Source of the DNA: Anaerobaca lacustris
Lineage (GTDB): Bacteria > Planctomycetota > Phycisphaerae > Sedimentisphaerales > Anaerobacaceae
Length of the DNA: 64,000 nucleotides
Assembly (NCBI RefSeq): GCF_030012215.1
Contig: NZ_JASCXX010000008.1
Span: forward strand, 62,001-126,000
Direction: 5' to 3'
Shown: one piece after another, positions 1 through 64,000 of the stretch
Layout: every line of letters starts with the position of its first letter
How positions within the stretch are numbered: the first letter of the stretch is position 1
Translations under genes and position numbers: made by a program
Notes under the pieces: model-generated
Databases searched by the model: none
What the model saw: only the letters and a program-made list of their open reading frames with translations
What the model was told of the DNA's origin: nothing

Positions 1-745
1 ACACCAGGGCCGCGCCGGGGCTGAGGCCCTTGAGGATCAGCGCCGCCGCGACCGGCACCGACGCCGACGCACAGACGTAGATCGGAATGCCCACCGCCAT
101 CATCACCAGCATGGCGGGCAGTCCTCGTCCGAGCTTGTCGGCGAAGAAATCGTCGGGCGTCAGCGCCGAGATGATCGCCGCAATCGCCAGGCCCAGCAGC
201 AAGGGCTTGCCGATATCGTGCGGCAGGGTCACGAAGGCATATTTCATCCCGTCGAGAAACTTCTTCCTCCATGTGGGATTCGGCGAGCCGTTGCCGGGCG
301 GATCGGCCGGTTCGACGGGAACGGCAGCGTCCCGCCCGAAGAGATTGACGAGCAACCCGCCCACGACGCCCGTCACCAGGGCCACGAGCGGCCGGAAGAT
401 CGCAAAGACCGGGCCGAGCAGACTGTACGTCACCAGAATACTGTCCACTCCCGTCTGCGGCGTGGACAACAGGAACGACAGGGTCGCGCCCTTGCTCGCG
501 CCCTGCTTGCGCAACGACATCGAGACGGGGATCACGCCGCACGAGCACAGCGGCAGCGGCACGCCAAAGATCGCCGCCTTGAATAGCGGCAGCAGGCCGG
601 GACCGCCGAGGTGTCGCTCGACCATCTTCCGCGAAACCAGCATCGACAGCAGGCCCGCCACGAAGAAGCCGAACAGCAGATACGGCGACATCTCCGCGAA
701 GACCGACCAGAAATCCAACGCAATCTGACGCAGTACGTCAAGCAC
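1..745 (-). CDS. Permease, DUF318/UPF0718 (YraQ/ArsP-like), partial
   Basis: Polytopic inner-membrane permease of the YraQ/ArsP_1 type, a family tied to export of metals, metalloids or small thiol-reactive compounds; the substrate here is unknown. The frame reads on the minus strand from a GTG at 745-743 to the window edge without a stop, about 248 residues, and continues beyond the window. Visible features are a hydrophobic N-terminus (MSPYLLFGFFVAGLLSML) and the family hallmark PLPLCSCGVIPVS near residue 65, followed by a STPQTGVDS motif and several further membrane segments. The GTG overlaps the last codons of the upstream ferredoxin gene by 8 nt, which suggests translational coupling and supports this unusual start. 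A ferredoxin-like gene next to such a permease is a recurring arrangement. Family confident, transported compound not. Confidence 0.85.
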   Translation of the reverse strand, partial: MLDVLRQIALDFWSVFAEMSPYLLFGFFVAGLLSMLVSRKMVERHLGGPGLLPLFKAAIFGVPLPLCSCGVIPVSMSLRKQGASKGATLSFLLSTPQTGVDSILVTYSLLGPVFAIFRPLVALVTGVVGGLLVNLFGRDAAVPVEPADPPGNGSPNPTWRKKFLDGMKYAFVTLPHDIGKPLLLGLAIAAIISALTPDDFFADKLGRGLPAMLVMMAVGIPIYVCASASVPVAAALILKGLSPGAALV

Positions 746-1493
746 GGCTCGCCACCCCACTCTCGACTTCCACCGTCTCGCTTCGAATCACGTCGCCCCG
801 AAGTGAGACCGTGACGTCCTGGAAATCGTTCAGTCGGCCGCTCCGTGCGACGGCCTCGCGGGCCACGCGCGTCAGGCCGGAGCAGCACGGCACTTCCATA
901 TGCACCACGGTCAGCGAGCGGATCGTATTGGCGCCGAGGATATCGGCCAGCTTCTCGATGTAGAACTGAGCGTCGTCGAGCTTCGGGCAGCCCATCGCCA
1001 CGCTGCGGCCTTTGAGGAACCGCTGGTGGAAATCGCCCATCGCAAACGGCACGCAATCGGCCGCCAGCAGCAGGTCCGCGTCGGCGAAATACGGCGCCGT
1101 CCGCGCCACCAGCTTCAACTGGATGGGCCAGTGTCCCAGTTGCGACGGGACCGCCGGGGCCTCAACGTCGTCGGCAGGCCCCGCCTTCGCAGCGGCCTCG
1201 AACTGGTGCATCGCCAGACCCGGACAGGCGAACGCCGGTTCCGGCTTGCCCTCGCGCGCCAGATGGGCCTTGGTCGCCTCTTCGTCGAACTCAGGCGCCT
1301 CCCGCTGCTCGATCGTGATGGCGTCCTGGGGGCAGTGCCCCAGGCACGCCCCCAGTCCGTCGCAGTAGGTTTCGCTGACCAGTTTGGCCTTGCCGTTGAT
1401 GATCTTGATCGCGCCTTCGGCGCAGGCGGTGACGCACTGGCCGCAGCCGTTGCACTTCTCCTCATCGATCTTTACGATGTTTCGTACTGCCAT
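738..1493 (-). CDS. 4Fe-4S ferredoxin-like protein linked to hcp
   Basis: Soluble iron-sulphur protein of 251 residues, probably an electron carrier for, or partner of, the hybrid cluster protein in the same operon. The N-terminus has one complete [4Fe-4S] motif (C14-x2-C17-x2-C20-x3-C24) and a second, less regular set (C44-x5-C50-x3-C54-P). Residues about 85-250 form a second domain with scattered cysteines (ACPG, CVP, GCPK, VPCCSG) that could bind further metal. ATG follows a GAGGTG ribosome-binding site. The preceding hcp gene lies 185 nt upstream on the same strand, with only a short degenerate sequence between (1494-1678). The gene overlaps the permease start. The role as Hcp reductase is inference from position: the usual Hcr flavoprotein partner is not seen here. 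Confidence 0.85.
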   Translation of the reverse strand: MAVRNIVKIDEEKCNGCGQCVTACAEGAIKIINGKAKLVSETYCDGLGACLGHCPQDAITIEQREAPEFDEEATKAHLAREGKPEPAFACPGLAMHQFEAAAKAGPADDVEAPAVPSQLGHWPIQLKLVARTAPYFADADLLLAADCVPFAMGDFHQRFLKGRSVAMGCPKLDDAQFYIEKLADILGANTIRSLTVVHMEVPCCSGLTRVAREAVARSGRLNDFQDVTVSLRGDVIRSETVEVESGVASRA

Positions 1494-1678
1494 GATACAC
1501 CTCGATTCCTACGGGTTTGGAGTAACCGCCGTCTTTCGTCACCCCCCTCGGCGGGGTACGGCCACGAACAGGAAGCATGCCTCGTCCATGGCCAAACCCC
1601 TCGACTGCACTCCGTTGCGCTCGGGGTGACAAGCAAGCGGCGATCAGTTCTCCTTCACCGTATGCAATCTCCGCCCGC

Positions 1679-3328
1679 TCACGTGGCGAGCGTGGCGGCG
1701 ATATCGTCTTTCACATCGCCGATCGGCTTGATGTCGAACTTCTCGACGAGCACGTTGAGCACGTCCGGCGTAACGAAGGCCGGCAGGCTCGGTCCAAGCC
1801 GGATGTCTTTGACGCCCAGGTGCAGCAGCGTCAACAGGATCGCCACCGCCTTCTGCTCGAACCACGAGAGAATCAGCGAAAGCGGCAGATCATTGACGCC
1901 GCAGTTGAACGCACCCGCCAGCGCCACCGCGATCTGCACCGCCGAGTAGGCGTCGTTGCACTGCCCGACGTCGAGCAGTCTCGGGATGCCGTCGATGTCG
2001 CCGAATTCGAGCTTGTTGAAGCGGTACTTGCCGCACGCCAGCGTCAGGATCACGCAGTCGTCCGGGACCTCCTCGGCGAATTCGGTGTAGTAGTTGCGGC
2101 CGGGCTTGGCCCCGTCACAGCCGCCGATCAGGTAGAAATGGCGGATCTTGCCCGCCTTGACCAGGTCGATCACCTTGCCGGCGGCGTTCATCACCGCGTT
2201 GTGCCCGAAGCCGACGGTGATGTACTTGGCCGGCGCATCGGCGGCAAAGCCCGGCTGGGCCAGCGCGGAGGCGATGACCGGCGCGAAGTTGCGGTCGTCG
2301 ATGTGCTTGACGCCGGGCCAGCCGACCAGGCCGAGCGTGAAGACGCGGTCCTTGTAGCTGTCCTTGGGCTTCATGATGCAGTTCGTCGTCATGACGATCG
2401 GGCCGGGAAACTCGTCGAACTCGGTCCGCTGGTTCTGCCAGGCGCCGCCGTAGTTGCCCGCCAGGTGCTTGTACTTCTTCAGGCCCGGATACGCGTTGCA
2501 GGGCAGCATCTCGCCGTGCGTGTAGACGTTGATCCCCTTGCCCTCGGTCTGCTTGAGCAATTCGTCGAGGTCTCTCAGGTCGTGGCCCGAGACCAGAATG
2601 CACTTGCCCTTGACGGGGGTGATGCGCACCTGGGTTGGCTCGGGGTGCCCGTACGCGCCGGTGTTGGCGGCGTCGAGCAGCTCCATCGCGCGGAGGTTGA
2701 TCTCGCCGGTCTTGAGGGCCTTGGCGAGCAGGTCATTGACGTCGGCCGGGCCGGTGGTAAGGTAGTCGAGCATCTCGTGGAAGTCGGCGTAGAGCTTCGC
2801 GTCCTCCTTGCCGAGGATCTCGGCGTGATCGACGTAGGCGGCGGCGCCCTTGAGGCCGTAGACGATCAGTTCCTGCAGGCCGGCCGGCGTGCCGCCGAGC
2901 TTGTCGATCCACTTGCTGATCGAGACGTCCTGGGCCTTGGCGAGCAGGCCCTGAAGGTCGTCGGTGTTCTCCCACCAGCGGACCGGACAGGAGAAGGTCT
3001 CGGCCGTCTTGCCGGCTTTCCGTGCGGCCTGCTCGTAGAGCGACTGCGCCTTGGTCTTGATGATCGCCGCCTCCTGAAGGAACGCGCCGAACCAGCGAAG
3101 GTCGAAGTTCACGTTCGTCACCGTGCTGAACAGCGCCTTGACCACGAACACGTCGATGGCCCGGTCCCGCGCGCCCATCTGGTGGGCCCGATACGCATAG
3201 CGGGCGATGTCCTTGGTCGCGTAGATCAGCAGATCCTGAAGCGCTGCCGTCTCCGGGTCCTTGCCGCACGCCCCCATCGTCGTACACCCTGTTCCCTTGG
3301 TCGTCTGCTCGCACTGATAACAAAACAT
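1679..3328 (-). CDS. hcp: Hydroxylamine reductase / hybrid cluster protein
   Basis: Hybrid cluster protein, 549 residues, about the length of the Desulfovibrio enzyme. The family reduces NO to N2O and hydroxylamine to ammonia, and acts in nitrosative-stress defence in the cytoplasm. The N-terminal cysteines are C3-x2-C6-x8-C15-x5-C21, the spacing of the [4Fe-4S] class of anaerobes, not the wider spacing of the [2Fe-2S] enterobacterial class. Hybrid-cluster ligand regions are visible further on (GHDLRDL around 248, a TNCIMKP segment near 315, GGCDGAKPGRNYY near 405, LACGKYRFN near 433). A strong AAAGGAG site precedes the ATG. It sits fourth in an operon with an Rrf2 regulator and two cupins upstream and a ferredoxin and permease downstream, so it is probably controlled by that regulator. 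Confidence 0.97.
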   Translation of the reverse strand: MFCYQCEQTTKGTGCTTMGACGKDPETAALQDLLIYATKDIARYAYRAHQMGARDRAIDVFVVKALFSTVTNVNFDLRWFGAFLQEAAIIKTKAQSLYEQAARKAGKTAETFSCPVRWWENTDDLQGLLAKAQDVSISKWIDKLGGTPAGLQELIVYGLKGAAAYVDHAEILGKEDAKLYADFHEMLDYLTTGPADVNDLLAKALKTGEINLRAMELLDAANTGAYGHPEPTQVRITPVKGKCILVSGHDLRDLDELLKQTEGKGINVYTHGEMLPCNAYPGLKKYKHLAGNYGGAWQNQRTEFDEFPGPIVMTTNCIMKPKDSYKDRVFTLGLVGWPGVKHIDDRNFAPVIASALAQPGFAADAPAKYITVGFGHNAVMNAAGKVIDLVKAGKIRHFYLIGGCDGAKPGRNYYTEFAEEVPDDCVILTLACGKYRFNKLEFGDIDGIPRLLDVGQCNDAYSAVQIAVALAGAFNCGVNDLPLSLILSWFEQKAVAILLTLLHLGVKDIRLGPSLPAFVTPDVLNVLVEKFDIKPIGDVKDDIAATLAT

Positions 3329-3412
3329 AATAGGTCTCCTTTGTTCAGTAATACTTCTGTTCGATGTTTGGCTCGCGTTGCATCCGTTCGTATTCCTGTC
3401 GTTGCCTTGCCG

Positions 3413-3751
3413 TCACAGCAACCTCGTGGTTTGCGCCGGCCGCGGGGCCTTGACGACCAGCACGCGGAAGAGGCCGTCGCTCTCGTTGGACCAGGCGTGC
3501 GGGATCTTCGCCGGACTGTCGATCAGCGTATCCGGTCCGACCTCGCGCCGCTCGTCGCCGATCTCAACCACGCCCCGGCCCTCGAGCACATAGAAGAACA
3601 CGTCCACTGGCGTAACGTGCTTCTTGAGCGATTCGCCCGGGTTCAGCGTGATATGCATCACCTGGGCGTGCTCGGTCTCGTACAGCTTGCTCACCCGGAC
3701 GTTATGCGGGTTCGGTGTTGCCGGGGCGGTCTTGGCCTCGATCGTCTTCAT
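3413..3751 (-). CDS. Small cupin protein
   Basis: Single-domain cupin of 112 residues. The conserved double-stranded beta-helix signature is visible: HITLNPGESLKKHVTPVD (metal-binding motif 1 region) and the second half VFFYVLEGRGVVEIGDE...DTLIDSPAKIPHAWSN. Small cupins of this kind bind a metal or a small ligand; substrate unknown. ATG follows AAGGAG. It lies 28 nt after another cupin gene and 84 nt before hcp, all on the minus strand, so it is probably co-transcribed with the nitrosative-stress genes. A sensor or detoxifying role linked to NO or metals is only an inference from context. Confidence 0.85.
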   Translation of the reverse strand: MKTIEAKTAPATPNPHNVRVSKLYETEHAQVMHITLNPGESLKKHVTPVDVFFYVLEGRGVVEIGDERREVGPDTLIDSPAKIPHAWSNESDGLFRVLVVKAPRPAQTTRLL

Positions 3752-3779
3752 ATTATCGCCATCTCCTTACGGGTGCGTT

Positions 3780-4127
3780 CTAACGAATCATAATCAGCAG
3801 CATCTTGAACCGTTCGACGGCCGTCACCGAGTGCGGCACGTGGGCGGGCATGACGATCAGCTCGCCGGCGACAACGTCCTTCGCCTGTCCGCCGATCACC
3901 AGATGCGCCCGGCCGTCCACCACCTGGACGACGGCGTCGTAGGGCGAGGTGTGCTCGCTGAGCTTCTGGCCCTGGTCGAAGGCGAACAGGGTGATCGTTC
4001 CACTGGCCTTGTCCAGAATCGTCTTGCTGACGATCGAGTCGTCGGCATATCCCGCCAAGGCCGCCAGCGATTGGGCCCGGCCCACGCAGGCGTCCAGCAG
4101 CGTCGTTTGTTTCGTTCGTTCGGTCAT
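3780..4127 (-). CDS. Small cupin protein
   Basis: Second single-domain cupin, 115 residues. Recognisable cupin elements are GTITLFAFDQGQKLSEHTSPYD in the first half (split here as ITLFAFDQGQ and LSEHTSPYD) and VVQVVDGRAHLVIGG with a downstream PAHVPHSV histidine. The ATG overlaps the stop of the Rrf2 gene (ATGA at 4124-4127), so translation is coupled to the regulator. GGGAGAAACAA precedes the start. The two cupins are diverged from each other and may act on different ligands; function unknown. Confidence 0.83.
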   Translation of the reverse strand: MTERTKQTTLLDACVGRAQSLAALAGYADDSIVSKTILDKASGTITLFAFDQGQKLSEHTSPYDAVVQVVDGRAHLVIGGQAKDVVAGELIVMPAHVPHSVTAVERFKMLLIMIR

Positions 4128-4573
4128 TTGTTTCTCCCACGGCGTTGTAAGATCTTGCGTTGCGTCGGTCGATTCCGGGCCAGTTCGGCCAGCGTCACCG
4201 CGCCGAGATATTCGTCCATCTGCTCCTGGAGCCGGCCGATCCGGGCCCGAATGGGGCAGCCGTCCTGTCTTTCGCAGGCACCGTCGCCCAGGAGGCAGCG
4301 ATTCAGCCGCAACGGGCCCTGGATTGCCGCAATCACATCGAGGATCGGTACATCCTCTGGCCGCCGGGCCAGACGAAAGCCCCCCTTCGGCCCCATGTCG
4401 CTTTCCACAAGTCCTTCCTTGTGAAGCTTTTGCATCAGTTTACACGCCAGTTGGTACGACACGTCCTCTTCGTCTGACAACGCCCGGGTGGACACCGATC
4501 CATCCCCATATCGCCCGGCCAGGTTCACCGCCAGACGCAGTGCGTAATCGGTATTGCGCCTCAGTATGTCCAT
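4124..4573 (-). CDS. Rrf2-family transcriptional regulator (NsrR/IscR-like)
   Basis: Rrf2 winged-helix regulator, 149 residues from the ATG at 4573; an in-frame ATG at 4612 would add 13 residues that do not fit the family. The N-terminus MDILRRNTDYALRLAVNLA is the typical first helix, followed by a DNA-binding region (SYQLACKLMQKLHKEGLV, then the wing GPKGGFRLAR). Three cysteines near residues 98-111 (C-x6-C-x5-C in CLLGDGAC and ERQDGC) match the Fe-S ligand set of NsrR/IscR-type proteins, so it probably senses NO or cluster status. It heads the operon with two cupins, hcp, ferredoxin and permease. A promoter with an overlapping inverted repeat lies about 60 nt upstream, suggesting autoregulation. 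Confidence 0.92.
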   Translation of the reverse strand: MDILRRNTDYALRLAVNLAGRYGDGSVSTRALSDEEDVSYQLACKLMQKLHKEGLVESDMGPKGGFRLARRPEDVPILDVIAAIQGPLRLNRCLLGDGACERQDGCPIRARIGRLQEQMDEYLGAVTLAELARNRPTQRKILQRRGRNK

Positions 4574-4631
4574 CCGTTCCCACCGAACTCGGCACGTATC
4601 ACACAGGCCCACAATGGCCTGTGGTTCTATA

Positions 4632-4667
4632 TAGGATGAATATAGTCCTACTTGTTCGCTCGTGCAA
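4632..4667 (-). promoter_or_regulatory. Promoter and candidate Rrf2 operator
   Basis: On the minus strand, TTGCAC (4662-4667) and TATATT (4639-4644) are separated by exactly 17 nt, a plausible sigma-70 promoter for the rrf2-hcp operon. A perfect inverted repeat TAGGA-N9-TCCTA (4632-4636 and 4646-4650) straddles the -10 box, where a repressor would block RNA polymerase. The element geometry is read directly from the sequence; binding by the Rrf2 protein is inference. Confidence 0.55.
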
Positions 4668-4800
4668 AGGGAAAATCGAAAAAAGCGAAGATTTTCTTTT
4701 GGCGAGTCCCCGGCGACCGGATTGGACGGTCCATCGTCACGATGTTCTCGGCCCCAACAGAAGGTCTTGTGTCTACGGGGCGGTCATGGCCGACGGGGCG

Positions 4801-6255
4801 TCAGGGCAGCAACTTGACGCCGTCGCCGCTGACGAAGGCCTGCGCGACGTCCCAGGCCTTCTGGCGCGTCGAGACATCGGGGTAACGCGGCGCCGCCGTT
4901 ACGCCGAGGCGCCCCAGCAAGCGGGCCGCATCCACGCGGGCCTGCTGGGCCAGGTTGGCCGCCTCGCCGAGAAGCCGCGTCGACTCCTGAGGCGAGTGAA
5001 ATCCCATACCGTTTGTCGCCGAGACGTAGTCCCAGCGGAACTGCGCGTCGCGAATCAGTGACCGTGCCGCTTTCAGATCGTCGTCGCTTGCCCCCGCCTG
5101 CTTTGCTGCCGCCACGTCGAAGTGGGCGTGCACCAGCGCCTCTTCGGCCTGCACCATGGCGTCACTGACCTTGGTCTGCATGCCCTCGACGCGCGTGCGC
5201 ACATCTTCTTCGCTCCAGCGGTGACAGACCGCGCAACTGTTGGCGATGTTCAGCAGCGGGCTCTGGACGTGGTGATCGGTGAACTTGACGCCGCCTTCAG
5301 TGCGGTACGGCATGTGACAATCGGCGCAGGCCACGTTGCGGAACGAGTGCACGCCCGTCAGATACACTTCGTAGTCCGGATGCTGGGCCTTGACGACCCG
5401 CACGCCGGAAATCGGATGCACGTAATCGGCGAAGTCGATGGCGTCGTAATAGGCCAGCATCTCATCGGCCGTCGTCCCCTTGGCCCAGGGAAACACCAGG
5501 TAGTTCTTCAGCCCCGCCGACTCATCGTTCTTGAAATAGTACTCGGCGTGACATTGCGAGCACACCAGGGAGCGCATCTCCTGGTGGGTCGCCTCGTCGA
5601 TGTCACGGCCCATGGCGGCGAAGGCCTCGCGCAGGGCCGGGCGGGTGATGCGAAGCCGCAGCGTCTCGGGGTCGTGGCAGTCCTGGCAGCCGATCGGGTG
5701 CTTGACCTCGTCGGCCAGGTCGTGGAAGTTGGCGGCGTAGAACTCCTTGACGCCCATCCGATTCATCAGCCGGGGCACGTCCGTGCTCTTGCAGCTCCAG
5801 CAGGTGCCGGCCTGGAACGGCGTGGCGATCCGGGCAGTCTCACGGACGTCATGTGCGGCGTAGTAGTGTCCCCGCGCCTGCAGGTACTCCTTGCTGAACC
5901 CATAGCCGGCGAACAGAATCACCTGATACGGGTCCTCTTCGAGATAGTCGCGCGGGTCGGCCCCGCCGAACTTCGTCTTCGTATCGCTGATGCGGGTCCG
6001 CAGATACGACTCGTACTGCCTCGGATAGCTCTGCCCCCACACGGCGTTGTCCGGCTCCCACTCAGCGATCGGCGTGGCCACCATCGTCGGGCGCTGGGCC
6101 TCCCACCGCCGCTCCATGATCGAGACCGCCAGCAGCCCGATCACGAGCACCGCCCCCGCCGCCGAGACGAGGACCGCGGCGCCCGCCCACAGCGGCAGCG
6201 GTCCTGCACTGGTCGTAAAGAGCTTCGACTTGTCTTGAGAAGACCCTGACGCCAT
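4801..6255 (-). CDS. nrfA: Cytochrome c nitrite reductase, catalytic subunit
   Basis: Pentahaem ammonia-forming nitrite reductase (nitrite + 6 e- to ammonium), periplasmic and membrane-associated; 484 residues from the ATG at 6255. An N-terminal hydrophobic segment (residues about 22-45) is a signal anchor. The first haem motif is CWSCK, the lysine-ligated active-site haem diagnostic of NrfA, followed by CQDCH, CSQCH, CADCH and CAVCH. Other family features include the YYFKNDESAG and KAQHPDYEVYLTGVHSF segments. The ATG overlaps the nrfH stop (TGATG) and has an AGGAAAGGGGG site; an ATG 24 nt further upstream lies inside nrfH and is less likely. Forms the NrfHA complex with the preceding gene. 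Confidence 0.96.
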   Translation of the reverse strand: MASGSSQDKSKLFTTSAGPLPLWAGAAVLVSAAGAVLVIGLLAVSIMERRWEAQRPTMVATPIAEWEPDNAVWGQSYPRQYESYLRTRISDTKTKFGGADPRDYLEEDPYQVILFAGYGFSKEYLQARGHYYAAHDVRETARIATPFQAGTCWSCKSTDVPRLMNRMGVKEFYAANFHDLADEVKHPIGCQDCHDPETLRLRITRPALREAFAAMGRDIDEATHQEMRSLVCSQCHAEYYFKNDESAGLKNYLVFPWAKGTTADEMLAYYDAIDFADYVHPISGVRVVKAQHPDYEVYLTGVHSFRNVACADCHMPYRTEGGVKFTDHHVQSPLLNIANSCAVCHRWSEEDVRTRVEGMQTKVSDAMVQAEEALVHAHFDVAAAKQAGASDDDLKAARSLIRDAQFRWDYVSATNGMGFHSPQESTRLLGEAANLAQQARVDAARLLGRLGVTAAPRYPDVSTRQKAWDVAQAFVSGDGVKLLP

Positions 6256-6860
6256 CACTGGCCCCCTTTCCTGATCCAATCGAGTCCCGCATCGGGTAAC
6301 GCCGGCCGCAGCATCGACGGGCTCGTCGAGAGGCTGCGGACCGATCCGTGGATGTTCTCATGGCAATCCCAGCATCGCCGCTCGGCCGACGCCGCCAGGC
6401 GAACCATCGCCAACTGGTCGCTGTGGCAGCGGACGCAGTTGCTCTGGACGACCGGCACCGCCGGCGCCGACAGCTCCAGCACCTGCGGCTCCTTCCGCAG
6501 CGTGAAGACGTACGAGTGCTTCATCCCGTCGCGAGCTTTGTAGGCGTACTTGGCCGCGACGTTGTGGTGCGGCACGTGGCAATCGACGCACGCGGCCACC
6601 CGCCCGTGGCTGCCCCGCTGCCAACTGGCATACGCGTCGGTCATGACATGACAGTTGATGCACGTAAGCGGGCTGTCGGACAGATACGACGTCGCGTTAG
6701 CCACGCGGACCAGAAGCAGCGCCAGCCCGACCGCCACTCCGGCCAGCCCGTAGATCCCCACCTGCCAGGCCCTCGGCAGGCCCGAAAGCCCCACGATCGA
6801 CATGACCCGACGCCACAGTTCCATGCCTCGAATCATACGCCCGACCGCCACCGCCCGCAA
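6255..6860 (-). CDS. nrfH: NrfH-type tetrahaem cytochrome c, quinol oxidase subunit
   Basis: Membrane-anchored NapC/NrfH cytochrome that takes electrons from menaquinol and passes them to NrfA. One transmembrane helix (WQVGIYGLAGVAVGLALLLV) is followed by four haem motifs: CINCH, CVDCH, CVRCH and CWDCH. The segment SPLTCINCHVMTDAYASWQRGSH is typical of NrfH (quoted here in pieces: SPLTCINCHVMTDAY, ASWQRGSH). The full frame is 201 residues; the true start may be the ATG at 6824 (MELWRRVM) or an intermediate one, as no ribosome-binding site clearly decides. nrfA overlaps its stop by one base, so the two are an operon. No copy of the TAGGA-N9-TCCTA repeat was seen upstream. Confidence 0.93.
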   Translation of the reverse strand: MRAVAVGRMIRGMELWRRVMSIVGLSGLPRAWQVGIYGLAGVAVGLALLLVRVANATSYLSDSPLTCINCHVMTDAYASWQRGSHGRVAACVDCHVPHHNVAAKYAYKARDGMKHSYVFTLRKEPQVLELSAPAVPVVQSNCVRCHSDQLAMVRLAASAERRCWDCHENIHGSVRSLSTSPSMLRPALPDAGLDWIRKGGQ

Positions 6861-7125
6861 TCCCCACGGATCGAGGTTTTTCCCCGATGCTGCGCCAGGG
6901 CCGCAGTCCTGGCGGGTTTGAAGTGCGAAGTCTCAAGTGTCAGGAACAGACGCAACCGAACCATTGCCGGACAATCCCGACGCCTCCACACTTCAAACTT
7001 CAAACTTGGCACCTGCAACTTCAAACCTCGGCGACTTCCCGCAGGCCCCAGGCGAATCCCACGGCAGCGATATCACTCGTCCCGCCCAGAACCGGCAAGG
7101 CGTCCGCGAAAGTCGCCAGTGGACC
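6861..7125. repeat. Intergenic region with short degenerate repeats
   Basis: 265 bp between nrfH and the PIN toxin gene. It holds repeated and inverted copies of a CTTCAAAC/GTTTGAAG word (around 6915-6930, 6988-7005 and 7018-7026), a kind of degenerate filler that recurs at 9381-9388. No coding frame or convincing promoter is visible. The nrfHA promoter should lie in or near here but was not identified. Confidence 0.4.
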
Positions 7126-7509
7126 CTATTTCCGATAGGCCGGTTTGAGGTTCTTCACCATCGGGTAGTGTCTGGTGTTGAGGGTCTTCAGATCGGCATT
7201 CTCGGCTTCTGCGGTGGCCGCCACGATAGCGTCTGCCAGACCGACGCCGTGGGACTTGCCGTAGTCTCGCTTGTACAGACCGGCGACCTTGGCGATCTCA
7301 GCGCTGACAGGGACAACGCGGAAGAGGGAGATGAAGCCGTCCAGAGCAGCGTGTTCGCCATCTCCCTTCACACCCGCATATAGCTCCGCCACCGCGATGG
7401 ATGACAAGATGATACGAGCATGGTGGGTATTGACGAAGGCCACGGCCCTGGCGTGACCGCGAAGGAAGTCCACGAGGACATCCGTGTCCGGGAGAATCGG
7501 CCGGATCAT
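7126..7509 (-). CDS. vapC: PIN-domain toxin (VapC family)
   Basis: PIN-domain ribonuclease toxin of 127 residues from the ATG at 7509. Acidic catalytic residues fit the family: PDTDVLVDFLRG at the N-terminus, SSIAVAELYAG in the middle (Glu), and GLADAIVAATA near residue 90 with the conserved Asp, then LKTLNTRHYP. VapC toxins cleave tRNA or rRNA when released from their antitoxin. The start overlaps the antitoxin stop (ATGA), the standard antitoxin-first operon. An in-frame ATG six codons upstream is less likely because it falls inside the antitoxin gene. Confidence 0.93.
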   Translation of the reverse strand: MIRPILPDTDVLVDFLRGHARAVAFVNTHHARIILSSIAVAELYAGVKGDGEHAALDGFISLFRVVPVSAEIAKVAGLYKRDYGKSHGVGLADAIVAATAEAENADLKTLNTRHYPMVKNLKPAYRK

Positions 7510-7745
7510 CGTGAGTCCCTGTCCCATTCGGCACGGAGGGCCCCGAAGTCCGGAAGATCGGCGCGGTCCTTCCAGATTCCGGCCACCTCGCGCAACACCG
7601 CGGCTCTGTTGCGGCCGCCCGCCCGGTCGATCAGCCGGTCCACGGCCTCCCGAATCAGCTCACTCTGCTTCTTCCCGGAGGTCCTGGCGATGGCGGCCAG
7701 TTCCTCCCGTTGCTCTTCGGTCAGATAGATCTGCGTTCGTACCAT
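7506..7745 (-). CDS. vapB: Ribbon-helix-helix antitoxin (VapB/CopG-like)
   Basis: Antitoxin of 79 residues from the ATG at 7745. The N-terminus MVRTQIYLTEEQREELAAIA and KKQSELIREAVDRLID form a ribbon-helix-helix DNA-binding fold; the acidic/hydrophobic tail (VAGIWKDRADLPDFGALRAEWD) is the likely toxin-binding part. It should repress its own promoter and neutralise the VapC-type toxin downstream. GAGGTG precedes the start; eight extra codons upstream are possible but lack support. Confidence 0.9.
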   Translation of the reverse strand: MVRTQIYLTEEQREELAAIARTSGKKQSELIREAVDRLIDRAGGRNRAAVLREVAGIWKDRADLPDFGALRAEWDRDSR

Positions 7746-7833
7746 GCCACACCTCATAGCCATATACATCAGTATTATACATCATCCCGTCGTCCCGTCA
7801 AGGCCCCCCATTCCGACCTTCCGCTACCCATCC

Positions 7834-8013
7834 GGCCGGTGGCAGCCTCAAGACGCCGCACAGCGAAGGCTTGGCGGTAGCCGCATCCGAAAACCGAGCC
7901 TTCGCCCTTGCCCTGTCCGCCCGGACGGGCTACCATTGTGGCCGAAGGTCGCAGACAATCGCATGACGTCAGTGCAAGAGACACAGGATCGGCGGAAAGC
8001 ACCTGCGATATCC
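7834..8013. repeat. Direct repeat R1 (left copy)
   Basis: A 180-bp sequence whose diverged copy lies at 9395-9574 in the same orientation and with the same length; by eye about 84% identical without gaps. Both copies run from GGCCGGTGGCAGCCTCA to the GCGA(T/C)ATCC end and share the conserved core GGACGGGCTACCATTGTGGC. The two copies bracket the lipoprotein gene at 8293-9303. Confidence 0.85.
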
Positions 8014-8015
8014 CC

Positions 8016-8095
8016 CCCTGCGCCCCGAAACACGTATGGTGTCACCGGAAATTCACCCTGCGCCCCGAAACACGTATGGTGTCACCGGAAATTCA
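8016..8095. repeat. Perfect 40-bp tandem duplication
   Basis: Two identical head-to-tail 40-bp units, 8016-8055 and 8056-8095, each starting CCCTGCGCCCCGAAACACGT and ending GGAAATTCA. The pair is flanked on both sides by GATATCCCC (8007-8015 and about 8099-8107). It is non-coding and lies between repeat R1 and the lipoprotein gene. The rest of 8096-8292 shows no clear feature beyond the ribosome-binding site for the gene. Confidence 0.9.
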
Positions 8096-8292
8096 CCGGA
8101 TATCCCCATGCCGTTGGACACCTATGTGTTTCAGCGAGATCGAAAGCATATGGGAAGATATCTGTTGAAATCATGTCCCTGGCGTCGTGGGGCACCGTTT
8201 CCAGCCTGTCTGGAGTTCATGTTTGCACCAGCGAACTTCTGTTGCTAACATACCCTTCCAGACTAGTGAGTGGACTTGACAGGAGACATGAC

Positions 8293-9303
8293 ATGAGGAA
8301 GAAAAGAAAGCCATTGCGCCAGTTGCTTTATTTAGCTACTCTGCTCGCTGTTGCGGTGTACGCTTCGTCGTGTGAGAAATCGACACCCAATGAGTCGCGT
8401 TCATATCGCCTTTCGCGCGGCGGGTACTCTCCGGACGCGGGTGCGGTTCTTCTGGCTCTTCACTTTCATGGCGGTGAACGAGCGGGTACTACTGTGTTGG
8501 TAATGTATGTCGAGCGAGAGCAATCGATGAATGTCGTATACGGTCCGCCCCAGGGGAAACTGTTTGATTTTGCTTGGTCTCCGACGCGTGATACGTTTGC
8601 CGTAACTCACGGGAGCGGAGTGGCCCTGTTTCGGAAGGATGGCCCTGAAGAGAACTACCAGGGAACGACAGTTCAGTGTCTGATAGACGTCCTTTACACT
8701 CATTGCGCTTGGAGTCCCTCCGGGGAGTGGCTGGCCGTGGTTTGTTTCGACCTGGAGAAGGCCTCTGAGAACAGACTAGGTTTGTACAAGGTGAAGGATG
8801 AAACGTTTATGATAACAGAACTGTCCATTGACCCTCGCCCTCTGATTTGGGAAGACGATACCACACTCCACGCTGTGAAGAATGGCAACATCCTTGAGGT
8901 AGGAATGCGTGCGGGGAATCCCAGACTGATACGAAGCACTCCGCTCGACGAGGGAGTGTCAGAGTTCTGCGGCATGTTCGGTAATCGGCCACTGGTTCGA
9001 AAAGGCAGGGATGTATTCCTTGGTGACAAGGTATTGATCGAGCTGGATAGTGGCGAAGGACGCAGAGTGATCGCGACGAAATCGCTGATATTCGTGTCTG
9101 CCTCTGCAACAGATTTCACCGTATTCAACCATCATGGGCACGAGGTCGGCAAAGCAAGTCCGGGAAAGGTAGTCTACCTGGGCTCGATTGGCGAGGATTC
9201 TCGTACCGTGTACGGCTTGGCAGGCAGCATGCTTTTGCGCGTCCATCTGGATAACACTACGCTGAAGGTGGAGGACGTGAGTGATCTCGATGGTTTCCAC
9301 TAG
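8293..9303 (+). CDS. Predicted lipoprotein with beta-propeller-like repeats
   Basis: Unrecognised exported protein of 336 residues. The N-terminus MRKKRKPLRQLLYLATLLAVAV is a signal peptide ending in a lipobox-like YASSC, so it is probably lipid-anchored. Two internal repeats with the WD40/TolB look are visible (FDFAWSPTRDTFAVTH near residue 93 and HCAWSPSGEWLAVVC near 135), and beta-rich sequence continues to the end, suggesting a propeller. ATG at 8293 follows AGGAGACATGAC. Base composition is visibly less GC-rich than its neighbours (near 50% G+C in many stretches) and the codons are less biased. It sits alone between direct repeats R1 and R2, which suggests acquisition or shuffling as a cassette. 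No function assigned. Confidence 0.75.
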   Translation: MRKKRKPLRQLLYLATLLAVAVYASSCEKSTPNESRSYRLSRGGYSPDAGAVLLALHFHGGERAGTTVLVMYVEREQSMNVVYGPPQGKLFDFAWSPTRDTFAVTHGSGVALFRKDGPEENYQGTTVQCLIDVLYTHCAWSPSGEWLAVVCFDLEKASENRLGLYKVKDETFMITELSIDPRPLIWEDDTTLHAVKNGNILEVGMRAGNPRLIRSTPLDEGVSEFCGMFGNRPLVRKGRDVFLGDKVLIELDSGEGRRVIATKSLIFVSASATDFTVFNHHGHEVGKASPGKVVYLGSIGEDSRTVYGLAGSMLLRVHLDNTTLKVEDVSDLDGFH

Positions 9304-9306
9304 CCA

Positions 9307-9381
9307 TGTAGGATGGGCTTTAGGCCATGCGGCCGATTGAAGATGCAGCATGGGCTGAAGCCCATCCTACCAGCTTGAGAC
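9307..9381. repeat. Long imperfect inverted repeat after the lipoprotein gene
   Basis: GTAGGATGGGCTTTAGGCC at the left and GGGCTGAAGCCCATCCTAC at the right are nearly perfect reverse complements over about 23 bp, with a ~29-bp centre. It starts four bases after the lipoprotein stop and could terminate its transcript, but it also looks like a dispersed palindromic (REP-type) element. Bases 9304-9640 hold this element, repeat R2 and a short TGGGG/CCCCA hairpin near 9616-9631, and no gene. Confidence 0.6.
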
Positions 9382-9394
9382 TTCAAACTCCAGT

Positions 9395-9574
9395 GGCCGG
9401 TGGCAGCCTCAGGATGCCGCGCAGCGAAGTCCTGGCAATGGCCGCGTTCGAGAAGCGAGCATTCGCCCTTGCCCCGTCCGGCCGGACGGGCTACCATTGT
9501 GGCCGAGGGTCGCAGACAATCGCATGACAGCAGTGCAGGAGACAGAGAATATACGGAAAGCATGCGCGACATCC
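9395..9574. repeat. Direct repeat R2 (right copy)
   Basis: Right-hand copy of the 180-bp direct repeat at 7834-8013. It contains a perfect 18-bp palindrome, CCCGTCCGGCCGGACGGG, at 9473-9490; the matching place in R1 carries two substitutions that break it. Confidence 0.85.
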
Positions 9575-9640
9575 GCGCGTGCGCCACGGGCGGGTACATG
9601 CGAATCCACAACCTGGGGTGCGTCCCCATTTCTGGTTCCG

Positions 9641-10654
9641 TTATTGACCGCGCAACCGTTCAGCATCCTCTTCCGGCAGCGCAGGGTTGATCTGCATGCC
9701 TGAGCCAATCTCGAACCCGGCCGGCGTGGTCTGCCGTGGACGGATTTGGAGCAGCCAATGCAGGTGCGGGGCAATCGTGCCCTGTCTCGAAGCGCTTCGG
9801 ATCACATAGTTGTAATCAGGATCACCCAACACATCGTGCAACCGCTGAAGAGCGTGCTTCAGCGCCGCCGCCAGGTGCTTTCGCTCCTGTGGCACGATCG
9901 AGCTGAATGTCGCACAGTGCTGTTTCGGAACGATCCAGACTTCGCAGGGGACTTCAGCCGCAAAGGGGACCCAGGAAAGGAACGAATCGTTCTCGTAGAC
10001 CGTCCTGGCCCCATCGGCACGCTCGTATTCGAGCATCTCGCACAGGACACACCTCCCGTTCTCACGATAGTATTCGGCCGCCACCGCCTCATGATGCGCG
10101 ACCGATTCCGGCACAAGGCCCGTGGCGACAATCTGCGAGTGGGGATGTAGCAGGGACGTGCCGGCCAGGCGACCGTGATTGCGGAACACGACAACGGCTT
10201 CGATCGCTTCATCAATGCGGAACAGGTCGCTGGTTCGCCGGGCGTACGTCTCGATCACCGACTCCACCTCGGCCGGCGCCATCAGCGGGACATCGCGATT
10301 GTGAAAGGGCGTCTCGATCACGACTTCGTGTCGGCCATAGTTGGTCGTGGTGCGATACGGACCGACATTCTTCCCGGCCACGTCAACATCGGGACAGAAA
10401 GCCGGATACTTGTTCGGCACCACCCGCGTCTGCCAGCGATGTGAGTCGTCGGCGGGAAGCTCGAAGAGAATCGGTGGGATCATCGACTCGTTGCCGATGC
10501 AGAACGGACAGCGTGCGTCTTTCTCCGGCAACTCACCAGCCACCGGCTCCGCCGGCTCCATCTCGGACGGCCGGCGCGCCCGGCCGGGTGCGTAGACCAC
10601 CCAGCGATTGGTCAACATATTCTGGCGTATTGCGCCTGTGGTCGATCCCTGCAT
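9641..10654 (-). CDS. galT: Galactose-1-phosphate uridylyltransferase family protein
   Basis: HIT-superfamily nucleotidylyltransferase, 337 residues. It swaps UDP (or another NDP) between hexose 1-phosphates, the Leloir step. The zinc-site CPFC is near residue 49, and the catalytic motif reads LLHPHSQIV (HPHSQ in place of the commoner HPHGQ); a second half-site includes CVLCEML and the terminal GTIAPHLHWLLQI. NRWVVYAPGRARRP is the usual N-terminal substrate loop. It follows a PRC-barrel gene by 24 nt and a TreT-like glycosyltransferase further upstream, all on the minus strand. A related activity such as ADP-glucose phosphorylase cannot be excluded. Confidence 0.9.
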   Translation of the reverse strand: MQGSTTGAIRQNMLTNRWVVYAPGRARRPSEMEPAEPVAGELPEKDARCPFCIGNESMIPPILFELPADDSHRWQTRVVPNKYPAFCPDVDVAGKNVGPYRTTTNYGRHEVVIETPFHNRDVPLMAPAEVESVIETYARRTSDLFRIDEAIEAVVVFRNHGRLAGTSLLHPHSQIVATGLVPESVAHHEAVAAEYYRENGRCVLCEMLEYERADGARTVYENDSFLSWVPFAAEVPCEVWIVPKQHCATFSSIVPQERKHLAAALKHALQRLHDVLGDPDYNYVIRSASRQGTIAPHLHWLLQIRPRQTTPAGFEIGSGMQINPALPEEDAERLRGQ

Positions 10655-10678
10655 GTCGCTGCCCCGCTTCTGCGCGGA

Positions 10679-11416
10679 TCAAGGCCAGTAATTGGGCCTG
10701 CCGTAGTAGTCGTACATCTGGATTTCATATTCGCGGTTCACCCCGGCCGATGAATCGTACGCCGGAGCGTTCCTGACCTTCTCCTTGGCGACGTCGACAT
10801 GTACGGCCTGATCGTCCCAGCGAATCTCCCTGGCCCAGTCGGGAGGAATCAGCACGGTGCGACCCGGCAACCACTTTCTGGTGTCCACAACCAGATAGCG
10901 AATGATCCAGTTCTCATCGCTGGCAATGAAATCCTCGACGCGTCCGATCTCACCGTCGCTGGCGTGGATGCGATAGCCCGTCACTTCGCGCGTGCTCCGC
11001 AAGTGTGGATCTCCCTTCGTGGCGGCTTTAGCGTCGTCCGGGTCCACCGGTGGAGGCAACGGCACACCGCCGGCCGGCACACCGTAACCCAATCCCCAAT
11101 ACGGTGCCCAGCCGTAGTGCTGATGCAGTTCAATCTCGCGTTGCCGTGAAACGGGCTTGTCCGTATCAATGTCCGGAGCATTCTTCACCTGTTCCTTGGT
11201 CAGGGCGACCGGGAAGATATGATCCGGCCAATTCGGACGGCCCAAGGCAGATACCGCAATCAGCACTTTGCGGCCGGGCAGCCACCTGCCCGTATCGGCC
11301 ACCAGGTAACGAATGCACCACGTTCGACCGTCGAAAAGGAACGAATGCACCTTACCGATCTCGTCGTCGGTTGCACCGATCGCATAGTCGCGGAGGCCTC
11401 TAAGACTGCGTAGCAT
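10679..11416 (-). CDS. Double PRC-barrel domain protein
   Basis: Cytoplasmic protein of 245 residues made of two PRC-barrel domains: residues about 1-85 (LRDYAIGATDDEIGKVHSFL, IRYLVADTGRWLPGRKVLI) and about 135-225 (VTGYRIHASDGEIGRVEDFI, IRYLVVDTRKWLPGRTVLI). The repeats are clearly homologous to each other. Tandem PRC-barrel proteins of this size are common in bacteria and archaea, often linked to stress; precise role unknown. ATG follows AGGAGAGAAGAAG. The 178 bp upstream contain a run of 12 C (11554-11565). Confidence 0.85.
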   Translation of the reverse strand: MLRSLRGLRDYAIGATDDEIGKVHSFLFDGRTWCIRYLVADTGRWLPGRKVLIAVSALGRPNWPDHIFPVALTKEQVKNAPDIDTDKPVSRQREIELHQHYGWAPYWGLGYGVPAGGVPLPPPVDPDDAKAATKGDPHLRSTREVTGYRIHASDGEIGRVEDFIASDENWIIRYLVVDTRKWLPGRTVLIPPDWAREIRWDDQAVHVDVAKEKVRNAPAYDSSAGVNREYEIQMYDYYGRPNYWP

Positions 11417-11553
11417 CTTCTTCTCTCCTTTCGCGCAACGGCCCGCGACGGTATGCTCCGCCGCAGTCAGTGGTCTACGTCGATTGCGTTGGCGTCGCCT
11501 CCATTATGTACGTTATCCTCGACGAGACGTTCACAGGGGTTTTCCCCCATTCG

Positions 11554-11565
11554 CCCCCCCCCCCC
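11554..11565. repeat. Homopolymer tract of 12 C
   Basis: Twelve consecutive C residues (G on the minus strand) lie 138-149 nt upstream of the PRC-barrel start and 30-41 nt beyond the stop of the glycosyltransferase. Tracts of this length are prone to slippage. No promoter spacing could be tied to it by eye. Confidence 0.9.
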
Positions 11566-11594
11566 GCATTGCCCTGTCCGCCAGCTCTCGCAGT

Positions 11595-12830
11595 CTACCG
11601 TCCGCCGTGCCCGGACCGGAGGCGATAGACTGTTTCGAAGGCATTCATCAGATCGAGGTATTGCTCGAGCAGACGGCTCAGAAGGAATTTGTCTCTTACC
11701 GTCTCACGGGCCTTGGCTCCCATCTGCCGGCGCAGCGACTCGTCCTTGACCAGTTGAACGATTCGGTTGGCCGCCTCCTCAACGGAGGAAACAAGAAACC
11801 CATTGACGCCGTCTTCGATCTGGTAGCGAATGCCCCCCACGTTGCCGCCGATCACCGGCGTGCCCTTCCACATCGCCTCGGCGACGGTCAGGCCGAATCC
11901 CTCACGGATCGACTTCTGCAAGACCACGGCGGCGCGCCGCTGCAATGCGTTGACCAGGGCTGTGTCCTCTCGGCTGAGGATAATGATTCGCTCCTCCCGG
12001 CACTCCAGCAGCGATTCGTAGACCTCCGCCCCCTCCGGGTCGTCCGTGGCCACATTGCCCAACAGTACAAGCGTCGCGTCCACCTCCTTGCGAGCCATTC
12101 GAAAGGCCTCGATGACGCCTTTCGGGTCCTTCCAGCGGTCAAACCGCGAGATCTGCACCACCAGCGGAAGGTCCGTGGGAATGTCGTAGTGGGCGAGACG
12201 TTCGTCCGTCTCCTCGTCGCTGAACTCTCTGTTCTTGATCGAGAACGGATCGATCGCAGGCATGAAGAACAACTGGGGTGTACGGAGTTTCTGCCGGTAC
12301 TCTGCGATACTGAAGATCACGGCATCATAATGCTCGACATGCTCCGACATGTATTGCCACAACTCCGGACTCGGCCTCGACAGATCAATGTGGCACCGCC
12401 AAACCCACGGCCCCTTCTTGTGATAGTGCCGCACCATGCCCAACGGTTGCGGGTCGTGCACGATCACCATGTCGTGGTCCAGATGATTCCGCACCACATT
12501 CTCATAGACCACCTCTTCGTACAATCGCTTCTTTCGTTCTGAGAGATTGATCTCGCCGCCCTGCAGCGCGTTGTGCATCTTCTTGGTAACGCCGAAGAAG
12601 TCGGGCGAGCCCTGCATGACGCGCCAGCCCGCCTTGATCCCCACGCTGTTCATCAGCAGCGTCAGGGAGGACAGCAATGTGGCCACCCCGCCTCCATAGT
12701 ACGTCGAATTCACATGGGTGAGGTGAAACCCATTCAGCGGCTCCTTCTTCCTGCAGATTCTCTCCGTCGCCTCGGGCCCGATGAACTGTTCGTAATCTTC
12801 CAGATGGACGAGTCTGCCGTTGGTCGCCAT
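11595..12830 (-). CDS. GT4 glycosyltransferase, trehalose synthase TreT-like
   Basis: Retaining GT-B glycosyltransferase of 411 residues from the ATG at 12830, which has an AGAGG site; the long upstream extension of the frame is not protein-like. The N-terminal half contains HVNSTYYGGGVATLLSSL and GSPDFFGVTKKMHNALQG, features of the TreT branch that makes trehalose from a nucleotide-glucose and glucose. The C-terminal half has the GT4 donor site (VVQISRFDRWKDPKGVIEA, SIREGFGLTVAEAMWKGTPV). The catalytic role is inferred from similarity; other disaccharide syntheses are possible. It may form an operon with the PRC-barrel and galT-like genes. A 13-bp palindrome, CAGGAAATTCCTG (12931-12943), lies in the divergent region upstream. 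Confidence 0.85.
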   Translation of the reverse strand: MATNGRLVHLEDYEQFIGPEATERICRKKEPLNGFHLTHVNSTYYGGGVATLLSSLTLLMNSVGIKAGWRVMQGSPDFFGVTKKMHNALQGGEINLSERKKRLYEEVVYENVVRNHLDHDMVIVHDPQPLGMVRHYHKKGPWVWRCHIDLSRPSPELWQYMSEHVEHYDAVIFSIAEYRQKLRTPQLFFMPAIDPFSIKNREFSDEETDERLAHYDIPTDLPLVVQISRFDRWKDPKGVIEAFRMARKEVDATLVLLGNVATDDPEGAEVYESLLECREERIIILSREDTALVNALQRRAAVVLQKSIREGFGLTVAEAMWKGTPVIGGNVGGIRYQIEDGVNGFLVSSVEEAANRIVQLVKDESLRRQMGAKARETVRDKFLLSRLLEQYLDLMNAFETVYRLRSGHGGR

Positions 12831-13045
12831 GAAACCTCTCCAACACATGTGGCTCACAGTGGACTGCGCTGACGATCCAGCGGTCCGCGCTATTGTGCGA
12901 GCGTACACATTCGGACCGCGCCTGTCCGACCAGGAAATTCCTGTATCCAATGAGAGGAAAACCTCGCGGCCGTCGCGCAGCGCGGCCCGTACGCCTACCT
13001 GAACTTCCCGGAAGACTTCGCCCCGGAGTGACCCGAGCGCGGACC

Positions 13046-13074
13046 TTGCGGGCTTGCGAGGCGGGGTGTAGACT
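13046..13074 (+). promoter_or_regulatory. Weak candidate promoter for the SMP-30-like gene
   Basis: TTGCGG (13046-13051) and TAGACT (13069-13074) are 17 nt apart, 26 nt before the gene start. The spacing is ideal but both boxes are imperfect. Confidence 0.3.
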
Positions 13075-13099
13075 CGTGGAAAAACGAAAGGAGACTCCG

Positions 13100-14026
13100 A
13101 TGATCGCAAGAGCATTGGCAATCGTGTCGGTCCTCGTGATGGTGGCGGCCGTGAGTGCCGCCCAGGACAGCGTCGTGTCGCCCGGGGCGGAGATGACGAA
13201 GCTGGCGGGCGGTTTCCGGTTTACCGAAGGGCCGGCGGCCGACGCGGAGGGCAACATCTACTTTACGGACATCCCGAACAACCGCATCCTGAAATGGGCG
13301 GTCGAGGCCGGGCAGCTCAGTACGTTCCGCGAGGACTCCGGCGGCGCCAACGGCCTGTACTTCGACCGCGAGGGCAACCTGCTGGTCTGCGAAGGCAGCG
13401 GCGGGCGGCTGGTGGCGATCTCGCCGGACGGCAAGCTGACCGTGCTGGCCGACACGTACGACGGCAAAGCCTTCAACAGCCCCAACGACCTGTGGATCGA
13501 CCCGAAGGGCGGCGTGTACTTCACCGACCCGCGTTACGGCAGCCGGGACAACCTGCCTCAGGACGGCGAACACGTGTATTACCTGACGCCCGACCGCACG
13601 AAGGTGATCCGCGTGATCGACGATATGGTGCGGCCCAACGGCCTGATCGGCACGCGCGACGGCCGTCTGCTCTACGTCGCCGACCATGGCGACAGCAAGA
13701 CCTTCGTCTATACCGTCAACGAAGACGGCACACTGTCGGGCAAGAAGCTCTTCGCTCCCGAAGGCTCCGACGGCATGACCATCGACAATCGGGGCAACAT
13801 CTACCTGACCACCCGCGTCGTCGCCGTCTACAGCTCCGAAGGTGAGAAGATCGAGGAGATCAAGGTCCCCGAAGGCCCCGCCAACCTCACATTCGGCGGC
13901 GCGGACCGAAGGACGCTCTTCATCACCGCCCGCACATCGCTCTACAGGATCCCGCTGGCGGTGCGCGGCATCCGAACGCCGGTCATGCCGGCGAGAGAAC
14001 GCGGCGCCCGGCAGCGCCAGCGGTGA
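13100..14026 (+). CDS. SMP-30/gluconolactonase-like secreted protein
   Basis: Six-bladed propeller protein of the SMP-30/gluconolactonase/LRE family, 308 residues. A signal peptide (MIARALAIVSVLVMVAAVSAAQ) directs export. Family landmarks are FTEGPAADAEGNIYFTDIPN, GANGLYFDREGNLLVCEG, SPNDLWIDPKGGVYFTDPRYG and RPNGLIGTRDGRLLYVADHG; the Glu, Asn and Asp residues in these are the usual divalent-metal ligands. It probably hydrolyses a sugar lactone in the periplasm. ATG at 13100 follows AAAGGAGACTCCG. It is transcribed divergently from the TreT-like gene. Confidence 0.93.
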   Translation: MIARALAIVSVLVMVAAVSAAQDSVVSPGAEMTKLAGGFRFTEGPAADAEGNIYFTDIPNNRILKWAVEAGQLSTFREDSGGANGLYFDREGNLLVCEGSGGRLVAISPDGKLTVLADTYDGKAFNSPNDLWIDPKGGVYFTDPRYGSRDNLPQDGEHVYYLTPDRTKVIRVIDDMVRPNGLIGTRDGRLLYVADHGDSKTFVYTVNEDGTLSGKKLFAPEGSDGMTIDNRGNIYLTTRVVAVYSSEGEKIEEIKVPEGPANLTFGGADRRTLFITARTSLYRIPLAVRGIRTPVMPARERGARQRQR

Positions 14027-14061
14027 GGGCCGTTCAGGCTGTCGCCTACGAGAAAAAGGAC

Positions 14062-14090
14062 TTGACTTGGGCCGCCCGGTGTGTTAAGAT
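14062..14090 (+). promoter_or_regulatory. Candidate sigma-70 promoter
   Basis: TTGACT (14062-14067) and TAAGAT (14085-14090) with a 17-nt spacer, upstream of the DUF5648-like gene at 14243. The leader would be about 145 nt long and contains a G-rich stretch near 14178-14187. Confidence 0.5.
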
Positions 14091-14242
14091 AGGCATGTTG
14101 CAGCTTTTGGGGATTTTGTATACACCGGCAACTCGGCCCAGACCACGCCGCGCGTGCGGGGTGATATGCCGTATCAAGGGGGGGCTGGTACCTCTCTTCC
14201 CGGCTCCGTCTGCCCGAGATCACGGTAGGAGGTGAGCGAACG

Positions 14243-15238
14243 ATGAAGACCGCACACGCACTCGGATTGATCGGTTGCATCATGTTGCTGGCCGGCACGG
14301 CGAACGCCGGCGTCACTACGATCCGGCAGACGCTGGACTACACCTGCAACGGGGAATGGACCGAGCCCTGGTTCATTCCGCCGGACATCATCCGCGATCA
14401 CTCCCCCTACCACCGCGGGATGCGGGAGGACTGGGGCTGGACGCATGACATCCACGATCGCATACCATCCGACGCCAAGGGGATTCTCTCGGCGACGCTG
14501 TCGATCAGCGTGTGGGACGTCGATGCCGGCATGGAGAATGGAATCTACGTCAATGGCGTTCGGATCGGCATCCTCAGCGAAACCGGGGATTGGGCGTGGG
14601 GGACCTCCACCTTCACTCTGCCGAGTTCGGCGCTGAGCGACCTGTGGAGCAACGGCATCCTGGACGTCCGTCTGGACATCGACGAGAATCTCACCGGGGC
14701 GCGCATCACGCTCGGTTCGGCCACGCTGACGGTAAACTACAACGTCAGCGGCAAGGGGACGCCGGCGCGTCTGTCCGTGCACCGGTTCTGGTCGGCGGCG
14801 CTACAGAGCTACTTCTACACCGCCAAGGAATCGGAGAAAGAGAAGCTCATCAGCGACCCGACCAGCACGTGGGTTTATCAGGGTGTCGAGTACCAAGCCC
14901 TTCCGGCTGACCTTGAGCCCGGCAGCGCGCCGGTGTACCGCTTCTGGTCCGACACGTTCAAGACGCACCTCTATACGATCGATCCAGCCCTGCGAGAGGA
15001 GATCAACGAGAAGTTCCCGTCGATATGGACCGACCAGGGCGAGGCGTTCTGGGCCTTCCCGCCGGACGTCCAGGCGCCTGGAACGATTCCGGTCTATCGG
15101 TTCCGCTCGGACATCATCCAGCGCTATTTCTATACGATCAACGAGGCGCAGAAGGACAGACTCATTCTCGAGAACTCCGACGTCTGGATGTTCGAGGGCG
15201 TCGCCTGGCACGCGTTCGCGTACCAACCGGCCCAGTAG
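14243..15238 (+). CDS. Secreted protein with three DUF5648-like repeats
   Basis: Exported protein of 331 residues. Signal peptide MKTAHALGLIGCIMLLAGTANA. Residues about 22-165 are a beta-rich domain with a proposed lectin or carbohydrate-binding look (LSISVWDVDAGMENGIYVNG). Residues about 170-331 are three repeats of roughly 52 residues with the pattern V(H/Y)RFxS...FYT and W.Y(Q/E)GV(E/A), for example VYRFWSDTFKTHLYTIDPA and VYRFRSDIIQRYFYTINEA. This is the DUF5648-type repeat found in secreted bacterial proteins, function unknown. GGAGGTGAGCGAACG precedes the ATG. Confidence 0.82.
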   Translation: MKTAHALGLIGCIMLLAGTANAGVTTIRQTLDYTCNGEWTEPWFIPPDIIRDHSPYHRGMREDWGWTHDIHDRIPSDAKGILSATLSISVWDVDAGMENGIYVNGVRIGILSETGDWAWGTSTFTLPSSALSDLWSNGILDVRLDIDENLTGARITLGSATLTVNYNVSGKGTPARLSVHRFWSAALQSYFYTAKESEKEKLISDPTSTWVYQGVEYQALPADLEPGSAPVYRFWSDTFKTHLYTIDPALREEINEKFPSIWTDQGEAFWAFPPDVQAPGTIPVYRFRSDIIQRYFYTINEAQKDRLILENSDVWMFEGVAWHAFAYQPAQ

Positions 15239-15253
15239 CCTTCGTATCGCGGT

Positions 15254-16369
15254 CTACCGTTTCGAGCCGAGGCAGTATGCCAGAAACTCGTAGATCCGGG
15301 AATTGGACTCGGCGGTGGGCGCGTGCGTCTGCCGGTTGGTCATCGCAACGCGATGGGATCGGCCCAGGAGCGTATTGACGGCAACGGTATGGTTGAGGGC
15401 CCGCCAACGATCGGGCGGGTCTTCGGCGCCGCCTGAGACCAGGAACGGACGTGGGGCCATCAGCGCGTGGAGTTCGTGCAAGTCGCGGCCCGTCTCGACC
15501 ATCTGCCTGTACGGGCCAGTGCGCAGGCTCGTCTCGCTGGGAACGCCCCGCTGCCGCTGGACGTCCGGGTCCCATCCGAGGTACCACGGCTCCCAGTAGT
15601 TGACGTTGGGCCGGGCCTCATCGAAGACGATCCCGGGGTCCGACCACGCCGCGCAGGCGAACCTGTCATAGAGACACGAGGCGAACATCGCCCACTTGCC
15701 GCCATAGGAATGGCCCACGACGCCGATGCGGTCGGGATCGACCTGCGGCAGATTCGCCAGGGCCGTGTGGCAGTTGGCAGCGACGTACGCCAACGCCGAT
15801 AGCGGCTGGAGCGGAGGCCGCCCTGTCGGCACGTCCCAGAGCGGCTTGTACGGGGCATCGAGACTGGCGAATTCCGGCGTCCCGATCGACAGAGCGACGA
15901 ATCCGCGCAGAGCCAACTGATAGCCGAAATCGCGAAGCTCCCTGCCCAACCCGACGCCCGTCTCGGCGTCATAGTAGACCACGAGCACGGCAGGAAACGG
16001 CCCGGCACCGTCGGGAACGAGCAGATAGCCGGCCGCGGTCTGCTTGCCTGGGGCAATCTCCACACGCACCTTGTGCTGGGCGACGCCATCACGCTCGGTC
16101 TGCTCGAGGTATCGAATCTCGGGACTGGCGATCAGCGGCGGCCAGTCACCGAGCCAGTCGCGCCACGCGGCGAGGATCTCCTCGCGCCGTCTGGGCCAAT
16201 CCTCCGGCGTCTCCACGGGCGAGCCGTCGTCGAACATCAGAGGCGATCGATAGACGCCGAGGTCGCCCACGAAAGCTGCCGGCGGCTCGAAGAACGGACG
16301 AATGCTCTCCGGCGGAAGCCAATCCGATGCCATCGACAGGAACGCAAACACGCCGAGAAGCAGCCCCAT
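15254..16369 (-). CDS. Secreted alpha/beta-hydrolase, acetyl-xylan esterase/dienelactone-hydrolase-like
   Basis: Alpha/beta-hydrolase of 371 residues from the ATG at 16369 (GGGAGGTTGATACT upstream). The N-terminus (MGLLLGVFAFLSMASDW) is a signal peptide. The nucleophile elbow is GVVGHSYGGKWAMFA; the acid is probably the Asp in SGGAEDPPDRW and the histidine that in RQTHAP. The segment FPAVLVVYYDAETGVG is the oxyanion strand. Homologues in planctomycetes act as sugar esterases or glucuronoyl-esterase-like enzymes; substrate unknown. The context (Gfo/Idh/MocA genes, SMP-30) points to carbohydrate catabolism. Its 3' end converges with the DUF5648-like gene with only 15 nt between. Confidence 0.85.
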   Translation of the reverse strand: MGLLLGVFAFLSMASDWLPPESIRPFFEPPAAFVGDLGVYRSPLMFDDGSPVETPEDWPRRREEILAAWRDWLGDWPPLIASPEIRYLEQTERDGVAQHKVRVEIAPGKQTAAGYLLVPDGAGPFPAVLVVYYDAETGVGLGRELRDFGYQLALRGFVALSIGTPEFASLDAPYKPLWDVPTGRPPLQPLSALAYVAANCHTALANLPQVDPDRIGVVGHSYGGKWAMFASCLYDRFACAAWSDPGIVFDEARPNVNYWEPWYLGWDPDVQRQRGVPSETSLRTGPYRQMVETGRDLHELHALMAPRPFLVSGGAEDPPDRWRALNHTVAVNTLLGRSHRVAMTNRQTHAPTAESNSRIYEFLAYCLGSKR

Positions 16370-16461
16370 AGTATCAACCTCCCTGGCAGAAAAGACAAAG
16401 GCCCGATGGCTGGCACGCGGTCCGGCACATCGGGCCTTCGATGTCAATCAAGCCATCGGCC

Positions 16462-17793
16462 TCAGACCAGTGGGTCGCGACCGGTGGGGACCGGGTAGTA
16501 GAGCGGCTTGCCGGCCATGATGTCCGCCTGGCTCGGCACCAGACTGTGCTTGGATTCGTTCATCAGCCAGTCCCACGTGATGACCTGGCCCGTGCAGGCG
16601 GCGATGTAGGCGCCGATCGCGGTCAGCGTGCTCTCGGCGATCCGCTGGCCCTCGTTCAGCACGTTGCCGCTGCGGATGCTGTTGATCAGGTCGATGTGCT
16701 CGCGGAGCATGCCGTCGACGTTCTCGCCCTGGTAGGTCCAGGCGTTCTGGCCGGTGATGTTGTGGTTGCAGTCGCTGGTGCCTTTGGTGCCCACGATCTT
16801 CTCGCCGTTGCGGCCGGTGCCCGGACTGTGGCCGCTGAAACTCAGGCAGCGGGCGCCGTTGGGGTATTCAAACTCGGCGTACACGTGGTCCCAGATGTCG
16901 CCGTTGTACTTCTCCCAGTTCTCTTCGCTGCCGGTGTATTTCCGGCAGACTTCCTTGGCGGTCCGGACCTGGCCTTCGTTGTGGTCGCGCCATTGACGTC
17001 CGCCAACCGCCATGAACTTGGCGGGCGGACCATCGAAACACCAGTTCAGCACGTCGATATTGTGAATGTGCTGCTCGCAGATCTGGTCGCCGGAGAGCCA
17101 CGTGAAGTGGTACCAGTTCTCGCACTGCCAGTCCAACTCGCTCATGCCTTCGCTGGCGCCGCGGAACCAGATGCCCCCGCCGTACCAGTAGCACTGGCCG
17201 CCGACCAGTTCGCCGATCGCGCCGTCGTGGATGCGCTTCATCAGTTCGATCCGGCTGAACTCGTGACGCCGCTGCGTGCCGCAGACGATGGCCAGCCCTT
17301 TGTCCTTGGCCAGCTTCGAGGCGGCCATAAACTCCTTGCACCCGGCCACGTCGGTCGCGATGGGCTTCTCCGTGAAGACATGCTTGCCCGCCTTGATCGC
17401 GGCCATCATCTGGCGAGGACGGAACGCCGGCGCGGTCGCCATCAACAGCAGATCGGCCTCGCATTTCGCCAGCTTCTCGTGGCAGTCGTAACCCCAGTAC
17501 AGATGATCGTCGTCGATCTTGATCCGACCGGTGTACTTCTCATCTCTCATGATGCGATCGCGCGTGCTCCTGACCTTGCTCTCAAACAGGTCGGCCAGCG
17601 CGATGATCTCGATCCCCGGGTCCGCCTCAAGGCACTGACGCATGGCGCCGTTGCCTCGCCCCCCACAGCCCAGCAGGCCGACCTTGATCTTGCCTGCGCC
17701 TTGGGCATAAGCCATTTGGCCGATGGCGGCGGCCGTCGCCACCGCACCGGCGGTCTGTTTCAACGTGCTGTTATCTTTCTCTGATGATGCCAT
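16462..17793 (-). CDS. Gfo/Idh/MocA family oxidoreductase
   Basis: NAD(P)-dependent sugar/inositol-type dehydrogenase, 443 residues from the ATG at 17793 with an AAGGAG site; upstream in-frame ATGs are unsupported. Nucleotide-binding GLLGCGGRGNGAM is near residue 40 and the family motif EKPIATDV near 150. The N-terminal segment before it is short and Ala-rich (TLKQTAGAVATAAAIGQMAYAQ) and could be a degenerate export signal without twin arginines. The C-terminal half (CENWYHFTWLSGDQICEQHIHNIDVLNW, split as HFTWLSGDQI and EQHIHNIDVLNW) matches the planctomycete group of these enzymes. It follows another Gfo/Idh/MocA gene by 80 nt and both are probably co-transcribed. Confidence 0.93.
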   Translation of the reverse strand: MASSEKDNSTLKQTAGAVATAAAIGQMAYAQGAGKIKVGLLGCGGRGNGAMRQCLEADPGIEIIALADLFESKVRSTRDRIMRDEKYTGRIKIDDDHLYWGYDCHEKLAKCEADLLLMATAPAFRPRQMMAAIKAGKHVFTEKPIATDVAGCKEFMAASKLAKDKGLAIVCGTQRRHEFSRIELMKRIHDGAIGELVGGQCYWYGGGIWFRGASEGMSELDWQCENWYHFTWLSGDQICEQHIHNIDVLNWCFDGPPAKFMAVGGRQWRDHNEGQVRTAKEVCRKYTGSEENWEKYNGDIWDHVYAEFEYPNGARCLSFSGHSPGTGRNGEKIVGTKGTSDCNHNITGQNAWTYQGENVDGMLREHIDLINSIRSGNVLNEGQRIAESTLTAIGAYIAACTGQVITWDWLMNESKHSLVPSQADIMAGKPLYYPVPTGRDPLV

Positions 17794-17873
17794 ATCAGCA
17801 ATCTCCTTCGTTCGGTATTTCGTAGCCATCTCGTGGTCCAAGCCCACATCTCCGGTCGATTCGCCGACCCTGC

Positions 17874-19163
17874 CTATCCCCGTCTCTGTCGCTGCGGGAA
17901 GCCGAGCAGCTCATACTGACCGGGAATCGCCACGGCAGGCACCGGCATGGAATCGCTGAGCTTCAGATCGGGCGACGGAAGCAGATCCAGCGTGCAGCGG
18001 CTCGTGAACCACGACGTCTTGAATTGCTGACGGGAATAGGCGGATTCGCGCCCCATGATCGCACAGAGCGTACTGCCGGCAACCGTCTTGCCCTCATTGA
18101 GCGGTTTGCCGCTGCGAATGCTTGCGATCAGGTCGGTGTGCTCCTGGACGTACGGGTTGCTCCGTGGGCCACTGTAGCGCCAGGCGTTCTCACCCTCGAT
18201 CCGACCGCTGCAATTGGTCCATCCCTTCGTGCCGACGACCCGTTCGCTGACGTTGCCAGCGGTGCCTTCGATCTGGCGGCACGTGCTGATCGTCCGCACG
18301 TCGCCGGGATAGCTGAACTCGACCCCGAAGTGGTCGAAGATATGGCCGTATTCCTCGCCGGTACGATACTGCCGCCCGCCGATGCCGTGCACCGTCTCCG
18401 GAAGCACGTCGCCGAAGGCCCAGTTGACCACGTCGAGGTTGTGCACGTGCTGCTCGACGATGTGATCGCCCGACAGCCACGTGAAGTAGAGCCAGTTGCG
18501 CATCTGCCATTCGACGTCGCTTTCGCCCGGCCGACGTTTGTGGCACCAGAGCCCGCCCATGTTCCAATAGCACTGGGCCGAAACGATCTCGCCGATCGCG
18601 CCGTCCAGGACGCGTTTCATGGTCTCGACATACTCGAACTGGTGACGCCGCTGCGTGCCGGCGACGATGCCGAGGCCCTTCTGCTCGGCCAGTTCGGAGG
18701 CCTCAATCACCACTTTGATGCCCGCCGGGCAGACGGCCACCGGTTTCTCCATGAAAACATGTTTGCCCTGCCGAATGGCCTCGGCAAGGTGAGGCGGGCG
18801 AAAGCCGGGAGGCGCCGCCAGGATGACGAAATTCACATCGTCCAGGGCCATCAGCTTCTTGTAGGAGTCCAGACCGACGAAGCAACGATCGTCCGGCACG
18901 CTGAAGTCACCCTTGAGCTTCGCGATCCGGTCGCCGAAGGCATCCGCCAGCGCCACGATCTTCACGCCCGGCGACGAGTTGACGCAGTCATGTGCTGCGC
19001 CGCTGCCCCGTCCGCCACAGCCGACCACGCCGACCCGTATCGTATCACTGCCCTGGGCGTAGGTCAGCGACCCGGGCGTCCCCGTCAGGACCAGAGTCCC
19101 GGCCGCCACAGCCGAACTCTTCAGTAGTTCCCGTCGTGTCCATTTCTGCTTGTGCGCCATACT
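17874..19163 (-). CDS. Gfo/Idh/MocA family oxidoreductase with Tat signal
   Basis: Second dehydrogenase of this family, 429 residues from the ATG at 19163. The N-terminus KWTRRELLKSSAVAAGTLVL is a twin-arginine leader, so it is exported folded with its cofactor. The Rossmann motif is GVVGCGGRGSGAAHD and the EKP motif reads FMEKPVAVCP. It is homologous to the next gene over its length (shared FTWLSGDHIVEQHVHNLDVVNW), so the pair arose by duplication. Substrate unknown; the family acts on glycosides by redox steps at the sugar. A candidate promoter lies 180 nt upstream. Confidence 0.93.
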   Translation of the reverse strand, partial: SMAHKQKWTRRELLKSSAVAAGTLVLTGTPGSLTYAQGSDTIRVGVVGCGGRGSGAAHDCVNSSPGVKIVALADAFGDRIAKLKGDFSVPDDRCFVGLDSYKKLMALDDVNFVILAAPPGFRPPHLAEAIRQGKHVFMEKPVAVCPAGIKVVIEASELAEQKGLGIVAGTQRRHQFEYVETMKRVLDGAIGEIVSAQCYWNMGGLWCHKRRPGESDVEWQMRNWLYFTWLSGDHIVEQHVHNLDVVNWAFGDVLPETVHGIGGRQYRTGEEYGHIFDHFGVEFSYPGDVRTISTCRQIEGTAGNVSERVVGTKGWTNCSGRIEGENAWRYSGPRSNPYVQEHTDLIASIRSGKPLNEGKTVAGSTLCAIMGRESAYSRQQFKTSWFTSRCTLDLLPSPDLKLSDSMPVPAVAIPGQYELLGFPQRQRRG

Positions 19164-19346
19164 CGACTCTCCAAACTTGATGTTAGGGTTCAATCTCCTG
19201 CCACCTCCCAATGCCGCCGACCCAATTTGAAAACCGCCGTGTAGCTGACAGATCCGATGGATCGGTGCGGAAAGGACAACGGCCCGGCGTTGTGCCTTCT
19301 GGCTACCTCGCCGCCCATTCCTATCGCAACTGCAGATTCAGGAGCA

Positions 19347-19375
19347 ACCATACTCATCCGTAAGACGTGTTTCAA
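19347..19375 (-). promoter_or_regulatory. Candidate promoter for the Gfo/Idh/MocA pair
   Basis: Minus strand TTGAAA (19370-19375) and TATGGT (19347-19352) with a 17-nt spacer. The leader would be about 180 nt. The rest of 19164-19473 shows no gene or clear repeat. Confidence 0.35.
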
Positions 19376-19473
19376 TCGCAGATTATTGGTAGTAAAGCAC
19401 TTTCCTGCGTACTTCGCAAGTGTGTTTCACCCAATCCTCAGGCATTTCCAGACGCTGCCGATGGCGACCCGGC

Positions 19474-19509
19474 AAAGAAAAAGGGGCTGCAAGCCAGGCC
19501 TGCAACCCC
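19474..19509 (-). terminator. Rho-independent terminator
   Basis: On the minus strand, GGGGTTGCA (19501-19509) pairs with TGCAGCCCC (19483-19491) around a 9-nt loop, and is followed at once by TTTTTCTTT. It lies 50 nt after the stop of the LamG protein at 19560, which it should terminate. Confidence 0.85.
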
Positions 19510-19559
19510 ATCGATTGCCCACTCGTGGCGGCCTTCGAGCGGCCGCTATGCGGAGACTA

Positions 19560-21848
19560 CTATTCGTCGGCGCGGCCATAGCCGACGTCATCAATGTAAA
19601 TGGTCCCGCTCCCACCGGCCGTCGGGCTCGTGCGGCTGCCGACGCCGATCGCTATCGCCTGAACCCGGCTCAGCGTAACGCCGGGGAACGCGCTCAGCGG
19701 GATTCGCCACTGCTGCCATTCGGTCGCCCGGACGGCCTCAGCACTCTCATGGACGACAGTCGCGGAGTGTCCGGCGTTGTCTTTCAGTGAGAGGTACACG
19801 GTCTGCGGCGAGTTCGTCGCCTGGCCCCGGAAATACAGGCGCAGGCTGTCGGCGCCGCCGACCGTCCAGTCCTGCGGCCCGGCAAAGGTCCGCTCGGCCT
19901 CCGAGTAGAACGGCGAGACCGTATTGTCGTATTGCAGCGGCATCGACTGCCGCCCGCTGTGGACGATCGTCCGCTCGGCGAAGGGCGCCTCGAGGTAGCC
20001 CACCGTCGCGCCGGTGCCGTTGACCCAACCGTCGAGCCACGTGTTGAAAACAGCCCCGCCGGCGTCGATATCGTCGGTGTAGGTCTCGAACCCGTCGATC
20101 GACGCGTACTGCTGCGTCGAGAAACACCAGACCGTGCCGGGCCAGAGGCCGTCGCCTGCCACCTCATCCACCTTCCAGTAGTAGGTCGCACCGAACTGCA
20201 TCGCAGGCGGCGTGAAGACAGCCTCGGTGGGACTGGCGACCCACTCCAGGTCGTCCTCGCCGGCGCCGAAGTAGACCTCGTGCGAGACCGCATCGCGTCC
20301 GCCCCGCCAGCGCAGCACCGAGTCGACGCCAACATCCGTCGCATCAGAGGCCGGCTGCGGCTCTCGGGCGTGAGCGGGAACGTACAGGAAGCGGACTTCA
20401 CTGAGGCCGACCGGCGTCATCGCACCCCAGTTGTCATGGATCACCAGCCTGACATACCGGGCGGGTGTGCCCGCCAGGTCCACCGTCGTGTTGGCGACAT
20501 AGCCCGCGGCGGCCGTGGCGGCGGCGAATTCCACGTCGCCGAGCGTGACCCAGGCAATGCCGTCCGTCGAGCACTCGATACCGGCGGTCCTGACCCCGAA
20601 ACCGAGGATCATCTCGAACTCGGCGTTGTAGTTCCACACCAGCATCTCGTGGAGCTTGTAGACGCGATCGAACTCGTACTGGATCCACACGGGTGTCGGG
20701 ACATCGGCGGTCGTAAGCCACATATCCGACGAATGCATCGAGTGCCCGTCGTTCTCGTCGAGCCCGGAACCATTGACCGTGTTCTCAGGCCCTTCCGTCG
20801 CGCTCGATGTGGCGTTGCTGGTCGCAACGACGTCTTCAATGGGATAGACGAAGAATTCGGACGTGAAACTCCAGACCCGGCCTTTGAAGACGGCGTTGTC
20901 GGGCGCGGGGCCGACGCCATCAACGCGCCAGTAGTACGTCCGGCTGAATTCGGACAGGCCGTCCGGGTCGAACGTCGCCCCGGCTTGCCCCTGGCTGACG
21001 AGCACGTTCCTCGGGTCAGCCGTGCCGGCGTTGCACACGTCGTTCCAACTGGTGCCGAAATAAACGTTGTGCCGGACGGCAGAGGGATGGGGGGTCCAGG
21101 CCAGGACCGCATCGCGGGGGACATCCAGGGCCCCTTCCGCGGGGCTGGGGGCCGTCGCAAGGCCCAGATCGGTCCCGTCCATCACGGACCGAATCTCCGC
21201 CTCCGTCAAAACCCTGTTGTAGATGCGAACATCGTCGATCAGGCCGGGGAAGTACTTGCCGTTGCTGAGCCGAGCGCCAATTCTCACATGGTCGATCGTT
21301 CCGAGTTGTCCTTCTACACCCCCGATGAGTTGACCATCCAGATACCAGCGTCCGGCGCTGCCGTCGTACGTACCGCCGACGTGGCGCCATTGCGTATCGA
21401 CGGGGCCAAGGATCCACTGGTCGCCGCAGATGTGAGCGACGTAATGGCCCGTATCATCAATCTCCACGTCGAAATAGGTGCCATCGGTACTTCCGTCCGG
21501 GACAAAACCAAAGACGCTGGTCCAACTCGGGACGGCAGGCGTGCCGGCCTTTACCCACCCGAGAACCGTTCTTGGGGCCGTCCCGCTGATCCCCACACTG
21601 CCGACCTCGACATAGTCGTCGATGCCGTCGAACTGCAGCGCCCCATCGACCCTTCCGATCACCCACGTGGGCCCGCCGCGAAGCGTACCGTCCCGGCCTC
21701 TGCCGCTGGCATCACGGGCCACCGTTCCCAATCCATCGTCGAACTTCCACCATCCGATGAGGCTGTCGTCGCGCCCCTGCACGGCAGCCGACCCTGCGAA
21801 GCCCAGGGCAAACACCCAGGCGACCGAGAAACACAGTCGTCGAACCAT
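19560..21848 (-). CDS. Secreted LamG/discoidin multidomain protein, paralogue 1
   Basis: Large exported protein, 762 residues from the ATG at 21848 (GGAAGGAGGATCGGT upstream). Signal peptide MVRRLCFSVAWVFALGFAGSAA. Domain order by eye: LamG/concanavalin-like lectin at about 30-225 (LIGWWKFDDGLGTVARDASG, GLIDDVRIYNRVLTEAEI); fibronectin-like segment to about 340; F5/8-type discoidin domain at about 345-500 (WIQYEFDRVYKLHEMLVWNYN, ARYVRLVIHDNWG); second fibronectin-like segment; C-terminal beta domain at about 590-762 starting IDGFETYTDDIDAGG and ending IYIDDVGYGR. It is probably a surface or secreted carbohydrate-binding protein. The C-terminal module is nearly identical in the two following paralogues. 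No catalytic domain recognised. Confidence 0.88.
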   Translation of the reverse strand: MVRRLCFSVAWVFALGFAGSAAVQGRDDSLIGWWKFDDGLGTVARDASGRGRDGTLRGGPTWVIGRVDGALQFDGIDDYVEVGSVGISGTAPRTVLGWVKAGTPAVPSWTSVFGFVPDGSTDGTYFDVEIDDTGHYVAHICGDQWILGPVDTQWRHVGGTYDGSAGRWYLDGQLIGGVEGQLGTIDHVRIGARLSNGKYFPGLIDDVRIYNRVLTEAEIRSVMDGTDLGLATAPSPAEGALDVPRDAVLAWTPHPSAVRHNVYFGTSWNDVCNAGTADPRNVLVSQGQAGATFDPDGLSEFSRTYYWRVDGVGPAPDNAVFKGRVWSFTSEFFVYPIEDVVATSNATSSATEGPENTVNGSGLDENDGHSMHSSDMWLTTADVPTPVWIQYEFDRVYKLHEMLVWNYNAEFEMILGFGVRTAGIECSTDGIAWVTLGDVEFAAATAAAGYVANTTVDLAGTPARYVRLVIHDNWGAMTPVGLSEVRFLYVPAHAREPQPASDATDVGVDSVLRWRGGRDAVSHEVYFGAGEDDLEWVASPTEAVFTPPAMQFGATYYWKVDEVAGDGLWPGTVWCFSTQQYASIDGFETYTDDIDAGGAVFNTWLDGWVNGTGATVGYLEAPFAERTIVHSGRQSMPLQYDNTVSPFYSEAERTFAGPQDWTVGGADSLRLYFRGQATNSPQTVYLSLKDNAGHSATVVHESAEAVRATEWQQWRIPLSAFPGVTLSRVQAIAIGVGSRTSPTAGGSGTIYIDDVGYGRADE

Positions 21849-21887
21849 ACCGATCCTCCTTCCCCGCACGAATGCGGCAATTGCGCT

Positions 21888-21912
21888 GTCGGCTCTCCGA
21901 AGGAGAGCCGAC
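21888..21912 (-). terminator. Perfect 11-bp hairpin with UUCG-type loop
   Basis: GTCGGCTCTCC (21888-21898) and GGAGAGCCGAC (21902-21912) form a perfect stem. Read on the minus strand the loop is C(TTCG)G, the very stable tetraloop class. It lies between paralogue 2 (stop at 21952) and paralogue 1 (start at 21848). No T-run follows, so termination, partial read-through control or mRNA stabilisation are all possible. Confidence 0.6.
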
Positions 21913-21951
21913 GACCCCATCGGTCTGCAACACGCGACTGCTTCGTCGCGC

Positions 21952-24294
21952 TTACTCAGTATCTTGGCGACGACCGAAGCCGACATCGTCGATGTAGACG
22001 ATGCCGGTTCCGCCGGCGGTCGGGCTGGTCCGGCTGCCGACGCCGATCACCATCGTCCGGACCCGGCCCAGGTTGACACCGGCCAGATCGCTGTAGGGTA
22101 TCCGCCACTGCTGCCACTCGGCCGCCAGGAGCGCCTCCGGGTCGCCGTGGCTGACCGTCGCGGTCTGCCCGACGCTGTCTTCCAGCATGACGTACAACGT
22201 CTGCGGTGAGTTTTCCGCAACGCCACGGAAGTACAGGCTCAGGCTGTCGGCGCCGCTGACGGTCCAGTCCTGCAGCGCGTCGAAGGTCCGCTCGGCCTCC
22301 GAGTAGAATGGCGAGGCACTGTTGTCGTACTGCAACGGCATCGACTGCCGACCGCTGTGGACGATGCGCCTCTCGGCGAACGGGGCTTCGAGGTATCCGA
22401 CCGTCGAACCGGTATCGTTGACCCAGCCGTCGAGCCACGTGTCGAAGATGGCCTCGCCGGCGTCGATGTTGTCGGTATAGGTCTCGAAGCCGTCGATCAA
22501 GGCGTACTCCTGCGTCGTGAAGCTCCAGAGGTTGCCAGCCCACACCGGCGTGGCGTCGGCCTCGTTGACCTCGTCAACCTGCCAGTAGTAAGTCGTCGCG
22601 AACTCCAGATTGGCCGGAGCGAACGTGGCGGCGCCAACCGTGCCGACCAGGGCCAGAGCCTCCGGGGCCACGCCCAGACGCACCTCGTGCGAGGCTGCCT
22701 CGCGACCGCTAAGCCAGTTCAGGGCCGTGCCGATCTCCACATCGGTCGCGCCGTCGGCCGGCTGCGGCCCGCGGGCGTGCGCGGGGATGAACATGAAGCG
22801 GACCTCGCTGAGGCCGAACCGACCCGTCACGCCCCACCCGCTGTTGACGGTCAGGCGAACGTATCGGGCCGGCGTGCCGCCGAAATCGACGGTCGTGTTG
22901 GCCGTGTACGTAGCCGTGGAGGTCGCCTTGGCGAACTCCACGTCACCCAAGGCCGTCCACTCGACGCCGTCCTGCGAGTATTCGACCGTCACGTCCTTCA
23001 GGCCGAAACCGAGAATCGTCTCAAATTCGCTGTTGTAGTTCCAGACCAGCATCTGGTGGAGCTTGTAGATGCGATCGAACTCGTACTGGAGCCACACCGA
23101 CTCGCCGTCGGCCGAGCCGAGCCACATGTCGGAGGTTCGGGTCGAGTGCCGATCGCCGTCGTCGAGCCCGGAACCGTTGATCGTGTTCTCCGGGCCGGCG
23201 GTCGCGTCCGAGGTCGCGTTCGTCGTCACCGCAACGCCTTCGATCTTATAGGCGAAGGATTCCGTCGTGAAGCTCCAGACAACGCCTTCGTCCCAGCCGC
23301 GAACGCTGTTGGCCTCATCGACGCGCCAATAGTAGGTCGTGCTGAAATCGAGGTGTCCCGTCGCGTCGAAGCTCTCGGCGTCCTGGGTGGCGACCACGGC
23401 CGCCCCGCTGCTGACGGCGTTCAGGTCGTCGCTGAGGATGACTCTGTGCTTGGGTGACGATCCGCCCACGTAGTCTCCGGGCGTCCAGCTCATCACGGTC
23501 TTGACGGGCACTTCGTCGGCGCCGTTGGCCGGAATGGGATCGTAGGCGCGGATGCCGCTCCATTCAGCGGTTATGAGAATGTTGTCGATGGCCCACCACC
23601 AGTCGTTGCCCGCATCGAAATAGCCGAAGATGATCACCATGCTCTGGGCGCCGGCGGGATTGGGGATGTCGAGGATGATGGTCTCGTTGGTGGCGTCGTT
23701 CTTGTAGTTTGGGCTGTCAGAATTGGACTCCCAACGAAACAGCTCGATCGGCTCGGCGTTGTCAAAGACAACCCTCAAATTGGCGGTCTGGTGGTAGTTG
23801 CTGTCATATTCCGGGCGCCAGCTCGAATCGAACTTGAGCCGGACGGTGTTGGGCTTGGCGTTGGACAGGTCGATGGGGCGCGTGTGGAGCCAGACATCGA
23901 AGGTGCCCGTAGCCGGTACGGCCGGATGCGGCTGATCGTCCCACTCATCCCCATCGGCGATGGCCACCGTGCCCTGGCCCAACGTGAATTCGGAGCGACG
24001 TTGATCTTCCGCCGCCTGGGTCCACCACTCCTTGTCGGCAAAGGCCCAGCCGGCCCACTCGGTCACACCGTCCGTGGCCGGATCGCCCACGCCCGGAACG
24101 TCACTGTCGTCGTTGAACCAACCGTCCGGCGGGATATCCGTCCAGACCTCGTCGCCCTGGAGCGCCTCTTCCACATTCGGCCCCAGTGGCAAGCTCTCAA
24201 AATCCTCCTCCAGAAGGACGTAGATGTTCTGCGCTTGAGCGATGCCGGCAAGGCCAAGAACTACTGCCAACAACAAAAACCTGATCCTTTTCAT
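21952..24294 (-). CDS. Secreted discoidin multidomain protein, paralogue 2
   Basis: Exported protein of 780 residues from the ATG at 24294 (GAGGAATGGAGAA upstream). Signal peptide MKRIRFLLLAVVLGLAGIAQAQ. The N-terminal domain (about 22-250) differs from paralogues 1 and 3: it is a beta-sandwich-like region (DNILITAEW end, WWWAIDNIL) with no LamG signature, of the kind that ends in an AIDN motif in surface proteins. From about residue 255 the order follows the paralogues: fibronectin-like, discoidin (LQYEFDRIYKLHQMLVWNYN), fibronectin-like, then the shared C-terminal module (IDGFETYTDNIDAGEAIF to IYIDDVGFGR). A nested palindrome lies 30-61 nt upstream of the start. Probably binds extracellular polysaccharide; ligand unknown. 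Confidence 0.87.
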   Translation of the reverse strand: MKRIRFLLLAVVLGLAGIAQAQNIYVLLEEDFESLPLGPNVEEALQGDEVWTDIPPDGWFNDDSDVPGVGDPATDGVTEWAGWAFADKEWWTQAAEDQRRSEFTLGQGTVAIADGDEWDDQPHPAVPATGTFDVWLHTRPIDLSNAKPNTVRLKFDSSWRPEYDSNYHQTANLRVVFDNAEPIELFRWESNSDSPNYKNDATNETIILDIPNPAGAQSMVIIFGYFDAGNDWWWAIDNILITAEWSGIRAYDPIPANGADEVPVKTVMSWTPGDYVGGSSPKHRVILSDDLNAVSSGAAVVATQDAESFDATGHLDFSTTYYWRVDEANSVRGWDEGVVWSFTTESFAYKIEGVAVTTNATSDATAGPENTINGSGLDDGDRHSTRTSDMWLGSADGESVWLQYEFDRIYKLHQMLVWNYNSEFETILGFGLKDVTVEYSQDGVEWTALGDVEFAKATSTATYTANTTVDFGGTPARYVRLTVNSGWGVTGRFGLSEVRFMFIPAHARGPQPADGATDVEIGTALNWLSGREAASHEVRLGVAPEALALVGTVGAATFAPANLEFATTYYWQVDEVNEADATPVWAGNLWSFTTQEYALIDGFETYTDNIDAGEAIFDTWLDGWVNDTGSTVGYLEAPFAERRIVHSGRQSMPLQYDNSASPFYSEAERTFDALQDWTVSGADSLSLYFRGVAENSPQTLYVMLEDSVGQTATVSHGDPEALLAAEWQQWRIPYSDLAGVNLGRVRTMVIGVGSRTSPTAGGTGIVYIDDVGFGRRQDTE

Positions 24295-24323
24295 TTCTCC
24301 ATTCCTCAAAAAGTGAAGTGTCC

Positions 24324-24355
24324 GGATCTTCGTGTTTCGCAAACACGCCGGATCC
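24324..24355. promoter_or_regulatory. Nested palindrome upstream of paralogue 2
   Basis: GGATC-TT-CGTGTTT-CGC-AAACACG-CCG-GATCC: an inner perfect 7-bp inverted repeat (24331-24337 and 24341-24347) inside an outer 5-bp one (24324-24328 and 24351-24355). It ends 30 nt before the ATG on the minus strand. It could be a protein operator or an RNA hairpin in the leader. Confidence 0.5.
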
Positions 24356-24542
24356 ATCGGTCCTGCTTCTTGTAAGATCCGAAGGTTAGGCGCGTATGTG
24401 TCCTTGGTTCATTTCGTGTTAGTTATCGCTCCGATACTTGTCAGCCGTCGAACGTGCTTTGCCGGCCGCCCGCCATTGACGCAACTCGTAAGACACCCGC
24501 CCAGATTCGAGGCGCCCCATCGAGTTCCTCCGGCTCGAAACA

Positions 24543-24569
24543 GGGCCTGCACCGTGTGGACACAGGCCC
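24543..24569 (-). terminator. Candidate terminator hairpin after paralogue 3
   Basis: GGGCCTG (24543-24549) and CAGGCCC (24563-24569) form a 7-bp GC stem about 30 nt past the stop at 24598, read on the minus strand and followed by TGTTT, a weak T-run. The remaining part of 24295-24597 holds the nested palindrome and nothing else recognised. Confidence 0.5.
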
Positions 24570-24597
24570 CGTGCGAAGCTTGCGGAGCCGGCAGGCG

Positions 24598-26928
24598 CTA
24601 CGGAGCGGCCGGACGACCGAAGCCGATATCGTCGATGTAGACGACACCCTTGCCGCCGGCCGTCGGGCTCGTGCGATTGCCGACACCGATCGTCATCGTC
24701 TGAATCCGGCTTGCCGTGACGCCCGCAAAATCGCTCAGCGGGATACGCCACTGTTGCCATTCCGTCGCCAGGACAGCTTCCGCATCGTCATGGACGACGG
24801 TCCCGGTCTGCCCGGCGTTGTCCTCCAGCGAGACGTACAGCGTCTGTGCCTCGTTCGTCGCCGCACCGCGGAAATACAGGTTCAGGCTGTCGGCGCCGCC
24901 CATCGTCCAGTCCTGCGGCGAGGCAAAGGTCCGCTCGGCCTCCGAGTAGAACGGCGAAACGCCGTTGTCATACTGCAACGGCATGGACTGCCGACCGCTA
25001 TGGACAATCGTCCGCTCGGCAAACGGCGTCTCCAGATAGCCGACCGTCGAGCCGGTGTTGTTGACCCAGCCGTCGAGCCAGGTGTCGAAGATGGCCTCGC
25101 CGGCGTCGATGTTGTCGGTGTAGGTCTCGAAACCTTCAACCAGGGCGTATTCCTGCGTCACGAAGCTCCAGACCGCTCCGGCCCAGAGCGATTCATCGCC
25201 GACTTCGTCCACCCGCCAGTAATACGTCGTGCCGAAATCGAACATTCCCGGCGTCAAGTTGGCCTGCGTGACACTGCCGGCCGGAGGAAGGTCCTCGGCG
25301 CTCGTGCCCAGATACACCTCGTGCGAGGTCGCCTCGCGGCCCGCGCGCCAGCTCAGGGCACTGGTCACGTCCACGTCCGTGGCCCCGTCGGCCGGTTGTG
25401 GCAGCCGTGCAGAGACCGGGATGTGGAGGAAGCGGATTTCGCTGAGCCCGTATTGGGGGATCGCACCCCAGTTGCTGTTCGCCGTCAGACGGACGAACCT
25501 GGCCGCCACACCCTGGAAGTCTACCGTCGTGTTGTGGGCATAGCCCATCCGGGCCGTCGACCGTGCGAACTGGACGTCGTCCAGGACAGTCCACTCTTCG
25601 CCGTCCTGTGAGTATTCAATGGTTACGTCCTTGAGGCTGAACCCGAGCACCAGGTCGAATTCGACGTTGTAGTTCCAGACCCACATCTCGTGGAGCTTGA
25701 GGACCCGGTCGAACTCGTATTGGATATAGACCGGCTCACCACCGACGGGCAAGCCCAACCACATATCGGTCGCGCGGGTCGAGTGCCCGTCGCCGGCATC
25801 AAGGCCGGAGCCGTCGATGGTCTTCTCCGGACCGGATTCGGCATCCGAGCTGGCGTTGCTGCTGGCGACGATGTTCTGGACCGGATAGGCGAACGGCTCG
25901 GTGGTGAAGCTCCAGACCTCCCCCTTGTAGATCGTGAAATCCGGCGCCCCGTTGACCTCGTCGATCCGCCAATAGTAGGTGGCGCCGAAGTCGAGCAGGC
26001 CGGGCGGATCGAACGTCGTGGCCGTCTGGCCCTCACTGAGGAGCACGCCCAACGCATTGTTCCGGCCGGCGGTGTTGACGTCGTCGAACGACTCGCCCAG
26101 ATACACATCGTGCGTGGCGGCGAACTTGCCGGCCGACCAGCCGAGCACAACGTCACGGGGCACATCGCTCGCCTCTTTTTCGGGAACGGGATTCGCGGCC
26201 AACTCGGGTCCGCCGCCCAGCATGACCTCGATCAACTCCTTGGGCGTCAGACAGTGGTTGTACATTCGGACATCATCGATGCCACCGATCCAGTCGCAAC
26301 CCCAGCCGTCCGAGCCAATCAGAACGGGGGCGGGACTGCTGGTGATCGCGCCCATGGCTGTCGAATCGGTCTCCACTCCGTCGAGATAACATTTCAAGGT
26401 CTGGCCATCGTGGGTACAGGCAATGTGACACCATTCGTCCTTTTCCAGGTTCTGGCCGACGAAGGCCCACGCTCGGGGCGAAGTATTGAACGTGAACGCC
26501 ATATAGGGTTGCGTCGCACCCCACCCGTATCGCACCTGGAAACTCCAACTGGGGTTGGCCGTGCTCAGCGCCTTGGCCATCGGCGCCGTTTCGGTGCCTT
26601 GCCCCTCCGGATCGTCTGCTCCCGGTCGGATCCACAATGCGATGGAAATCAGACTGGTGATGTCCAGGCTCGCACCGGAACCGCAATTGATGTAGTCTCC
26701 ACCACCACCGGCCGCGCCCAGGCCGTGGAACTCCAGGGCCTTGCCGACGACGCCGGCGATCGGCGTGGGATTCCCGACAATGGTCCCGTCATTGCCGTTT
26801 CCGGATGAGTCGAGGATCACACCGGTGCCCTCGTCCAGTTTCCAGTGCCCCACCAGATCCCCCATCGCCGCTCCAGCCACACACAACACACAGAGAACGG
26901 CCCCCCAGCAAACGAATCTCCTGCCCAT
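24598..26928 (-). CDS. Secreted LamG/discoidin multidomain protein, paralogue 3
   Basis: Exported protein of 776 residues from the ATG at 26928 (AGGAGGAAGATC upstream). Signal peptide MGRRFVCWGAVLCVLCVAGAAMG. LamG domain at about 25-235 (GHWKLDEGTGVILDSSGNGND, GGIDDVRMYNHCLTPKELIEV as separate landmarks GHWKLDEGTGV and GIDDVRMYNHCLTP). Then fibronectin-like, discoidin (IQYEFDRVLKLHEMWVWNYN), fibronectin-like and the shared C-terminal module (VEGFETYTDNIDAGEAIF to IYIDDIGFGR). It is first of the three on the minus strand. The 488 bp upstream (26929-27416) up to the pseudopilin stop contain no gene and only a short TTCGTGTTTCGTG word shared with other intergenic regions. Confidence 0.88.
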   Translation of the reverse strand: MGRRFVCWGAVLCVLCVAGAAMGDLVGHWKLDEGTGVILDSSGNGNDGTIVGNPTPIAGVVGKALEFHGLGAAGGGGDYINCGSGASLDITSLISIALWIRPGADDPEGQGTETAPMAKALSTANPSWSFQVRYGWGATQPYMAFTFNTSPRAWAFVGQNLEKDEWCHIACTHDGQTLKCYLDGVETDSTAMGAITSSPAPVLIGSDGWGCDWIGGIDDVRMYNHCLTPKELIEVMLGGGPELAANPVPEKEASDVPRDVVLGWSAGKFAATHDVYLGESFDDVNTAGRNNALGVLLSEGQTATTFDPPGLLDFGATYYWRIDEVNGAPDFTIYKGEVWSFTTEPFAYPVQNIVASSNASSDAESGPEKTIDGSGLDAGDGHSTRATDMWLGLPVGGEPVYIQYEFDRVLKLHEMWVWNYNVEFDLVLGFSLKDVTIEYSQDGEEWTVLDDVQFARSTARMGYAHNTTVDFQGVAARFVRLTANSNWGAIPQYGLSEIRFLHIPVSARLPQPADGATDVDVTSALSWRAGREATSHEVYLGTSAEDLPPAGSVTQANLTPGMFDFGTTYYWRVDEVGDESLWAGAVWSFVTQEYALVEGFETYTDNIDAGEAIFDTWLDGWVNNTGSTVGYLETPFAERTIVHSGRQSMPLQYDNGVSPFYSEAERTFASPQDWTMGGADSLNLYFRGAATNEAQTLYVSLEDNAGQTGTVVHDDAEAVLATEWQQWRIPLSDFAGVTASRIQTMTIGVGNRTSPTAGGKGVVYIDDIGFGRPAAP

Positions 26929-27416
26929 GATCTTCCTCCTTTCCAGAACCTTTGCATACGCGTTGCTGCACGAAACACGAAAACATCGGTCCGCCGGACG
27001 CAACTCTGCCACGACAGACCGAGAGCGATCAGTCTCAAATTCCGACGGGAGAAACCGAGCGTGGTCTGAAAATCGGTGAAACAGCGTCCTCAATGCGCAT
27101 GATAGCCTCACTCCTGCCAGAACGATCGCAACCGCACAATGACAGCCCGGCGCGGCAAGAAGGAAGGCCGGGTCTCAACTCCACCTTCCATCCATCACGG
27201 TCCTGCCGAGAACCGGATCGCCATCGATTCGTCCCCGGCACGCGCCGGTCGATGCACCTCCAAACACATCCATTTGTACCATATCCGGCGGCGGCACGCA
27301 ACGCTATTTCTTGGTGGGTCTTATCCGCATCCATCGGGGCCCACCTTCCGGGCATGGAGACGCCCCGGTCCTCGGCGGCCCCTTGGCCGGTATCCGAGCG
27401 GCCGAAGCCGACGCCG

Positions 27417-28205
27417 TTAGGGGGGCGGGGCCTTGAAGGGCCAGCCGTACTTCTCAAACCCGTTGAACTCGGTGTCGGAAATATCGGCCTGGTTGTCGAC
27501 GGTCCGCAGGCCCGAACGCACCTTCTCCACGTGCGCATCGACGAAAACCGCATTGACGGTGCCCCCGTTCCAGTCGCCGCGCTTGGCGCCATGGAAGGTC
27601 CCGAACCAGTCCCGGCCGTCGGGGCAGAGGGCATTGTCGTTGAGCACGTTGTTGCACCCCGGCCGCGTCCACATGTTCTCTTCGGAGAAGAAGAACACCT
27701 CGCTCTTGGACCGGGTGATCTCGCTCTGTTTCAGGACTCCGCCGCCGGCGGCCCCGCTCTTCGAACCCAGATAGGCGTTCATGCTGTAACTGTAGTAGGG
27801 ATCGATCGGGATCGAGGGATCGTGGCTGGGATGCAGGTGGGCCATGGTCCTGGCGAGCACCTTGAACGTCGGGCACAGATGGACCTTGTCGCTCTTGAGG
27901 TAGGGCCAGAAGGGGCCGTCCGCCTTGTACCTTGGGTCGTGCCACCGACAGTACCGCTGGTACCCGCTCACGGGCGCCTCCGTTTTGACCAGCGAGGTCC
28001 AAGCACTGGGGTAACGCCCGTCGTGGTCGTCGAGATAGAGCACCTGGGCGACGCCGTACTAGCGCAGGTTGCCTCGGCAGGTCATCTCCTGTGCCTGTTC
28101 CCTGACACGCTGCAAGGCAGGCATCATGATCGCCATGAGGACGGCAATGATGGCGATGACGACGAGCAGTTCGATCAGCGTAAAGGCGTGTCGTTTCGGG
28201 TCCAT
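27417..28205 (-). pseudogene. Pseudopilin-like gene interrupted by an in-frame amber codon
   Basis: A type II-secretion/type IV-pilus-like pseudopilin of the planctomycete H-X9-DG group. The start at 28205 (AGAAGGAGGCAAGCG upstream) gives [20 protein letters not shown], the class III prepilin leader with the conserved Phe-Thr-Leu-Ile-Glu. After 48 residues, ending TCRGNLR, a TAG at 28061-28059 stops the frame; the same frame then continues to 27417 with YGVAQVLYLDDHDGRYPSAW and the C-terminal VNAVFVDAHVEKV. In this family the residue after NLR/NLK is usually Gln, so a single CAG-to-TAG change explains the break. Genuine nonsense mutation, sequencing error or read-through cannot be told apart here. 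Total length with the stop read through: 262 residues. Confidence 0.85.
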
Positions 28206-28286
28206 CGCTTGCCTCCTTCTGCCCCTCTGGGGTCTGTCAGCCGGCAATCTTGTCCCACACACGAACACCAAGGTGGTGTGAATTGA

Positions 28287-28316
28287 ATTGTATCTCGCTC
28301 TCCGCCTCAGATGCAA
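28287..28316 (-). promoter_or_regulatory. Candidate promoter for the pseudopilin gene
   Basis: Minus strand TTGCAT (28311-28316) and TACAAT (28287-28292), spacer 18 nt. A short ACACC/GGTGT inverted repeat follows in the leader at 28265-28279. Confidence 0.35.
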
Positions 28317-28389
28317 ACAGAATCCACGCCATTTTCTGCTGTCACACATAGCCCATGAGCGGCAAGGGAAATCCCACTGGAACCGAAGG

Positions 28390-28418
28390 TTGACCGGGCC
28401 CGGGTCTGTCGGTAGGAT
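28390..28418 (+). promoter_or_regulatory. Candidate promoter for isocitrate dehydrogenase
   Basis: TTGACC (28390-28395), 17-nt spacer, TAGGAT (28413-28418); start codon 33 nt downstream of the -10 box. Confidence 0.5.
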
Positions 28419-28451
28419 GCTGGTTTTTCCGGCCAATAGGAGTATTTTGGA

Positions 28452-29546
28452 ATGACAAATGTAACACTGGTTACCGGCGACGGGATCGGCCCGGAGATCG
28501 CCGAGGCGACGCGCCGATGCATCGACGCCACCGGCGCGGCCATCACGTGGGACCTCGCCGAGGCGGGCGTGGACGTCATGGAACGCGAAGGAACCCCCCT
28601 GCCCGACGCGACGGTCAAGTCGATCGCGCGCAACGGCATCGCCCTGAAGGCCCCGATCACGACGCCGGTCGGCACGGGCTTTCGCAGCATCAACGTGCAC
28701 CTGCGTCAGGCGTTCGATCTGTACGCCTGCCTGCGGCCGTGCAAGAGCTACGAGGGCGTGCGGAGCCGGTATTCGGATATCGACCTGGTGGTCGTCCGTG
28801 AAAACACCGAGGACCTGTATGCGGGCATCGAGTTCGAGAAGGGCAAGAACGAGACGCTCGAACTAATCGGCTGGCTCAACAAGCACAGCAAGCGGCAGAT
28901 CCGCCCGGACTCGGGCATCAGCATCAAGCCGATCTCCGTAGCCGGCACCGACCGCATCGTCCGCTTCGCCTTCCAATACGCCCAGAAGATGGGCCGCAAG
29001 AAGGTCACCAGCGTACACAAGGCCAATATCATGAAGTTCTCCGACGGGCTCTGGCTCGATGTGAGCCGCCAGGTGGCCAAGGACTTCCCCGACGTCGAGT
29101 TCGAAGACCGCATCGTGGACAACATGTGCATGCAGTTGATCCAGAAGCCCGAGCTGTACGACGTGATCGTGCTGCCCAATCTCTACGGCGACATCCTCAG
29201 CGACCTGTGCGCCGGGCTGGTCGGCGGGCTGGGCGTGGCGCCCGGGGCCAATATCGGCGACAAGGCCGCCATCTTCGAGGCCACCCACGGCAGCGCGCCG
29301 AAATACAAAGGCCAGAACAAAGTCAACCCGACGGCCCTGATCCTCAGCGGCGTCCTGATGCTGCGGCACCTCGGCAAGACCGCCGAGGCCGACAAGCTCG
29401 AGAACGCCGTCGCGGCGGTGATTGCCGAGGGCAAGGACGTCACGTACGACATGAAGTCGAACCGCGACGATCCGACCGCCGTCGGAACCCGCGAGATGGC
29501 CGACGCCATCATAGGAAAAATTCGAAATCCGAAGCACGAAGTCTGA
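28452..29546 (+). CDS. Isocitrate/isopropylmalate-type dehydrogenase, probably NAD-isocitrate dehydrogenase
   Basis: Beta-decarboxylating dehydrogenase, 364 residues. The substrate-site segment [21 protein letters not shown] and [15 protein letters not shown] match NAD-dependent isocitrate dehydrogenases rather than LeuB, giving 2-oxoglutarate in the TCA cycle. Metal-binding Asp residues are in [18 protein letters not shown]; the cofactor loop is [20 protein letters not shown] (read as EATHGSAP and GQNKVNPTA). ATG follows AATAGGAG. The last ~9 residues (KIRNPKHEV) are encoded by an intergenic-type repeat and are probably not original. Homoisocitrate or tartrate dehydrogenase are less likely alternatives. 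Confidence 0.9.
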
Positions 29547-29676
29547 AACAAATTCGAAAAACAAAGCTCCAATGACCGAAACGCTGTCGCCGGCCGACGG
29601 GAGCCGTTTCGAATTTTGAATTCTGGTCATTCGTGCTTGTTTCGGATTTCGTGCTTCGTGTTTCGAGCTTCAGGTC
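29517..29676. repeat. Inverted-repeat element at the 3' end of the dehydrogenase gene
   Basis: The sequence ATTCGAAATCCGAAGCACGAA at the end of the gene (29520 onward) has an inverted counterpart TTCGGATTTCGTGCTTCG near 29640-29662, with further AAATTCGAAAA/TTTCGAATTTTGAATT matches between. It is a dispersed intergenic-type palindromic element that has extended into the last codons of the dehydrogenase. Confidence 0.65.
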
Positions 29677-29688
29677 AGGGAGGTCAGC

Positions 29689-30243
29689 ATGGCCAAAACA
29701 GTGCTGGTTCCGATTGCCGACGGCACCGAGGAGATCGAGGCCGCCTGCATCATCGACACGTTGCGGCGGGCGGGCATCGAGGTCACCGTCGCTTCGGTTG
29801 GCGCCGTGCAGGTCACGGCCAGCCGGGGCGTCAAGATCGTTGCCGACGTCTCAATCGCCGATTGCGCCGGCGAAACGTACGACTGTATCGCCCTGCCCGG
29901 CGGAATGCCCGGCGCCGAGCACCTGCGCGATTGTGCCCCGCTGATCGCCATGCTCAGAGAGCAGAAGGATGCCGGCCGGCTCTATGCAGCCATCTGCGCC
30001 TCGCCCGCCGTCGTCCTGCACGCGCACGGGCTGCTCGAAGGCATCCGGGCCACGTGCTATCCGGCGATGCAGAGCCGGCTGGACCCCAGACGGGTCTCTC
30101 CCAATCGTGTTGTCGTCGACGGCGGCTGCGTCACCAGCCAGGGACCGGCGACCGCCATTGAGTTCTCGCTGAAACTCGTCGAACTGCTCGTCGGCCCGGA
30201 CAAGGCCAAGGAAGTCGCCCAAGCCATGCTGGTCGCCGTCTGA
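29689..30243 (+). CDS. DJ-1/PfpI (YajL-like) family protein
   Basis: Cytoplasmic protein of 184 residues with the DJ-1 fold: ADGTEEIEAACIIDTLRRAG near the N-terminus (the conserved Glu), DCIALPGGMPGA, and the nucleophile elbow AAICASPAVVLHAHG with the reactive Cys near residue 104. DJ-1/YajL proteins are linked to repair of methylglyoxal damage or to oxidative-stress protection; the exact activity here is unproven. GGGAGGTCAGC precedes the ATG. It follows the dehydrogenase by 142 nt and precedes lpxK by a few bases. Confidence 0.92.
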   Translation: MAKTVLVPIADGTEEIEAACIIDTLRRAGIEVTVASVGAVQVTASRGVKIVADVSIADCAGETYDCIALPGGMPGAEHLRDCAPLIAMLREQKDAGRLYAAICASPAVVLHAHGLLEGIRATCYPAMQSRLDPRRVSPNRVVVDGGCVTSQGPATAIEFSLKLVELLVGPDKAKEVAQAMLVAV

Positions 30244-30246
30244 GAC

Positions 30247-31371
30247 GTGTCGGCTGCGCCGGCGACCGCGAGAAATCGAGGCGATTCGGGGGACCGTCCA
30301 TTGGACCAGCAAACCTATCGCAAGCTGATTTCCGGGCAAACATCCCCTTGGCTCGGCACCGTTCCATTGGGTTTCCTGCGACTGTTGTCCGGGCCCTATC
30401 GGCTCGTAATCCAGTCTCGTAACTGGCTTTATACACACGACCACCTGCGTGTCCATCGCGTTGGCGTGCCGGTGGTCTGCGTGGGGAATCTGACGACGGG
30501 GGGGACGGGCAAGACGCCTCTTGTGGCCTGGCTGGCCCGGCTTCTGGACGAGAAGGGTGTGCGTGCGGCCATTCTGACGCGGGGATACAAGGCCGGGAAG
30601 AACGGGCAGTCCGACGAGCCGGCGGAATTGGCGGCGGCCTGTGCGGGCGTCCCGGTGATCGTCAACGCGGACCGGGTCGCAGGAGCGGCCGAGGCCATCC
30701 GCAGCCACGACGCCCAGGTCATTCTGATGGACGACGGTTTCCAGCATCGCCGGCTGGCACGCGACCTCGACATTGTCACGATCGACGCAACCGCTCCCTT
30801 TGGATACGGCCGACTCCTGCCGGCCGGACTGCTCCGCGAGCCCGTCGGCAGCCTCAAACGGGCCCAGGCGGTGGTCTTGACCCGCAGCGATCAGGTTTCC
30901 GAGGAACAGCTCGGCCAGATCGAAACGAGAATTCGCCAGATTCAGCCAGACCTCGTCATCGCCCGGTCGGTCCATGCCCCGGTCGGGGCTCGTCGAAGCG
31001 ACGGCCTCCAAATCCCCCTGGAAGAATTGGCGGGCAAGAAGGTCTTCGCTTTCTGCGGCCTGGGCAACCCCACGGCTTTCTTCGCAACGATTCAGGCCTG
31101 CGGCTGCGTCCTGACCGGTTCGCAGGCGTACAACGACCACCACGTCTACACCGACCACGACGCGGCCGATCTGTGCCGGGCCGCTCGCTCGCAGAGGATC
31201 CAACTGCTGCTGACCACCCGGAAAGACTGGACCAAGATCGCACCCTTGAGCCGGCCCGAAGATGCCGTTCCGATGGCCTATCTGGCGGTAGAACTTCGAT
31301 TTACAGCCGGTGAGGACGCATTAAGGGCCTTGATCGAACGAGCGATGGCCGGTACAATACCGCCTTCGTAA
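30247..31371 (+). CDS. lpxK: Tetraacyldisaccharide 4'-kinase
   Basis: LpxK, the kinase that adds the 4'-phosphate to the lipid A precursor at the inner membrane; up to 374 residues. The P-loop is GNLTTGGTGKTPLVAWLAR, the following DDGFQHRRLARDLDIV is the family signature, and the amphipathic N-terminal RLVIQSRNWLYTHDHLRVH is typical. The longest frame starts at GTG 30247, three bases after the DJ-1 stop; TTG at 30301 (LDQQTYRKLISG), behind a GGGGG stretch, fits the usual LpxK N-terminus and is equally possible. It begins a run of same-strand LPS genes through 40756. Confidence 0.93.
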   Translation: MSAAPATARNRGDSGDRPLDQQTYRKLISGQTSPWLGTVPLGFLRLLSGPYRLVIQSRNWLYTHDHLRVHRVGVPVVCVGNLTTGGTGKTPLVAWLARLLDEKGVRAAILTRGYKAGKNGQSDEPAELAAACAGVPVIVNADRVAGAAEAIRSHDAQVILMDDGFQHRRLARDLDIVTIDATAPFGYGRLLPAGLLREPVGSLKRAQAVVLTRSDQVSEEQLGQIETRIRQIQPDLVIARSVHAPVGARRSDGLQIPLEELAGKKVFAFCGLGNPTAFFATIQACGCVLTGSQAYNDHHVYTDHDAADLCRAARSQRIQLLLTTRKDWTKIAPLSRPEDAVPMAYLAVELRFTAGEDALRALIERAMAGTIPPS

Positions 31372-31408
31372 GGATTTGCGATACGGCCGGAAACGGCGGT
31401 TTCTTGAT

Positions 31409-32896
31409 ATGTACGAACGATTACTGAAGACGATTGGCAGCCTCGGTGCACCAAAGGTCCTCGTCGCGGGCGACTTCATGCTCGACGTCTACGTATACGG
31501 CGACGCCGTGCGGATCAGTCCGGAGGCCCCGGTCCCCGTGCTGAGAGTCACCGAGACCGAATACCGCTGCGGCGGCGCCGCGTCCGTCGCGGCCGACCTG
31601 GCGGCCTTGGGCGCTACGCCCATCTGCGTCGGGTTGGTGGGCAGGGATGCCGAGGGCCGCAGGCTCGAAGAGATGCTGACGAAGCTCGGTGCCGACGTGG
31701 GAGCGCTGCACGAGACAGCGGACCGCCCCACCGTAACCAAGCAGCGGCTGATCGGCCTGGCGCAGCACCGCCACAAACAGCAACTGATGCGAATCGACCG
31801 GGAAGCAGCCGAGCCGGTCCCCATCGAACTGGGCGAGGAGATGCTCCGCCAATATCGCGAGCGCCTCGCCGACGTCGATATCGTCTGCCTTCAGGACTAC
31901 AACAAGGGCGTCCTGACGAGCCTGCTGTGCCAGCAGATGATCGTCCTGGCGGCGGAGGCAGGCAAGAAGGTGCTCGTCGATCCGACGCCCGGCCGCGACT
32001 ATGCCAAGTACAGCGGCGCCACCTTGATCACCCCGAACCGACACGAGGCCTCCACGGCATGCGGGTTCGAGATTCGCACCATCACCGATGCGGCCAGGGC
32101 CGCCGAGCACCTGCTTGCGGACCTGCGTCTCGAAGCGGTTGTGGTGACGCTCGACAAGGAAGGCGCCTATCTGGCGACGCGCGAGGTCGGCGAGCAGGTG
32201 TCCGTCAAGCCGCGAACGGTCTATGACGTGACGGGCGCCGGCGACATCGTGCTGGCCACGCTGGCGGTCAGCCTCGCCGCCGACAGCGACTACCTGACGG
32301 CCGTGCATCTGGCCAATATCGCCGGCGGCATCGAAGTCGAGAAGTTCGGGGCCGCCAGCGTCACCCGGGCCGAGATGGAGCGAGAGATCGCCAGGCTCTA
32401 CGGCGCCCGAAACGACAAGGTCCGTCCGCTGGAGGCGCTGCTGGAGGAGCTTTCGTGGCGTCGAGATCGCCATCAGCGCATCGTCTTCACCAACGGCTGT
32501 TTCGACGTGCTCCACCGCGGGCACATCGAATACCTGGAGTTCTGCCGGGCCCAGGGCGACGTCGTGGTGGTGGGCCTCAACAGTGACCACTCCGTGCGGG
32601 CCTTGAAGGGTCCCGACCGCCCGGTCAACCGCGAGCAGGACCGCGCGGCCGTGCTGAGCGGCCTCGAAACGGTCGATTTCATCACCCTCTTCGATGAGCC
32701 GAGCGTTTTGGGTCTGATCCGGAAGGTGCGGCCCGACGTGCTGGTCAAGGGAGGCGACTACGACAAGACAGGCGTCGTCGGCTGGGAGTTCGTCGAATCC
32801 TACGGCGGAAAAGTGGCCATGGCGCCGCTGGTCAAAGACAAGAGTTCCACCGATACGATCCAGAGGATGCGGGCCTTGCAGGCGAAGGCGGTATGA
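31409..32896 (+). CDS. hldE: Bifunctional heptose 7-phosphate kinase / heptose 1-phosphate adenylyltransferase
   Basis: HldE makes ADP-heptose for the LPS inner core in two steps. Residues about 1-320 are a ribokinase/PfkB-type kinase (GDFMLDVYVYGDAVRISPEAP, DVTGAGDIVLATLA with the catalytic Asp). Residues about 350-495 are a cytidylyltransferase-like domain with FTNGCFDVLHRGHIEYL carrying the HxGH motif. From the ATG at 31409 the protein is 495 residues; a TTG at 31376 is an alternative start. Its TGA overlaps the ATG of gmhA, and the heptose genes hldE-gmhA-gmhB-rfaF follow in pathway order. Confidence 0.95.
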   Translation: MYERLLKTIGSLGAPKVLVAGDFMLDVYVYGDAVRISPEAPVPVLRVTETEYRCGGAASVAADLAALGATPICVGLVGRDAEGRRLEEMLTKLGADVGALHETADRPTVTKQRLIGLAQHRHKQQLMRIDREAAEPVPIELGEEMLRQYRERLADVDIVCLQDYNKGVLTSLLCQQMIVLAAEAGKKVLVDPTPGRDYAKYSGATLITPNRHEASTACGFEIRTITDAARAAEHLLADLRLEAVVVTLDKEGAYLATREVGEQVSVKPRTVYDVTGAGDIVLATLAVSLAADSDYLTAVHLANIAGGIEVEKFGAASVTRAEMEREIARLYGARNDKVRPLEALLEELSWRRDRHQRIVFTNGCFDVLHRGHIEYLEFCRAQGDVVVVGLNSDHSVRALKGPDRPVNREQDRAAVLSGLETVDFITLFDEPSVLGLIRKVRPDVLVKGGDYDKTGVVGWEFVESYGGKVAMAPLVKDKSSTDTIQRMRALQAKAV

Positions 32897-33474
32897 CGAA
32901 CGGACGGGAACAGATCGTTCGAGAGACCATCGAGGACCACAAGGCCCTGGTCGCGCAGTTCGAGCGCCACGGGGCAGAGATCGTCGCCCGGATCGCCGAA
33001 TCCATCGCCCGGTCGCTGGCCGAGGGCGGCACGCTGTATCTCTGCGGCAACGGCGGCTCGGCGGCCGACGCCCAGCATATCGCCGGGGAGTTCGTGGGCC
33101 GGTTCCGGACCGAACGCCGGGCCCTGCCGGCCGTGGCGCTGTCCACGGATACCTCCGTGCTGACGTGCATCGCCAACGACTACGACTACGAGAGCGTCTT
33201 CGCCCGACAGGTCGAAGCCCTCGTGCGGGAAGGCGACGTTCTTTGGGCGTTTTCAACCAGCGGGACCTCGGCGAATGTCCTGAAGGCAGCGGAAGTGGCC
33301 CGACGCAAAGGTGCGCGGATCATCGCGTTCACGGGCAGAAGCCAGAGCCCGCTGGAGAATCTGGCCGATCTGTGCCTCTGCGCGGACGCTCGCGCTACGG
33401 CGCGAAGCCAGGAGATTCACCAACTGGCCTATCATATTGTGTGCGACCTCGTGGAACGGAGTTTCGCGGGGTAG
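32893..33474 (+). CDS. gmhA: Phosphoheptose isomerase
   Basis: GmhA converts sedoheptulose 7-phosphate to D-glycero-D-manno-heptose 7-phosphate, first step of ADP-heptose synthesis; 193 residues, normal length. SIS-domain motifs are LYLCGNGGSAADAQHIAGEF and DVLWAFSTSGTSANVLKA; the active-site Glu and His regions are GEFVGRF and EIHQLAYHIVCDLVE. The ATG overlaps the hldE stop (ATGA). It ends in TAG, so TAG is a normal stop in this genome. Confidence 0.96.
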   Translation: MTNGREQIVRETIEDHKALVAQFERHGAEIVARIAESIARSLAEGGTLYLCGNGGSAADAQHIAGEFVGRFRTERRALPAVALSTDTSVLTCIANDYDYESVFARQVEALVREGDVLWAFSTSGTSANVLKAAEVARRKGARIIAFTGRSQSPLENLADLCLCADARATARSQEIHQLAYHIVCDLVERSFAG

Positions 33475-33495
33475 TCTGTTATCGTGCAGGACACT

Positions 33496-34467
33496 ATGGC
33501 AAATGCGGCGGTGTTTTTCGATCGTGACGGGACCCTCATCGAGGACCCGGGGTACCTGAGCCACCCCGACCAGGTCAAGCTGCTCGACGGCGCCGCCGAG
33601 GTGCTCAAGGAGGTCGGGCTGCTCGGGTACAAGACGGTCGTCGTTTCGAACCAGTCGGCGGTCGCACGGGGAATCGTCTCGGAAGAGATGCTCGAGCGCA
33701 TCCACCAGCGTCTGCGGGAGTTGCTGGCGATCAAAGGGGCGTCGCTCGACGGGATCTACTACTGCCCGTATCATCCGGACGGCGTGATCCCGAACTACCG
33801 GCGCGACAGCGACTGGCGAAAGCCCGAGCCGGGCATGCTGCTGGCGGCCGCCGAGGAAATGGACCTCGATCTGAAACAGTCGTGGATGGTCGGCGACAGC
33901 GGTCGCGACGTCGAGGCCGGGCGTCGGGCGGGTTGCCGAACGATTCTTCTGCGTTCCGGACCCGCCGATCCCGATGTCTCCGACGACGGCCGGCCGGACC
34001 ACGTTGCGGTCAATCTTAGAGAGGCTGCCAATATGATTAAGAACTTCGATCCGTCGTCGCGAGAAGAACCGTTTCAGGCCGTCGCGTCGGAAGCCGACAT
34101 GGCCTCCGAGCACGACTACAAAGTGACGCCCTTGGAGGCCGAGCAACTGCGAATCGAGCCGCCGCAGGTGGAGGATGCTGATGCGCTGGACGAGCAGGCC
34201 GAGCCCGACCGGGAGACGACGGCGCTGCTCGTTGACATCCTCGAACAGCTCAAACGGATGCAGAAGGCCGAGATGTTCGGTGAGTTCTCGATCATGCGGC
34301 TGCTGGCCGGGATCGTGCAGGTCTTCGTATTGTTCTGTCTGCTGATGGCGATCTGGTTTCTCATGAGCCCGGACCGCCAGACCACATCCATCTTCCTGTC
34401 GCTGGGCTTCGGGACCGTCTTGCAGTTGATGGCCCTGACGTTCTACATCATGCAGGGTCGGCAATGA
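33496..34467 (+). CDS. gmhB: GmhB-type heptose bisphosphatase fused to a two-helix membrane domain
   Basis: Residues about 1-178 are a HAD phosphatase of the histidinol-phosphatase/GmhB type: FFDRDGTLIEDPGYLSH (nucleophile Asp), VVVSNQSAVARGI, CPYHPDG (zinc-loop Cys/His) and KPEPGMLLAAA. It should remove the 7-phosphate in ADP-heptose synthesis. Stand-alone GmhB is about 180-190 residues; this protein is 323. The extra C-terminal part has an acidic linker, a short heptad-like helix (LLVDILEQLKRMQKAEMF) and two transmembrane segments (LLAGIVQVFVLFCLLMAIWFL and FLSLGFGTVLQLMALTFYIM). The fusion would tether the enzyme to the membrane. The next gene starts two bases after the stop. Confidence 0.9.
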   Translation: MANAAVFFDRDGTLIEDPGYLSHPDQVKLLDGAAEVLKEVGLLGYKTVVVSNQSAVARGIVSEEMLERIHQRLRELLAIKGASLDGIYYCPYHPDGVIPNYRRDSDWRKPEPGMLLAAAEEMDLDLKQSWMVGDSGRDVEAGRRAGCRTILLRSGPADPDVSDDGRPDHVAVNLREAANMIKNFDPSSREEPFQAVASEADMASEHDYKVTPLEAEQLRIEPPQVEDADALDEQAEPDRETTALLVDILEQLKRMQKAEMFGEFSIMRLLAGIVQVFVLFCLLMAIWFLMSPDRQTTSIFLSLGFGTVLQLMALTFYIMQGRQ

Positions 34468-34468
34468 G

Positions 34469-35518
34469 ATGAATTCAAACCTCGCCCACGTCAGAACACT
34501 GGCCGTACGCTGCCCCAACTGGGTCGGCGACATCGTCATGGCCACGCCCGTCTTCGAGTGTCTCCGGCGGAACCTGCCCGGGGCCCGAATCCTCGGTCTG
34601 CTCAAGGGCCCCGCCCAGAAGATCCTGCGCGACAGCCCCTGGTTCGACGGATTCATCGACGGCAACGATAGGTCGTGGGCAGGCTTTCGGAAGATGCGAG
34701 GCCAGTTGCGTGCGGCGCGCCCCGACGCGGCGATTCTGCTGACCAACTCTGTGCGATCGGCGTTGACCCTCCGCCTGGCCGGCGTCAAGACGCTCTACGG
34801 CTACCGCCGTGAGTGGCGCACCGCCCTGCTGGCCGGCGGCCCAACCGTGGCCCGCGAGGCAGGCCGGATCGTCCCGATCCCCATGATCGACTACTACCTG
34901 GAGATCTGCCGCTGGCTCGGCCTCGAGGTCGCCGCCGACGCCAGGCCGCGACTATTCTACAGCGATTCCGTCGGCCGACAAGCACAGGCAATTCTGGCCA
35001 AACACGGCATCGGCGAAACCGACTTCGTCGTCGGCCTCAATCCCGGCGCCAGCTTCGGCTCGTCCAAGTGCTGGCCGCCGGAGTATTTCGCCGAGTTGGC
35101 CGAGCTGTGCGAGCGGAACCTGGCGGCCAAGGTCGTGCTCCTGTCCGGACCGGGCGAAGAGGCGATCGTACAGGCCATCCTGGACCGCACCCGGGCCAAG
35201 GCCATCGACCTGCGGTCCGAAAAGATCGACCTCGAACTGCTCAAGCCCGTGGTCGAACGCTGCAATCTCATGATTACCAACGACACGGGGCCGCGTCATT
35301 ATGCGGTGGCGTTCGACGTGCCCGTCGTGGTCGTCATGGGGCCGACCGATCCTCGCTACACCGAGGCAAACACGGACCGCACCGTCGTCGTACGCAGGGA
35401 ATTGGCGTGCTCGCCCTGCCACCTGAAGGTCTGTCCGAGGCAGCACGAGTGCATGAGAGAAATCCGGCCGGCTGAGGTCTTCTCGGCGGCCGAAACCCTG
35501 TTGAGCGTGTGTGCGTAA
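34469..35518 (+). CDS. waaF: GT9 heptosyltransferase (RfaF/WaaF-like)
   Basis: ADP-heptose:LPS heptosyltransferase of GT family 9, 349 residues. N-terminal VRCPNWVGDIVMATPVFECL is the acceptor-side signature; the donor side shows GLNPGASFGSSKCWPPEYFAEL and TNDTGPRHYAVAFDVPVVVVMG with the ADP-heptose-binding DTGP. It ends with CSPCHLKVCPRQHECM, a cysteine pattern common in WaaF-type enzymes. It follows gmhB directly and the next gene overlaps its stop. The exact acceptor (first or second heptose) is not certain. Confidence 0.92.
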   Translation: MNSNLAHVRTLAVRCPNWVGDIVMATPVFECLRRNLPGARILGLLKGPAQKILRDSPWFDGFIDGNDRSWAGFRKMRGQLRAARPDAAILLTNSVRSALTLRLAGVKTLYGYRREWRTALLAGGPTVAREAGRIVPIPMIDYYLEICRWLGLEVAADARPRLFYSDSVGRQAQAILAKHGIGETDFVVGLNPGASFGSSKCWPPEYFAELAELCERNLAAKVVLLSGPGEEAIVQAILDRTRAKAIDLRSEKIDLELLKPVVERCNLMITNDTGPRHYAVAFDVPVVVVMGPTDPRYTEANTDRTVVVRRELACSPCHLKVCPRQHECMREIRPAEVFSAAETLLSVCA

Positions 35519-35519
35519 T

Positions 35520-37103
35520 ATGGACCCTGCAATCTACCAGCAGAAGTGGCACAAGCTGCGGGAGAGCAAAGCCGATCCGGAGGCCCTCCATCATCTGTCG
35601 CGGCAGATCGCCTTTTCGTTTATCGACCGCTATTTCCAGAAGGGCCTTTACGAGCCGGCCTACATCGACCTGCTCTGCGAGATGGGGACCTCCCACGCCA
35701 AGCCGGACCTGGACAACGTCGCCGCGGCGGCCCTGTTCGGCATCGTCGTGGAGAAGCTCTGCGACGACTTCGAGGAACTGCCGGTCGAACTCTACAGCCG
35801 AGTCATGTGCCAGATCATCTCGTTCTGTCGAACGGTCCCCGCCGGTCGGACCCTCGACGAGACGCTCGCCGGCTTCGGCATCACCTCGCCCGAACAACTG
35901 TACGAACGGGCGATGTCCACCCACACGAAGTCATATCGCTACGACAGTCGCAATGCACCGTCGCGCATCGTGCTGCTGTCGCGCGTGACGATTGGCGCCG
36001 ACGTCGCCATCCTCAGCGTGATGATCCGGCGATTGCAGAGGCTCTTCCCTCAGGTGGATATCGTCGTGATCGGCAACGGCAAGCTCGCCGGGCTGTTCGA
36101 GGGCGATCCCCGCATCCGCCTGCGCGCGACCAGCTACGCCCGCCGGGGAGGCCTGTTCGAGCGGTTCGCCTCGTGGCACGCCGCACTGGAGATCCTTCGA
36201 GACGAGATGCCTGAAGACGGCGAGCGGTCGATCCTCGTCATCGACCCGGACTCGCGCATCTCCCAGCTTGGCGTGCTCCCGTTGCTGCATGGCCAGAATT
36301 ACCTGTTCTTCAACACCCGCAACCACGCCGCCTCGACGCGGGGCCGGTGCATGGCCGAACTGGCCAACGACTGGATGGACGCGGTCTTCGGCGACGCCGA
36401 ATTCCGCCATCCGACAGTCTGGACGGCCCCGGCGACCCTGGAAACCGCGCGAACGCGAATCGACCTGCTGCGCGCCGGCGGCGCCAAACGCGTGATTGCC
36501 GTCAACCTCGGGGTTGGACAGAACCCTCGCAAACGGGTGAGCCTCGAATTCGAGAAACGGCTCGTGCGGGCCCTGGCCGCCGTCCCGAATACCGTGGTCC
36601 TTCTCGATCGCGGGTTCGGTCCCGACGAGACCGAGCGGGCCTGGCAGATCATGGCGGACGCCCGGCATTGCGGCCTGCCCTGCATCGAGACGCATTTTTC
36701 CGCGCCGAACTTCCCGTCGATCGCGCACGGCGTTCTCGTCGTCGAATGCGGCATTGCGGAAGTCGCCGCGTTGATCGCCCACAGCGACGAGTACATCGGC
36801 TACGACTCGGCCTGCCAGCACGTGGCCGCGGCCGTCAAGACACCGACGTTGACGGTCTTCGCCGGCAGCAACAACATGAACTTCGTCCGCCGCTGGAGCG
36901 CCTGCGGCGACACCGAATGCCGGATCGTCCACGTCAACACACTGACCGACCCGCAGCACGTCGATATCGACGAAGTCATCATGCGGATCACACAGGAACG
37001 AGCGAGCCGTTCGCTCGCGAACCCACAGCAGAGGATTCATGACGTCCGAAAGGACAGGCGCAAACGGGTATCGGCACAGGAGCCGGCAACCCAATCGGAG
37101 TGA
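35520..37103 (+). CDS. GT9-like glycosyltransferase family protein
   Basis: Large GT-B-type protein, 527 residues from the ATG at 35520; the frame can start at GTG 35511 inside the waaF gene. The first ~140 residues are a helical region with no recognised domain. The rest resembles heptosyltransferases: SRVTIGADVAILSVMIRRLQ, VIAVNLGVGQNPRKRVSLEF and an ADP-sugar-site-like GYDSACQHVAAAVKTPTLTVF. The substitutions (DSACQHVA for DTGPMHIA) suggest a different donor or acceptor. It lies in the LPS operon between waaF and a radical SAM gene. Role in core assembly inferred from context. Confidence 0.75.
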   Translation: MDPAIYQQKWHKLRESKADPEALHHLSRQIAFSFIDRYFQKGLYEPAYIDLLCEMGTSHAKPDLDNVAAAALFGIVVEKLCDDFEELPVELYSRVMCQIISFCRTVPAGRTLDETLAGFGITSPEQLYERAMSTHTKSYRYDSRNAPSRIVLLSRVTIGADVAILSVMIRRLQRLFPQVDIVVIGNGKLAGLFEGDPRIRLRATSYARRGGLFERFASWHAALEILRDEMPEDGERSILVIDPDSRISQLGVLPLLHGQNYLFFNTRNHAASTRGRCMAELANDWMDAVFGDAEFRHPTVWTAPATLETARTRIDLLRAGGAKRVIAVNLGVGQNPRKRVSLEFEKRLVRALAAVPNTVVLLDRGFGPDETERAWQIMADARHCGLPCIETHFSAPNFPSIAHGVLVVECGIAEVAALIAHSDEYIGYDSACQHVAAAVKTPTLTVFAGSNNMNFVRRWSACGDTECRIVHVNTLTDPQHVDIDEVIMRITQERASRSLANPQQRIHDVRKDRRKRVSAQEPATQSE

Positions 37104-37127
37104 GACATCGGCACGACGCCCACGGCA

Positions 37128-38642
37128 ATGAAAGTACTGTTCATCTATCCCTCGGCCGACTCGCAGTTGGGCTTCAACTACGGCGTCGCCCACATGACCT
37201 CGATCCTGAAACGCGCCGGACACGACGTCGCCTTCTGGCAGCTCTGCGAGGAGATCGCGCCGCTGCCCACCGAGCCGGAGTTTGTCGAGCGAATCGCCCG
37301 CGAGAAGCCCGACGTCCTGGCCTTCTCCGTGGTGACCAACCAATGGGCGTACGCCCGAAGGCTGGCCACGTGGGCGAGAGCGAAGTTCTCGGTCCCCTTC
37401 GTCATCGGCGGCGTCCACACGCTGATGTGTGTCGAAGAGGTGCTCGAAACCGGTCTGTTCGACTACGCGTTCCGCGGCGAATGCGAGGACGCCTTCCTGG
37501 AGTTCGTCGAGCGGCTCGACCGGGGCCAATCCGTCGAGTCCGTCCCCAATCTCGCGTTCGTCCGAGACGGCCGGATGCAGGTCAATCCCGTCGGTCCCCT
37601 GCCCGAGCTGACCCGACTGCCGCTGAAGGACTACGAGAGCATGGACTTCCAGCGGATGATCGACGCCAAGCACGGGTGGGTCGGGCTGATGGCCTCGCGG
37701 GGCTGCCCCTTCTCCTGCACGTACTGCTTCAACCACGTGATGGTCGAGACGTACAAACGCGACCTTCAGTGCAGCTTCAAGGGCCTCAACTACATCCGCC
37801 GATTCAGCGTCGAGCAGATGATCGAGGAGATCGAGTACCTGCTGAAGAACTACCGCAACATCCGCATGTTCATCTTCGACGACGACCTGTTCACCTTCGA
37901 CAAGGCCTATGTTGACGCGTTCTGCCGGGCCTATCGCAAGGCCAGCGACATCCCGTTCGTGGTCAACGCCCATGTCGGCTTCTTCGACGACGAGTGCGCC
38001 GCGGCGCTGGCCGGGGCCGGCTGCAAGATCGTCAAGTTCGGCGTCGAATCGGGCAGTGAGACCGTCCGCCGCACCATCCTGAACCGGCACATGAGCAACG
38101 ATCACATCGTCGAGGCGATGGCCGCCGTACAGCGGCACGGAATGCACAGTTCGGTCTTCATCATCATCGGCTTTCCCCACGAAGGGCGCGAGGACGTGCT
38201 CGACACGGTCCGGCTGCTCGGCCGGGCCCGCCCCGGACGCTTCCGCTGGACGTTCTTCTTCCCCTTCCCCGGCACGAAGAGCCACCAGATCAGTCTCGAC
38301 GGCGGCTACATCAACCCCGAGAAGATGGAGCGGCTCAAGAACTTTACCGACGAGTCGTGCCTGGACTTCGATCCGGAGCACAATCTGCTGCTCAAGAAGA
38401 TCGGGCGGATCATGCCCTGGTTCGTCAATGCGTATTCCGACCTGCCCGTCGCCGACTTCTATCGGGACAAGGTCGAGGAGATCCTGGATATGGACGAGAC
38501 CCAATGGGACCGCGTCCGCGGCTCGCTGCTCGACCGCGACAAGGAGTATTCCCAACAGCACTGCGCCCGGGGCCTGTCGCACTACGCCGTCAAGTACAAC
38601 CGTTTCATGGGCGTAATCTCAGACTACTTCCTCCAGGACTGA
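37128..38642 (+). CDS. B12-binding-domain radical SAM protein
   Basis: Cobalamin-dependent radical SAM enzyme of 504 residues. The N-terminal ~130 residues have a B12-binding fold (VLFIYPSADSQLGFNYGVAHMTS, VPFVIGGVHTLMC as landmarks). The radical SAM cluster motif is RGCPFSCTYCFNH (C-x3-C-x2-C) near residue 190; further elements are FDDDLFTFDKAYVDAF and VKFGVESGSETVRR. Such enzymes methylate or rearrange unreactive carbons; many act in lipid, hopanoid or cell-envelope chemistry. It starts 25 nt after the GT9-like gene and sits inside the LPS operon, so it may modify lipid A or the core. Substrate unknown. Confidence 0.9.
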   Translation: MKVLFIYPSADSQLGFNYGVAHMTSILKRAGHDVAFWQLCEEIAPLPTEPEFVERIAREKPDVLAFSVVTNQWAYARRLATWARAKFSVPFVIGGVHTLMCVEEVLETGLFDYAFRGECEDAFLEFVERLDRGQSVESVPNLAFVRDGRMQVNPVGPLPELTRLPLKDYESMDFQRMIDAKHGWVGLMASRGCPFSCTYCFNHVMVETYKRDLQCSFKGLNYIRRFSVEQMIEEIEYLLKNYRNIRMFIFDDDLFTFDKAYVDAFCRAYRKASDIPFVVNAHVGFFDDECAAALAGAGCKIVKFGVESGSETVRRTILNRHMSNDHIVEAMAAVQRHGMHSSVFIIIGFPHEGREDVLDTVRLLGRARPGRFRWTFFFPFPGTKSHQISLDGGYINPEKMERLKNFTDESCLDFDPEHNLLLKKIGRIMPWFVNAYSDLPVADFYRDKVEEILDMDETQWDRVRGSLLDRDKEYSQQHCARGLSHYAVKYNRFMGVISDYFLQD

Positions 38643-38665
38643 TAGCCCACAGGTACGTCAACCGT

Positions 38666-39817
38666 ATGGACCGCCGACAGAACGATACGCTGGCCTTTTG
38701 CCTCTACAGATACTTCCCATACGGGGGGTTGCAGCGGGACATGCTGCGCATCGCCCTGGCCTGCCAGCAACGCGGCTACAGGATCGCGGTGTACACGACG
38801 GCCTGGGAAGGCGATGTGCCGCCCGGCTTCGAACTGCATCTGCATCGCCCCGCCGGCCTGACCAACCACGGCCGGATGCGACGATTCCACCAGTGGCTGA
38901 CCGAGCAACTGGCCCACCAGCCCGTCGCCTGCGTCGTCGGCTTCAACAAGATGCCCGGCCTCGACGTCTACTACGCCGCCGACGGCTGCCTGAAGGCCCG
39001 GGCAATCGAGGAACGAGGCTGCTTCTACCGATGGCTGCCCCGCTGTCGTCTGTATCAGGCATTTGAAGAGGCGGTATTCGGCAGCGCATCGCGCACGCAA
39101 ATCCTGATGATCTCGAAGCTTCAGCAAGCTTTGTATACCCGGTACTACGGGACGCCAGCACATCGAATTCGTTTCCTGCCGCCGAATGTGGCGAAGGATC
39201 GCGTCGCCGGGCCGGATGCGCCCCAGGTCCGCCGAGCCTTCCGAGAAGAATTCGAGTTGCAGGACAGCGACCGCCTGCTCCTCCAGGTGGGGTCGGGCTT
39301 CCGCACCAAGGGGCTGGATCGTTCGTTGCGGGCCTTGGCGAGTCTGCCGGACAGCCTGAGGGCCCGGACGCGTTTCTATGTCGTGGGAGATGATGACAAC
39401 AGACGCTACATGCGACTGCTGCGACGGCTCGGCATCGCTGGTCACGTGACGTTTCTCGGGGCCAGGGATGATGTCCCTCGAATTCTCATCGGGGCCGATC
39501 TCCTGATCCATCCGGCCCGCCACGAGAATACGGGCACCGTCCTGCTCGAAGCCCTGGCCTGCGGCCTACCGGCCATCGCCACCGCCGTTTGCGGCTACGC
39601 CCATTGCATCGAGCGGGCCCAAGCCGGCTGGGTGATTCCGGAGCCCTTCGATCAACGCGTCTTCAACCGCCAGGTCCGCAAGGCGCTTGAAAATGATCGG
39701 TTGGCGGAGTTGGGCCGTCGAGGCATCGCATTCGCCCAAACCGAAGATCTGCACGGCATGGTCGACGCCGCCGTGGAGGCCATTGAGAAGCTTGCGTCCG
39801 CGCGAGCTGGACGATAG
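38666..39817 (+). CDS. waaG: GT4 glycosyltransferase, WaaG-like LPS core enzyme
   Basis: Retaining GT-B enzyme of 383 residues resembling the LPS core glucosyltransferase WaaG. N-terminal LAFCLYRYFPYGGLQRDMLR is very close to the WaaG start; the middle has VVGFNKMPGLDVYYAADGCL, and the donor site contains LLQVGSGFRTKGLDRSLRAL and HPARHENTGTVLLEALACGLP with the conserved Glu pair. ATG at 38666, 23 nt after the radical SAM gene; longer in-frame readings overlap that gene. Next gene is the waaP-like kinase, the same order as in enterobacterial core clusters. Confidence 0.92.
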   Translation: MDRRQNDTLAFCLYRYFPYGGLQRDMLRIALACQQRGYRIAVYTTAWEGDVPPGFELHLHRPAGLTNHGRMRRFHQWLTEQLAHQPVACVVGFNKMPGLDVYYAADGCLKARAIEERGCFYRWLPRCRLYQAFEEAVFGSASRTQILMISKLQQALYTRYYGTPAHRIRFLPPNVAKDRVAGPDAPQVRRAFREEFELQDSDRLLLQVGSGFRTKGLDRSLRALASLPDSLRARTRFYVVGDDDNRRYMRLLRRLGIAGHVTFLGARDDVPRILIGADLLIHPARHENTGTVLLEALACGLPAIATAVCGYAHCIERAQAGWVIPEPFDQRVFNRQVRKALENDRLAELGRRGIAFAQTEDLHGMVDAAVEAIEKLASARAGR

Positions 39818-39904
39818 ACTCAGGTTTTGTCCATGTGACGGGCAGTGAATGGCCCACGGCGGGCCGGCGGAAGCAAGCCGGTGCGTCCTGCGGTTTGGGG
39901 ATCT

Positions 39905-40756
39905 ATGAGAGAGCTGTTCCTATCTGAGACATTTCGCAATCTCTGGCAGGACAAAGACCCCTTTCAGCAAGCAGACCTGCTGACCGGCAAGGTCTTTCGC
40001 CAAATGAAGTCGCGTAAGACCCTCCGCTTCACGGTCAATGAAAAGGCGTATTTTCTCAAGGTCCATCGCGGCATCGGCTGGGTGGAAATCGCCAAGGAGT
40101 TGGTCCAATTTAAGCGGCCGGTGCTGGGCGCCGAGAACGAATGGCGGGCCCTGAATCTTCTCAAGCGGATCGGGGTTGAGACGATGACGCCCGGCGCCTA
40201 TGGTACGCGAGGCATCAGCCCGGCGTCTCGACGCTCGTTCATCATCACCGAGGAGCTGACCGACACGCTCAGTCTGGAAGACCTCTGCAAGGACTGGCCC
40301 CGTCGGCCGCCTTCGTTCCGGCTTCGGACCGCGTTGATCGAGCGGGTCGCCTCGATGGTCCGCCAGATGCACCGGCACGGCATGAACCATCGCGACTGCT
40401 ACATCTGCCACTTCCACCTGGACGTCTCAGCCGGACGCGACCGGGTCGATCCCGAGCGCTTTCACCTGTATGTGATCGACCTGCATCGGGCCCGGATTCG
40501 ACGCCGGGTCCCCACGCGATGGATCGTCAAAGACCTGGCCGGCCTGTACTTCTCCGCCATGGACATCGGCCTGACCCGAACCGACCGCCTGCGATTCGTC
40601 CGGATCTACGAAGGAGATTCATGGCGTGCCGCCCTCGGAAGCCGTCGGCGTTTCTGGAAGAGAGTCGAATGCACGGCCGCATCACTGTACCGAAAGCATG
40701 TGGGCCGCGTCTGCACCCGATGCGTCCAGGTACTCTCGTACGCCGGCCTTGACTGA
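39905..40756 (+). CDS. waaP: LPS core heptose kinase, WaaP/RfaP-like
   Basis: Kinase that phosphorylates the inner-core heptose of LPS, 283 residues from the ATG at 39905 (MRELFLSETFRNLWQDKDPF). The family-specific catalytic loop GMNHRDCYICHFHL is intact, with the base Asp in HRD, and the ATP-side Lys lies in KAYFLKVHRGIGWVEIAKEL. LYVIDLHRARIRRR carries the second metal-binding Asp. It is the last complete gene of the first LPS operon; its TGA is followed by AAAGGGAGG and a six-codon frame. Confidence 0.93.
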   Translation: MRELFLSETFRNLWQDKDPFQQADLLTGKVFRQMKSRKTLRFTVNEKAYFLKVHRGIGWVEIAKELVQFKRPVLGAENEWRALNLLKRIGVETMTPGAYGTRGISPASRRSFIITEELTDTLSLEDLCKDWPRRPPSFRLRTALIERVASMVRQMHRHGMNHRDCYICHFHLDVSAGRDRVDPERFHLYVIDLHRARIRRRVPTRWIVKDLAGLYFSAMDIGLTRTDRLRFVRIYEGDSWRAALGSRRRFWKRVECTAASLYRKHVGRVCTRCVQVLSYAGLD

Positions 40757-40769
40757 AAGGGAGGTTCCA

Positions 40770-40790
40770 ATGCAGAGGATTCTCGTGTGA
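40770..40790 (+). other. Six-codon remnant frame with strong ribosome-binding site
   Basis: AAAGGGAGGTTCCA followed by ATG and MQRILV then TGA. The position (14 nt after waaP) and the sequence resemble the start of a lost gene, though a chance match is possible. Confidence 0.3.
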
Positions 40791-40816
40791 TCCATCTGGC
40801 GGCGTCCGTTCTCCCA

Positions 40817-40845
40817 TTGACAGGCACGTGCGGCAGTTCTATAGT
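40817..40845 (+). promoter_or_regulatory. Strong sigma-70-type promoter
   Basis: Perfect TTGACA (40817-40822), 17-nt spacer, TATAGT (40840-40845). It lies about 95 nt before the methyltransferase gene at 40941 and starts the second LPS-related operon. Confidence 0.75.
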
Positions 40846-40940
40846 CTACCGGCTAGGTCTGGGCCAAGAATCAAGAACTCTTGTTGCCGGCTCATGATGG
40901 CTGGACAACACTCGACCAGGGATGCTCAGGAGGTTTTTGA

Positions 40941-41585
40941 ATGTCGGATGAGGTTTCGCGCGGAAGGCTTCCGGAGAACGCTACTATTGATGCGGCGCGA
41001 GCGTATGAGGATAAACGATTCGGCCGCAGATCGAGGATGCAGCGTCTCAACGCCAAAGAACGAGAGTTCGCCAAGCACGTTTTCCAGATGGCGGGTCCGC
41101 GACCGCGAGTTGTCGACATTCCCTGCGGCAGCGGCCGGTTCTTTGACATATTCTCTGTTGCCCAGGAGTATGTCATGGCCGATATCTCACCGAGCATGCT
41201 CCAAGTGGTCCGCGAACGGTTCGGTCCACCGCCGCACGTGCGTCTGATGGAAACCAATGTCAGTAAGATCCCTCTTCCAGACAACAGCGCAGACCTTTGT
41301 TTCTGTATGCGTCTGTTTCATCACTTCCCGTCCGACGAGGTCCGACTGGCGGCCCTGCGGGAACTCGCCCGTGTATCGAGCGGCTATATTGCCCTCAGCT
41401 TCTACAACAAGGAATCTCTGCGCTATCGATGGCGGAAGATGCTGGGAAAAAGGATCCGGGGCCACTACATCGGATTCAACGACCTGGCAGCACTGGCCCA
41501 GCAGGTCGGCCTTACCGTCTGTGAGCGTATCCCCACCAGGAACCTGCTTGAGCAGCAATGCTTCATCACTCTCAAGAAATCCTGA
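40941..41585 (+). CDS. Class I SAM-dependent methyltransferase
   Basis: Methyltransferase of 214 residues. Motif I is VVDIPCGSGRFFDIF, followed by MADISPSMLQVVRERFG (motif II) and NSADLCFCMRLFHHFP (motif IV region). Acceptor unknown; the surroundings suggest a sugar or lipid of the cell envelope. AGGAGG precedes the ATG. The TGA overlaps the next ATG (TGATG), so it is coupled to the kinase-like gene. It is the first gene behind the promoter at 40817. Confidence 0.88.
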   Translation: MSDEVSRGRLPENATIDAARAYEDKRFGRRSRMQRLNAKEREFAKHVFQMAGPRPRVVDIPCGSGRFFDIFSVAQEYVMADISPSMLQVVRERFGPPPHVRLMETNVSKIPLPDNSADLCFCMRLFHHFPSDEVRLAALRELARVSSGYIALSFYNKESLRYRWRKMLGKRIRGHYIGFNDLAALAQQVGLTVCERIPTRNLLEQQCFITLKKS

Positions 41586-42466
41586 TGCCGCCGACCCCCG
41601 GGCCTTTTGCGAGGCATCGCATGGTCGCCGAAACGCTGGGGCACAGGCATGAAGATCGATTCGGCACCGTGTGGCACCTGGCAGATCGTGATATGGTCAC
41701 GGCTGCCGAATTTGTCTCACAAGTCGCTGCTGCCCCGCCGGGATCGATACTGCCGACGGGAGTCGAGATCCTCCGGCAGCGAGGGAGCAGGCGGGTTCTG
41801 CGCATGACGGCGCGCGAGGATGAGCAGGCGACCGTCGTGGCGAAGATATTCCGACTGTCGTCCCTCTACCGGCGGCTGCGCCACCAGTTCGCAGGTTACA
41901 ATCGATTTGCGCTCGGCGAAGCAGCTAACATGATCACCGCCGCCGGTCGCGGCCTGGACGTACCGCGAGTATATGGTTACGGATACACGAGAGGCAGATC
42001 AGGGATCATCAAGACCGACGTGCTGATAATGGAGGATCTGACCTCGTGCGTACCGGTGGGGGAACTGCTTGAGCGCCATGCCGCGAACCGAGACACGTGT
42101 GAGGAGATTCTGAATGGGTCGGCTCGGATCTTCACGGGCCTGTTCCGCGCCGGCTGCAACCACATCGACGTCAATCCAGGCGCCATTCTTCTCGATCGCG
42201 ACAACTGGACGAAGGCGTTTCTGCTGGATTTTGAGCACGCGACGTTCCACCGCATGCCAAGCCTTGAGATTCTGGCCTTCGAAGCGGCCTACTTTTCTAG
42301 ATCCTGTCGACGATGGGTAGACAAGGACATGATCGACCGTTGGTTCGCCCGCCTTGTGGAGGCGACAGGAGTGACGGATCCCGGCGGCATCAAGGTGCTG
42401 ACAGACCGCTTCAGGCGTTACCTGAACCGCATCATGAGTCGCAGAGAACGAAGAAAGATACGTTGA
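41585..42466 (+). CDS. LPS kinase-like protein, possible pseudokinase
   Basis: Protein of 293 residues with the Kdo/heptose kinase fold. VVAKIFRLSSLYRRLRHQF carries the expected ATP-binding Lys; the catalytic loop reads CNHIDVNPGAILLDRD and the metal loop FLLDFEHATFHRM. In related kinases the fifth residue after the catalytic Asp is an Asn that binds metal (HxDxxPxN); here it is Ala. It could be a catalytically weakened or regulatory homologue, or use another ligand. Start at 41585 overlaps the methyltransferase stop by one base. Substrate unknown; function in LPS modification inferred from place. Confidence 0.78.
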   Translation: MPPTPGPFARHRMVAETLGHRHEDRFGTVWHLADRDMVTAAEFVSQVAAAPPGSILPTGVEILRQRGSRRVLRMTAREDEQATVVAKIFRLSSLYRRLRHQFAGYNRFALGEAANMITAAGRGLDVPRVYGYGYTRGRSGIIKTDVLIMEDLTSCVPVGELLERHAANRDTCEEILNGSARIFTGLFRAGCNHIDVNPGAILLDRDNWTKAFLLDFEHATFHRMPSLEILAFEAAYFSRSCRRWVDKDMIDRWFARLVEATGVTDPGGIKVLTDRFRRYLNRIMSRRERRKIR

Positions 42467-42502
42467 TCTCCCCAGCCCGTGGAGACATGGTGAGTGGTGT
42501 TG

Positions 42503-43498
42503 ATGCGATTGCTGATCATTACAAACAACCCGCGCCACGCCAGTTTCCGGCAGCGGATCGGCATCCACTTGGATCTCCTGCGTGAGGCAGGGATCGCCTG
42601 TGAGGTCGTCAAGCTCCCGGGGGGTCTGGGCGCCCGCCGGGCACTGTTTGCTTCCGCACGGGATTTCGATGGGATTCTGCTCCATCGCAAGATATTGAAC
42701 ACCTGGGACGGCTTCTGGATGCGTCGCTACGGCGGGCGCGTCATCTTTGACTTTGACGACGCGATCATGTACAGCGACCGCAAGCCGGAGCAGGTATCGA
42801 GGATCCGGATGAGGCGATTTGGACGGTCGGCGGCTCTGTCCTGCGCCGTCATTGCCGGCAACCGCTATCTTGCCGACCATGCGAGACGATACAACGCCAA
42901 CGTCCATATCCTGCCGACGGCTCTGGATGTCCGCGCCTACGACAAGAAGTGTCCGCACAGTGGCGACCAAGGCGTGCGGCTCGTTTGGATCGGTAGCGAT
43001 AGTACCCTGAAGTACCTGCACGAACTCCGGCCCGCCCTGGAAGAAATCGGAAAGCGTTTTCCGCACACGATCTTACGCATCGTCTGCAACCGTTTTCTCG
43101 ACCTGGAGGCCATGCCGGTGGAGAAATGCACGTGGTCGACAGAGACCGAAGCGGCCGACCTGATGACGAGCGATATCGGTCTGGCTCCCCTGCCGGACAA
43201 CCGCTTCACTCGGGGCAAGTGTGGATTCAAAATCCTGCAATATCACGCGGCGGGATTGCCCGTCGTAGCCTCGCCCGTTGGCGTCAACGGGGATTTCGTG
43301 CAGAACGGCAAGACCGGCTTCCTCGCCCGCAACCATTCCGAATGGGTCGAAACTCTCGCCATGCTGATCGGTAATCCCGAGATGCGAGGGGCCTTTGGAC
43401 GCTCCGGCCGCAGCGAAGTGGAGCGATTCGATGCCCGGGTCATCGGCAGGGACTTCTGCCGACTCATTACCGAGTCCCTGGAACCCGGAAGCGACTGA
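42503..43498 (+). CDS. GT4 glycosyltransferase
   Basis: Glycosyltransferase of 331 residues from the ATG at 42503; GTG codons at 42494 and 42497 are in frame. Features: LLIITNNPRHASFRQRIGIH at the N-terminus, FDFDDAIMYSDRKPEQV (the DDA segment typical of one GT4 subgroup), LVWIGSDSTLKYLHELRPAL at the nucleotide site and KCGFKILQYHAAGLPVVASP near the C-terminus. It should add a sugar to LPS or another envelope glycan. It lies 36 nt after the kinase-like gene. Confidence 0.88.
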   Translation: MRLLIITNNPRHASFRQRIGIHLDLLREAGIACEVVKLPGGLGARRALFASARDFDGILLHRKILNTWDGFWMRRYGGRVIFDFDDAIMYSDRKPEQVSRIRMRRFGRSAALSCAVIAGNRYLADHARRYNANVHILPTALDVRAYDKKCPHSGDQGVRLVWIGSDSTLKYLHELRPALEEIGKRFPHTILRIVCNRFLDLEAMPVEKCTWSTETEAADLMTSDIGLAPLPDNRFTRGKCGFKILQYHAAGLPVVASPVGVNGDFVQNGKTGFLARNHSEWVETLAMLIGNPEMRGAFGRSGRSEVERFDARVIGRDFCRLITESLEPGSD

Positions 43499-43522
43499 GT
43501 GGCACGTTGATCGAAAGGAACT

Positions 43523-44140
43523 ATGGAGCCGCAATTCAAAATCGATCTCGCAACGGTTCTGGGCGCCGCCAGCCCCACAATCATCGAACTGGGCTGCGGG
43601 GGAAGGAAGACACGCGGACGGATCGGCGTGGACCGCGTGGATCTGCCGACGGTGGATATCGTAACGGATATCGAGAACGGGTTGCCCTTTCTTCCGAATC
43701 GCTCCGTCGATGAGATCCATTGCCGAAGTGTCCTCGAACACATCGAGAACTTCGAGTTTCTGTTCACGGAAATGATTCGGGTGCTGAAAGACGATGGGCG
43801 AGCCCATATCTTCGTGCCCCATTTCTCGAATCCCTACTACTACTCCGACTACACGCACAAGAGACCCTTCGGCCTGTATACGTTCTACTACTTCACAGAT
43901 CAGGAGCGCCAGCCTCGTCGAAAGGTCCCCTCCTTCTACACGGACGTACGGATCGAGATTCTGTCTCTGAAGTTGAAGTTTCGCTCGCCCGTCCGCCTCT
44001 TCCACTATCCGCGAAAACTGTTGGGTGCACTCGTGAATCTGCACCCGGCCTTGCAGGAATTCTACGAAGCCGGGCTCTGCTATCTGGCGCCCTGCGACGG
44101 TATCGAGGTGATACTCAGACCCGACAGATCGCGGAGATAA
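43523..44140 (+). CDS. SAM-dependent methyltransferase, type 11-like
   Basis: Methyltransferase-like protein of 205 residues. IIELGCGGRKTRGRIGVDRVD is motif I with the acidic residue on strand 2; DEIHCRSVLEHIENFEFLF and MIRVLKDDGRAHIFVPHFSN follow as motifs post-II and III. Proteins of this type often sit in glycan clusters. AAAGGAACT precedes the ATG. The last 61 nt overlap the 3' end of the convergent kinase gene. Confidence 0.85.
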   Translation: MEPQFKIDLATVLGAASPTIIELGCGGRKTRGRIGVDRVDLPTVDIVTDIENGLPFLPNRSVDEIHCRSVLEHIENFEFLFTEMIRVLKDDGRAHIFVPHFSNPYYYSDYTHKRPFGLYTFYYFTDQERQPRRKVPSFYTDVRIEILSLKLKFRSPVRLFHYPRKLLGALVNLHPALQEFYEAGLCYLAPCDGIEVILRPDRSRR

Positions 44141-45477
44141 CGGTCGACGTCCCGCTGATATCGGTGTCGCCACAGGTGCCCGGTGCCGCCGACCCGCATG
44201 GCATCCAGGTCCATCAAGACGATCTGGTCGCCGTTGAAGAGGATGTTCGGGTGTTTCATGTCCCCATGGCTGATGCCGTGGTCCGCCATCCGCTGCAACA
44301 GGGAGACGACCTGCTCGTGAACCTGGTGCTTCTGCGCGCTGGAGGCCTGCTCGCTCTGAAAGACGCTGGACACCGGAGTTCCGGGGACGAAGTGCATCAC
44401 AAAATAGGATTGCCATAGCAAGAGCCCCCGCCATTCGTCGATGTAGCCGATCGGTCCGGCGGTCGGAATCCGCAGAAGACGGAGCCGGGTGGCGTTGAGC
44501 CAGCTTCGTCGGGCGCGGGAGCCCTTGAGGGTGTGGCGGAGCGAATGCCAGAAGCCTTTGTGGTTGTATCGTTTGACCACCACGTCCTGTCCATTCCAGA
44601 CGATGCGGCTGACAAAACAGGTGTTGCCGTTCTTCAGGATCTGTCCCGCCTGCATCCGCTCGTCGAGGCTCTGGACAAGCACGCCGGCCGAGCCCTCTTC
44701 GAAACACTGCCGATCCAACACCCCCCGGTATCCCTTGGTCGCGATGCGCACGTGCGCACTGCTGGTCCGCAGGCACTTCTTGAGTTGCCTCTTGATCCCT
44801 CCTCGCCTGATTCGCGGGATCAGCCGGCGAAGTCCGGCACTGTCCCGGCTATCCCACTGCCAATGTCGCTCGGCAGCGTACACGCCGGCGAGCATGTCGA
44901 GTCCTGCTGCGTTCTTGCTCGGCACGTAGGCCAGGAGGTGGGCCAGATACTTCATGCTGATCCGCCGTCCCAGAGGACGTCTTTGAAACCGCATCTGGGC
45001 GACATCCAGTGCATAAACCGTGTCGCCGGCGAGCATGAAGTTGTTCAGATGCACGTCGGCCTGGACGACTCCTTTGGCGTGCTGCCGGCCCAGCTCGGCC
45101 GTAACCGCACGAAGCACCGCCAGCTTCTGCTCGGCCGTCTCTGCCTGGGTCCACAGCTCATGGCCCGTGCGACCGCCCTGAATCCACTCAGTCACCACCG
45201 CCCATCGGCCATCGTCGGTGCGTCCCGAGAAGAGCAGAACCGGCGCCTGGATGTTCCGTTCGGCCAGTCGGCGCAGACCGCGCCGCTCGCGCCACTGATG
45301 GAGCCGGGCTTTGACCGCGTGACAGAACACTTTGGCGACAACGTGGCGACCGTTCCACGAGGCATCGAAAACCTCGCGCTTGCCCGGCACGGTCCGCAAC
45401 GCACGCCGGATCACGACCTCCTGGGCAGATTCCGAATGCCCCGGAAGGACCCAAATTGACCGACTCGATTCGCTCAT
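44080..45477 (-). CDS. Tandem LPS-kinase-like protein (two kinase domains)
   Basis: Protein of 465 residues (470 if translation begins at GTG 45492) with two WaaP/Kdo-kinase-like domains. N-terminal domain, about 1-235: VVAKVFCHAVKARLHQW and catalytic loop KGVVQADVHLNNFML, where the usual HxD is QAD, with metal residues LDVAQ. C-terminal domain, about 250-465: VVVKRYNHKGFWHSL and HGISHGDMKHPNILFNGDQIVL, a complete catalytic loop, with LMDLDAMR. The second domain is more likely the active one. It is transcribed against the LPS operon and its 3' end overlaps the methyltransferase gene by 61 nt. Substrate unknown. Confidence 0.82.
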   Translation of the reverse strand: MSESSRSIWVLPGHSESAQEVVIRRALRTVPGKREVFDASWNGRHVVAKVFCHAVKARLHQWRERRGLRRLAERNIQAPVLLFSGRTDDGRWAVVTEWIQGGRTGHELWTQAETAEQKLAVLRAVTAELGRQHAKGVVQADVHLNNFMLAGDTVYALDVAQMRFQRRPLGRRISMKYLAHLLAYVPSKNAAGLDMLAGVYAAERHWQWDSRDSAGLRRLIPRIRRGGIKRQLKKCLRTSSAHVRIATKGYRGVLDRQCFEEGSAGVLVQSLDERMQAGQILKNGNTCFVSRIVWNGQDVVVKRYNHKGFWHSLRHTLKGSRARRSWLNATRLRLLRIPTAGPIGYIDEWRGLLLWQSYFVMHFVPGTPVSSVFQSEQASSAQKHQVHEQVVSLLQRMADHGISHGDMKHPNILFNGDQIVLMDLDAMRVGGTGHLWRHRYQRDVDRYLRDLSGLSITSIPSQGAR

Positions 45478-45556
45478 ATCTATCGACGGCACTTCGCCGC
45501 CAAGGCTATTTCATTGGTTTCCACCTGTCCGGCGGCGCTACCCTCGCCCCCAACAC

Positions 45557-45576
45557 TGCGATGTCCTGACATCGCA
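45557..45576. promoter_or_regulatory. 20-bp near-perfect palindrome
   Basis: TGCGATGTCCTGACATCGCA: two perfect 9-bp arms around a CT centre, in the divergent region between the tandem kinase (45477) and the Gfo/Idh/MocA gene (45747). It looks like a dimeric transcription-factor operator. Confidence 0.55.
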
Positions 45577-45668
45577 CCATGATACCCGCCATTGAGACGC
45601 CCTGCCAGCAATTCCTGACGGCGCATCGCCGGAGGGGGTTGAGGCTGGTCGCAAGGACCGGATGCCGC

Positions 45669-45674
45669 TATAAT
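45669..45674 (+). promoter_or_regulatory. Consensus -10 box
   Basis: TATAAT, 73 nt before the Gfo/Idh/MocA start. No convincing -35 hexamer is placed 16-18 nt upstream, which would fit an activator-dependent promoter. Confidence 0.4.
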
Positions 45675-45746
45675 CCAGGTGTCCGGGCCGATCCCGACGT
45701 GGATCGCGAAAGAAGACGACACCGAGAAACAGGATCGAGACCGTCA

Positions 45747-47117
45747 ATGGACAAGCCACGCACTCGCCGTCAGTTCCTCAAGGCCGCGGCTGGCCTCGGG
45801 GCCGCGTTCGGATTGCCAACCTTCGTACCGGGCCGCGCGCTGGGCGCTGGCGGCGCGACGCCGCCGAGCGAGAAGATCGTCATGGGCTGCATCGGCGTCG
45901 GCAGCATGGGCGGCGGCCATCTGCGGGCCTTTCTGGGCCGGGAGGAGGTACGAGTCGTCGCGGCGTGCGACCTTCGCGAGGCCTTTCGTCAGCGAGCCAA
46001 GCGGCAGATCGACGAGAAGTATGCAAGCCGGGACGCCACGACCTATCACGATTTCCGCGAGCTGCTGGCTCGGGCGGACATCGACGCGGTCTGCATCGCG
46101 ACGCCGGACCATTGGCACGCCCTGATCGGCATCGAGGCCGCCCGAAACGGCAAGGACATGTACCTGGAGAAGCCGGCCGACGTCCACGTCACGGCCGCGA
46201 AGGCCCTGCGCCAGGCAGTGAACGACTACGGCGTGGTCTTTCAGTTCGGCACGCAGCAGCGTTCCGATCGCGACTTCCGCTTCGGATGCGAGCTGGTCCG
46301 CAACGGCCACATCGGCACGTTGCAGACCATCGTCGTCGGCTCCGTGCCGGGCCTGTCATTGCCCAATCAACCAACCCAGCCTGTGCCCGACCCACGGCAG
46401 TTCGATTACGATATGTGGCTGGGCCCGGCGCCGTGGGCGCCGTATTCGTTCGAGCGCGCCGCCTCACGAGCCGAAGGCAGCGTCGGCTACTGGATGCATA
46501 TCCACGACTACGGCCTGGGCTGTCTCAGCGGCGCGTGGGGCATTCACCACATCGACATCGCCCAATGGGGCAACGGCACCGACGACACCGGCCCGCTGGA
46601 GATCGAAGGCACCGGTGTGATCCCCGCCGATGGGCTCTGCGACACGCCGATGACCTGGCGGGTCGAGCATCTTTACGCCAACGGCGTGCGGATGATTCAT
46701 ATGGATTCGCGGCACACGGCCGCCGAGTTCCCCCAATTCGTCGAGGCAGCGGCGTCGCTGCAAATCCCCGGCTGCGGCATCCTCTTCATCGGCTCCGACG
46801 GCTGGGTCATCGTCTCGCGAGGCGGGATCGACGCCAGACCCAAAACGCTCTTGCAGGAGACGTTCGACTCCAACGCGGTTCGGTTGCCCGCAAGCAACGA
46901 CCACAAGCGGGATTTCCTGGAATGCGTGCGAACGCGGGGCAGGACGGTCAGTCCGATCGAGGCCGCCGTCCGGTCGGACACGATCTGCCACCTCGACGAC
47001 ATCGCGATCCGCCTCGGACGCAAGCTGCAGTGGGACCCTCAGGCCGAATCGTTCATTGGAGACGACGCCGCCGATCGCATGCTCTGCCGGCCCATGCGCA
47101 GCCCCTGGACGCTCTGA
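45747..47117 (+). CDS. Gfo/Idh/MocA family oxidoreductase with Tat signal
   Basis: Exported NAD(P)-dependent dehydrogenase, 456 residues from the ATG at 45747. The leader MDKPRTRRQFLKAAAGLGAA has the twin-arginine motif. Rossmann motif MGCIGVGSMGGGHLRAF; the family lysine motif is MYLEKPADVHVTAAKAL. C-terminal landmarks are FQFGTQQRSDRDFRFGCEL and MHIHDYGLGCLSGAWGIHHID (split as MHIHDYGLGC and GAWGIHHID). It is diverged from the two at 16.4-19.2 kb and belongs to a group abundant in planctomycetes. Substrate unknown. The debranching-enzyme gene converges 4 nt after its stop. Confidence 0.93.
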   Translation: MDKPRTRRQFLKAAAGLGAAFGLPTFVPGRALGAGGATPPSEKIVMGCIGVGSMGGGHLRAFLGREEVRVVAACDLREAFRQRAKRQIDEKYASRDATTYHDFRELLARADIDAVCIATPDHWHALIGIEAARNGKDMYLEKPADVHVTAAKALRQAVNDYGVVFQFGTQQRSDRDFRFGCELVRNGHIGTLQTIVVGSVPGLSLPNQPTQPVPDPRQFDYDMWLGPAPWAPYSFERAASRAEGSVGYWMHIHDYGLGCLSGAWGIHHIDIAQWGNGTDDTGPLEIEGTGVIPADGLCDTPMTWRVEHLYANGVRMIHMDSRHTAAEFPQFVEAAASLQIPGCGILFIGSDGWVIVSRGGIDARPKTLLQETFDSNAVRLPASNDHKRDFLECVRTRGRTVSPIEAAVRSDTICHLDDIAIRLGRKLQWDPQAESFIGDDAADRMLCRPMRSPWTL

Positions 47118-47121
47118 CGCG

Positions 47122-49185
47122 TTAGGGCCGCGCGTGCTTGAGGAGGCGGTGGATTCGCAGCAGCTCGCCGACGCTCCAGGCCTGGGCCCAGCAGCCCTTG
47201 GGCTCCTGCGGGGCATCGCCGTCGAAGATCTCCGCGATGCTGCCGAGACAGCCGTCGGCCGTCACGTGGTTCACAAGCGGCTCGATCATCTCCGTCGCTC
47301 GGTGAACGCTGGCCGGCTTGAAGTCGTTGACCTTCAGATAGGCCTCGACGAAGGGCCCCGTCAGATAGGGCCAGACCGTTCCCTGGTGATACGCCGCGTC
47401 TCGCCTGCGCTGCGGACCCTCATACCGGCCCTGATAGCAGGCGTCGCGGCGGCTCAGCGTGCGAAGTCCATACGGCGTGAGAAGCTCGAACTCCACGGCG
47501 GCGACGATCGCCTTCTGCCGGGCCCCGCTCAACGGCGGACCGTACGGAAGCGAGATCGCAAAGATCTGATTGGGCCGCAGGCTCGCGTCGACCTGCCCGT
47601 CCGGCATGACCGTGTCGTTCAAATACCCCAGCGACTCGTTCCAGAACAGCTCGCCAAAACTGTCGCCGGCCTGCTGAGCCATCTTGGCATACCGTTTCGC
47701 GTCGGACACGAGGTCCATGCGCAGACAGAACTCGTGCAGGTGACACAGGGCGTTGTGCCACAGCGCGTTGACCTCGACGGGCTTGCCCCAGCGGGGCGTG
47801 AACGCGACGCCGTCGTACATGGCATCCATCCAGGTCAACTGCGTGTTGCAGTCGCCGGCGCGGACGAGGCCATCGGCATCGACGTGGATGCCGAACCGCG
47901 TGCCGTTCTGATAGGAGTCGACGATCCAGCGGATCACCGGCAACAGTCTCTGGTGGAAGGTGTCCTTGTCGTCGGTGGCTTCGAGGTATTGAAACGCGGC
48001 GTGGATGAACCACAGCGAGGCATCGACGCTGTTGAAGTGAGCCGGTCCGCTGCGATCATCGAAGCGGTTCGGAATGAGCCCGTCGTCGGCGGCCGCCGCA
48101 AATGTGCACAGCACCGATCGGGCCTCGTCGAATCGCCCCGTCGCGAGCAGCAGGCCGGGCAGCGCGATGAACGTGTCGCGACCCCAGTCGGCAAACCACG
48201 GGTACCCGGCTACAATGCTCGTGCCCTCCACGTCGCCGTAGCGCCGTTTGACGATGAACTGATCGGCCGCCAGGACGAGCCTGCGGTCCGTCGCGTCGGC
48301 CGCCGCTCCGGAGAGAATCTGTCTCTGCCGGTCGGCCAGGCGGTTCTTGATCGTCTCGACGTCCACCTGGACCGACTCCGGCCGATAGCGTTCATCGAGA
48401 CGGGCCCAGAACACGAGCCGCCCATCCTCTTCGACGATGCCCCGGAAGAAGCCCGGCGTCCAGAGGTCCTCGCCCGCCTGCTGGCCTCGCCGTCGGTTGG
48501 CGCGGTACGTGAAGTCGAACCACCACTGCGGATCGCCGTCGAAATCCATGCCCGAACAGCCCATCCGCAGGGCACAGCCGCCCGGCGTATCATGGCGCAC
48601 CACCACGCCCGACTCCAGGCGATCCCATCGCAGCGGCGCGTCGCTGTTCTCTGTGTGGTGGAAATCCCTGAGGCCGACGAACGGACGCACGATGAGTTCC
48701 ACCGGGTCCATGAGGCCGTCGAAGGTGTATTCAACCACGACCGTATCGCTGTGGTCGGCGAGGTAGACGGCCTTGTGCAGCTCGATCGATTCGAATTCGT
48801 AGATGAAGTGCGCCCCGGTATCGCGGCGGAATTGGCGCAGATAGGGACTCGGCGCCAGAACCGGATCGCCGGAGAACTCGAACGTGGACAGATGGAACGT
48901 CTGCGAACCGCAGACGACGATCTCCTGGCAGTTGGACAGAGCCATGACGCGATTGACGGGCGGCGCGAGCGAACCGATCAGCAGGCCGTGATAGCTGCTC
49001 GTGTTGCAGCCAACGATGGTCCCCGCGGCGTAGCTGCCCCGCTCGTTGGTCAGGAGCCATTCGCAGTCCAGCAGGTTCCCGATCTCGCCGTCGATGGCGA
49101 CCCGGACGACTTCCTCGGCGCCGGTCTTCTGTCGTGTCAACACAGCCACTCTCCCGTGAATGGGCAATCCCGATCTCTGAAACAA
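47122..49185 (-). CDS. Glycogen debranching enzyme (amylo-alpha-1,6-glucosidase type)
   Basis: Debranching enzyme of the archaeal/bacterial GDE type, up to 687 residues. The N-terminal domain begins near LLDCEWLLTNERGSYAAGTI, the usual opening of this family; the catalytic six-hairpin domain contains GYPWFADWGRDTFIALPGL (acid region), GDCNTQLTWMDAMYDG and YHQGTVWPYLTGPFVEAYL. It hydrolyses alpha-1,6 branches in glycogen. The longest frame starts at TTG 49185; in-frame GTG codons about 13-15 residues in (near 49149 and 49143), beside GGGAGA, are alternatives. Third gene of the minus-strand glycogen operon, 34 nt after GH57. Confidence 0.94.
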   Translation of the reverse strand: MFQRSGLPIHGRVAVLTRQKTGAEEVVRVAIDGEIGNLLDCEWLLTNERGSYAAGTIVGCNTSSYHGLLIGSLAPPVNRVMALSNCQEIVVCGSQTFHLSTFEFSGDPVLAPSPYLRQFRRDTGAHFIYEFESIELHKAVYLADHSDTVVVEYTFDGLMDPVELIVRPFVGLRDFHHTENSDAPLRWDRLESGVVVRHDTPGGCALRMGCSGMDFDGDPQWWFDFTYRANRRRGQQAGEDLWTPGFFRGIVEEDGRLVFWARLDERYRPESVQVDVETIKNRLADRQRQILSGAAADATDRRLVLAADQFIVKRRYGDVEGTSIVAGYPWFADWGRDTFIALPGLLLATGRFDEARSVLCTFAAAADDGLIPNRFDDRSGPAHFNSVDASLWFIHAAFQYLEATDDKDTFHQRLLPVIRWIVDSYQNGTRFGIHVDADGLVRAGDCNTQLTWMDAMYDGVAFTPRWGKPVEVNALWHNALCHLHEFCLRMDLVSDAKRYAKMAQQAGDSFGELFWNESLGYLNDTVMPDGQVDASLRPNQIFAISLPYGPPLSGARQKAIVAAVEFELLTPYGLRTLSRRDACYQGRYEGPQRRRDAAYHQGTVWPYLTGPFVEAYLKVNDFKPASVHRATEMIEPLVNHVTADGCLGSIAEIFDGDAPQEPKGCWAQAWSVGELLRIHRLLKHARP

Positions 49186-49219
49186 CGGAGGTCTTCGCGC
49201 ACGCGTCCGCCGGACGCCG

Positions 49220-50473
49220 TCAGTTCGTCACCGTGGCGATGGGCGTCGCCACGGCCGCCGACCCCGACGATGGATGCGGCACGGCCTGAATCGCCGGAGC
49301 CGCACAACGCCGCTGAAGATGATCCAGCACGTTCATGAAATTGATGTACGAATCGTACGGCGAATCGTAGGGATTGAAGTACTTGTGGACGTCGCCGTCG
49401 GCGAAGTACTTCGTGCACATGTAATAGAAATGATCTGAAACCTGGAGACGGCGCCAGTCGGAGAGGACCTGCTCGTCGTTGGCCCGCTTGATCTTCTTCT
49501 CAAGGCGATACAGCTCGTGGATGGCGTTGGACTGCATCGGATTGCCCAGCCAGGCCGAAAGGTCGCGCTCTGTATCAGCCCAACTGATCATGTGCCGCAC
49601 GTCCACTTCACCGACCGCATCGTAGGCGGCGGCCACCTCACTGGGGGTCTTGAAGTTGTTGTCCGGGTTCCTGAGGATTTCCTCGGGAAGGTGCCGCACG
49701 AAGTCGAAGATGCCCGTGTCTTCCCACTGGTGCTCGCCCAGGGTCTCGTAGTCCATGAACAGATTGACCACGTGGCCGTTGCCGTTGACGGCGTTGACCC
49801 ACTGGCTAAACTTCGAGGCCGTCAGGGGCCATTCGACCCAATGACGGTTGGAGAACCGGAAGGCGATATCGTCGCTGAGCGAGTAATTCTTCAGCAGCAA
49901 CTTGAGGTGCTTGCATCCTGTCGGGCGGTAGAGGAAGTTCGGGCTGCGGTAGCCGAGGATGTGATCGGCGCCCTCGGTGATGACGGCGTCGAAGCACCCC
50001 ATCGCCTCGATCAGAAGGGCCAGCTCGTTGTTGTAGATCAGTTCGGTGTTGCGGAACACTTTGGGCTTCTGCCCGAACAGGTCTTCGATCGTCTCGGCGT
50101 GTTTGCGGACCTGCTCGACGAACTCCTGCCGGGAATAGAGGAAGCTCAGGCTGTGGTAGTAGGTCTCCGCCAGGAACTCGACGCACCCGGTGCGGGCCAG
50201 TGCGTGAAAGGTGCTGAGGACTTCCGGGCTGTACATCTGGAGCTGCTCCAGCAGGATGCCGGTAAGACTGTAGGCGACCTTGAAGCGGCCCTGGTGCTTG
50301 TCGATGAGCTTCAGAAGGAGTCGGTTGGCCGGAAGATAGCACTTGTTGGCGACTTTGCGGCAGATCGCGGCGTTCTTGTGGTCATCGAAGTACCGCTGAT
50401 CGTTGTCGAAGACCGTGTAATGACGCAGCCGCATCGGCTGGTGGACCTGGAAGTAGAAGCAAACCGAAGGCAT
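49220..50473 (-). CDS. Glycoside hydrolase family 57 protein
   Basis: GH57 alpha-amylase/branching-type enzyme, 417 residues, cytoplasmic. VCFYFQVHQPMRLRHY is the first conserved region (HQP), VFRNTELIYNNELALLIEAM has the likely Glu nucleophile, and VVNLFMDYETLGEHQW carries the acid/base Asp. It acts on alpha-glucans such as glycogen or maltodextrin. A short tail rich in Ala, Pro and Ser follows the domain. AGGA site upstream of the ATG. It is placed between a glycogen-synthase-like transferase and the debranching enzyme, all on the minus strand. Confidence 0.93.
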   Translation of the reverse strand: MPSVCFYFQVHQPMRLRHYTVFDNDQRYFDDHKNAAICRKVANKCYLPANRLLLKLIDKHQGRFKVAYSLTGILLEQLQMYSPEVLSTFHALARTGCVEFLAETYYHSLSFLYSRQEFVEQVRKHAETIEDLFGQKPKVFRNTELIYNNELALLIEAMGCFDAVITEGADHILGYRSPNFLYRPTGCKHLKLLLKNYSLSDDIAFRFSNRHWVEWPLTASKFSQWVNAVNGNGHVVNLFMDYETLGEHQWEDTGIFDFVRHLPEEILRNPDNNFKTPSEVAAAYDAVGEVDVRHMISWADTERDLSAWLGNPMQSNAIHELYRLEKKIKRANDEQVLSDWRRLQVSDHFYYMCTKYFADGDVHKYFNPYDSPYDSYINFMNVLDHLQRRCAAPAIQAVPHPSSGSAAVATPIATVTN

Positions 50474-50527
50474 ACCGATCCAATCCTTTTCTCAACTGCC
50501 GCCCTTCCCTGGGCGGAATCCCTTTCG

Positions 50528-51844
50528 TCAGACCGCCACGAGCAGTTGCTCGTAGATGGCGGCGCACTGTCCGGCCGCGTCCTTCCACCTCAGCTTGCGG
50601 ACCTCGAAATTGCCGTGATTGCGAAGCGTCATCCGCAGAGGCGAATAGCGCAGCACCGCCACGATCTTGTTGGCCATCTCGTTGACGTCCCAGAAATCGA
50701 CCTTCAGAGCGTGGCGCAGGACTTCCGAGACGCCACTCTGTTTGCTGATGATCACGGGCACGTCGTTGTCCAGGGCCTCCAGCGGCGCAATGCCGAACGG
50801 CTCCGAGACCGACGGCATGACGTACAGATCCGCCATCTGGTAGATTTTTCGGACGTCGTCGCCTCGCAGGAATCCCGTGAACAACACTTTCTGTCCGATC
50901 CCGAGTTGCGCCGCCAACTCGATGGAGCGGTACATCAGATCGCCCGATCCGGCCATGACGAACTTGACGTTGTCCATGGCCTCGAGCACCTTCTTGGCGG
51001 CGTGCAGGAAATACTCCGGGCCCTTCTGCATGGTGATCCGGCCCAGAAACAGGACCAGCTTCTCGTCGCGTTTGATGCTCGTCGGGCCCACCGACCAGGC
51101 GCCGTTGCGTTCGACGCCGTTGTAGACCACATCGACCTTCTCCGGCGCGATCCCGTATCGGCTGATCACGAGACTCCGTGTGAAATGGCTGACCGTAATG
51201 ACCTTGTCGGCCCGCTCCATGCCCTCCCGTTCGATGTCGTAGACGACCTGGTTGACGTGCTCGCCGGAGCGGTCGAACTCGGTCGAATGCACGTGGACGA
51301 CCAGGGGCCTGCCCGTCACCGCCGCCACCGCCACGCCGGCCGGATAGGTCATCCAGTCGTGGGCGTGGACCACGTCGAATTGCTCCTCTCGAGCCAGCCG
51401 GACCGCCATCGTGGCATACCGGCGGATCTCGCTGTACATGTCGCCGCTGTAGTCGCCGGCGTGGAAGTCGTCCTCGGCCTTGCCCTGCTCGATCATTTCC
51501 CGTCGCAATCGCAGGCTTTCCTCTACTCGTTCGTCGTAATTCTCCGGATTGGCATACGCCTGCAACGGCGACGCGATCGTCCTGAAGATCACGTTCGACA
51601 GGGTGTCCTCGACGTCGGTGACCGAAGCGGCGCTCCGGCGGGAACGTGGCGACAGGAGCTTGACGTGCGTCACATACTCACTCTCGACCGTCTTCGGGAG
51701 CACGAAGGTGACCTTCACGCCGAGTTGGTCCATCGCCCGCGTCAGACCGTAGCAGGCCGTTCCCAGCCCCCCACTGATGAAAGGCGGGAACTCCCAACCC
51801 AGCATGAACACCCGAATGTGCCCCCCCTCAGCATTCCGTCCCAT
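50528..51844 (-). CDS. GT4 glycosyltransferase, glycogen-synthase-like
   Basis: Retaining GT-B transferase of 438 residues. The N-terminal VFMLGWEFPPFISGGLGTACYG is the GlgA-like Lys-x-Gly-Gly-variant acceptor loop (here ISGGLG), and the C-terminal half has LVLFLGRITMQKGPEYFLHA and MPSVSEPFGIAPLEALDNDVP with the E-x7-E donor motif. It probably elongates alpha-1,4-glucan with a nucleotide-glucose. First gene of a glycogen operon followed by GH57 (54 nt) and the debranching enzyme. GAGG site before the ATG. An alternative is a sugar transferase of another polymer, but the neighbours favour glycogen. Confidence 0.9.
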   Translation of the reverse strand: MGRNAEGGHIRVFMLGWEFPPFISGGLGTACYGLTRAMDQLGVKVTFVLPKTVESEYVTHVKLLSPRSRRSAASVTDVEDTLSNVIFRTIASPLQAYANPENYDERVEESLRLRREMIEQGKAEDDFHAGDYSGDMYSEIRRYATMAVRLAREEQFDVVHAHDWMTYPAGVAVAAVTGRPLVVHVHSTEFDRSGEHVNQVVYDIEREGMERADKVITVSHFTRSLVISRYGIAPEKVDVVYNGVERNGAWSVGPTSIKRDEKLVLFLGRITMQKGPEYFLHAAKKVLEAMDNVKFVMAGSGDLMYRSIELAAQLGIGQKVLFTGFLRGDDVRKIYQMADLYVMPSVSEPFGIAPLEALDNDVPVIISKQSGVSEVLRHALKVDFWDVNEMANKIVAVLRYSPLRMTLRNHGNFEVRKLRWKDAAGQCAAIYEQLLVAV

Positions 51845-52270
51845 AAGTCCTCACTTCTTCCCGGGGCCTGCAGAGCCAAGCCGTTCTGGAACCCGGCCAC
51901 CCAACATGCGCCTGCTGAACAGAGCTCGAAAGGAATACTCCCATAGCACTCCTATATACCCTAAGGTATCGGCTGCCGAGTCCGTACGCTTTATTCCGGT
52001 GCGCAAAAAAATTTCGGCTTGTCACAGGAGTATCCATCGTATTCATCGGCTATCGACCGGCCTCAAATACAGCAATTCTGCAAAAAATCCCTTCTTCAGG
52101 CACTATTGCATGTATTTTATGGGCTGTTGCCGGCGACCCCCACCCTCCGTATGCGATCAGCGGCGCCAAAGAGCAAAGCCGTTCCGAGTCTGCTTCCCGA
52201 AACGGCTCTCGTTACGACACCTGTCCGGCAACAACGCAATGCGTGGACAGGCCCAAATCTCCCTGCCGGG
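51845..52270. other. Intergenic region with terminator-like hairpin
   Basis: 426 bp between the glycogen operon and the histone-fold gene. It contains the hairpin annotated at 52177-52207, a near-palindrome TACCCTAAGGTA near 51957-51968 and AT-rich stretches (AAAAAAATTTC near 52004) that could hold the glycogen-operon promoter, which was not pinned down. No coding frame is convincing. Confidence 0.5.
52177..52207 (-). terminator. Candidate terminator of the histone-fold gene
   Basis: On the minus strand AGCCGTT (52201-52207) pairs with AACGGCT (52177-52183), followed by TTGCTCTTT. It lies about 64 nt past the stop at 52271. Confidence 0.5.
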
Positions 52271-52459
52271 CTAAAGGTCCTGCGCCTTGACGGTGCTGCG
52301 ACGGTTCGCCTTGGCGCGGGCAACGGCCGCATCGAGAAGATCGTAGACGCGATCGCTGATGGCCTCAAGGGCCTCCGACGAGGTCATCATCTTCTGATCC
52401 TTGATGTGGGCCTTCACTTTGCTTGCCACCACCAGAGGCTCCCTTGTCTTGTTTGCCAT
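52271..52459 (-). CDS. Histone-fold small protein (bacterial histone-like)
   Basis: Protein of 62 residues from the ATG at 52459, behind an AGGGAGG site; in-frame sequence further upstream is not part of the domain. The layout fits a single histone fold: short helix (LVVASKVKAHIKDQ), loop MMTSSE, long central helix (ALEAISDRVYDLLDAAVARAKAN), and a C-terminal RRSTVKAQDL. The last segment matches the archaeal-histone loop-2 signature (RxTVxAxD), and R54 and D61 are seven residues apart as in the histone Arg-Asp clamp. It resembles small bacterial histones such as Bdellovibrio Bd0055, as far as memory of that family allows. It probably binds DNA as a dimer. There is no tail or second fold. Confidence 0.82.
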   Translation of the reverse strand: MANKTREPLVVASKVKAHIKDQKMMTSSEALEAISDRVYDLLDAAVARAKANRRSTVKAQDL

Positions 52460-52798
52460 CGCAATCGTCCTCCCTGATAAGATGAGAAAACCCGGAAATC
52501 GACATTCCTCGGCACCGCGATCTTCAGCGCCGCACGGCATTGGATGATCTTATTGTCCATCGATTCGGGCATTGCAACAAAAAAAAGCGTCAACCCCCTA
52601 AATTTGCGCCCTTGTGAGGCCGATAGGCACCAATGAGCTTGGCGCCGGCGGGCGTGCCTCGTAGCCGCCACCTGCCGCGATCCAGGCACAGACGAACCAG
52701 GAGAGAGGGCCAGACGCCGCCGGCTCTGGGCCGCCAGGGCGCGCGATGCCGGACTCCTGGAGGATGAGAAATACGCTGTTCTGTTATGGAGCGCGAAG
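52460..52798. other. Divergent intergenic region
   Basis: 339 bp between the histone-fold gene and the acidic small-protein gene. It must hold both promoters. A run of T (A on the plus strand, near 52578-52586) and TTGCAA on the minus strand (52574-52579) are the only promoter-like signals seen; spacing to a -10 box is not clear. No repeat or gene recognised. Confidence 0.4.
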
Positions 52799-53119
52799 AT
52801 GGGAAAGCCGATGGACAAGAGCAACAACGGACACGCAAAGCTCAAGGACCTCGTGGTCGTCACACTGCTGAGCGACCTGGACCAGGCGAAGGAGTACCAG
52901 ACCCTGCTGAAGCTCAACGACATCCCTGCGACGATCAAGGAGCAATTCGATCCCGCCGGCGAGCACAAGGGGGTGGCGATCATGGTCCCCGAGGACTTCC
53001 TGGACGAAGCCCACGTCGTCATCGAGTCGCAGGACGCCTACGATGACTTCTACGACTACGCCCTGGAAGACGAAGACGAGGTGGACCTCGACACCGATTA
53101 CCTCGACGACGAGTTCTGA
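52799..53119 (+). CDS. Small DUF2007-like protein with acidic tail
   Basis: Protein of 106 residues. Residues about 18-75 resemble the DUF2007 ferredoxin-like signalling fold (LVVVTLLSDLDQAKEYQTLL, KLNDIPATIKEQF, VAIMVPEDFLDEAHVVIES). The last ~30 residues are strongly acidic (Asp/Glu/Tyr-rich, ending DYLDDEF). Start at ATG 52799 or 52811. Function unknown. It is transcribed divergently from the histone-fold gene and followed by another small gene 97 nt later. Confidence 0.75.
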   Translation: MGKPMDKSNNGHAKLKDLVVVTLLSDLDQAKEYQTLLKLNDIPATIKEQFDPAGEHKGVAIMVPEDFLDEAHVVIESQDAYDDFYDYALEDEDEVDLDTDYLDDEF

Positions 53120-53216
53120 TTCGTCTCGAGCCGCGTGGCTGGACTCAACCGTCGGTCGTTCCGTCGTGGGTGCAGCACACGCAGAGGCATCGTACAAGAA
53201 GGAAGGCCGACCCACC

Positions 53217-53666
53217 ATGGCAGAGGCAAGACATCCCGAAAAACCCTGTTGCGAAAAAGGACGGTGCGGCGCGACCGGCGACCGGCGGCAGAACGAGGCC
53301 GACCCGAGCCACCCCGAGTTCATAGAACGGCGCGGCGGACACGAGCGCCGCGAGAACGTGGTGGACCGCCGACTCGGACTGGATCGGCGACGCGGTCCGG
53401 GGCGGCGACGCAGCGAGGAACGCAAGGCGGCTGAAGAAGGCCAGATGTCGGATGAGCAGTTCGAGTTCGTGATGGCCATCGATGAGTACAAGCGAGCCAA
53501 CGCACGACCGTTTCCGACCTGGACGGAGGTCCTCGATCTCATCAAGGCCCTGGGCTACCGTCGGGTGGCGGACCCGCAACCCCTGGCCGAGTCGCACTCG
53601 GCATCAGCGGGCGACAAGCCCGCCAAGGGCGGCCGTCGAAGCCGCAAGCCACAACTGACGCGATAG
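53217..53666 (+). CDS. Planctomycete-type conserved small protein, Arg-rich
   Basis: Protein of 149 residues from the ATG at 53217 (AAGGAAGG upstream). The N-terminus has a Cys pair (KPCCEKGRC), then an Arg-rich stretch with repeated RR/RRR (about residues 36-68), then a compact domain EQFEFVMAIDEYKRANARPF and PTWTEVLDLIKALGYRRV, which is a pattern seen in planctomycete conserved hypothetical proteins. The C-terminus is basic and low complexity. Function unknown; the basic middle suggests nucleic-acid binding. Confidence 0.75.
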   Translation: MAEARHPEKPCCEKGRCGATGDRRQNEADPSHPEFIERRGGHERRENVVDRRLGLDRRRGPGRRRSEERKAAEEGQMSDEQFEFVMAIDEYKRANARPFPTWTEVLDLIKALGYRRVADPQPLAESHSASAGDKPAKGGRRSRKPQLTR

Positions 53667-53797
53667 AACGCATTGGACGTCGGCGGATGCCTCCGGCCCC
53701 GAGCCAGACCGGAGGCGTCCGTCCGAACGACCCCCTCCTCCACCACATCCGCAGCCCCCGCGATTGTTATTTTTCCGTAAATAGCGGCACATTTCTC

Positions 53798-53826
53798 TTG
53801 CCCCAACGTAATTTGTCCGATATACT
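53798..53826 (+). promoter_or_regulatory. Promoter for EF-G
   Basis: TTGCCC (53798-53803), 17-nt spacer, TATACT (53821-53826). Transcription should begin near 53833, exactly at the left arm of the inverted repeat below. The stretch 53667-53797 shows no other feature. Confidence 0.65.
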
Positions 53827-53830
53827 GAGG

Positions 53831-53911
53831 GATTCTTCGCTCCCTTTGGAGGGGAGGATTGGTGCCTGCCGGTCGATGCAACCCATGAACAGGTGGCAAG
53901 AGCGAAGAATC
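53831..53911 (+). ncRNA. Structured 5' leader of EF-G (12-bp inverted repeat)
   Basis: GATTCTTCGCTC (53831-53842) and GAGCGAAGAATC (53900-53911) are perfectly complementary over 12 bp around a 57-nt interior that contains further pairing options (CCTG/CAGG) and a purine-rich GGAGGGGAGGATTGG. The stem would form at the very 5' end of the transcript, 88 nt before the EF-G start codon. A cis-regulatory RNA is likely; ligand or mechanism unknown. Confidence 0.5.
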
Positions 53912-53999
53912 ACCAACGACAGGTCAAGAGCAACGCCCCCGTTGCCGACGAAGGCCGTCGAGCCATCGGGATGGACAAGAAAGTGGTTTCTGGAACGAT

Positions 54000-56099
54000 A
54001 TGGAAAAGATCAGCAGAATTCGGAATATCGGGATTTCGGCGCACATCGACTCGGGCAAGACCACGCTCAGCGAGCGGATCCTGTTCTATGCCGGGCGCAT
54101 CCACCGCATGCAGGAGGTCCACACCGGCCAAGGCGGCGGCGCGACGATGGACTTCATGGATCTCGAACGCGAGCGAGGCATCACCATCACCTCGGCGGCC
54201 ACCCAGGTCGCCTGGCAGGACAAGAGCATCAACCTGATCGACACGCCCGGCCACGTGGATTTCACGGTGGAGGTCGAGCGGTCGCTTCGCGTGCTGGACG
54301 GTGCGATCATGATCCTCTGCGCCGTCGGGGGCGTTCAGAGCCAGTCGATCACGGTCGATCAGCAGATGAAACGGTACCGCGTGCCGCGAATCGCCTTCGT
54401 CAACAAGATGGACCGCACCGGCGCCGACCCGGATCGCGTCCGGCAGGACCTGACCGGCAAGCTCGGGCTGAACGTCGTGCCGATCCAGTTGCACATGGGT
54501 AGCGGCGACGACTTCAAGGGCGTTATTGACCTGATCGCGATGGAGGCGATCACCTTCGCGGGCAAGGACGGAGAGAAAGTCGTCCGCGGCCCCATCCCGG
54601 AGGCCTATGTCCAGGCCGCCGACAAGGCCCGTCACGATATGCTCGAAGCCCTGAGCATGTACAACGACTGTCTCCTTGAAATGCTCCTGGAGAACCAGCC
54701 GGTCGGCGAGAGCCTGATCCGTCGCGTCATCCGCGAGGCCACGATCAACCGTGACATCGTGCCGATGATGATGGGCTCGGCCTTCAAGAACAAAGGCGTT
54801 CAGCCCTTGCTCGACGCGGTCTGCGACTACCTGCCCAGCCCGCTGGACCGCTCGTATTTCGCCCGCGACCACGACAACGAAGGCACGGAGACGCCGTTGC
54901 CAAGCGATCCGGACGCCCCGCTGGTGGCGATGGTGTTCAAGATCGCCGACGAATCGTTCGGCCAGTTGAGCTACGTCCGCGTCTATCAGGGCCGGCTCGC
55001 CAAGGGCCAGCAGTACCGCAACGCCCGCACCAGCCGCGTGCTGCGCGTCGGACGGATCGTGCGGATGCACGCCAACGACCGCGAGGACATCACCGACGCC
55101 GGTCCGGGCGACATCATCGCCCTGCTGGCCGTCGATTGCGCCAGCGGCGACACGATCTGCGGCGAAGGGGTCAACTACTCGCTGGAGAGCATCTTCGTGG
55201 CCGATCCGGTCATCAGTCTGTCGATTACGCCCGCCAGCTCGGCCGATCAGGAACGCATGGCCAAGGCGCTGAGCCGGTTCATGAAGGAGGACCCGACCTT
55301 CCGCGTTTCGACGGACCCGGAGACGGCCGAGACGGTCATCGCCGGGATGGGCGAGCTTCATCTGGACGTTTACATCGAGCGGATGCGGCGGGAGTTCAAG
55401 GCCCACGTGACCGTCGGCGCCCCGAACGTCAGCTATCGCGAGGCCCCCACCGTCGAGGCCGAGTTCAACTACCGCCACAAGAAGCAGACCGGCGGCTCGG
55501 GCCAGTTCGCCCACGTGGTCGGCCGGCTGATCCCGCTGGGCCCGGACGCCGATGCGACCTACGAGTTCGAGGACAACATCACCTCCGGACGCATCCCCGG
55601 CGAGTACATTCCCGCCGTGAACAAAGGCTTCCAGGCCGCCATGAAGAAGGGACCGCTAGCCGGATACGAGATCGTCGGATGCAAGATGTGCCTCGACGAC
55701 GGGTCGTTCCACGCCGTGGACTCCAGCGAAATGGCGTTCCGGATCGCCGGGCGGGATGCGTTCATCGAGGCCTTCCGAAAATCCAAGCCCTGCCTCCAGG
55801 AACCGATCATGACGGTCGAGGTCGAAACCCCGACCGAATTCCAGGGGCCCATCGTGGGCGATCTCAACAGCCGGCGCGGGATCATCATGGAAACCACCGC
55901 CCGGGACACGTATACCGTGATCCGCGCCGAAGTACCGCTGGCCAACATGTTTGGCTATGCCACCGTCGTTCGAGGCCTGAGCAGAGGCATGGCCACCTTC
56001 TCGATGGAGATGTGCCGCTACGCTCAGGTGCCAACCCGACTCGCCGAGGAAATCATCAACCAGCGTCGTGAGAAGAATCAGCAGACGGCCCGGAAATAA
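54000..56099 (+). CDS. fusA: Translation elongation factor G, spdEFG1/mtEFG1-like
   Basis: EF-G GTPase, 699 residues, which drives ribosomal translocation. G1 is AHIDSGKTTLSERILFYAGRI, G2 ERGITITSAAT, G3 DTPGHVDF and G4 NKMD. Domains II to V follow at normal lengths (for example GVNYSLESIFVADPVISLSI and the domain IV HKKQTGGSGQFA). The G1 sequence with Ser in AHIDSGKT and the GGGATMDFMDLERERGITI region resemble the spdEFG1/mitochondrial EF-G1 subfamily rather than canonical bacterial FusA (AHIDAGKTTTTERILFYTG). It stands alone, not beside rpsL-rpsG-tuf, which also fits that subfamily. Preceded by a promoter and a structured leader. Confidence 0.95.
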   Translation: MEKISRIRNIGISAHIDSGKTTLSERILFYAGRIHRMQEVHTGQGGGATMDFMDLERERGITITSAATQVAWQDKSINLIDTPGHVDFTVEVERSLRVLDGAIMILCAVGGVQSQSITVDQQMKRYRVPRIAFVNKMDRTGADPDRVRQDLTGKLGLNVVPIQLHMGSGDDFKGVIDLIAMEAITFAGKDGEKVVRGPIPEAYVQAADKARHDMLEALSMYNDCLLEMLLENQPVGESLIRRVIREATINRDIVPMMMGSAFKNKGVQPLLDAVCDYLPSPLDRSYFARDHDNEGTETPLPSDPDAPLVAMVFKIADESFGQLSYVRVYQGRLAKGQQYRNARTSRVLRVGRIVRMHANDREDITDAGPGDIIALLAVDCASGDTICGEGVNYSLESIFVADPVISLSITPASSADQERMAKALSRFMKEDPTFRVSTDPETAETVIAGMGELHLDVYIERMRREFKAHVTVGAPNVSYREAPTVEAEFNYRHKKQTGGSGQFAHVVGRLIPLGPDADATYEFEDNITSGRIPGEYIPAVNKGFQAAMKKGPLAGYEIVGCKMCLDDGSFHAVDSSEMAFRIAGRDAFIEAFRKSKPCLQEPIMTVEVETPTEFQGPIVGDLNSRRGIIMETTARDTYTVIRAEVPLANMFGYATVVRGLSRGMATFSMEMCRYAQVPTRLAEEIINQRREKNQQTARK

Positions 56100-56135
56100 G
56101 GACTGCCGGTCCGCCATGCTTTGTTCTGATTCTTA

Positions 56136-56285
56136 GTGGAGTCTCACGCCGGTGTTCCGCCGCGTCAGAATCTCACTCCACACCCGTAGTCCCGCTGAGG
56201 GCTGGTCTTTCCGTCCCTCGCCGACGGACGCTTTCTTTCATATGGTCGGGCGTTTGCGCGCCCGCCACACTATTAGGATTGTTTC
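56136..56285 (+). promoter_or_regulatory. Leader region of the first DEAD-box helicase gene
   Basis: The 186 bp between EF-G and the helicase contain two hairpin candidates: GTGGAGT (56136-56142) with ACTCCAC (56175-56181), and GGGCG (56248-56252) with CGCCC (56259-56263). The second ends 22 nt before the start codon, just upstream of the TTAGGA ribosome-binding site. DEAD-box helicase genes are often controlled through such leaders. Confidence 0.35.
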
Positions 56286-57560
56286 ATGCCATTCAAAACG
56301 TTCGGTCTTTCCGACCCGCTGGTGCAAGGGATTCTTGCGACCGGCTACACCGCACCTACCGAAATTCAATCTCAGGCGATCCCGATCGCCGTCGACGGCC
56401 GGGACATCATCGGCTGCGCGCAGACCGGGACCGGCAAGACGGCCGCGTTCGTCCTGCCGATCCTGAACCGGCTCGGCCATGAGAAGGCCGGCCGCAAGAA
56501 AGGAATCCGGTCGCTGATTCTGACACCCACGCGCGAGCTGGCCGTCCAGATCGAGCAATCGATCCTCGGCTACGGCCGGTTTCTCCATCTGCGAACGCTG
56601 GCCATCTACGGCGGCGTCAGCATCGAGAAGCAACTGAGCACCCTGCGTCACGGCATCGACATCGTCGTCGCCACGCCGGGACGACTGCTCGACCACATGC
56701 AGCGAGGCTCGATCAGCTTCAAGTCCATCGAGGTGCTCGTCCTGGACGAGGCCGATCGCATGCTGGACATGGGCTTCATCAAGGACGTGCGAAGGATCGT
56801 CGCCGCCCTGCCGACCGAGCGACAGACGATGCTGTTCTCGGCCACCATCAGCCCGGAGATCAAGAGCCTTTCGGCCGGCATGCAGAAGTCGCCGAAGATG
56901 ATTCAGATCGGTCGCCCGCAAAACCCCGTCGAGGCGATCACGCAACACGTCTATCCCGTCGAGAAGCCGCAGAAAATCGATCTTCTGCTGCACATGCTCA
57001 AGAACGATCCCATGTACAGCGTGCTGGTCTTCTCACGGACCAAGCACGGCGCCGACAAGATCAAACGCCGACTGGAACGGGCCGGGATCGTCTCGGTGGC
57101 GATCCACTCCGGACGCAGCCAGAACCAGCGGCAGCAGGCCCTCGACGGATTCAAGAGCGGCAAGTTCCAGGTCATGGTGGCCACGGACATCGCCGCTCGG
57201 GGCATCGACGTCTCCGGCATCTCGCATGTCATCAATTTCGACGTCCCGGCCTTCGCGGAGGACTACGTCCACCGAATCGGTCGCACCGGACGCGCCGCGG
57301 CCACGGGCGACGCGATCACATTCGTCTCGCAGGATGAGAGGAAGTATCTCCAGCAGATCGAGAAGTTCATCGGTCGAAAGTTCAGTCCCAAGGACTGTCC
57401 GGAGTTCACCTACGTCCGATCGGAAGCGACGCCGGCCGAGCCGAAGAGTGTCCCCTCGCCGCGCCGCACGGGCAAGGCGTCCGTTTCGACTCGCCCCTCG
57501 GCGCTCCGCAGCAAGACCGGTCCGGCCCGACGCCGACGACGCAGAAAGGCAAGGGTGTAG
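56286..57560 (+). CDS. DEAD-box RNA helicase, RhlE-like
   Basis: ATP-dependent RNA helicase of 424 residues. Motifs in order: Q motif (FGLSDPLVQGIL, PTEIQSQAIP), I AQTGTGKTAAF, Ia PTRELAVQ, Ib TPGR, II DEAD, III SAT, IV VLVFSRTKHGADK, V ATDIAARGIDV, VI HRIGRTGRA. The C-terminal ~55 residues are basic and low complexity, as in the RhlE group. It probably acts in ribosome assembly or RNA decay. TTAGGA site before the ATG. A second helicase gene follows 133 nt later. Confidence 0.95.
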   Translation: MPFKTFGLSDPLVQGILATGYTAPTEIQSQAIPIAVDGRDIIGCAQTGTGKTAAFVLPILNRLGHEKAGRKKGIRSLILTPTRELAVQIEQSILGYGRFLHLRTLAIYGGVSIEKQLSTLRHGIDIVVATPGRLLDHMQRGSISFKSIEVLVLDEADRMLDMGFIKDVRRIVAALPTERQTMLFSATISPEIKSLSAGMQKSPKMIQIGRPQNPVEAITQHVYPVEKPQKIDLLLHMLKNDPMYSVLVFSRTKHGADKIKRRLERAGIVSVAIHSGRSQNQRQQALDGFKSGKFQVMVATDIAARGIDVSGISHVINFDVPAFAEDYVHRIGRTGRAAATGDAITFVSQDERKYLQQIEKFIGRKFSPKDCPEFTYVRSEATPAEPKSVPSPRRTGKASVSTRPSALRSKTGPARRRRRRKARV

Positions 57561-57693
57561 TTTGTACCATAGAACGATTTGTGTCGATGTGGGACGAGAT
57601 TCGGACGCGGTCATCGCGCCGCAACCCCCGAAGAGTGTTCCATCGCGTGTTTTCCTCTCGCTTTTCGAGCGATTCTGTTGTTCAATGCTCGCC

Positions 57694-59088
57694 ATGACAA
57701 AACGAAGACGCCAAAGATCGGGGTCCGCCGACGCGCAGGAGCCCGCCGATTCGGCCGAAGGCTCACCCGAGCCCGCCGACCCGAATGCCGCCGAACAGGC
57801 GACGTCGCCCTCGCCGGACGTCGCACCCGCAAGGAAACGGTCGCGAAGACGACGCAAGAAGAAGACCGAATCGCCTTGGAGCATCGAGCAGTTTCAAGTG
57901 CCCGAGAAGCCGGGCCAGACGCGGTTTCACGACCTCGGGATTCCCGAGCCGATCATGCACGCCATCGCCGACCTGGGGTTCCAGTACTGCACGCCGATCC
58001 AGTCGAAGGTCCTGATCCACGCGCACGCCGGACAGAACATCTCCGGACGCGCCCAGACGGGGACGGGGAAAACGGCGGCATTCCTGATCACGATTTTCAG
58101 CAAGTTCCTCCACGACCCGATCCAGGGCGAACGGCCCGCCGGCTCGCCGCGCGCCCTCGTCCTGGCGCCAACGCGGGAACTGGCGATCCAGATCGTCAAG
58201 GACGCCGAAGACCTCGGCAAATACTGCAACTTCAACTGCCTGGCGGTCTATGGCGGGCTCGAGGTCAAGAAGCAGCAGCGCCGCCTCGACAACCGCCCCG
58301 TCGATCTGATCGTGGCGACGCCGGGCCGGCTGCTGGACTTCGTCAAGCGCGGCAGCATCCACCTCAAGGACGTCGAGGTGCTCGTCATCGACGAGGCCGA
58401 CCGGATGCTGGACATGGGCTTCATCCCGGAGGTCAAGCGGATCATCCGCGAGACCCCGCCGAAGAACCATCGCCGCACGATGCTCTTCAGCGCGACGCTG
58501 ACCGAGGACGTCCTGCGCCTGGCGTCCCAATGGATGCCCGATCCGGTCATCTGTGAGATCGAACCCGAGCACGTGGCGGTCGAGACGGTCGATCAGATCG
58601 TCTACATCACCACGACAAGGGACAAGTTCAAGCTGCTCTACAACATCCTCAAGAAACGGGGCGACGACCGGACGCTGATCTTCTGCAATCGGCGCGATCA
58701 CAGCCAGACTCTGGTGAACAAACTGAAGAAACACGGCGTCGCGTGCGAGCTGCTCAGCGGGGCCGTGCCCCAGAAGAAACGGCTGCGCATCCTGGAGGAC
58801 TTCCGCGGCGGCGAGATCCAGGTCGTGGTGGCCACCGACGTGGCCGGTCGCGGGCTGCACGTCAAGGACATCGGCCTGGTGGTCAACTACGAGTTCCCGT
58901 ACGAGGCGGAAGACTACGTGCACCGCATCGGGCGTACGGGTCGCGCCGGCGTGGCCGGGACCGCCATCTCGTTCGCCTGCGAGGACGAGTCGTTCATCAT
59001 TCCGGATATCGAGAAGTACCTCGGCAATCCTCTGCGATGCACCATGCCGGACGAGGAACTGCTCGCCAGAGTCCCCCCGGCCCGATAG
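57694..59088 (+). CDS. DEAD-box RNA helicase, RhlB-like, with basic N-terminal extension
   Basis: Second helicase, 464 residues from ATG 57694 (an in-frame ATG at 57685 is an alternative). The first ~65 residues are a disordered extension, acidic/Ala-Pro-rich and then strongly basic (KRSRRRRKKKTE). The core has FHDLGIPEPIMHAIADLGFQ, AQTGTGKTAAF, PTRELAIQ, TPGR, DEAD, SAT, TLIFCNRRDHSQTLV, ATDVAGRGLHV and HRIGRTGRA. It lacks a long C-terminal tail. Homologous to, but clearly diverged from, the preceding helicase; RhlB-type enzymes work in RNA degradation complexes. The gap 59089-59248 holds a small GTTTCG/CGAAAC hairpin (59211-59228). Confidence 0.95.
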   Translation: MTKRRRQRSGSADAQEPADSAEGSPEPADPNAAEQATSPSPDVAPARKRSRRRRKKKTESPWSIEQFQVPEKPGQTRFHDLGIPEPIMHAIADLGFQYCTPIQSKVLIHAHAGQNISGRAQTGTGKTAAFLITIFSKFLHDPIQGERPAGSPRALVLAPTRELAIQIVKDAEDLGKYCNFNCLAVYGGLEVKKQQRRLDNRPVDLIVATPGRLLDFVKRGSIHLKDVEVLVIDEADRMLDMGFIPEVKRIIRETPPKNHRRTMLFSATLTEDVLRLASQWMPDPVICEIEPEHVAVETVDQIVYITTTRDKFKLLYNILKKRGDDRTLIFCNRRDHSQTLVNKLKKHGVACELLSGAVPQKKRLRILEDFRGGEIQVVVATDVAGRGLHVKDIGLVVNYEFPYEAEDYVHRIGRTGRAGVAGTAISFACEDESFIIPDIEKYLGNPLRCTMPDEELLARVPPAR

Positions 59089-59248
59089 CGACATCGACGC
59101 CCGATAACCAGAAAATGTCGCCGCGTTGCCTCCCGAAGTGGCCCGATCGGTCGAAAATGGCCGATAAGGGAAGTGGGCCGCGCGGCGATGGCCGTCGGCG
59201 GTCTCCAAAGGTTTCGATGAAACGAAACAGATTTGGGGTACTTCTGCA

Positions 59249-60022
59249 ATGCCAAGATCAGGCGAATCGACGCATGTGGTTCAGCGGCTCCAGCGCCGAA
59301 CGAAGTCCTGTCCCTTCTGCGCCGAGGAGATCCGCTACGAGGCGATCAAGTGCCGCTTCTGCGGCGAGTTCCTTCACGGGGACCGCACCGCGACCCGGAC
59401 CAGGTACGGCCCGTCCGACTTCCACGCCGACCCGGAGGGGGAAGAATCAGACCGGAATTCCGTGGATGAGCCAGCCGACGACGACGTGCTCTGGTGCGGC
59501 CGGCCGAGCCTGTTCGCCCTGACGGGCGCTGCCGTCAAGACGGCCATCTTCGTCGCGCTATGCTGGGCGGTCGTCAAGGTCCGCGTGACCCAGGTCGCTG
59601 TGTACGTGGACGCTTACCTTCCGAAGCTGAACATCCCCTCCGAGCGGCTGACCCAGATCGAGGCGTGGATCGATCTCGGCGCGATGGCGCTGATCGCGGT
59701 GGCCCTGCTGGCCTTGCTCTGGAAGATGATCGTCCTGAAGAGCATCTACTACGAGGTCACGCCGGACCGCATCGAATGGTCGCGGGGCATCTTCGACCGC
59801 CACGTGGACAACATCGACATGTTTCGCGTGGTCGATCTGAAACTGCGACGGCCCCTGTGGGAGTGCCTGCTCGGCATTGGCACCGTCCGTCTCACTACGA
59901 CCGACGAGTCCGATCCCCACTTCGACTTCGTCAAGGTCCACGGCTGCCGCGACCTGTACGACATCGTCAAGAAGGCCGGACTCGAAGCCGACCGTGCCCA
60001 CAACGTCGTCCACGTCGAATAG
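59249..60022 (+). CDS. Membrane protein with zinc ribbon and bacterial PH domain
   Basis: Protein of 257 residues. A zinc ribbon lies at the N-terminus (SCPFCAEEIRYEAIKCRFCG, four Cys). After a linker, two membrane helices (FALTGAAVKTAIFVALCWAV and MALIAVALLALLWKMIVL) lead into a bPH2/YdbS-like PH domain (YYEVTPDRIEWSRGIFDRHV, NIDMFRVVDLKLRRPLWECL, GTVRLTTTD). Proteins of this type are membrane-bound with unknown ligands. Start at ATG 59249; the ribosome-binding site is poor, so the start is not certain. Confidence 0.85.
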   Translation: MPRSGESTHVVQRLQRRTKSCPFCAEEIRYEAIKCRFCGEFLHGDRTATRTRYGPSDFHADPEGEESDRNSVDEPADDDVLWCGRPSLFALTGAAVKTAIFVALCWAVVKVRVTQVAVYVDAYLPKLNIPSERLTQIEAWIDLGAMALIAVALLALLWKMIVLKSIYYEVTPDRIEWSRGIFDRHVDNIDMFRVVDLKLRRPLWECLLGIGTVRLTTTDESDPHFDFVKVHGCRDLYDIVKKAGLEADRAHNVVHVE

Positions 60023-60060
60023 GCCCACACGCCGGTCGAATGAGTTGTCGCCGACCTGAA

Positions 60061-60987
60061 TCAACGGGCGCGGGCATGCTCGCGTTCGAAGAGCTTCACG
60101 AAGGCGCCCTTGTTCGACTTCAGCCAGGTCTCGAACGTCTGCATCTTCGGATTCAGGGCCCGGCATGCCTCGACGTCCGCCCTTCGGTTGGGGATGTACA
60201 GGCGGTTGAACTCGAACATATTGGCCAGGTCTTCGGCGCCGGGGAAGCCCAACGCGGCGAAGTCCTCGCGCGGCATGTGATGATAGGCTACCTTCGTTCC
60301 GAGGATGCGCGTCATCGTCTCGGCGTATTGGTCGCCCGTCAGGTCGTCGCCGACGATGCCGACCACCTTGCCGAGATACTCCTGCGGCCTCTCGAACACC
60401 GCCGACACGATGCTCCCGACGTCCTCGACCGCGACAGCGGCCAACGGCGTGTCGCCCTGCGGAAATCCGAACGCAAAGCTGCCGTCCTCCTGCATCTGGG
60501 GCGGAAAGAACGTCAGGTAATTCTCGAAATAGAACGCGACGTGGACAAACGTCGCCTGCACACCCAGACGGCGGGCATACTCTTCGAGCTGCGCCTTCAT
60601 GTCGAAATGCGGCACCTCCAGCGCGCCGCCGCTGATCTTCTTGCAGTACGGCAGTGCGCTGAAGACGAAATGCTCCACATCGGACCGCTTGACCGCGTCG
60701 ATGAGGTTCTTGCCGTGGCCGTATTCCTTCTCGAAATGCTCCCAGAAGCTGGTGACGCCGAAGCAGCCGTAGCAGCCCTTCAAAGCCGCCCGGATGCTGT
60801 CGATGTCTTCCAGATCGCCCGCAACGATCTCCGCGCCGGCCCGGCCAAGGGCCTTGGCCTTCTCGGACTCCGGATGCCTCGTGAGGCACCGCACCGCATA
60901 GCGGCCCCCGGCCAACAAATGGCGCGCCACGCCGCCGCCCTGAGCGCCGGTGGCTCCAACAATGAGAATGGTCTTCCTGGCTTCCAT
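60061..60987 (-). CDS. NmrA-like NAD(P)-binding protein
   Basis: Atypical short-chain-dehydrogenase-like protein of the NmrA/HSCARG type, 308 residues from the ATG at 60987. The Rossmann start is ILIVGATGAQGGGVARHLLAG with the NmrA-type GATGxxGGxxA; downstream AGDLEDIDSIRAALKGCYGCF and NLIDAVKRSDVEHFVFSAL are typical. The catalytic Tyr-x3-Lys of true dehydrogenases is not evident, so it may be a redox sensor or quinone/ether reductase-like enzyme. It is transcribed away from the large lipoprotein gene; 263 bp lie between with no clear promoter seen. Further in-frame Mets up to 61191 lack domain support. Confidence 0.9.
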   Translation of the reverse strand: MEARKTILIVGATGAQGGGVARHLLAGGRYAVRCLTRHPESEKAKALGRAGAEIVAGDLEDIDSIRAALKGCYGCFGVTSFWEHFEKEYGHGKNLIDAVKRSDVEHFVFSALPYCKKISGGALEVPHFDMKAQLEEYARRLGVQATFVHVAFYFENYLTFFPPQMQEDGSFAFGFPQGDTPLAAVAVEDVGSIVSAVFERPQEYLGKVVGIVGDDLTGDQYAETMTRILGTKVAYHHMPREDFAALGFPGAEDLANMFEFNRLYIPNRRADVEACRALNPKMQTFETWLKSNKGAFVKLFEREHARAR

Positions 60988-61250
60988 TGCCGTATCCCCC
61001 AAGAACAATATGGTCATCTCTCTATCACCGGTTGGATCGTCCATGCCGATCCATTGGCTCGGATCGGCAGGGACACCCACCGGCCTCGTTTCGATCGGGC
61101 GCCGACGTCCCATGAAGCCGGCCCCGGTTGTTCCTACGAGCGAAGAGAAGGGCATGGTTCGGTCCTTTTTGCTCGGCGCCGCTGCGATCATGCCCTACAT
61201 TGCTGAGGGGATTGGGATTTGCTGACACGTGCGAATGAAAGGGATGACAC

Positions 61251-64000
61251 ATGGGGCATGGCAGGGTCTCTCATTTGATCGGGCTTCTGATGGTCGTACT
61301 GCTGGGCTGTCCGGCGACGCAGGCGGACGCTGTAAGGCAGGCGCCGGGGATTGAAGAACTGTATCGACTCGATCGGCTCGCCACGTTCCGCGACTCGGTC
61401 AAGGTGGCGTCCGTATCGAGCTACGACCGCTCGGGCGGCAACGACGACGGGTTCAGCGGCCGGTACTCGTTCGTCCGAAAGGAACCCGGCGGCCTGGTCC
61501 TGGCCGACCTCGAAGGGCCGGGCGTCATCTATCGCATCTGGACCCCGACGCCGACGGACGACGTGATGGAGTTCTACTTCGACGGCGAGGCCGAGCCCCG
61601 CATCCGCGTGAAGTTCCGCGAGCTGTTCATGGGCACGCATCCGGCCTTCGAGCGGCCGCTGGTCGGCTACGGGGCCGGCGGGTTCTACAGCTACGTCCCC
61701 CTGCCCTATGCCAGGAGCTGCAAGGTCTTCATCCGGGCCGAGCACATGCAGTTCTACCAGATCAACTACGCCACGTATCCCGAAGCGACGGGGATCGAGA
61801 CGTTCAGCGCCAAACCGACGGCCGCGCAGCGAACGCACATCGAGAAGGCCAAGGCCCTGTTCGGCTCGGCGGGCAAGGACATCAGCGCGTACGTCGTTAC
61901 CGAAGGCGGCGCGGTTGAGACAATCGCGTCGAAGGTGACCCTGAAGGCCGGACAGGCGGCGACGCTGGTGAACCTGGATCGCCCCGGTCGGATCGTGGGG
62001 ATACGCATCGGCCCTGCCGAGGCGCTGGCGGGCAAGAAGCGTGACGTCGTGCTGCGGGCCTACTGGGACGGCGACCGCACGCCCGCCATCGTCAGCCCGG
62101 CCGGCGACTTCTTCGGATACGCCTGGGGCGAGCCGGCCATGAAATCGCTGCTGGCAGGCACCGCCGACGGCGTCAGCTACTGCTATTTCCCCATGCCGTT
62201 CGACCGGTCGGCGCGAATCGAACTGTACGCCGAGCCGCAGTTGGATCGAACCGTCTCCGTCGAGGCGGAGGTGTTGTTCGTGCCCATCGCCCGCCGCCAG
62301 AACGAAGGCAGGTTCTACGCCCTGTGGCGACGGGAGAACCCGACGACCCTGGGCGAGCCCTTCACCTTCCTTGAGACCGAGGGACGCGGCCACCTCGTCG
62401 GCTGCGTCCAGCAATCGCAGGCCTTCGAGACCGGCGGCACCTACTACTTCGAAGGCGACGACCAGACGACGATCGACGGCGGACTGGTCATTCACGGCAC
62501 CGGCTCGGAAGACTTCTACAACGGCGGCTGGTACGACGTCCCCGGCCGCTGGGAGACGCAGCGCTCGTTCGTCCTGAGCGGCTGCCTGGGCTACAAGAAG
62601 CACCTCGGACGCACCGGCGGCTATCGGATCATGCTGGGCGACGCCTACGCCTATCGCCAGAGCATCCTGCAGACCATCGAGCACGCCCCGACGAACAACG
62701 ACATGCTCAACGACTACTGCGGCCTGACTTATCTCTACTCGCAGGACAGACCCACGTGCGATTTCGCGCTGCCGCCGGCCGATCAGAGGGCGGTCCTCGA
62801 CCCGGAACGAATCGTCTTCGCCACATGGTGGAACGTCCCGATCTATTCGTTCTCGCTGCGCAACGCGACGCTGACCAAGGAAGGCATCCAGCACGAGGGA
62901 CGCGAGGTGCGCTTCCTGTCGATGCGGGCCAGAGACACCGCCACATTCGGCCCGCACTCGATCTCGTTCACGTGCGAGCTTCCGGCGGCCGGCACGTATC
63001 GCATCCGTCTGGACGTGGTCAAAGGGCCCCAGCAAGGCAAGGTGCAGTTGTTCCTCGATGAGGCACCGGTGGGGCCTGAGCTGGACCTGTTCAGCGAAGA
63101 ACGACACCCCGCCAGGGACCAGTACATCGGCACGCTGGATCTGGAGCAGGGGCCGAACAACCTGATGTTCAAGATCACGGGCAAGAACGAGAAATCCCAG
63201 GGCCTCGGCTTCGACCTGACCAACATCATCTGCGAGCGTCAGAGCCGAGAGGTGATCGCGGCCCAGTCGAGCCAACGAGCGGTCGAGCCGGAGGTGATGC
63301 AGCGCGTCTATGAGGAAGCCAGGACACCATTCAAGTACGGCGTCATCCTCAAGAGCCAGGACGGCAGGAAGCTCGACTGTCCCAGCGTCTTTCATCACGG
63401 CTCGAAATGGTACATGGTCTACATCGTCTTCGACGGCGACGGCTACGAGACCGCCATCGCCGACAGCGACGACCTGCTGACCTGGCGGCCACTGGGCACG
63501 ATCCTGCCCTTCCGCAAGGAGGGATGGGACGCCGTGCAGGCGGCCGGCTACATCGCGCTGCAGGACACGACGTGGGACGGATCGTACGAGCTGGGAACCT
63601 ACGACGGCAAGTACTGGATCAGCTATATCGGCGGCGCGCTGAAGGGCTACGAGACCGACCCCCTGGCCATCGGCGTCGCCTGGACAAACGACCCCACCGC
63701 CCCGGTCCCCTGGCAGCGACTCGGCGAGCCCGTGCTGTCGCGCGATCAGGGCGACGTGCGGCCGTGGGAGAGCCTGACCCAGTACAAGAGCAACATCCTC
63801 CACGACAAGGACCGCACGCTCGGCTATCCGTTCGTGATGTTCTACAACGGCAAGGCCAAAGGCAGCCCCGAGCGGATCGGCATGGCCGTCTCCCATGACA
63901 TGCGGCAGTGGCGCCGCTACGGGACCGAGCCGGTGATCGACAACCAGACCGGCATCTCGGGCGACCCGCAGGTGGTGCGGATGGGCGACGTCTGGGTGAT
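61251..64000 (+). CDS. DUF2961/GH172-type lipoprotein fused to a glycosidase-like propeller, partial
   Basis: Large exported protein, 916 residues visible, open at the right edge. The N-terminus MGHGRVSHLIGLLMVVLLGC is a lipoprotein signal with an LLGC lipobox. Residues about 30-400 are a DUF2961 domain (GLVLADLEGPGVIYRIWTPT, GTGSEDFYNGGWYDVPG, with the Glu in GSEDFYNGGWY the probable catalytic residue); this family is now GH172, with members acting on fructo- or arabinofuranosides. About 560-660 is a linker/binding domain. From about 700 onward a five-bladed-propeller segment of the GH43/GH32/GH130 look begins (CPSVFHHGSKWYMVYIVF, ETAIADSDDLLTWRPLGTIL, MAVSHDMRQWRRYGTEPV). An equally long reverse-strand frame over this stretch is a shadow. 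Confidence 0.85.
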   Translation, partial: MGHGRVSHLIGLLMVVLLGCPATQADAVRQAPGIEELYRLDRLATFRDSVKVASVSSYDRSGGNDDGFSGRYSFVRKEPGGLVLADLEGPGVIYRIWTPTPTDDVMEFYFDGEAEPRIRVKFRELFMGTHPAFERPLVGYGAGGFYSYVPLPYARSCKVFIRAEHMQFYQINYATYPEATGIETFSAKPTAAQRTHIEKAKALFGSAGKDISAYVVTEGGAVETIASKVTLKAGQAATLVNLDRPGRIVGIRIGPAEALAGKKRDVVLRAYWDGDRTPAIVSPAGDFFGYAWGEPAMKSLLAGTADGVSYCYFPMPFDRSARIELYAEPQLDRTVSVEAEVLFVPIARRQNEGRFYALWRRENPTTLGEPFTFLETEGRGHLVGCVQQSQAFETGGTYYFEGDDQTTIDGGLVIHGTGSEDFYNGGWYDVPGRWETQRSFVLSGCLGYKKHLGRTGGYRIMLGDAYAYRQSILQTIEHAPTNNDMLNDYCGLTYLYSQDRPTCDFALPPADQRAVLDPERIVFATWWNVPIYSFSLRNATLTKEGIQHEGREVRFLSMRARDTATFGPHSISFTCELPAAGTYRIRLDVVKGPQQGKVQLFLDEAPVGPELDLFSEERHPARDQYIGTLDLEQGPNNLMFKITGKNEKSQGLGFDLTNIICERQSREVIAAQSSQRAVEPEVMQRVYEEARTPFKYGVILKSQDGRKLDCPSVFHHGSKWYMVYIVFDGDGYETAIADSDDLLTWRPLGTILPFRKEGWDAVQAAGYIALQDTTWDGSYELGTYDGKYWISYIGGALKGYETDPLAIGVAWTNDPTAPVPWQRLGEPVLSRDQGDVRPWESLTQYKSNILHDKDRTLGYPFVMFYNGKAKGSPERIGMAVSHDMRQWRRYGTEPVIDNQTGISGDPQVVRMGDVWV

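Follow-up and report, generated by a model that had tools for sequence, protein, structure and literature searches.

A small FtF-type histone of Anaerobaca lacustris, widespread in the order Sedimentisphaerales

The stretch of the Anaerobaca lacustris genome analysed here (64,000 nucleotides of contig NZ_JASCXX010000008.1, hereafter the window) encodes a 62-residue protein that is a real histone of the already described FtF (face-to-face) kind. Directly supported are its predicted fold, its residues and conservation, its locus with a terminator-like hairpin, and the HU genes that accompany it. We consider it likely that the protein would form an FtF homotetramer wrapping about 60 bp of DNA without sequence preference, acting as a nucleoid protein beside HU and made from its own single-gene transcript. 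The gene and its translation signal are as follows.

52271..52459, minus strand: FtF histone gene, 62 codons plus stop (translation, PDB sequence matches, model and fold search, conservation)
52469..52474, minus strand: ribosome-binding site GGGAGG, nine bases 5' of the histone ATG (read in the sequence; identical in 6/6 genus members)

The ATG is located at 52459 and the stop codon (TAG) at 52273-52271; the plus-strand reading of 52271-52459 is an antisense frame. On the minus strand the frame stays open over 89-92 codons, and the 62-codon start is best supported because of the GGGAGG site, the conservation of start and site together in 6/6 genus members, and a stop codon immediately 5' of the equivalent ATG in the relative L007. 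A GGAGG motif within 20 bases 5' of the chosen start was counted by eye in 26/30 loci, a figure biased upward because the script favoured starts having such a site. The gene is under purifying selection, with dN/dS of 0.03-0.14 in 15 pairs among six genus members and a mean pN/pS against the window gene of 0.19 (range 0.02-0.31) over the core of 30 loci. Its codon bias, 0.50 on the EF-G scale, was mid-range among the window's likely genes, below the 0.71 reached by other long frames there, and does not point to high expression.

Searched with phmmer, the protein found its best PDB sequence match in HLp of Leptospira perolatii (9qt0; E 1.8e-12), followed by HBb (Bd0055) of Bdellovibrio (E 7.8e-6 and 9.9e-6) and HTkC of Thermococcus (0.004). 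A profile of 30 rows returned HLp at 8.1e-24, HBb at 3e-9 and 3.9e-9, and HTkC at 1.1e-6. AlphaFold modelling with 89 aligned sequences yielded a mean pLDDT of 91.5 and a pTM of 0.70, with helices at residues 12-20, 28-51 and 59-61. The model from the first 30 close sequences reached a pLDDT of 74.3 and produced no matches in the PDB fold search, whereas the 89-sequence model gave clear ones. Foldseek placed HLp on top (E 8.1e-5 and 9.3e-5; TM by target length 0.94), superposed with rmsd of 0.9 and 0.7 Å over 56 columns; the first nine PDB rows were HLp, HBb and HTkC, with archaeal and eukaryotic histones otherwise appearing only at E 0.14 and above. Z scores from VIA-align were 8.6-8.8 for HLp, 8.5-8.7 for HBb and 8.0 for HTkC, the next rows being at 6.2 and below. 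The predicted fold points to an alpha-3 histone.

The first-pass annotation, made from the letters alone, had described a single histone fold of 62 residues with a short first helix and an RxTVxAxD end carrying an Arg-Asp pair, and had proposed a histone/DUF1931 profile search and a structure prediction. The match to a solved bacterial histone and the 89-sequence model bear out the fold; the end reads R54-S-T-V-K-A-Q-D61-L, with Arg and Asp seven residues apart, and not only helix 1 is short in the model, but also the third helix, which has three residues. The profile search led to HLp, with DUF1931 below the Pfam cut-off, and the nine leading rows of the single-chain fold search, all of them bacterial or archaeal histones, gave no non-histone placement.

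We regard it as extremely unlikely that the frame is a pseudogene, a spurious frame or a non-histone helical protein. Such a reading could draw on its length of only 62 codons and on the family searches, as NCBIfam gave zero matches with the protein and Pfam gave only sub-threshold ones, to DUF1931 (20.3 bits, cut-off 21.8) and I/LWEQ (16.6 bits, cut-off 27.5). However, purifying selection, the kept start and ribosome site and the wide presence across the order all speak against it, as do the confident model and its histone matches, and conservation has already refuted it.

Published FtF histones are ring-like tetramers held by R48 and N52; R54, T56 and D61 make up their RxTxxxxD motif, and helix 1 carries K16; R48 and N52 are reported absent from bacterial dimer histones, a truncated third helix is the defining mark of alpha-3 histones, and the third helix of archaeal nucleosomal histones has about 10 residues (PMC11390915). 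The window histone has all the strongly conserved FtF positions: R48, N52 and R54 for the tetramer (numbered by the HMM profile), T56 and D61 of the RxTxxxxD motif, and K16. Its third helix, residues 59-61 of the model, has the 3-4 residue length of the FtF group. By contrast, the dimer group lacks the R48 and N52 that this protein has; the DUF1931 pseudodimers (PF09123) consist of two fused folds, whereas here there is one, and the DUF1931 match covers 35/138 positions; and the archaeal nucleosomal histones have a long third helix and an RKT loop in place of its three-residue helix and RST loop.

The R48/N52/R54/D61 set was present in 107/107 distinct sequences, own included (L001-L030 and L036-L145, identical cores merged), which were drawn from the overlapping sets L001-L030 (30/30), L036-L115 (80/80) and L116-L145 (30/30). 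Among 20 hand-picked weaker planctomycete matches, from 19 genomes and 15 families, the set was kept in 10 and not in the other 10, several of which resemble HBb with N or K at 48, D at 52 and RKTVM. Dimer-like planctomycete sequences, in which position 48 is K, N or A and position 52 is D or G, were seen only among the weak matches, for instance at loci L147-L150, L154, L158 and L159. Some of the 10 weak matches having the FtF residues score below dimer-like ones against the profile, so that the profile score alone cannot sort the two kinds. Judged by these residues, Planctomycetota appear to hold both FtF and dimer-like histones. N52 is not a strict FtF mark, since HTkC, a tetramer in its crystal (PMC11390915), has Glu in this place in the alignment.

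HLp and HBb are tied by fold, and the choice between an FtF and a dimer histone therefore rests on sequence. Here R48 and N52 argue for FtF and not for a Bd0055-like protein, and by its residues the window protein is assigned to the FtF alpha-3 histones. A Bd0055/HBb-like dimer that would bend or sheathe DNA without a stable tetramer is, in our judgement, quite unlikely: HBb is second by sequence and equal by fold, its identity in structural alignments is 43-45 percent, and overall similarity fails to sort the kinds, some FtF-residue planctomycete sequences matching the profile more weakly than dimer-like ones; but the two residues reported absent from dimers (PMC11390915) are both in place, and dimer-like sequences were seen only among the weak planctomycete matches. 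Bd0055, which the first-pass annotation had offered as the studied comparator, is accordingly not the nearest by sequence. The same annotation had left the mode of DNA binding open. By fold alone it stays a tie, whereas it would be best read from HLp (tetramer, wrapping) rather than from the sheath or bending of Bd0055, because the profile ranks HLp over HBb and the window histone has R48 and N52.

HLp (PDB 9qt0, 9qt1, 9qt2; PMC12701072) likewise has one histone fold and a similar length, with 42-43 percent identity in structural alignment; no other bacterial FtF histone of known structure is among the PDB matches found here. Its tetramer residues R49, N53 and R55 correspond to R48, N52 and R54, and the RD clamp is common to both. 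The positions at which it touches DNA, A13, S14, K15, K17, K21, T27, G29, T56 and T57 (PMC12701072), map to A12, S13, K14, K16, K20, T26, S28, S55 and T56 of the window histone (HLp number = window + 1), so that the contact lysines of helix 1 are kept, while G29 and T56 of HLp are replaced by S28 and S55. Across 30 alignment rows A12, S13, K14, K20, S55 and T56 were invariant, with K16 being K in 28 and R in 2, T26 being T in 29 and S28 being S in 28. The interface residues S52, T61 and F63 of HLp are also changed, to A51, Q60 and L62.

The archaeal FtF histone HTkC of Thermococcus kodakarensis (PDB 9f2c) shares the truncated third helix and R48 at 34-36 percent identity, but differs by Glu instead of N52. 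HBb/Bd0055 of Bdellovibrio bacteriovorus (PDB 8cmp, 8fvx, 9ezz, 9f0e) has the common fold, the RxTVxxxD end and the helix-1 lysines, but carries S and D at the places of R48 and N52 in the alignment; it has been reported as a dimer bending DNA or forming a sheath around it (PMC10627809, PMC11317129). The archaeal nucleosomal histones HMfA and HMfB have the histone fold (Z 5.9-6.1) and the Arg-Asp clamp in common with the window protein at about 20 percent identity, but their third helix has about 10 residues against 3, and the window histone is without the K that follows the clamp arginine in them (RST, not RKT).

From HLp we infer by analogy that the window histone dimerises, forms a tetramer, binds and wraps DNA and has a role in the nucleoid. 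The long middle helix would join two chains head to tail into a dimer, and two such dimers would close into a ring-like tetramer via R48, N52 and R54, with the R54-D61 clamp stabilising it. Lysines K14, K16 and K20 of helix 1, together with the loops T26-S28 and S55-T56, may touch the DNA backbone, and about 60 bp of DNA would be wrapped around the tetramer independently of sequence. Points that stand against FtF wrapping are the equality of HBb by fold, the changed HLp contact and interface residues, the Glu of HTkC in the place of N52, the absence of the histone from one near-complete relative (G036, below) and the codon usage, which shows no bias of high expression.

The histone is widespread in the order Sedimentisphaerales, with matches in 54/61 genomes (own and 60 relatives) and in 31/32 of those with at least 90 percent completeness and at most 5 percent contamination. 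By rank, it was found in 5/5 genomes of the genus, 24/31 of the rest of the family and 24/24 of the rest of the order; the first-pass view of a single-fold histone in a planctomycete proved right. The own genome has one copy: a wide profile at E 1 detected no second histone and no doublet was above the DUF1931 cut-off. Four single-contig order genomes of 98-99 percent completeness (G039, G044, G048, G058) carry it, and a cultured test organism may therefore exist.

Further from the order the distribution is patchy, both across the phylum (matches in 155/391 sampled genomes) and across the class, in which 35/148 sampled genomes match, all but 7 of them (28) belonging to the own order; the class sample includes 93 genomes not listed by kinship. 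A named scan found 159 loci, of which 80 were kept; the titles of 17 name Sedimentisphaerales or Anaerohalosphaeraceae, and most of the remaining titles go no further than Phycisphaerales, Phycisphaerae or Planctomycetota. Other labels occur on the relatives L090 (Nitrospira, 69 percent identical) and L105 (Deltaproteobacteria, 67 percent identical), which may reflect binning error or transfer. On the contig titled Deltaproteobacteria, the histone (L105, 4001-4189) lies between a nucleotidyltransferase and a MutY-like gene, without glycogen-type neighbours, as could result from transfer between phyla or misbinning. Variants in length and number were also seen: L017, L115, L138 and L140 have long lysine/alanine-rich N-terminal tails where the window histone has a short N-terminus, one assembly (L051 and L115) has both short and long forms, and genome G111 encodes three histones (L140, L152, L153), one of which lacks R48 while the other two have both R48 and N52. 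A viral origin was considered and is ruled against by searches of viral contigs (single-protein search) and of phages (E 0.01), neither of which returned a histone relative; a plasmid search gave one distant match, from a haloarchaeon, at 38 percent identity.

All of the 7/61 genomes without a histone match belong to the own family. The clean natural absence is G036 (99 percent complete), where at L171, bases 600-1520, the divergent gene and the glycosyltransferase that usually flank the histone are kept intact with nothing histone-like between them; searched with a wide profile at E 1, this genome showed no histone elsewhere. In G007 (L174) a 13-codon frame with its ribosome site upstream of the glycosyltransferase joins a histone-like start to the last nine residues, and is either an internal deletion or an assembly fault. 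In G026 the histone place is off the contig, because the glycosyltransferase starts at base 26. G011 and G024 (83 and 74 percent complete) gave no glycosyltransferase at E 1e-60 either, and in G012 and G029 only more distant copies of it, with 57 and 59 percent identity, were found. In G033, which counts among the matches, a run of N breaks up the gene. As G036 is near-complete and has no histone, the gene is not essential everywhere; it is strongly kept, yet not indispensable.

HU/IHF-type genes were detected in 57/61 genomes, and the four without them (G004, G018, G049, G053) are 80-87 percent complete. The idea of a histone in place of HU is not supported by these counts. G036 and G007 both have HU, in 2 and 1 copies. 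In combining histone and HU, the window organism resembles Bdellovibrio, which has both, and differs from two Leptospira species reported to be without HU (PMC12701072). The genome of A. lacustris itself has five HU/IHF-type genes (PF00216, whole genome), while most relatives have one or two. Alongside HU, the histone would act as a nucleoid protein.

Around the histone, the window holds the following features.

52175..52209, minus strand: terminator-like hairpin with a 14-bp stem and a 7-nt loop, then GCTCTTTG (RNA fold; hairpin rule over 30 loci)
50528..51844, minus strand: starch/glycogen-synthase-type glycosyltransferase, downstream neighbour, not part of the histone (Pfam Glycos_transf_1 and Glyco_transf_5)
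49220..50473, minus strand: GH57 glycosyl hydrolase, conserved neighbour (Pfam PF03065; 67/80 named loci)
47122..49185, minus strand: glycogen debranching enzyme, conserved neighbour (Pfam GDE_C and GDE_N; 56/80 named loci)
52799..53119, plus strand: small acidic protein of 106 aa, divergent conserved neighbour (68/80 named loci)

The hairpin folds with z -3.96 over 52175-52225, but only -1.90 over the wider 52155-52273. A hairpin with a T-rich tail at most 200 nt from the histone stop was present in 24/30 loci against 3.3 expected (20 shuffles each), under a rule of a stem of at least 7 pairs, a loop of 3-14 and a tail with five T among ten bases, the count beginning two bases inside the stem; one of the 6 loci missed is that of the genus member L003, despite the similar look of its aligned bases. 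A stricter built-in terminator scan and a promoter scan of 51700-52900 both found none, and an Rfam search of 51800-52900 for an RNA element had no match up to E 1. Given the hairpin 3' of the gene, the histone is probably a single-gene transcript ending in its own terminator, and would be made from it; single-gene transcription has been published for alpha-3 histones (PMC11390915). On the other side, towards the divergent gene, a T-tract (minus strand) and short blocks at 52520-52600 are conserved in 6/6 genus members, and are possibly shared promoters.

The glycosyltransferase accompanies the histone in 71/80 named loci, on the same strand in all 71, and in 28/30 of L001-L030; its first aligned base is 279-667 bases from the histone (median 518). 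GH57 likewise lies downstream on the same strand in its 67 loci. The divergent small gene upstream is on the opposite strand in all 68 loci that have it. Its 106-aa product, which we take to resemble DUF2007 signal-transducing proteins, matched no Pfam family at E 0.001. All these counts over the 80 named loci are lower bounds, because several loci are short contigs. In L081 the debranching enzyme lies on the other strand and side relative to the histone, and in families f4 and f5, four genomes of the order (L125-L128) keep the histone with none of the usual neighbours matched in the 3-kb loci. Among the best 30 loci of the phylum search, a glycosyltransferase was within 3 kb in 6/12 from the order and 0/18 from elsewhere. 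The shared place of the locus argues for vertical inheritance of the histone in much of the order. The neighbours of HLp are different, SMC and methionine aminopeptidase instead of glycogen-type genes.

The position of the window histone upstream of the glycosyltransferase (71/80 named loci), GH57 (67/80) and debranching (56/80) genes might suggest that this histone-fold protein regulates locally, acting for instance on the adjacent glycogen-type genes, and is not a global chromatin protein. We find this very unlikely, since the terminator-like hairpin stands between the histone and these genes in 24/30 loci, G036 keeps the flanking genes without the histone, L125-L128 carry the histone without matches to glycogen-type neighbours, and the Leptospira relative HLp binds DNA nonspecifically (PMC12701072). 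A nucleoid protein remains our preferred reading.

The first-pass annotation had connected the histone with the unusually condensed nucleoids of planctomycetes, a putative link that has to be weighed against its patchy occurrence in the phylum and class. The presence of FtF histones in Planctomycetota has been stated before (PMC11390915, PMC12701072), as has the persistence of histone genes in this phylum (PMC10627809). In the open-licence literature no paper was found that pairs a histone with Sedimentisphaer- or Anaerohalosphaera, and the word glycogen is absent from the main texts of the two FtF papers (PMC11390915, PMC12701072). No description of the order-wide locus, of its pairing with HU in the order or of the natural loss came up in the open-licence literature consulted.

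The finding adds an FtF histone from another phylum that is widespread and mostly present in one copy, with a stable locus, one clean natural loss and a place beside HU, not replacing it. As a further and unlikely reading, Sedimentisphaerales may have a mixed chromatin of DNA-wrapping FtF tetramers and HU, in which the placement at glycogen genes would reflect a nucleoid role in storage or starvation and losses like that of G036 would be natural knock-outs. The question of what a wrapping histone adds in a bacterium already having HU is hereby made concrete.
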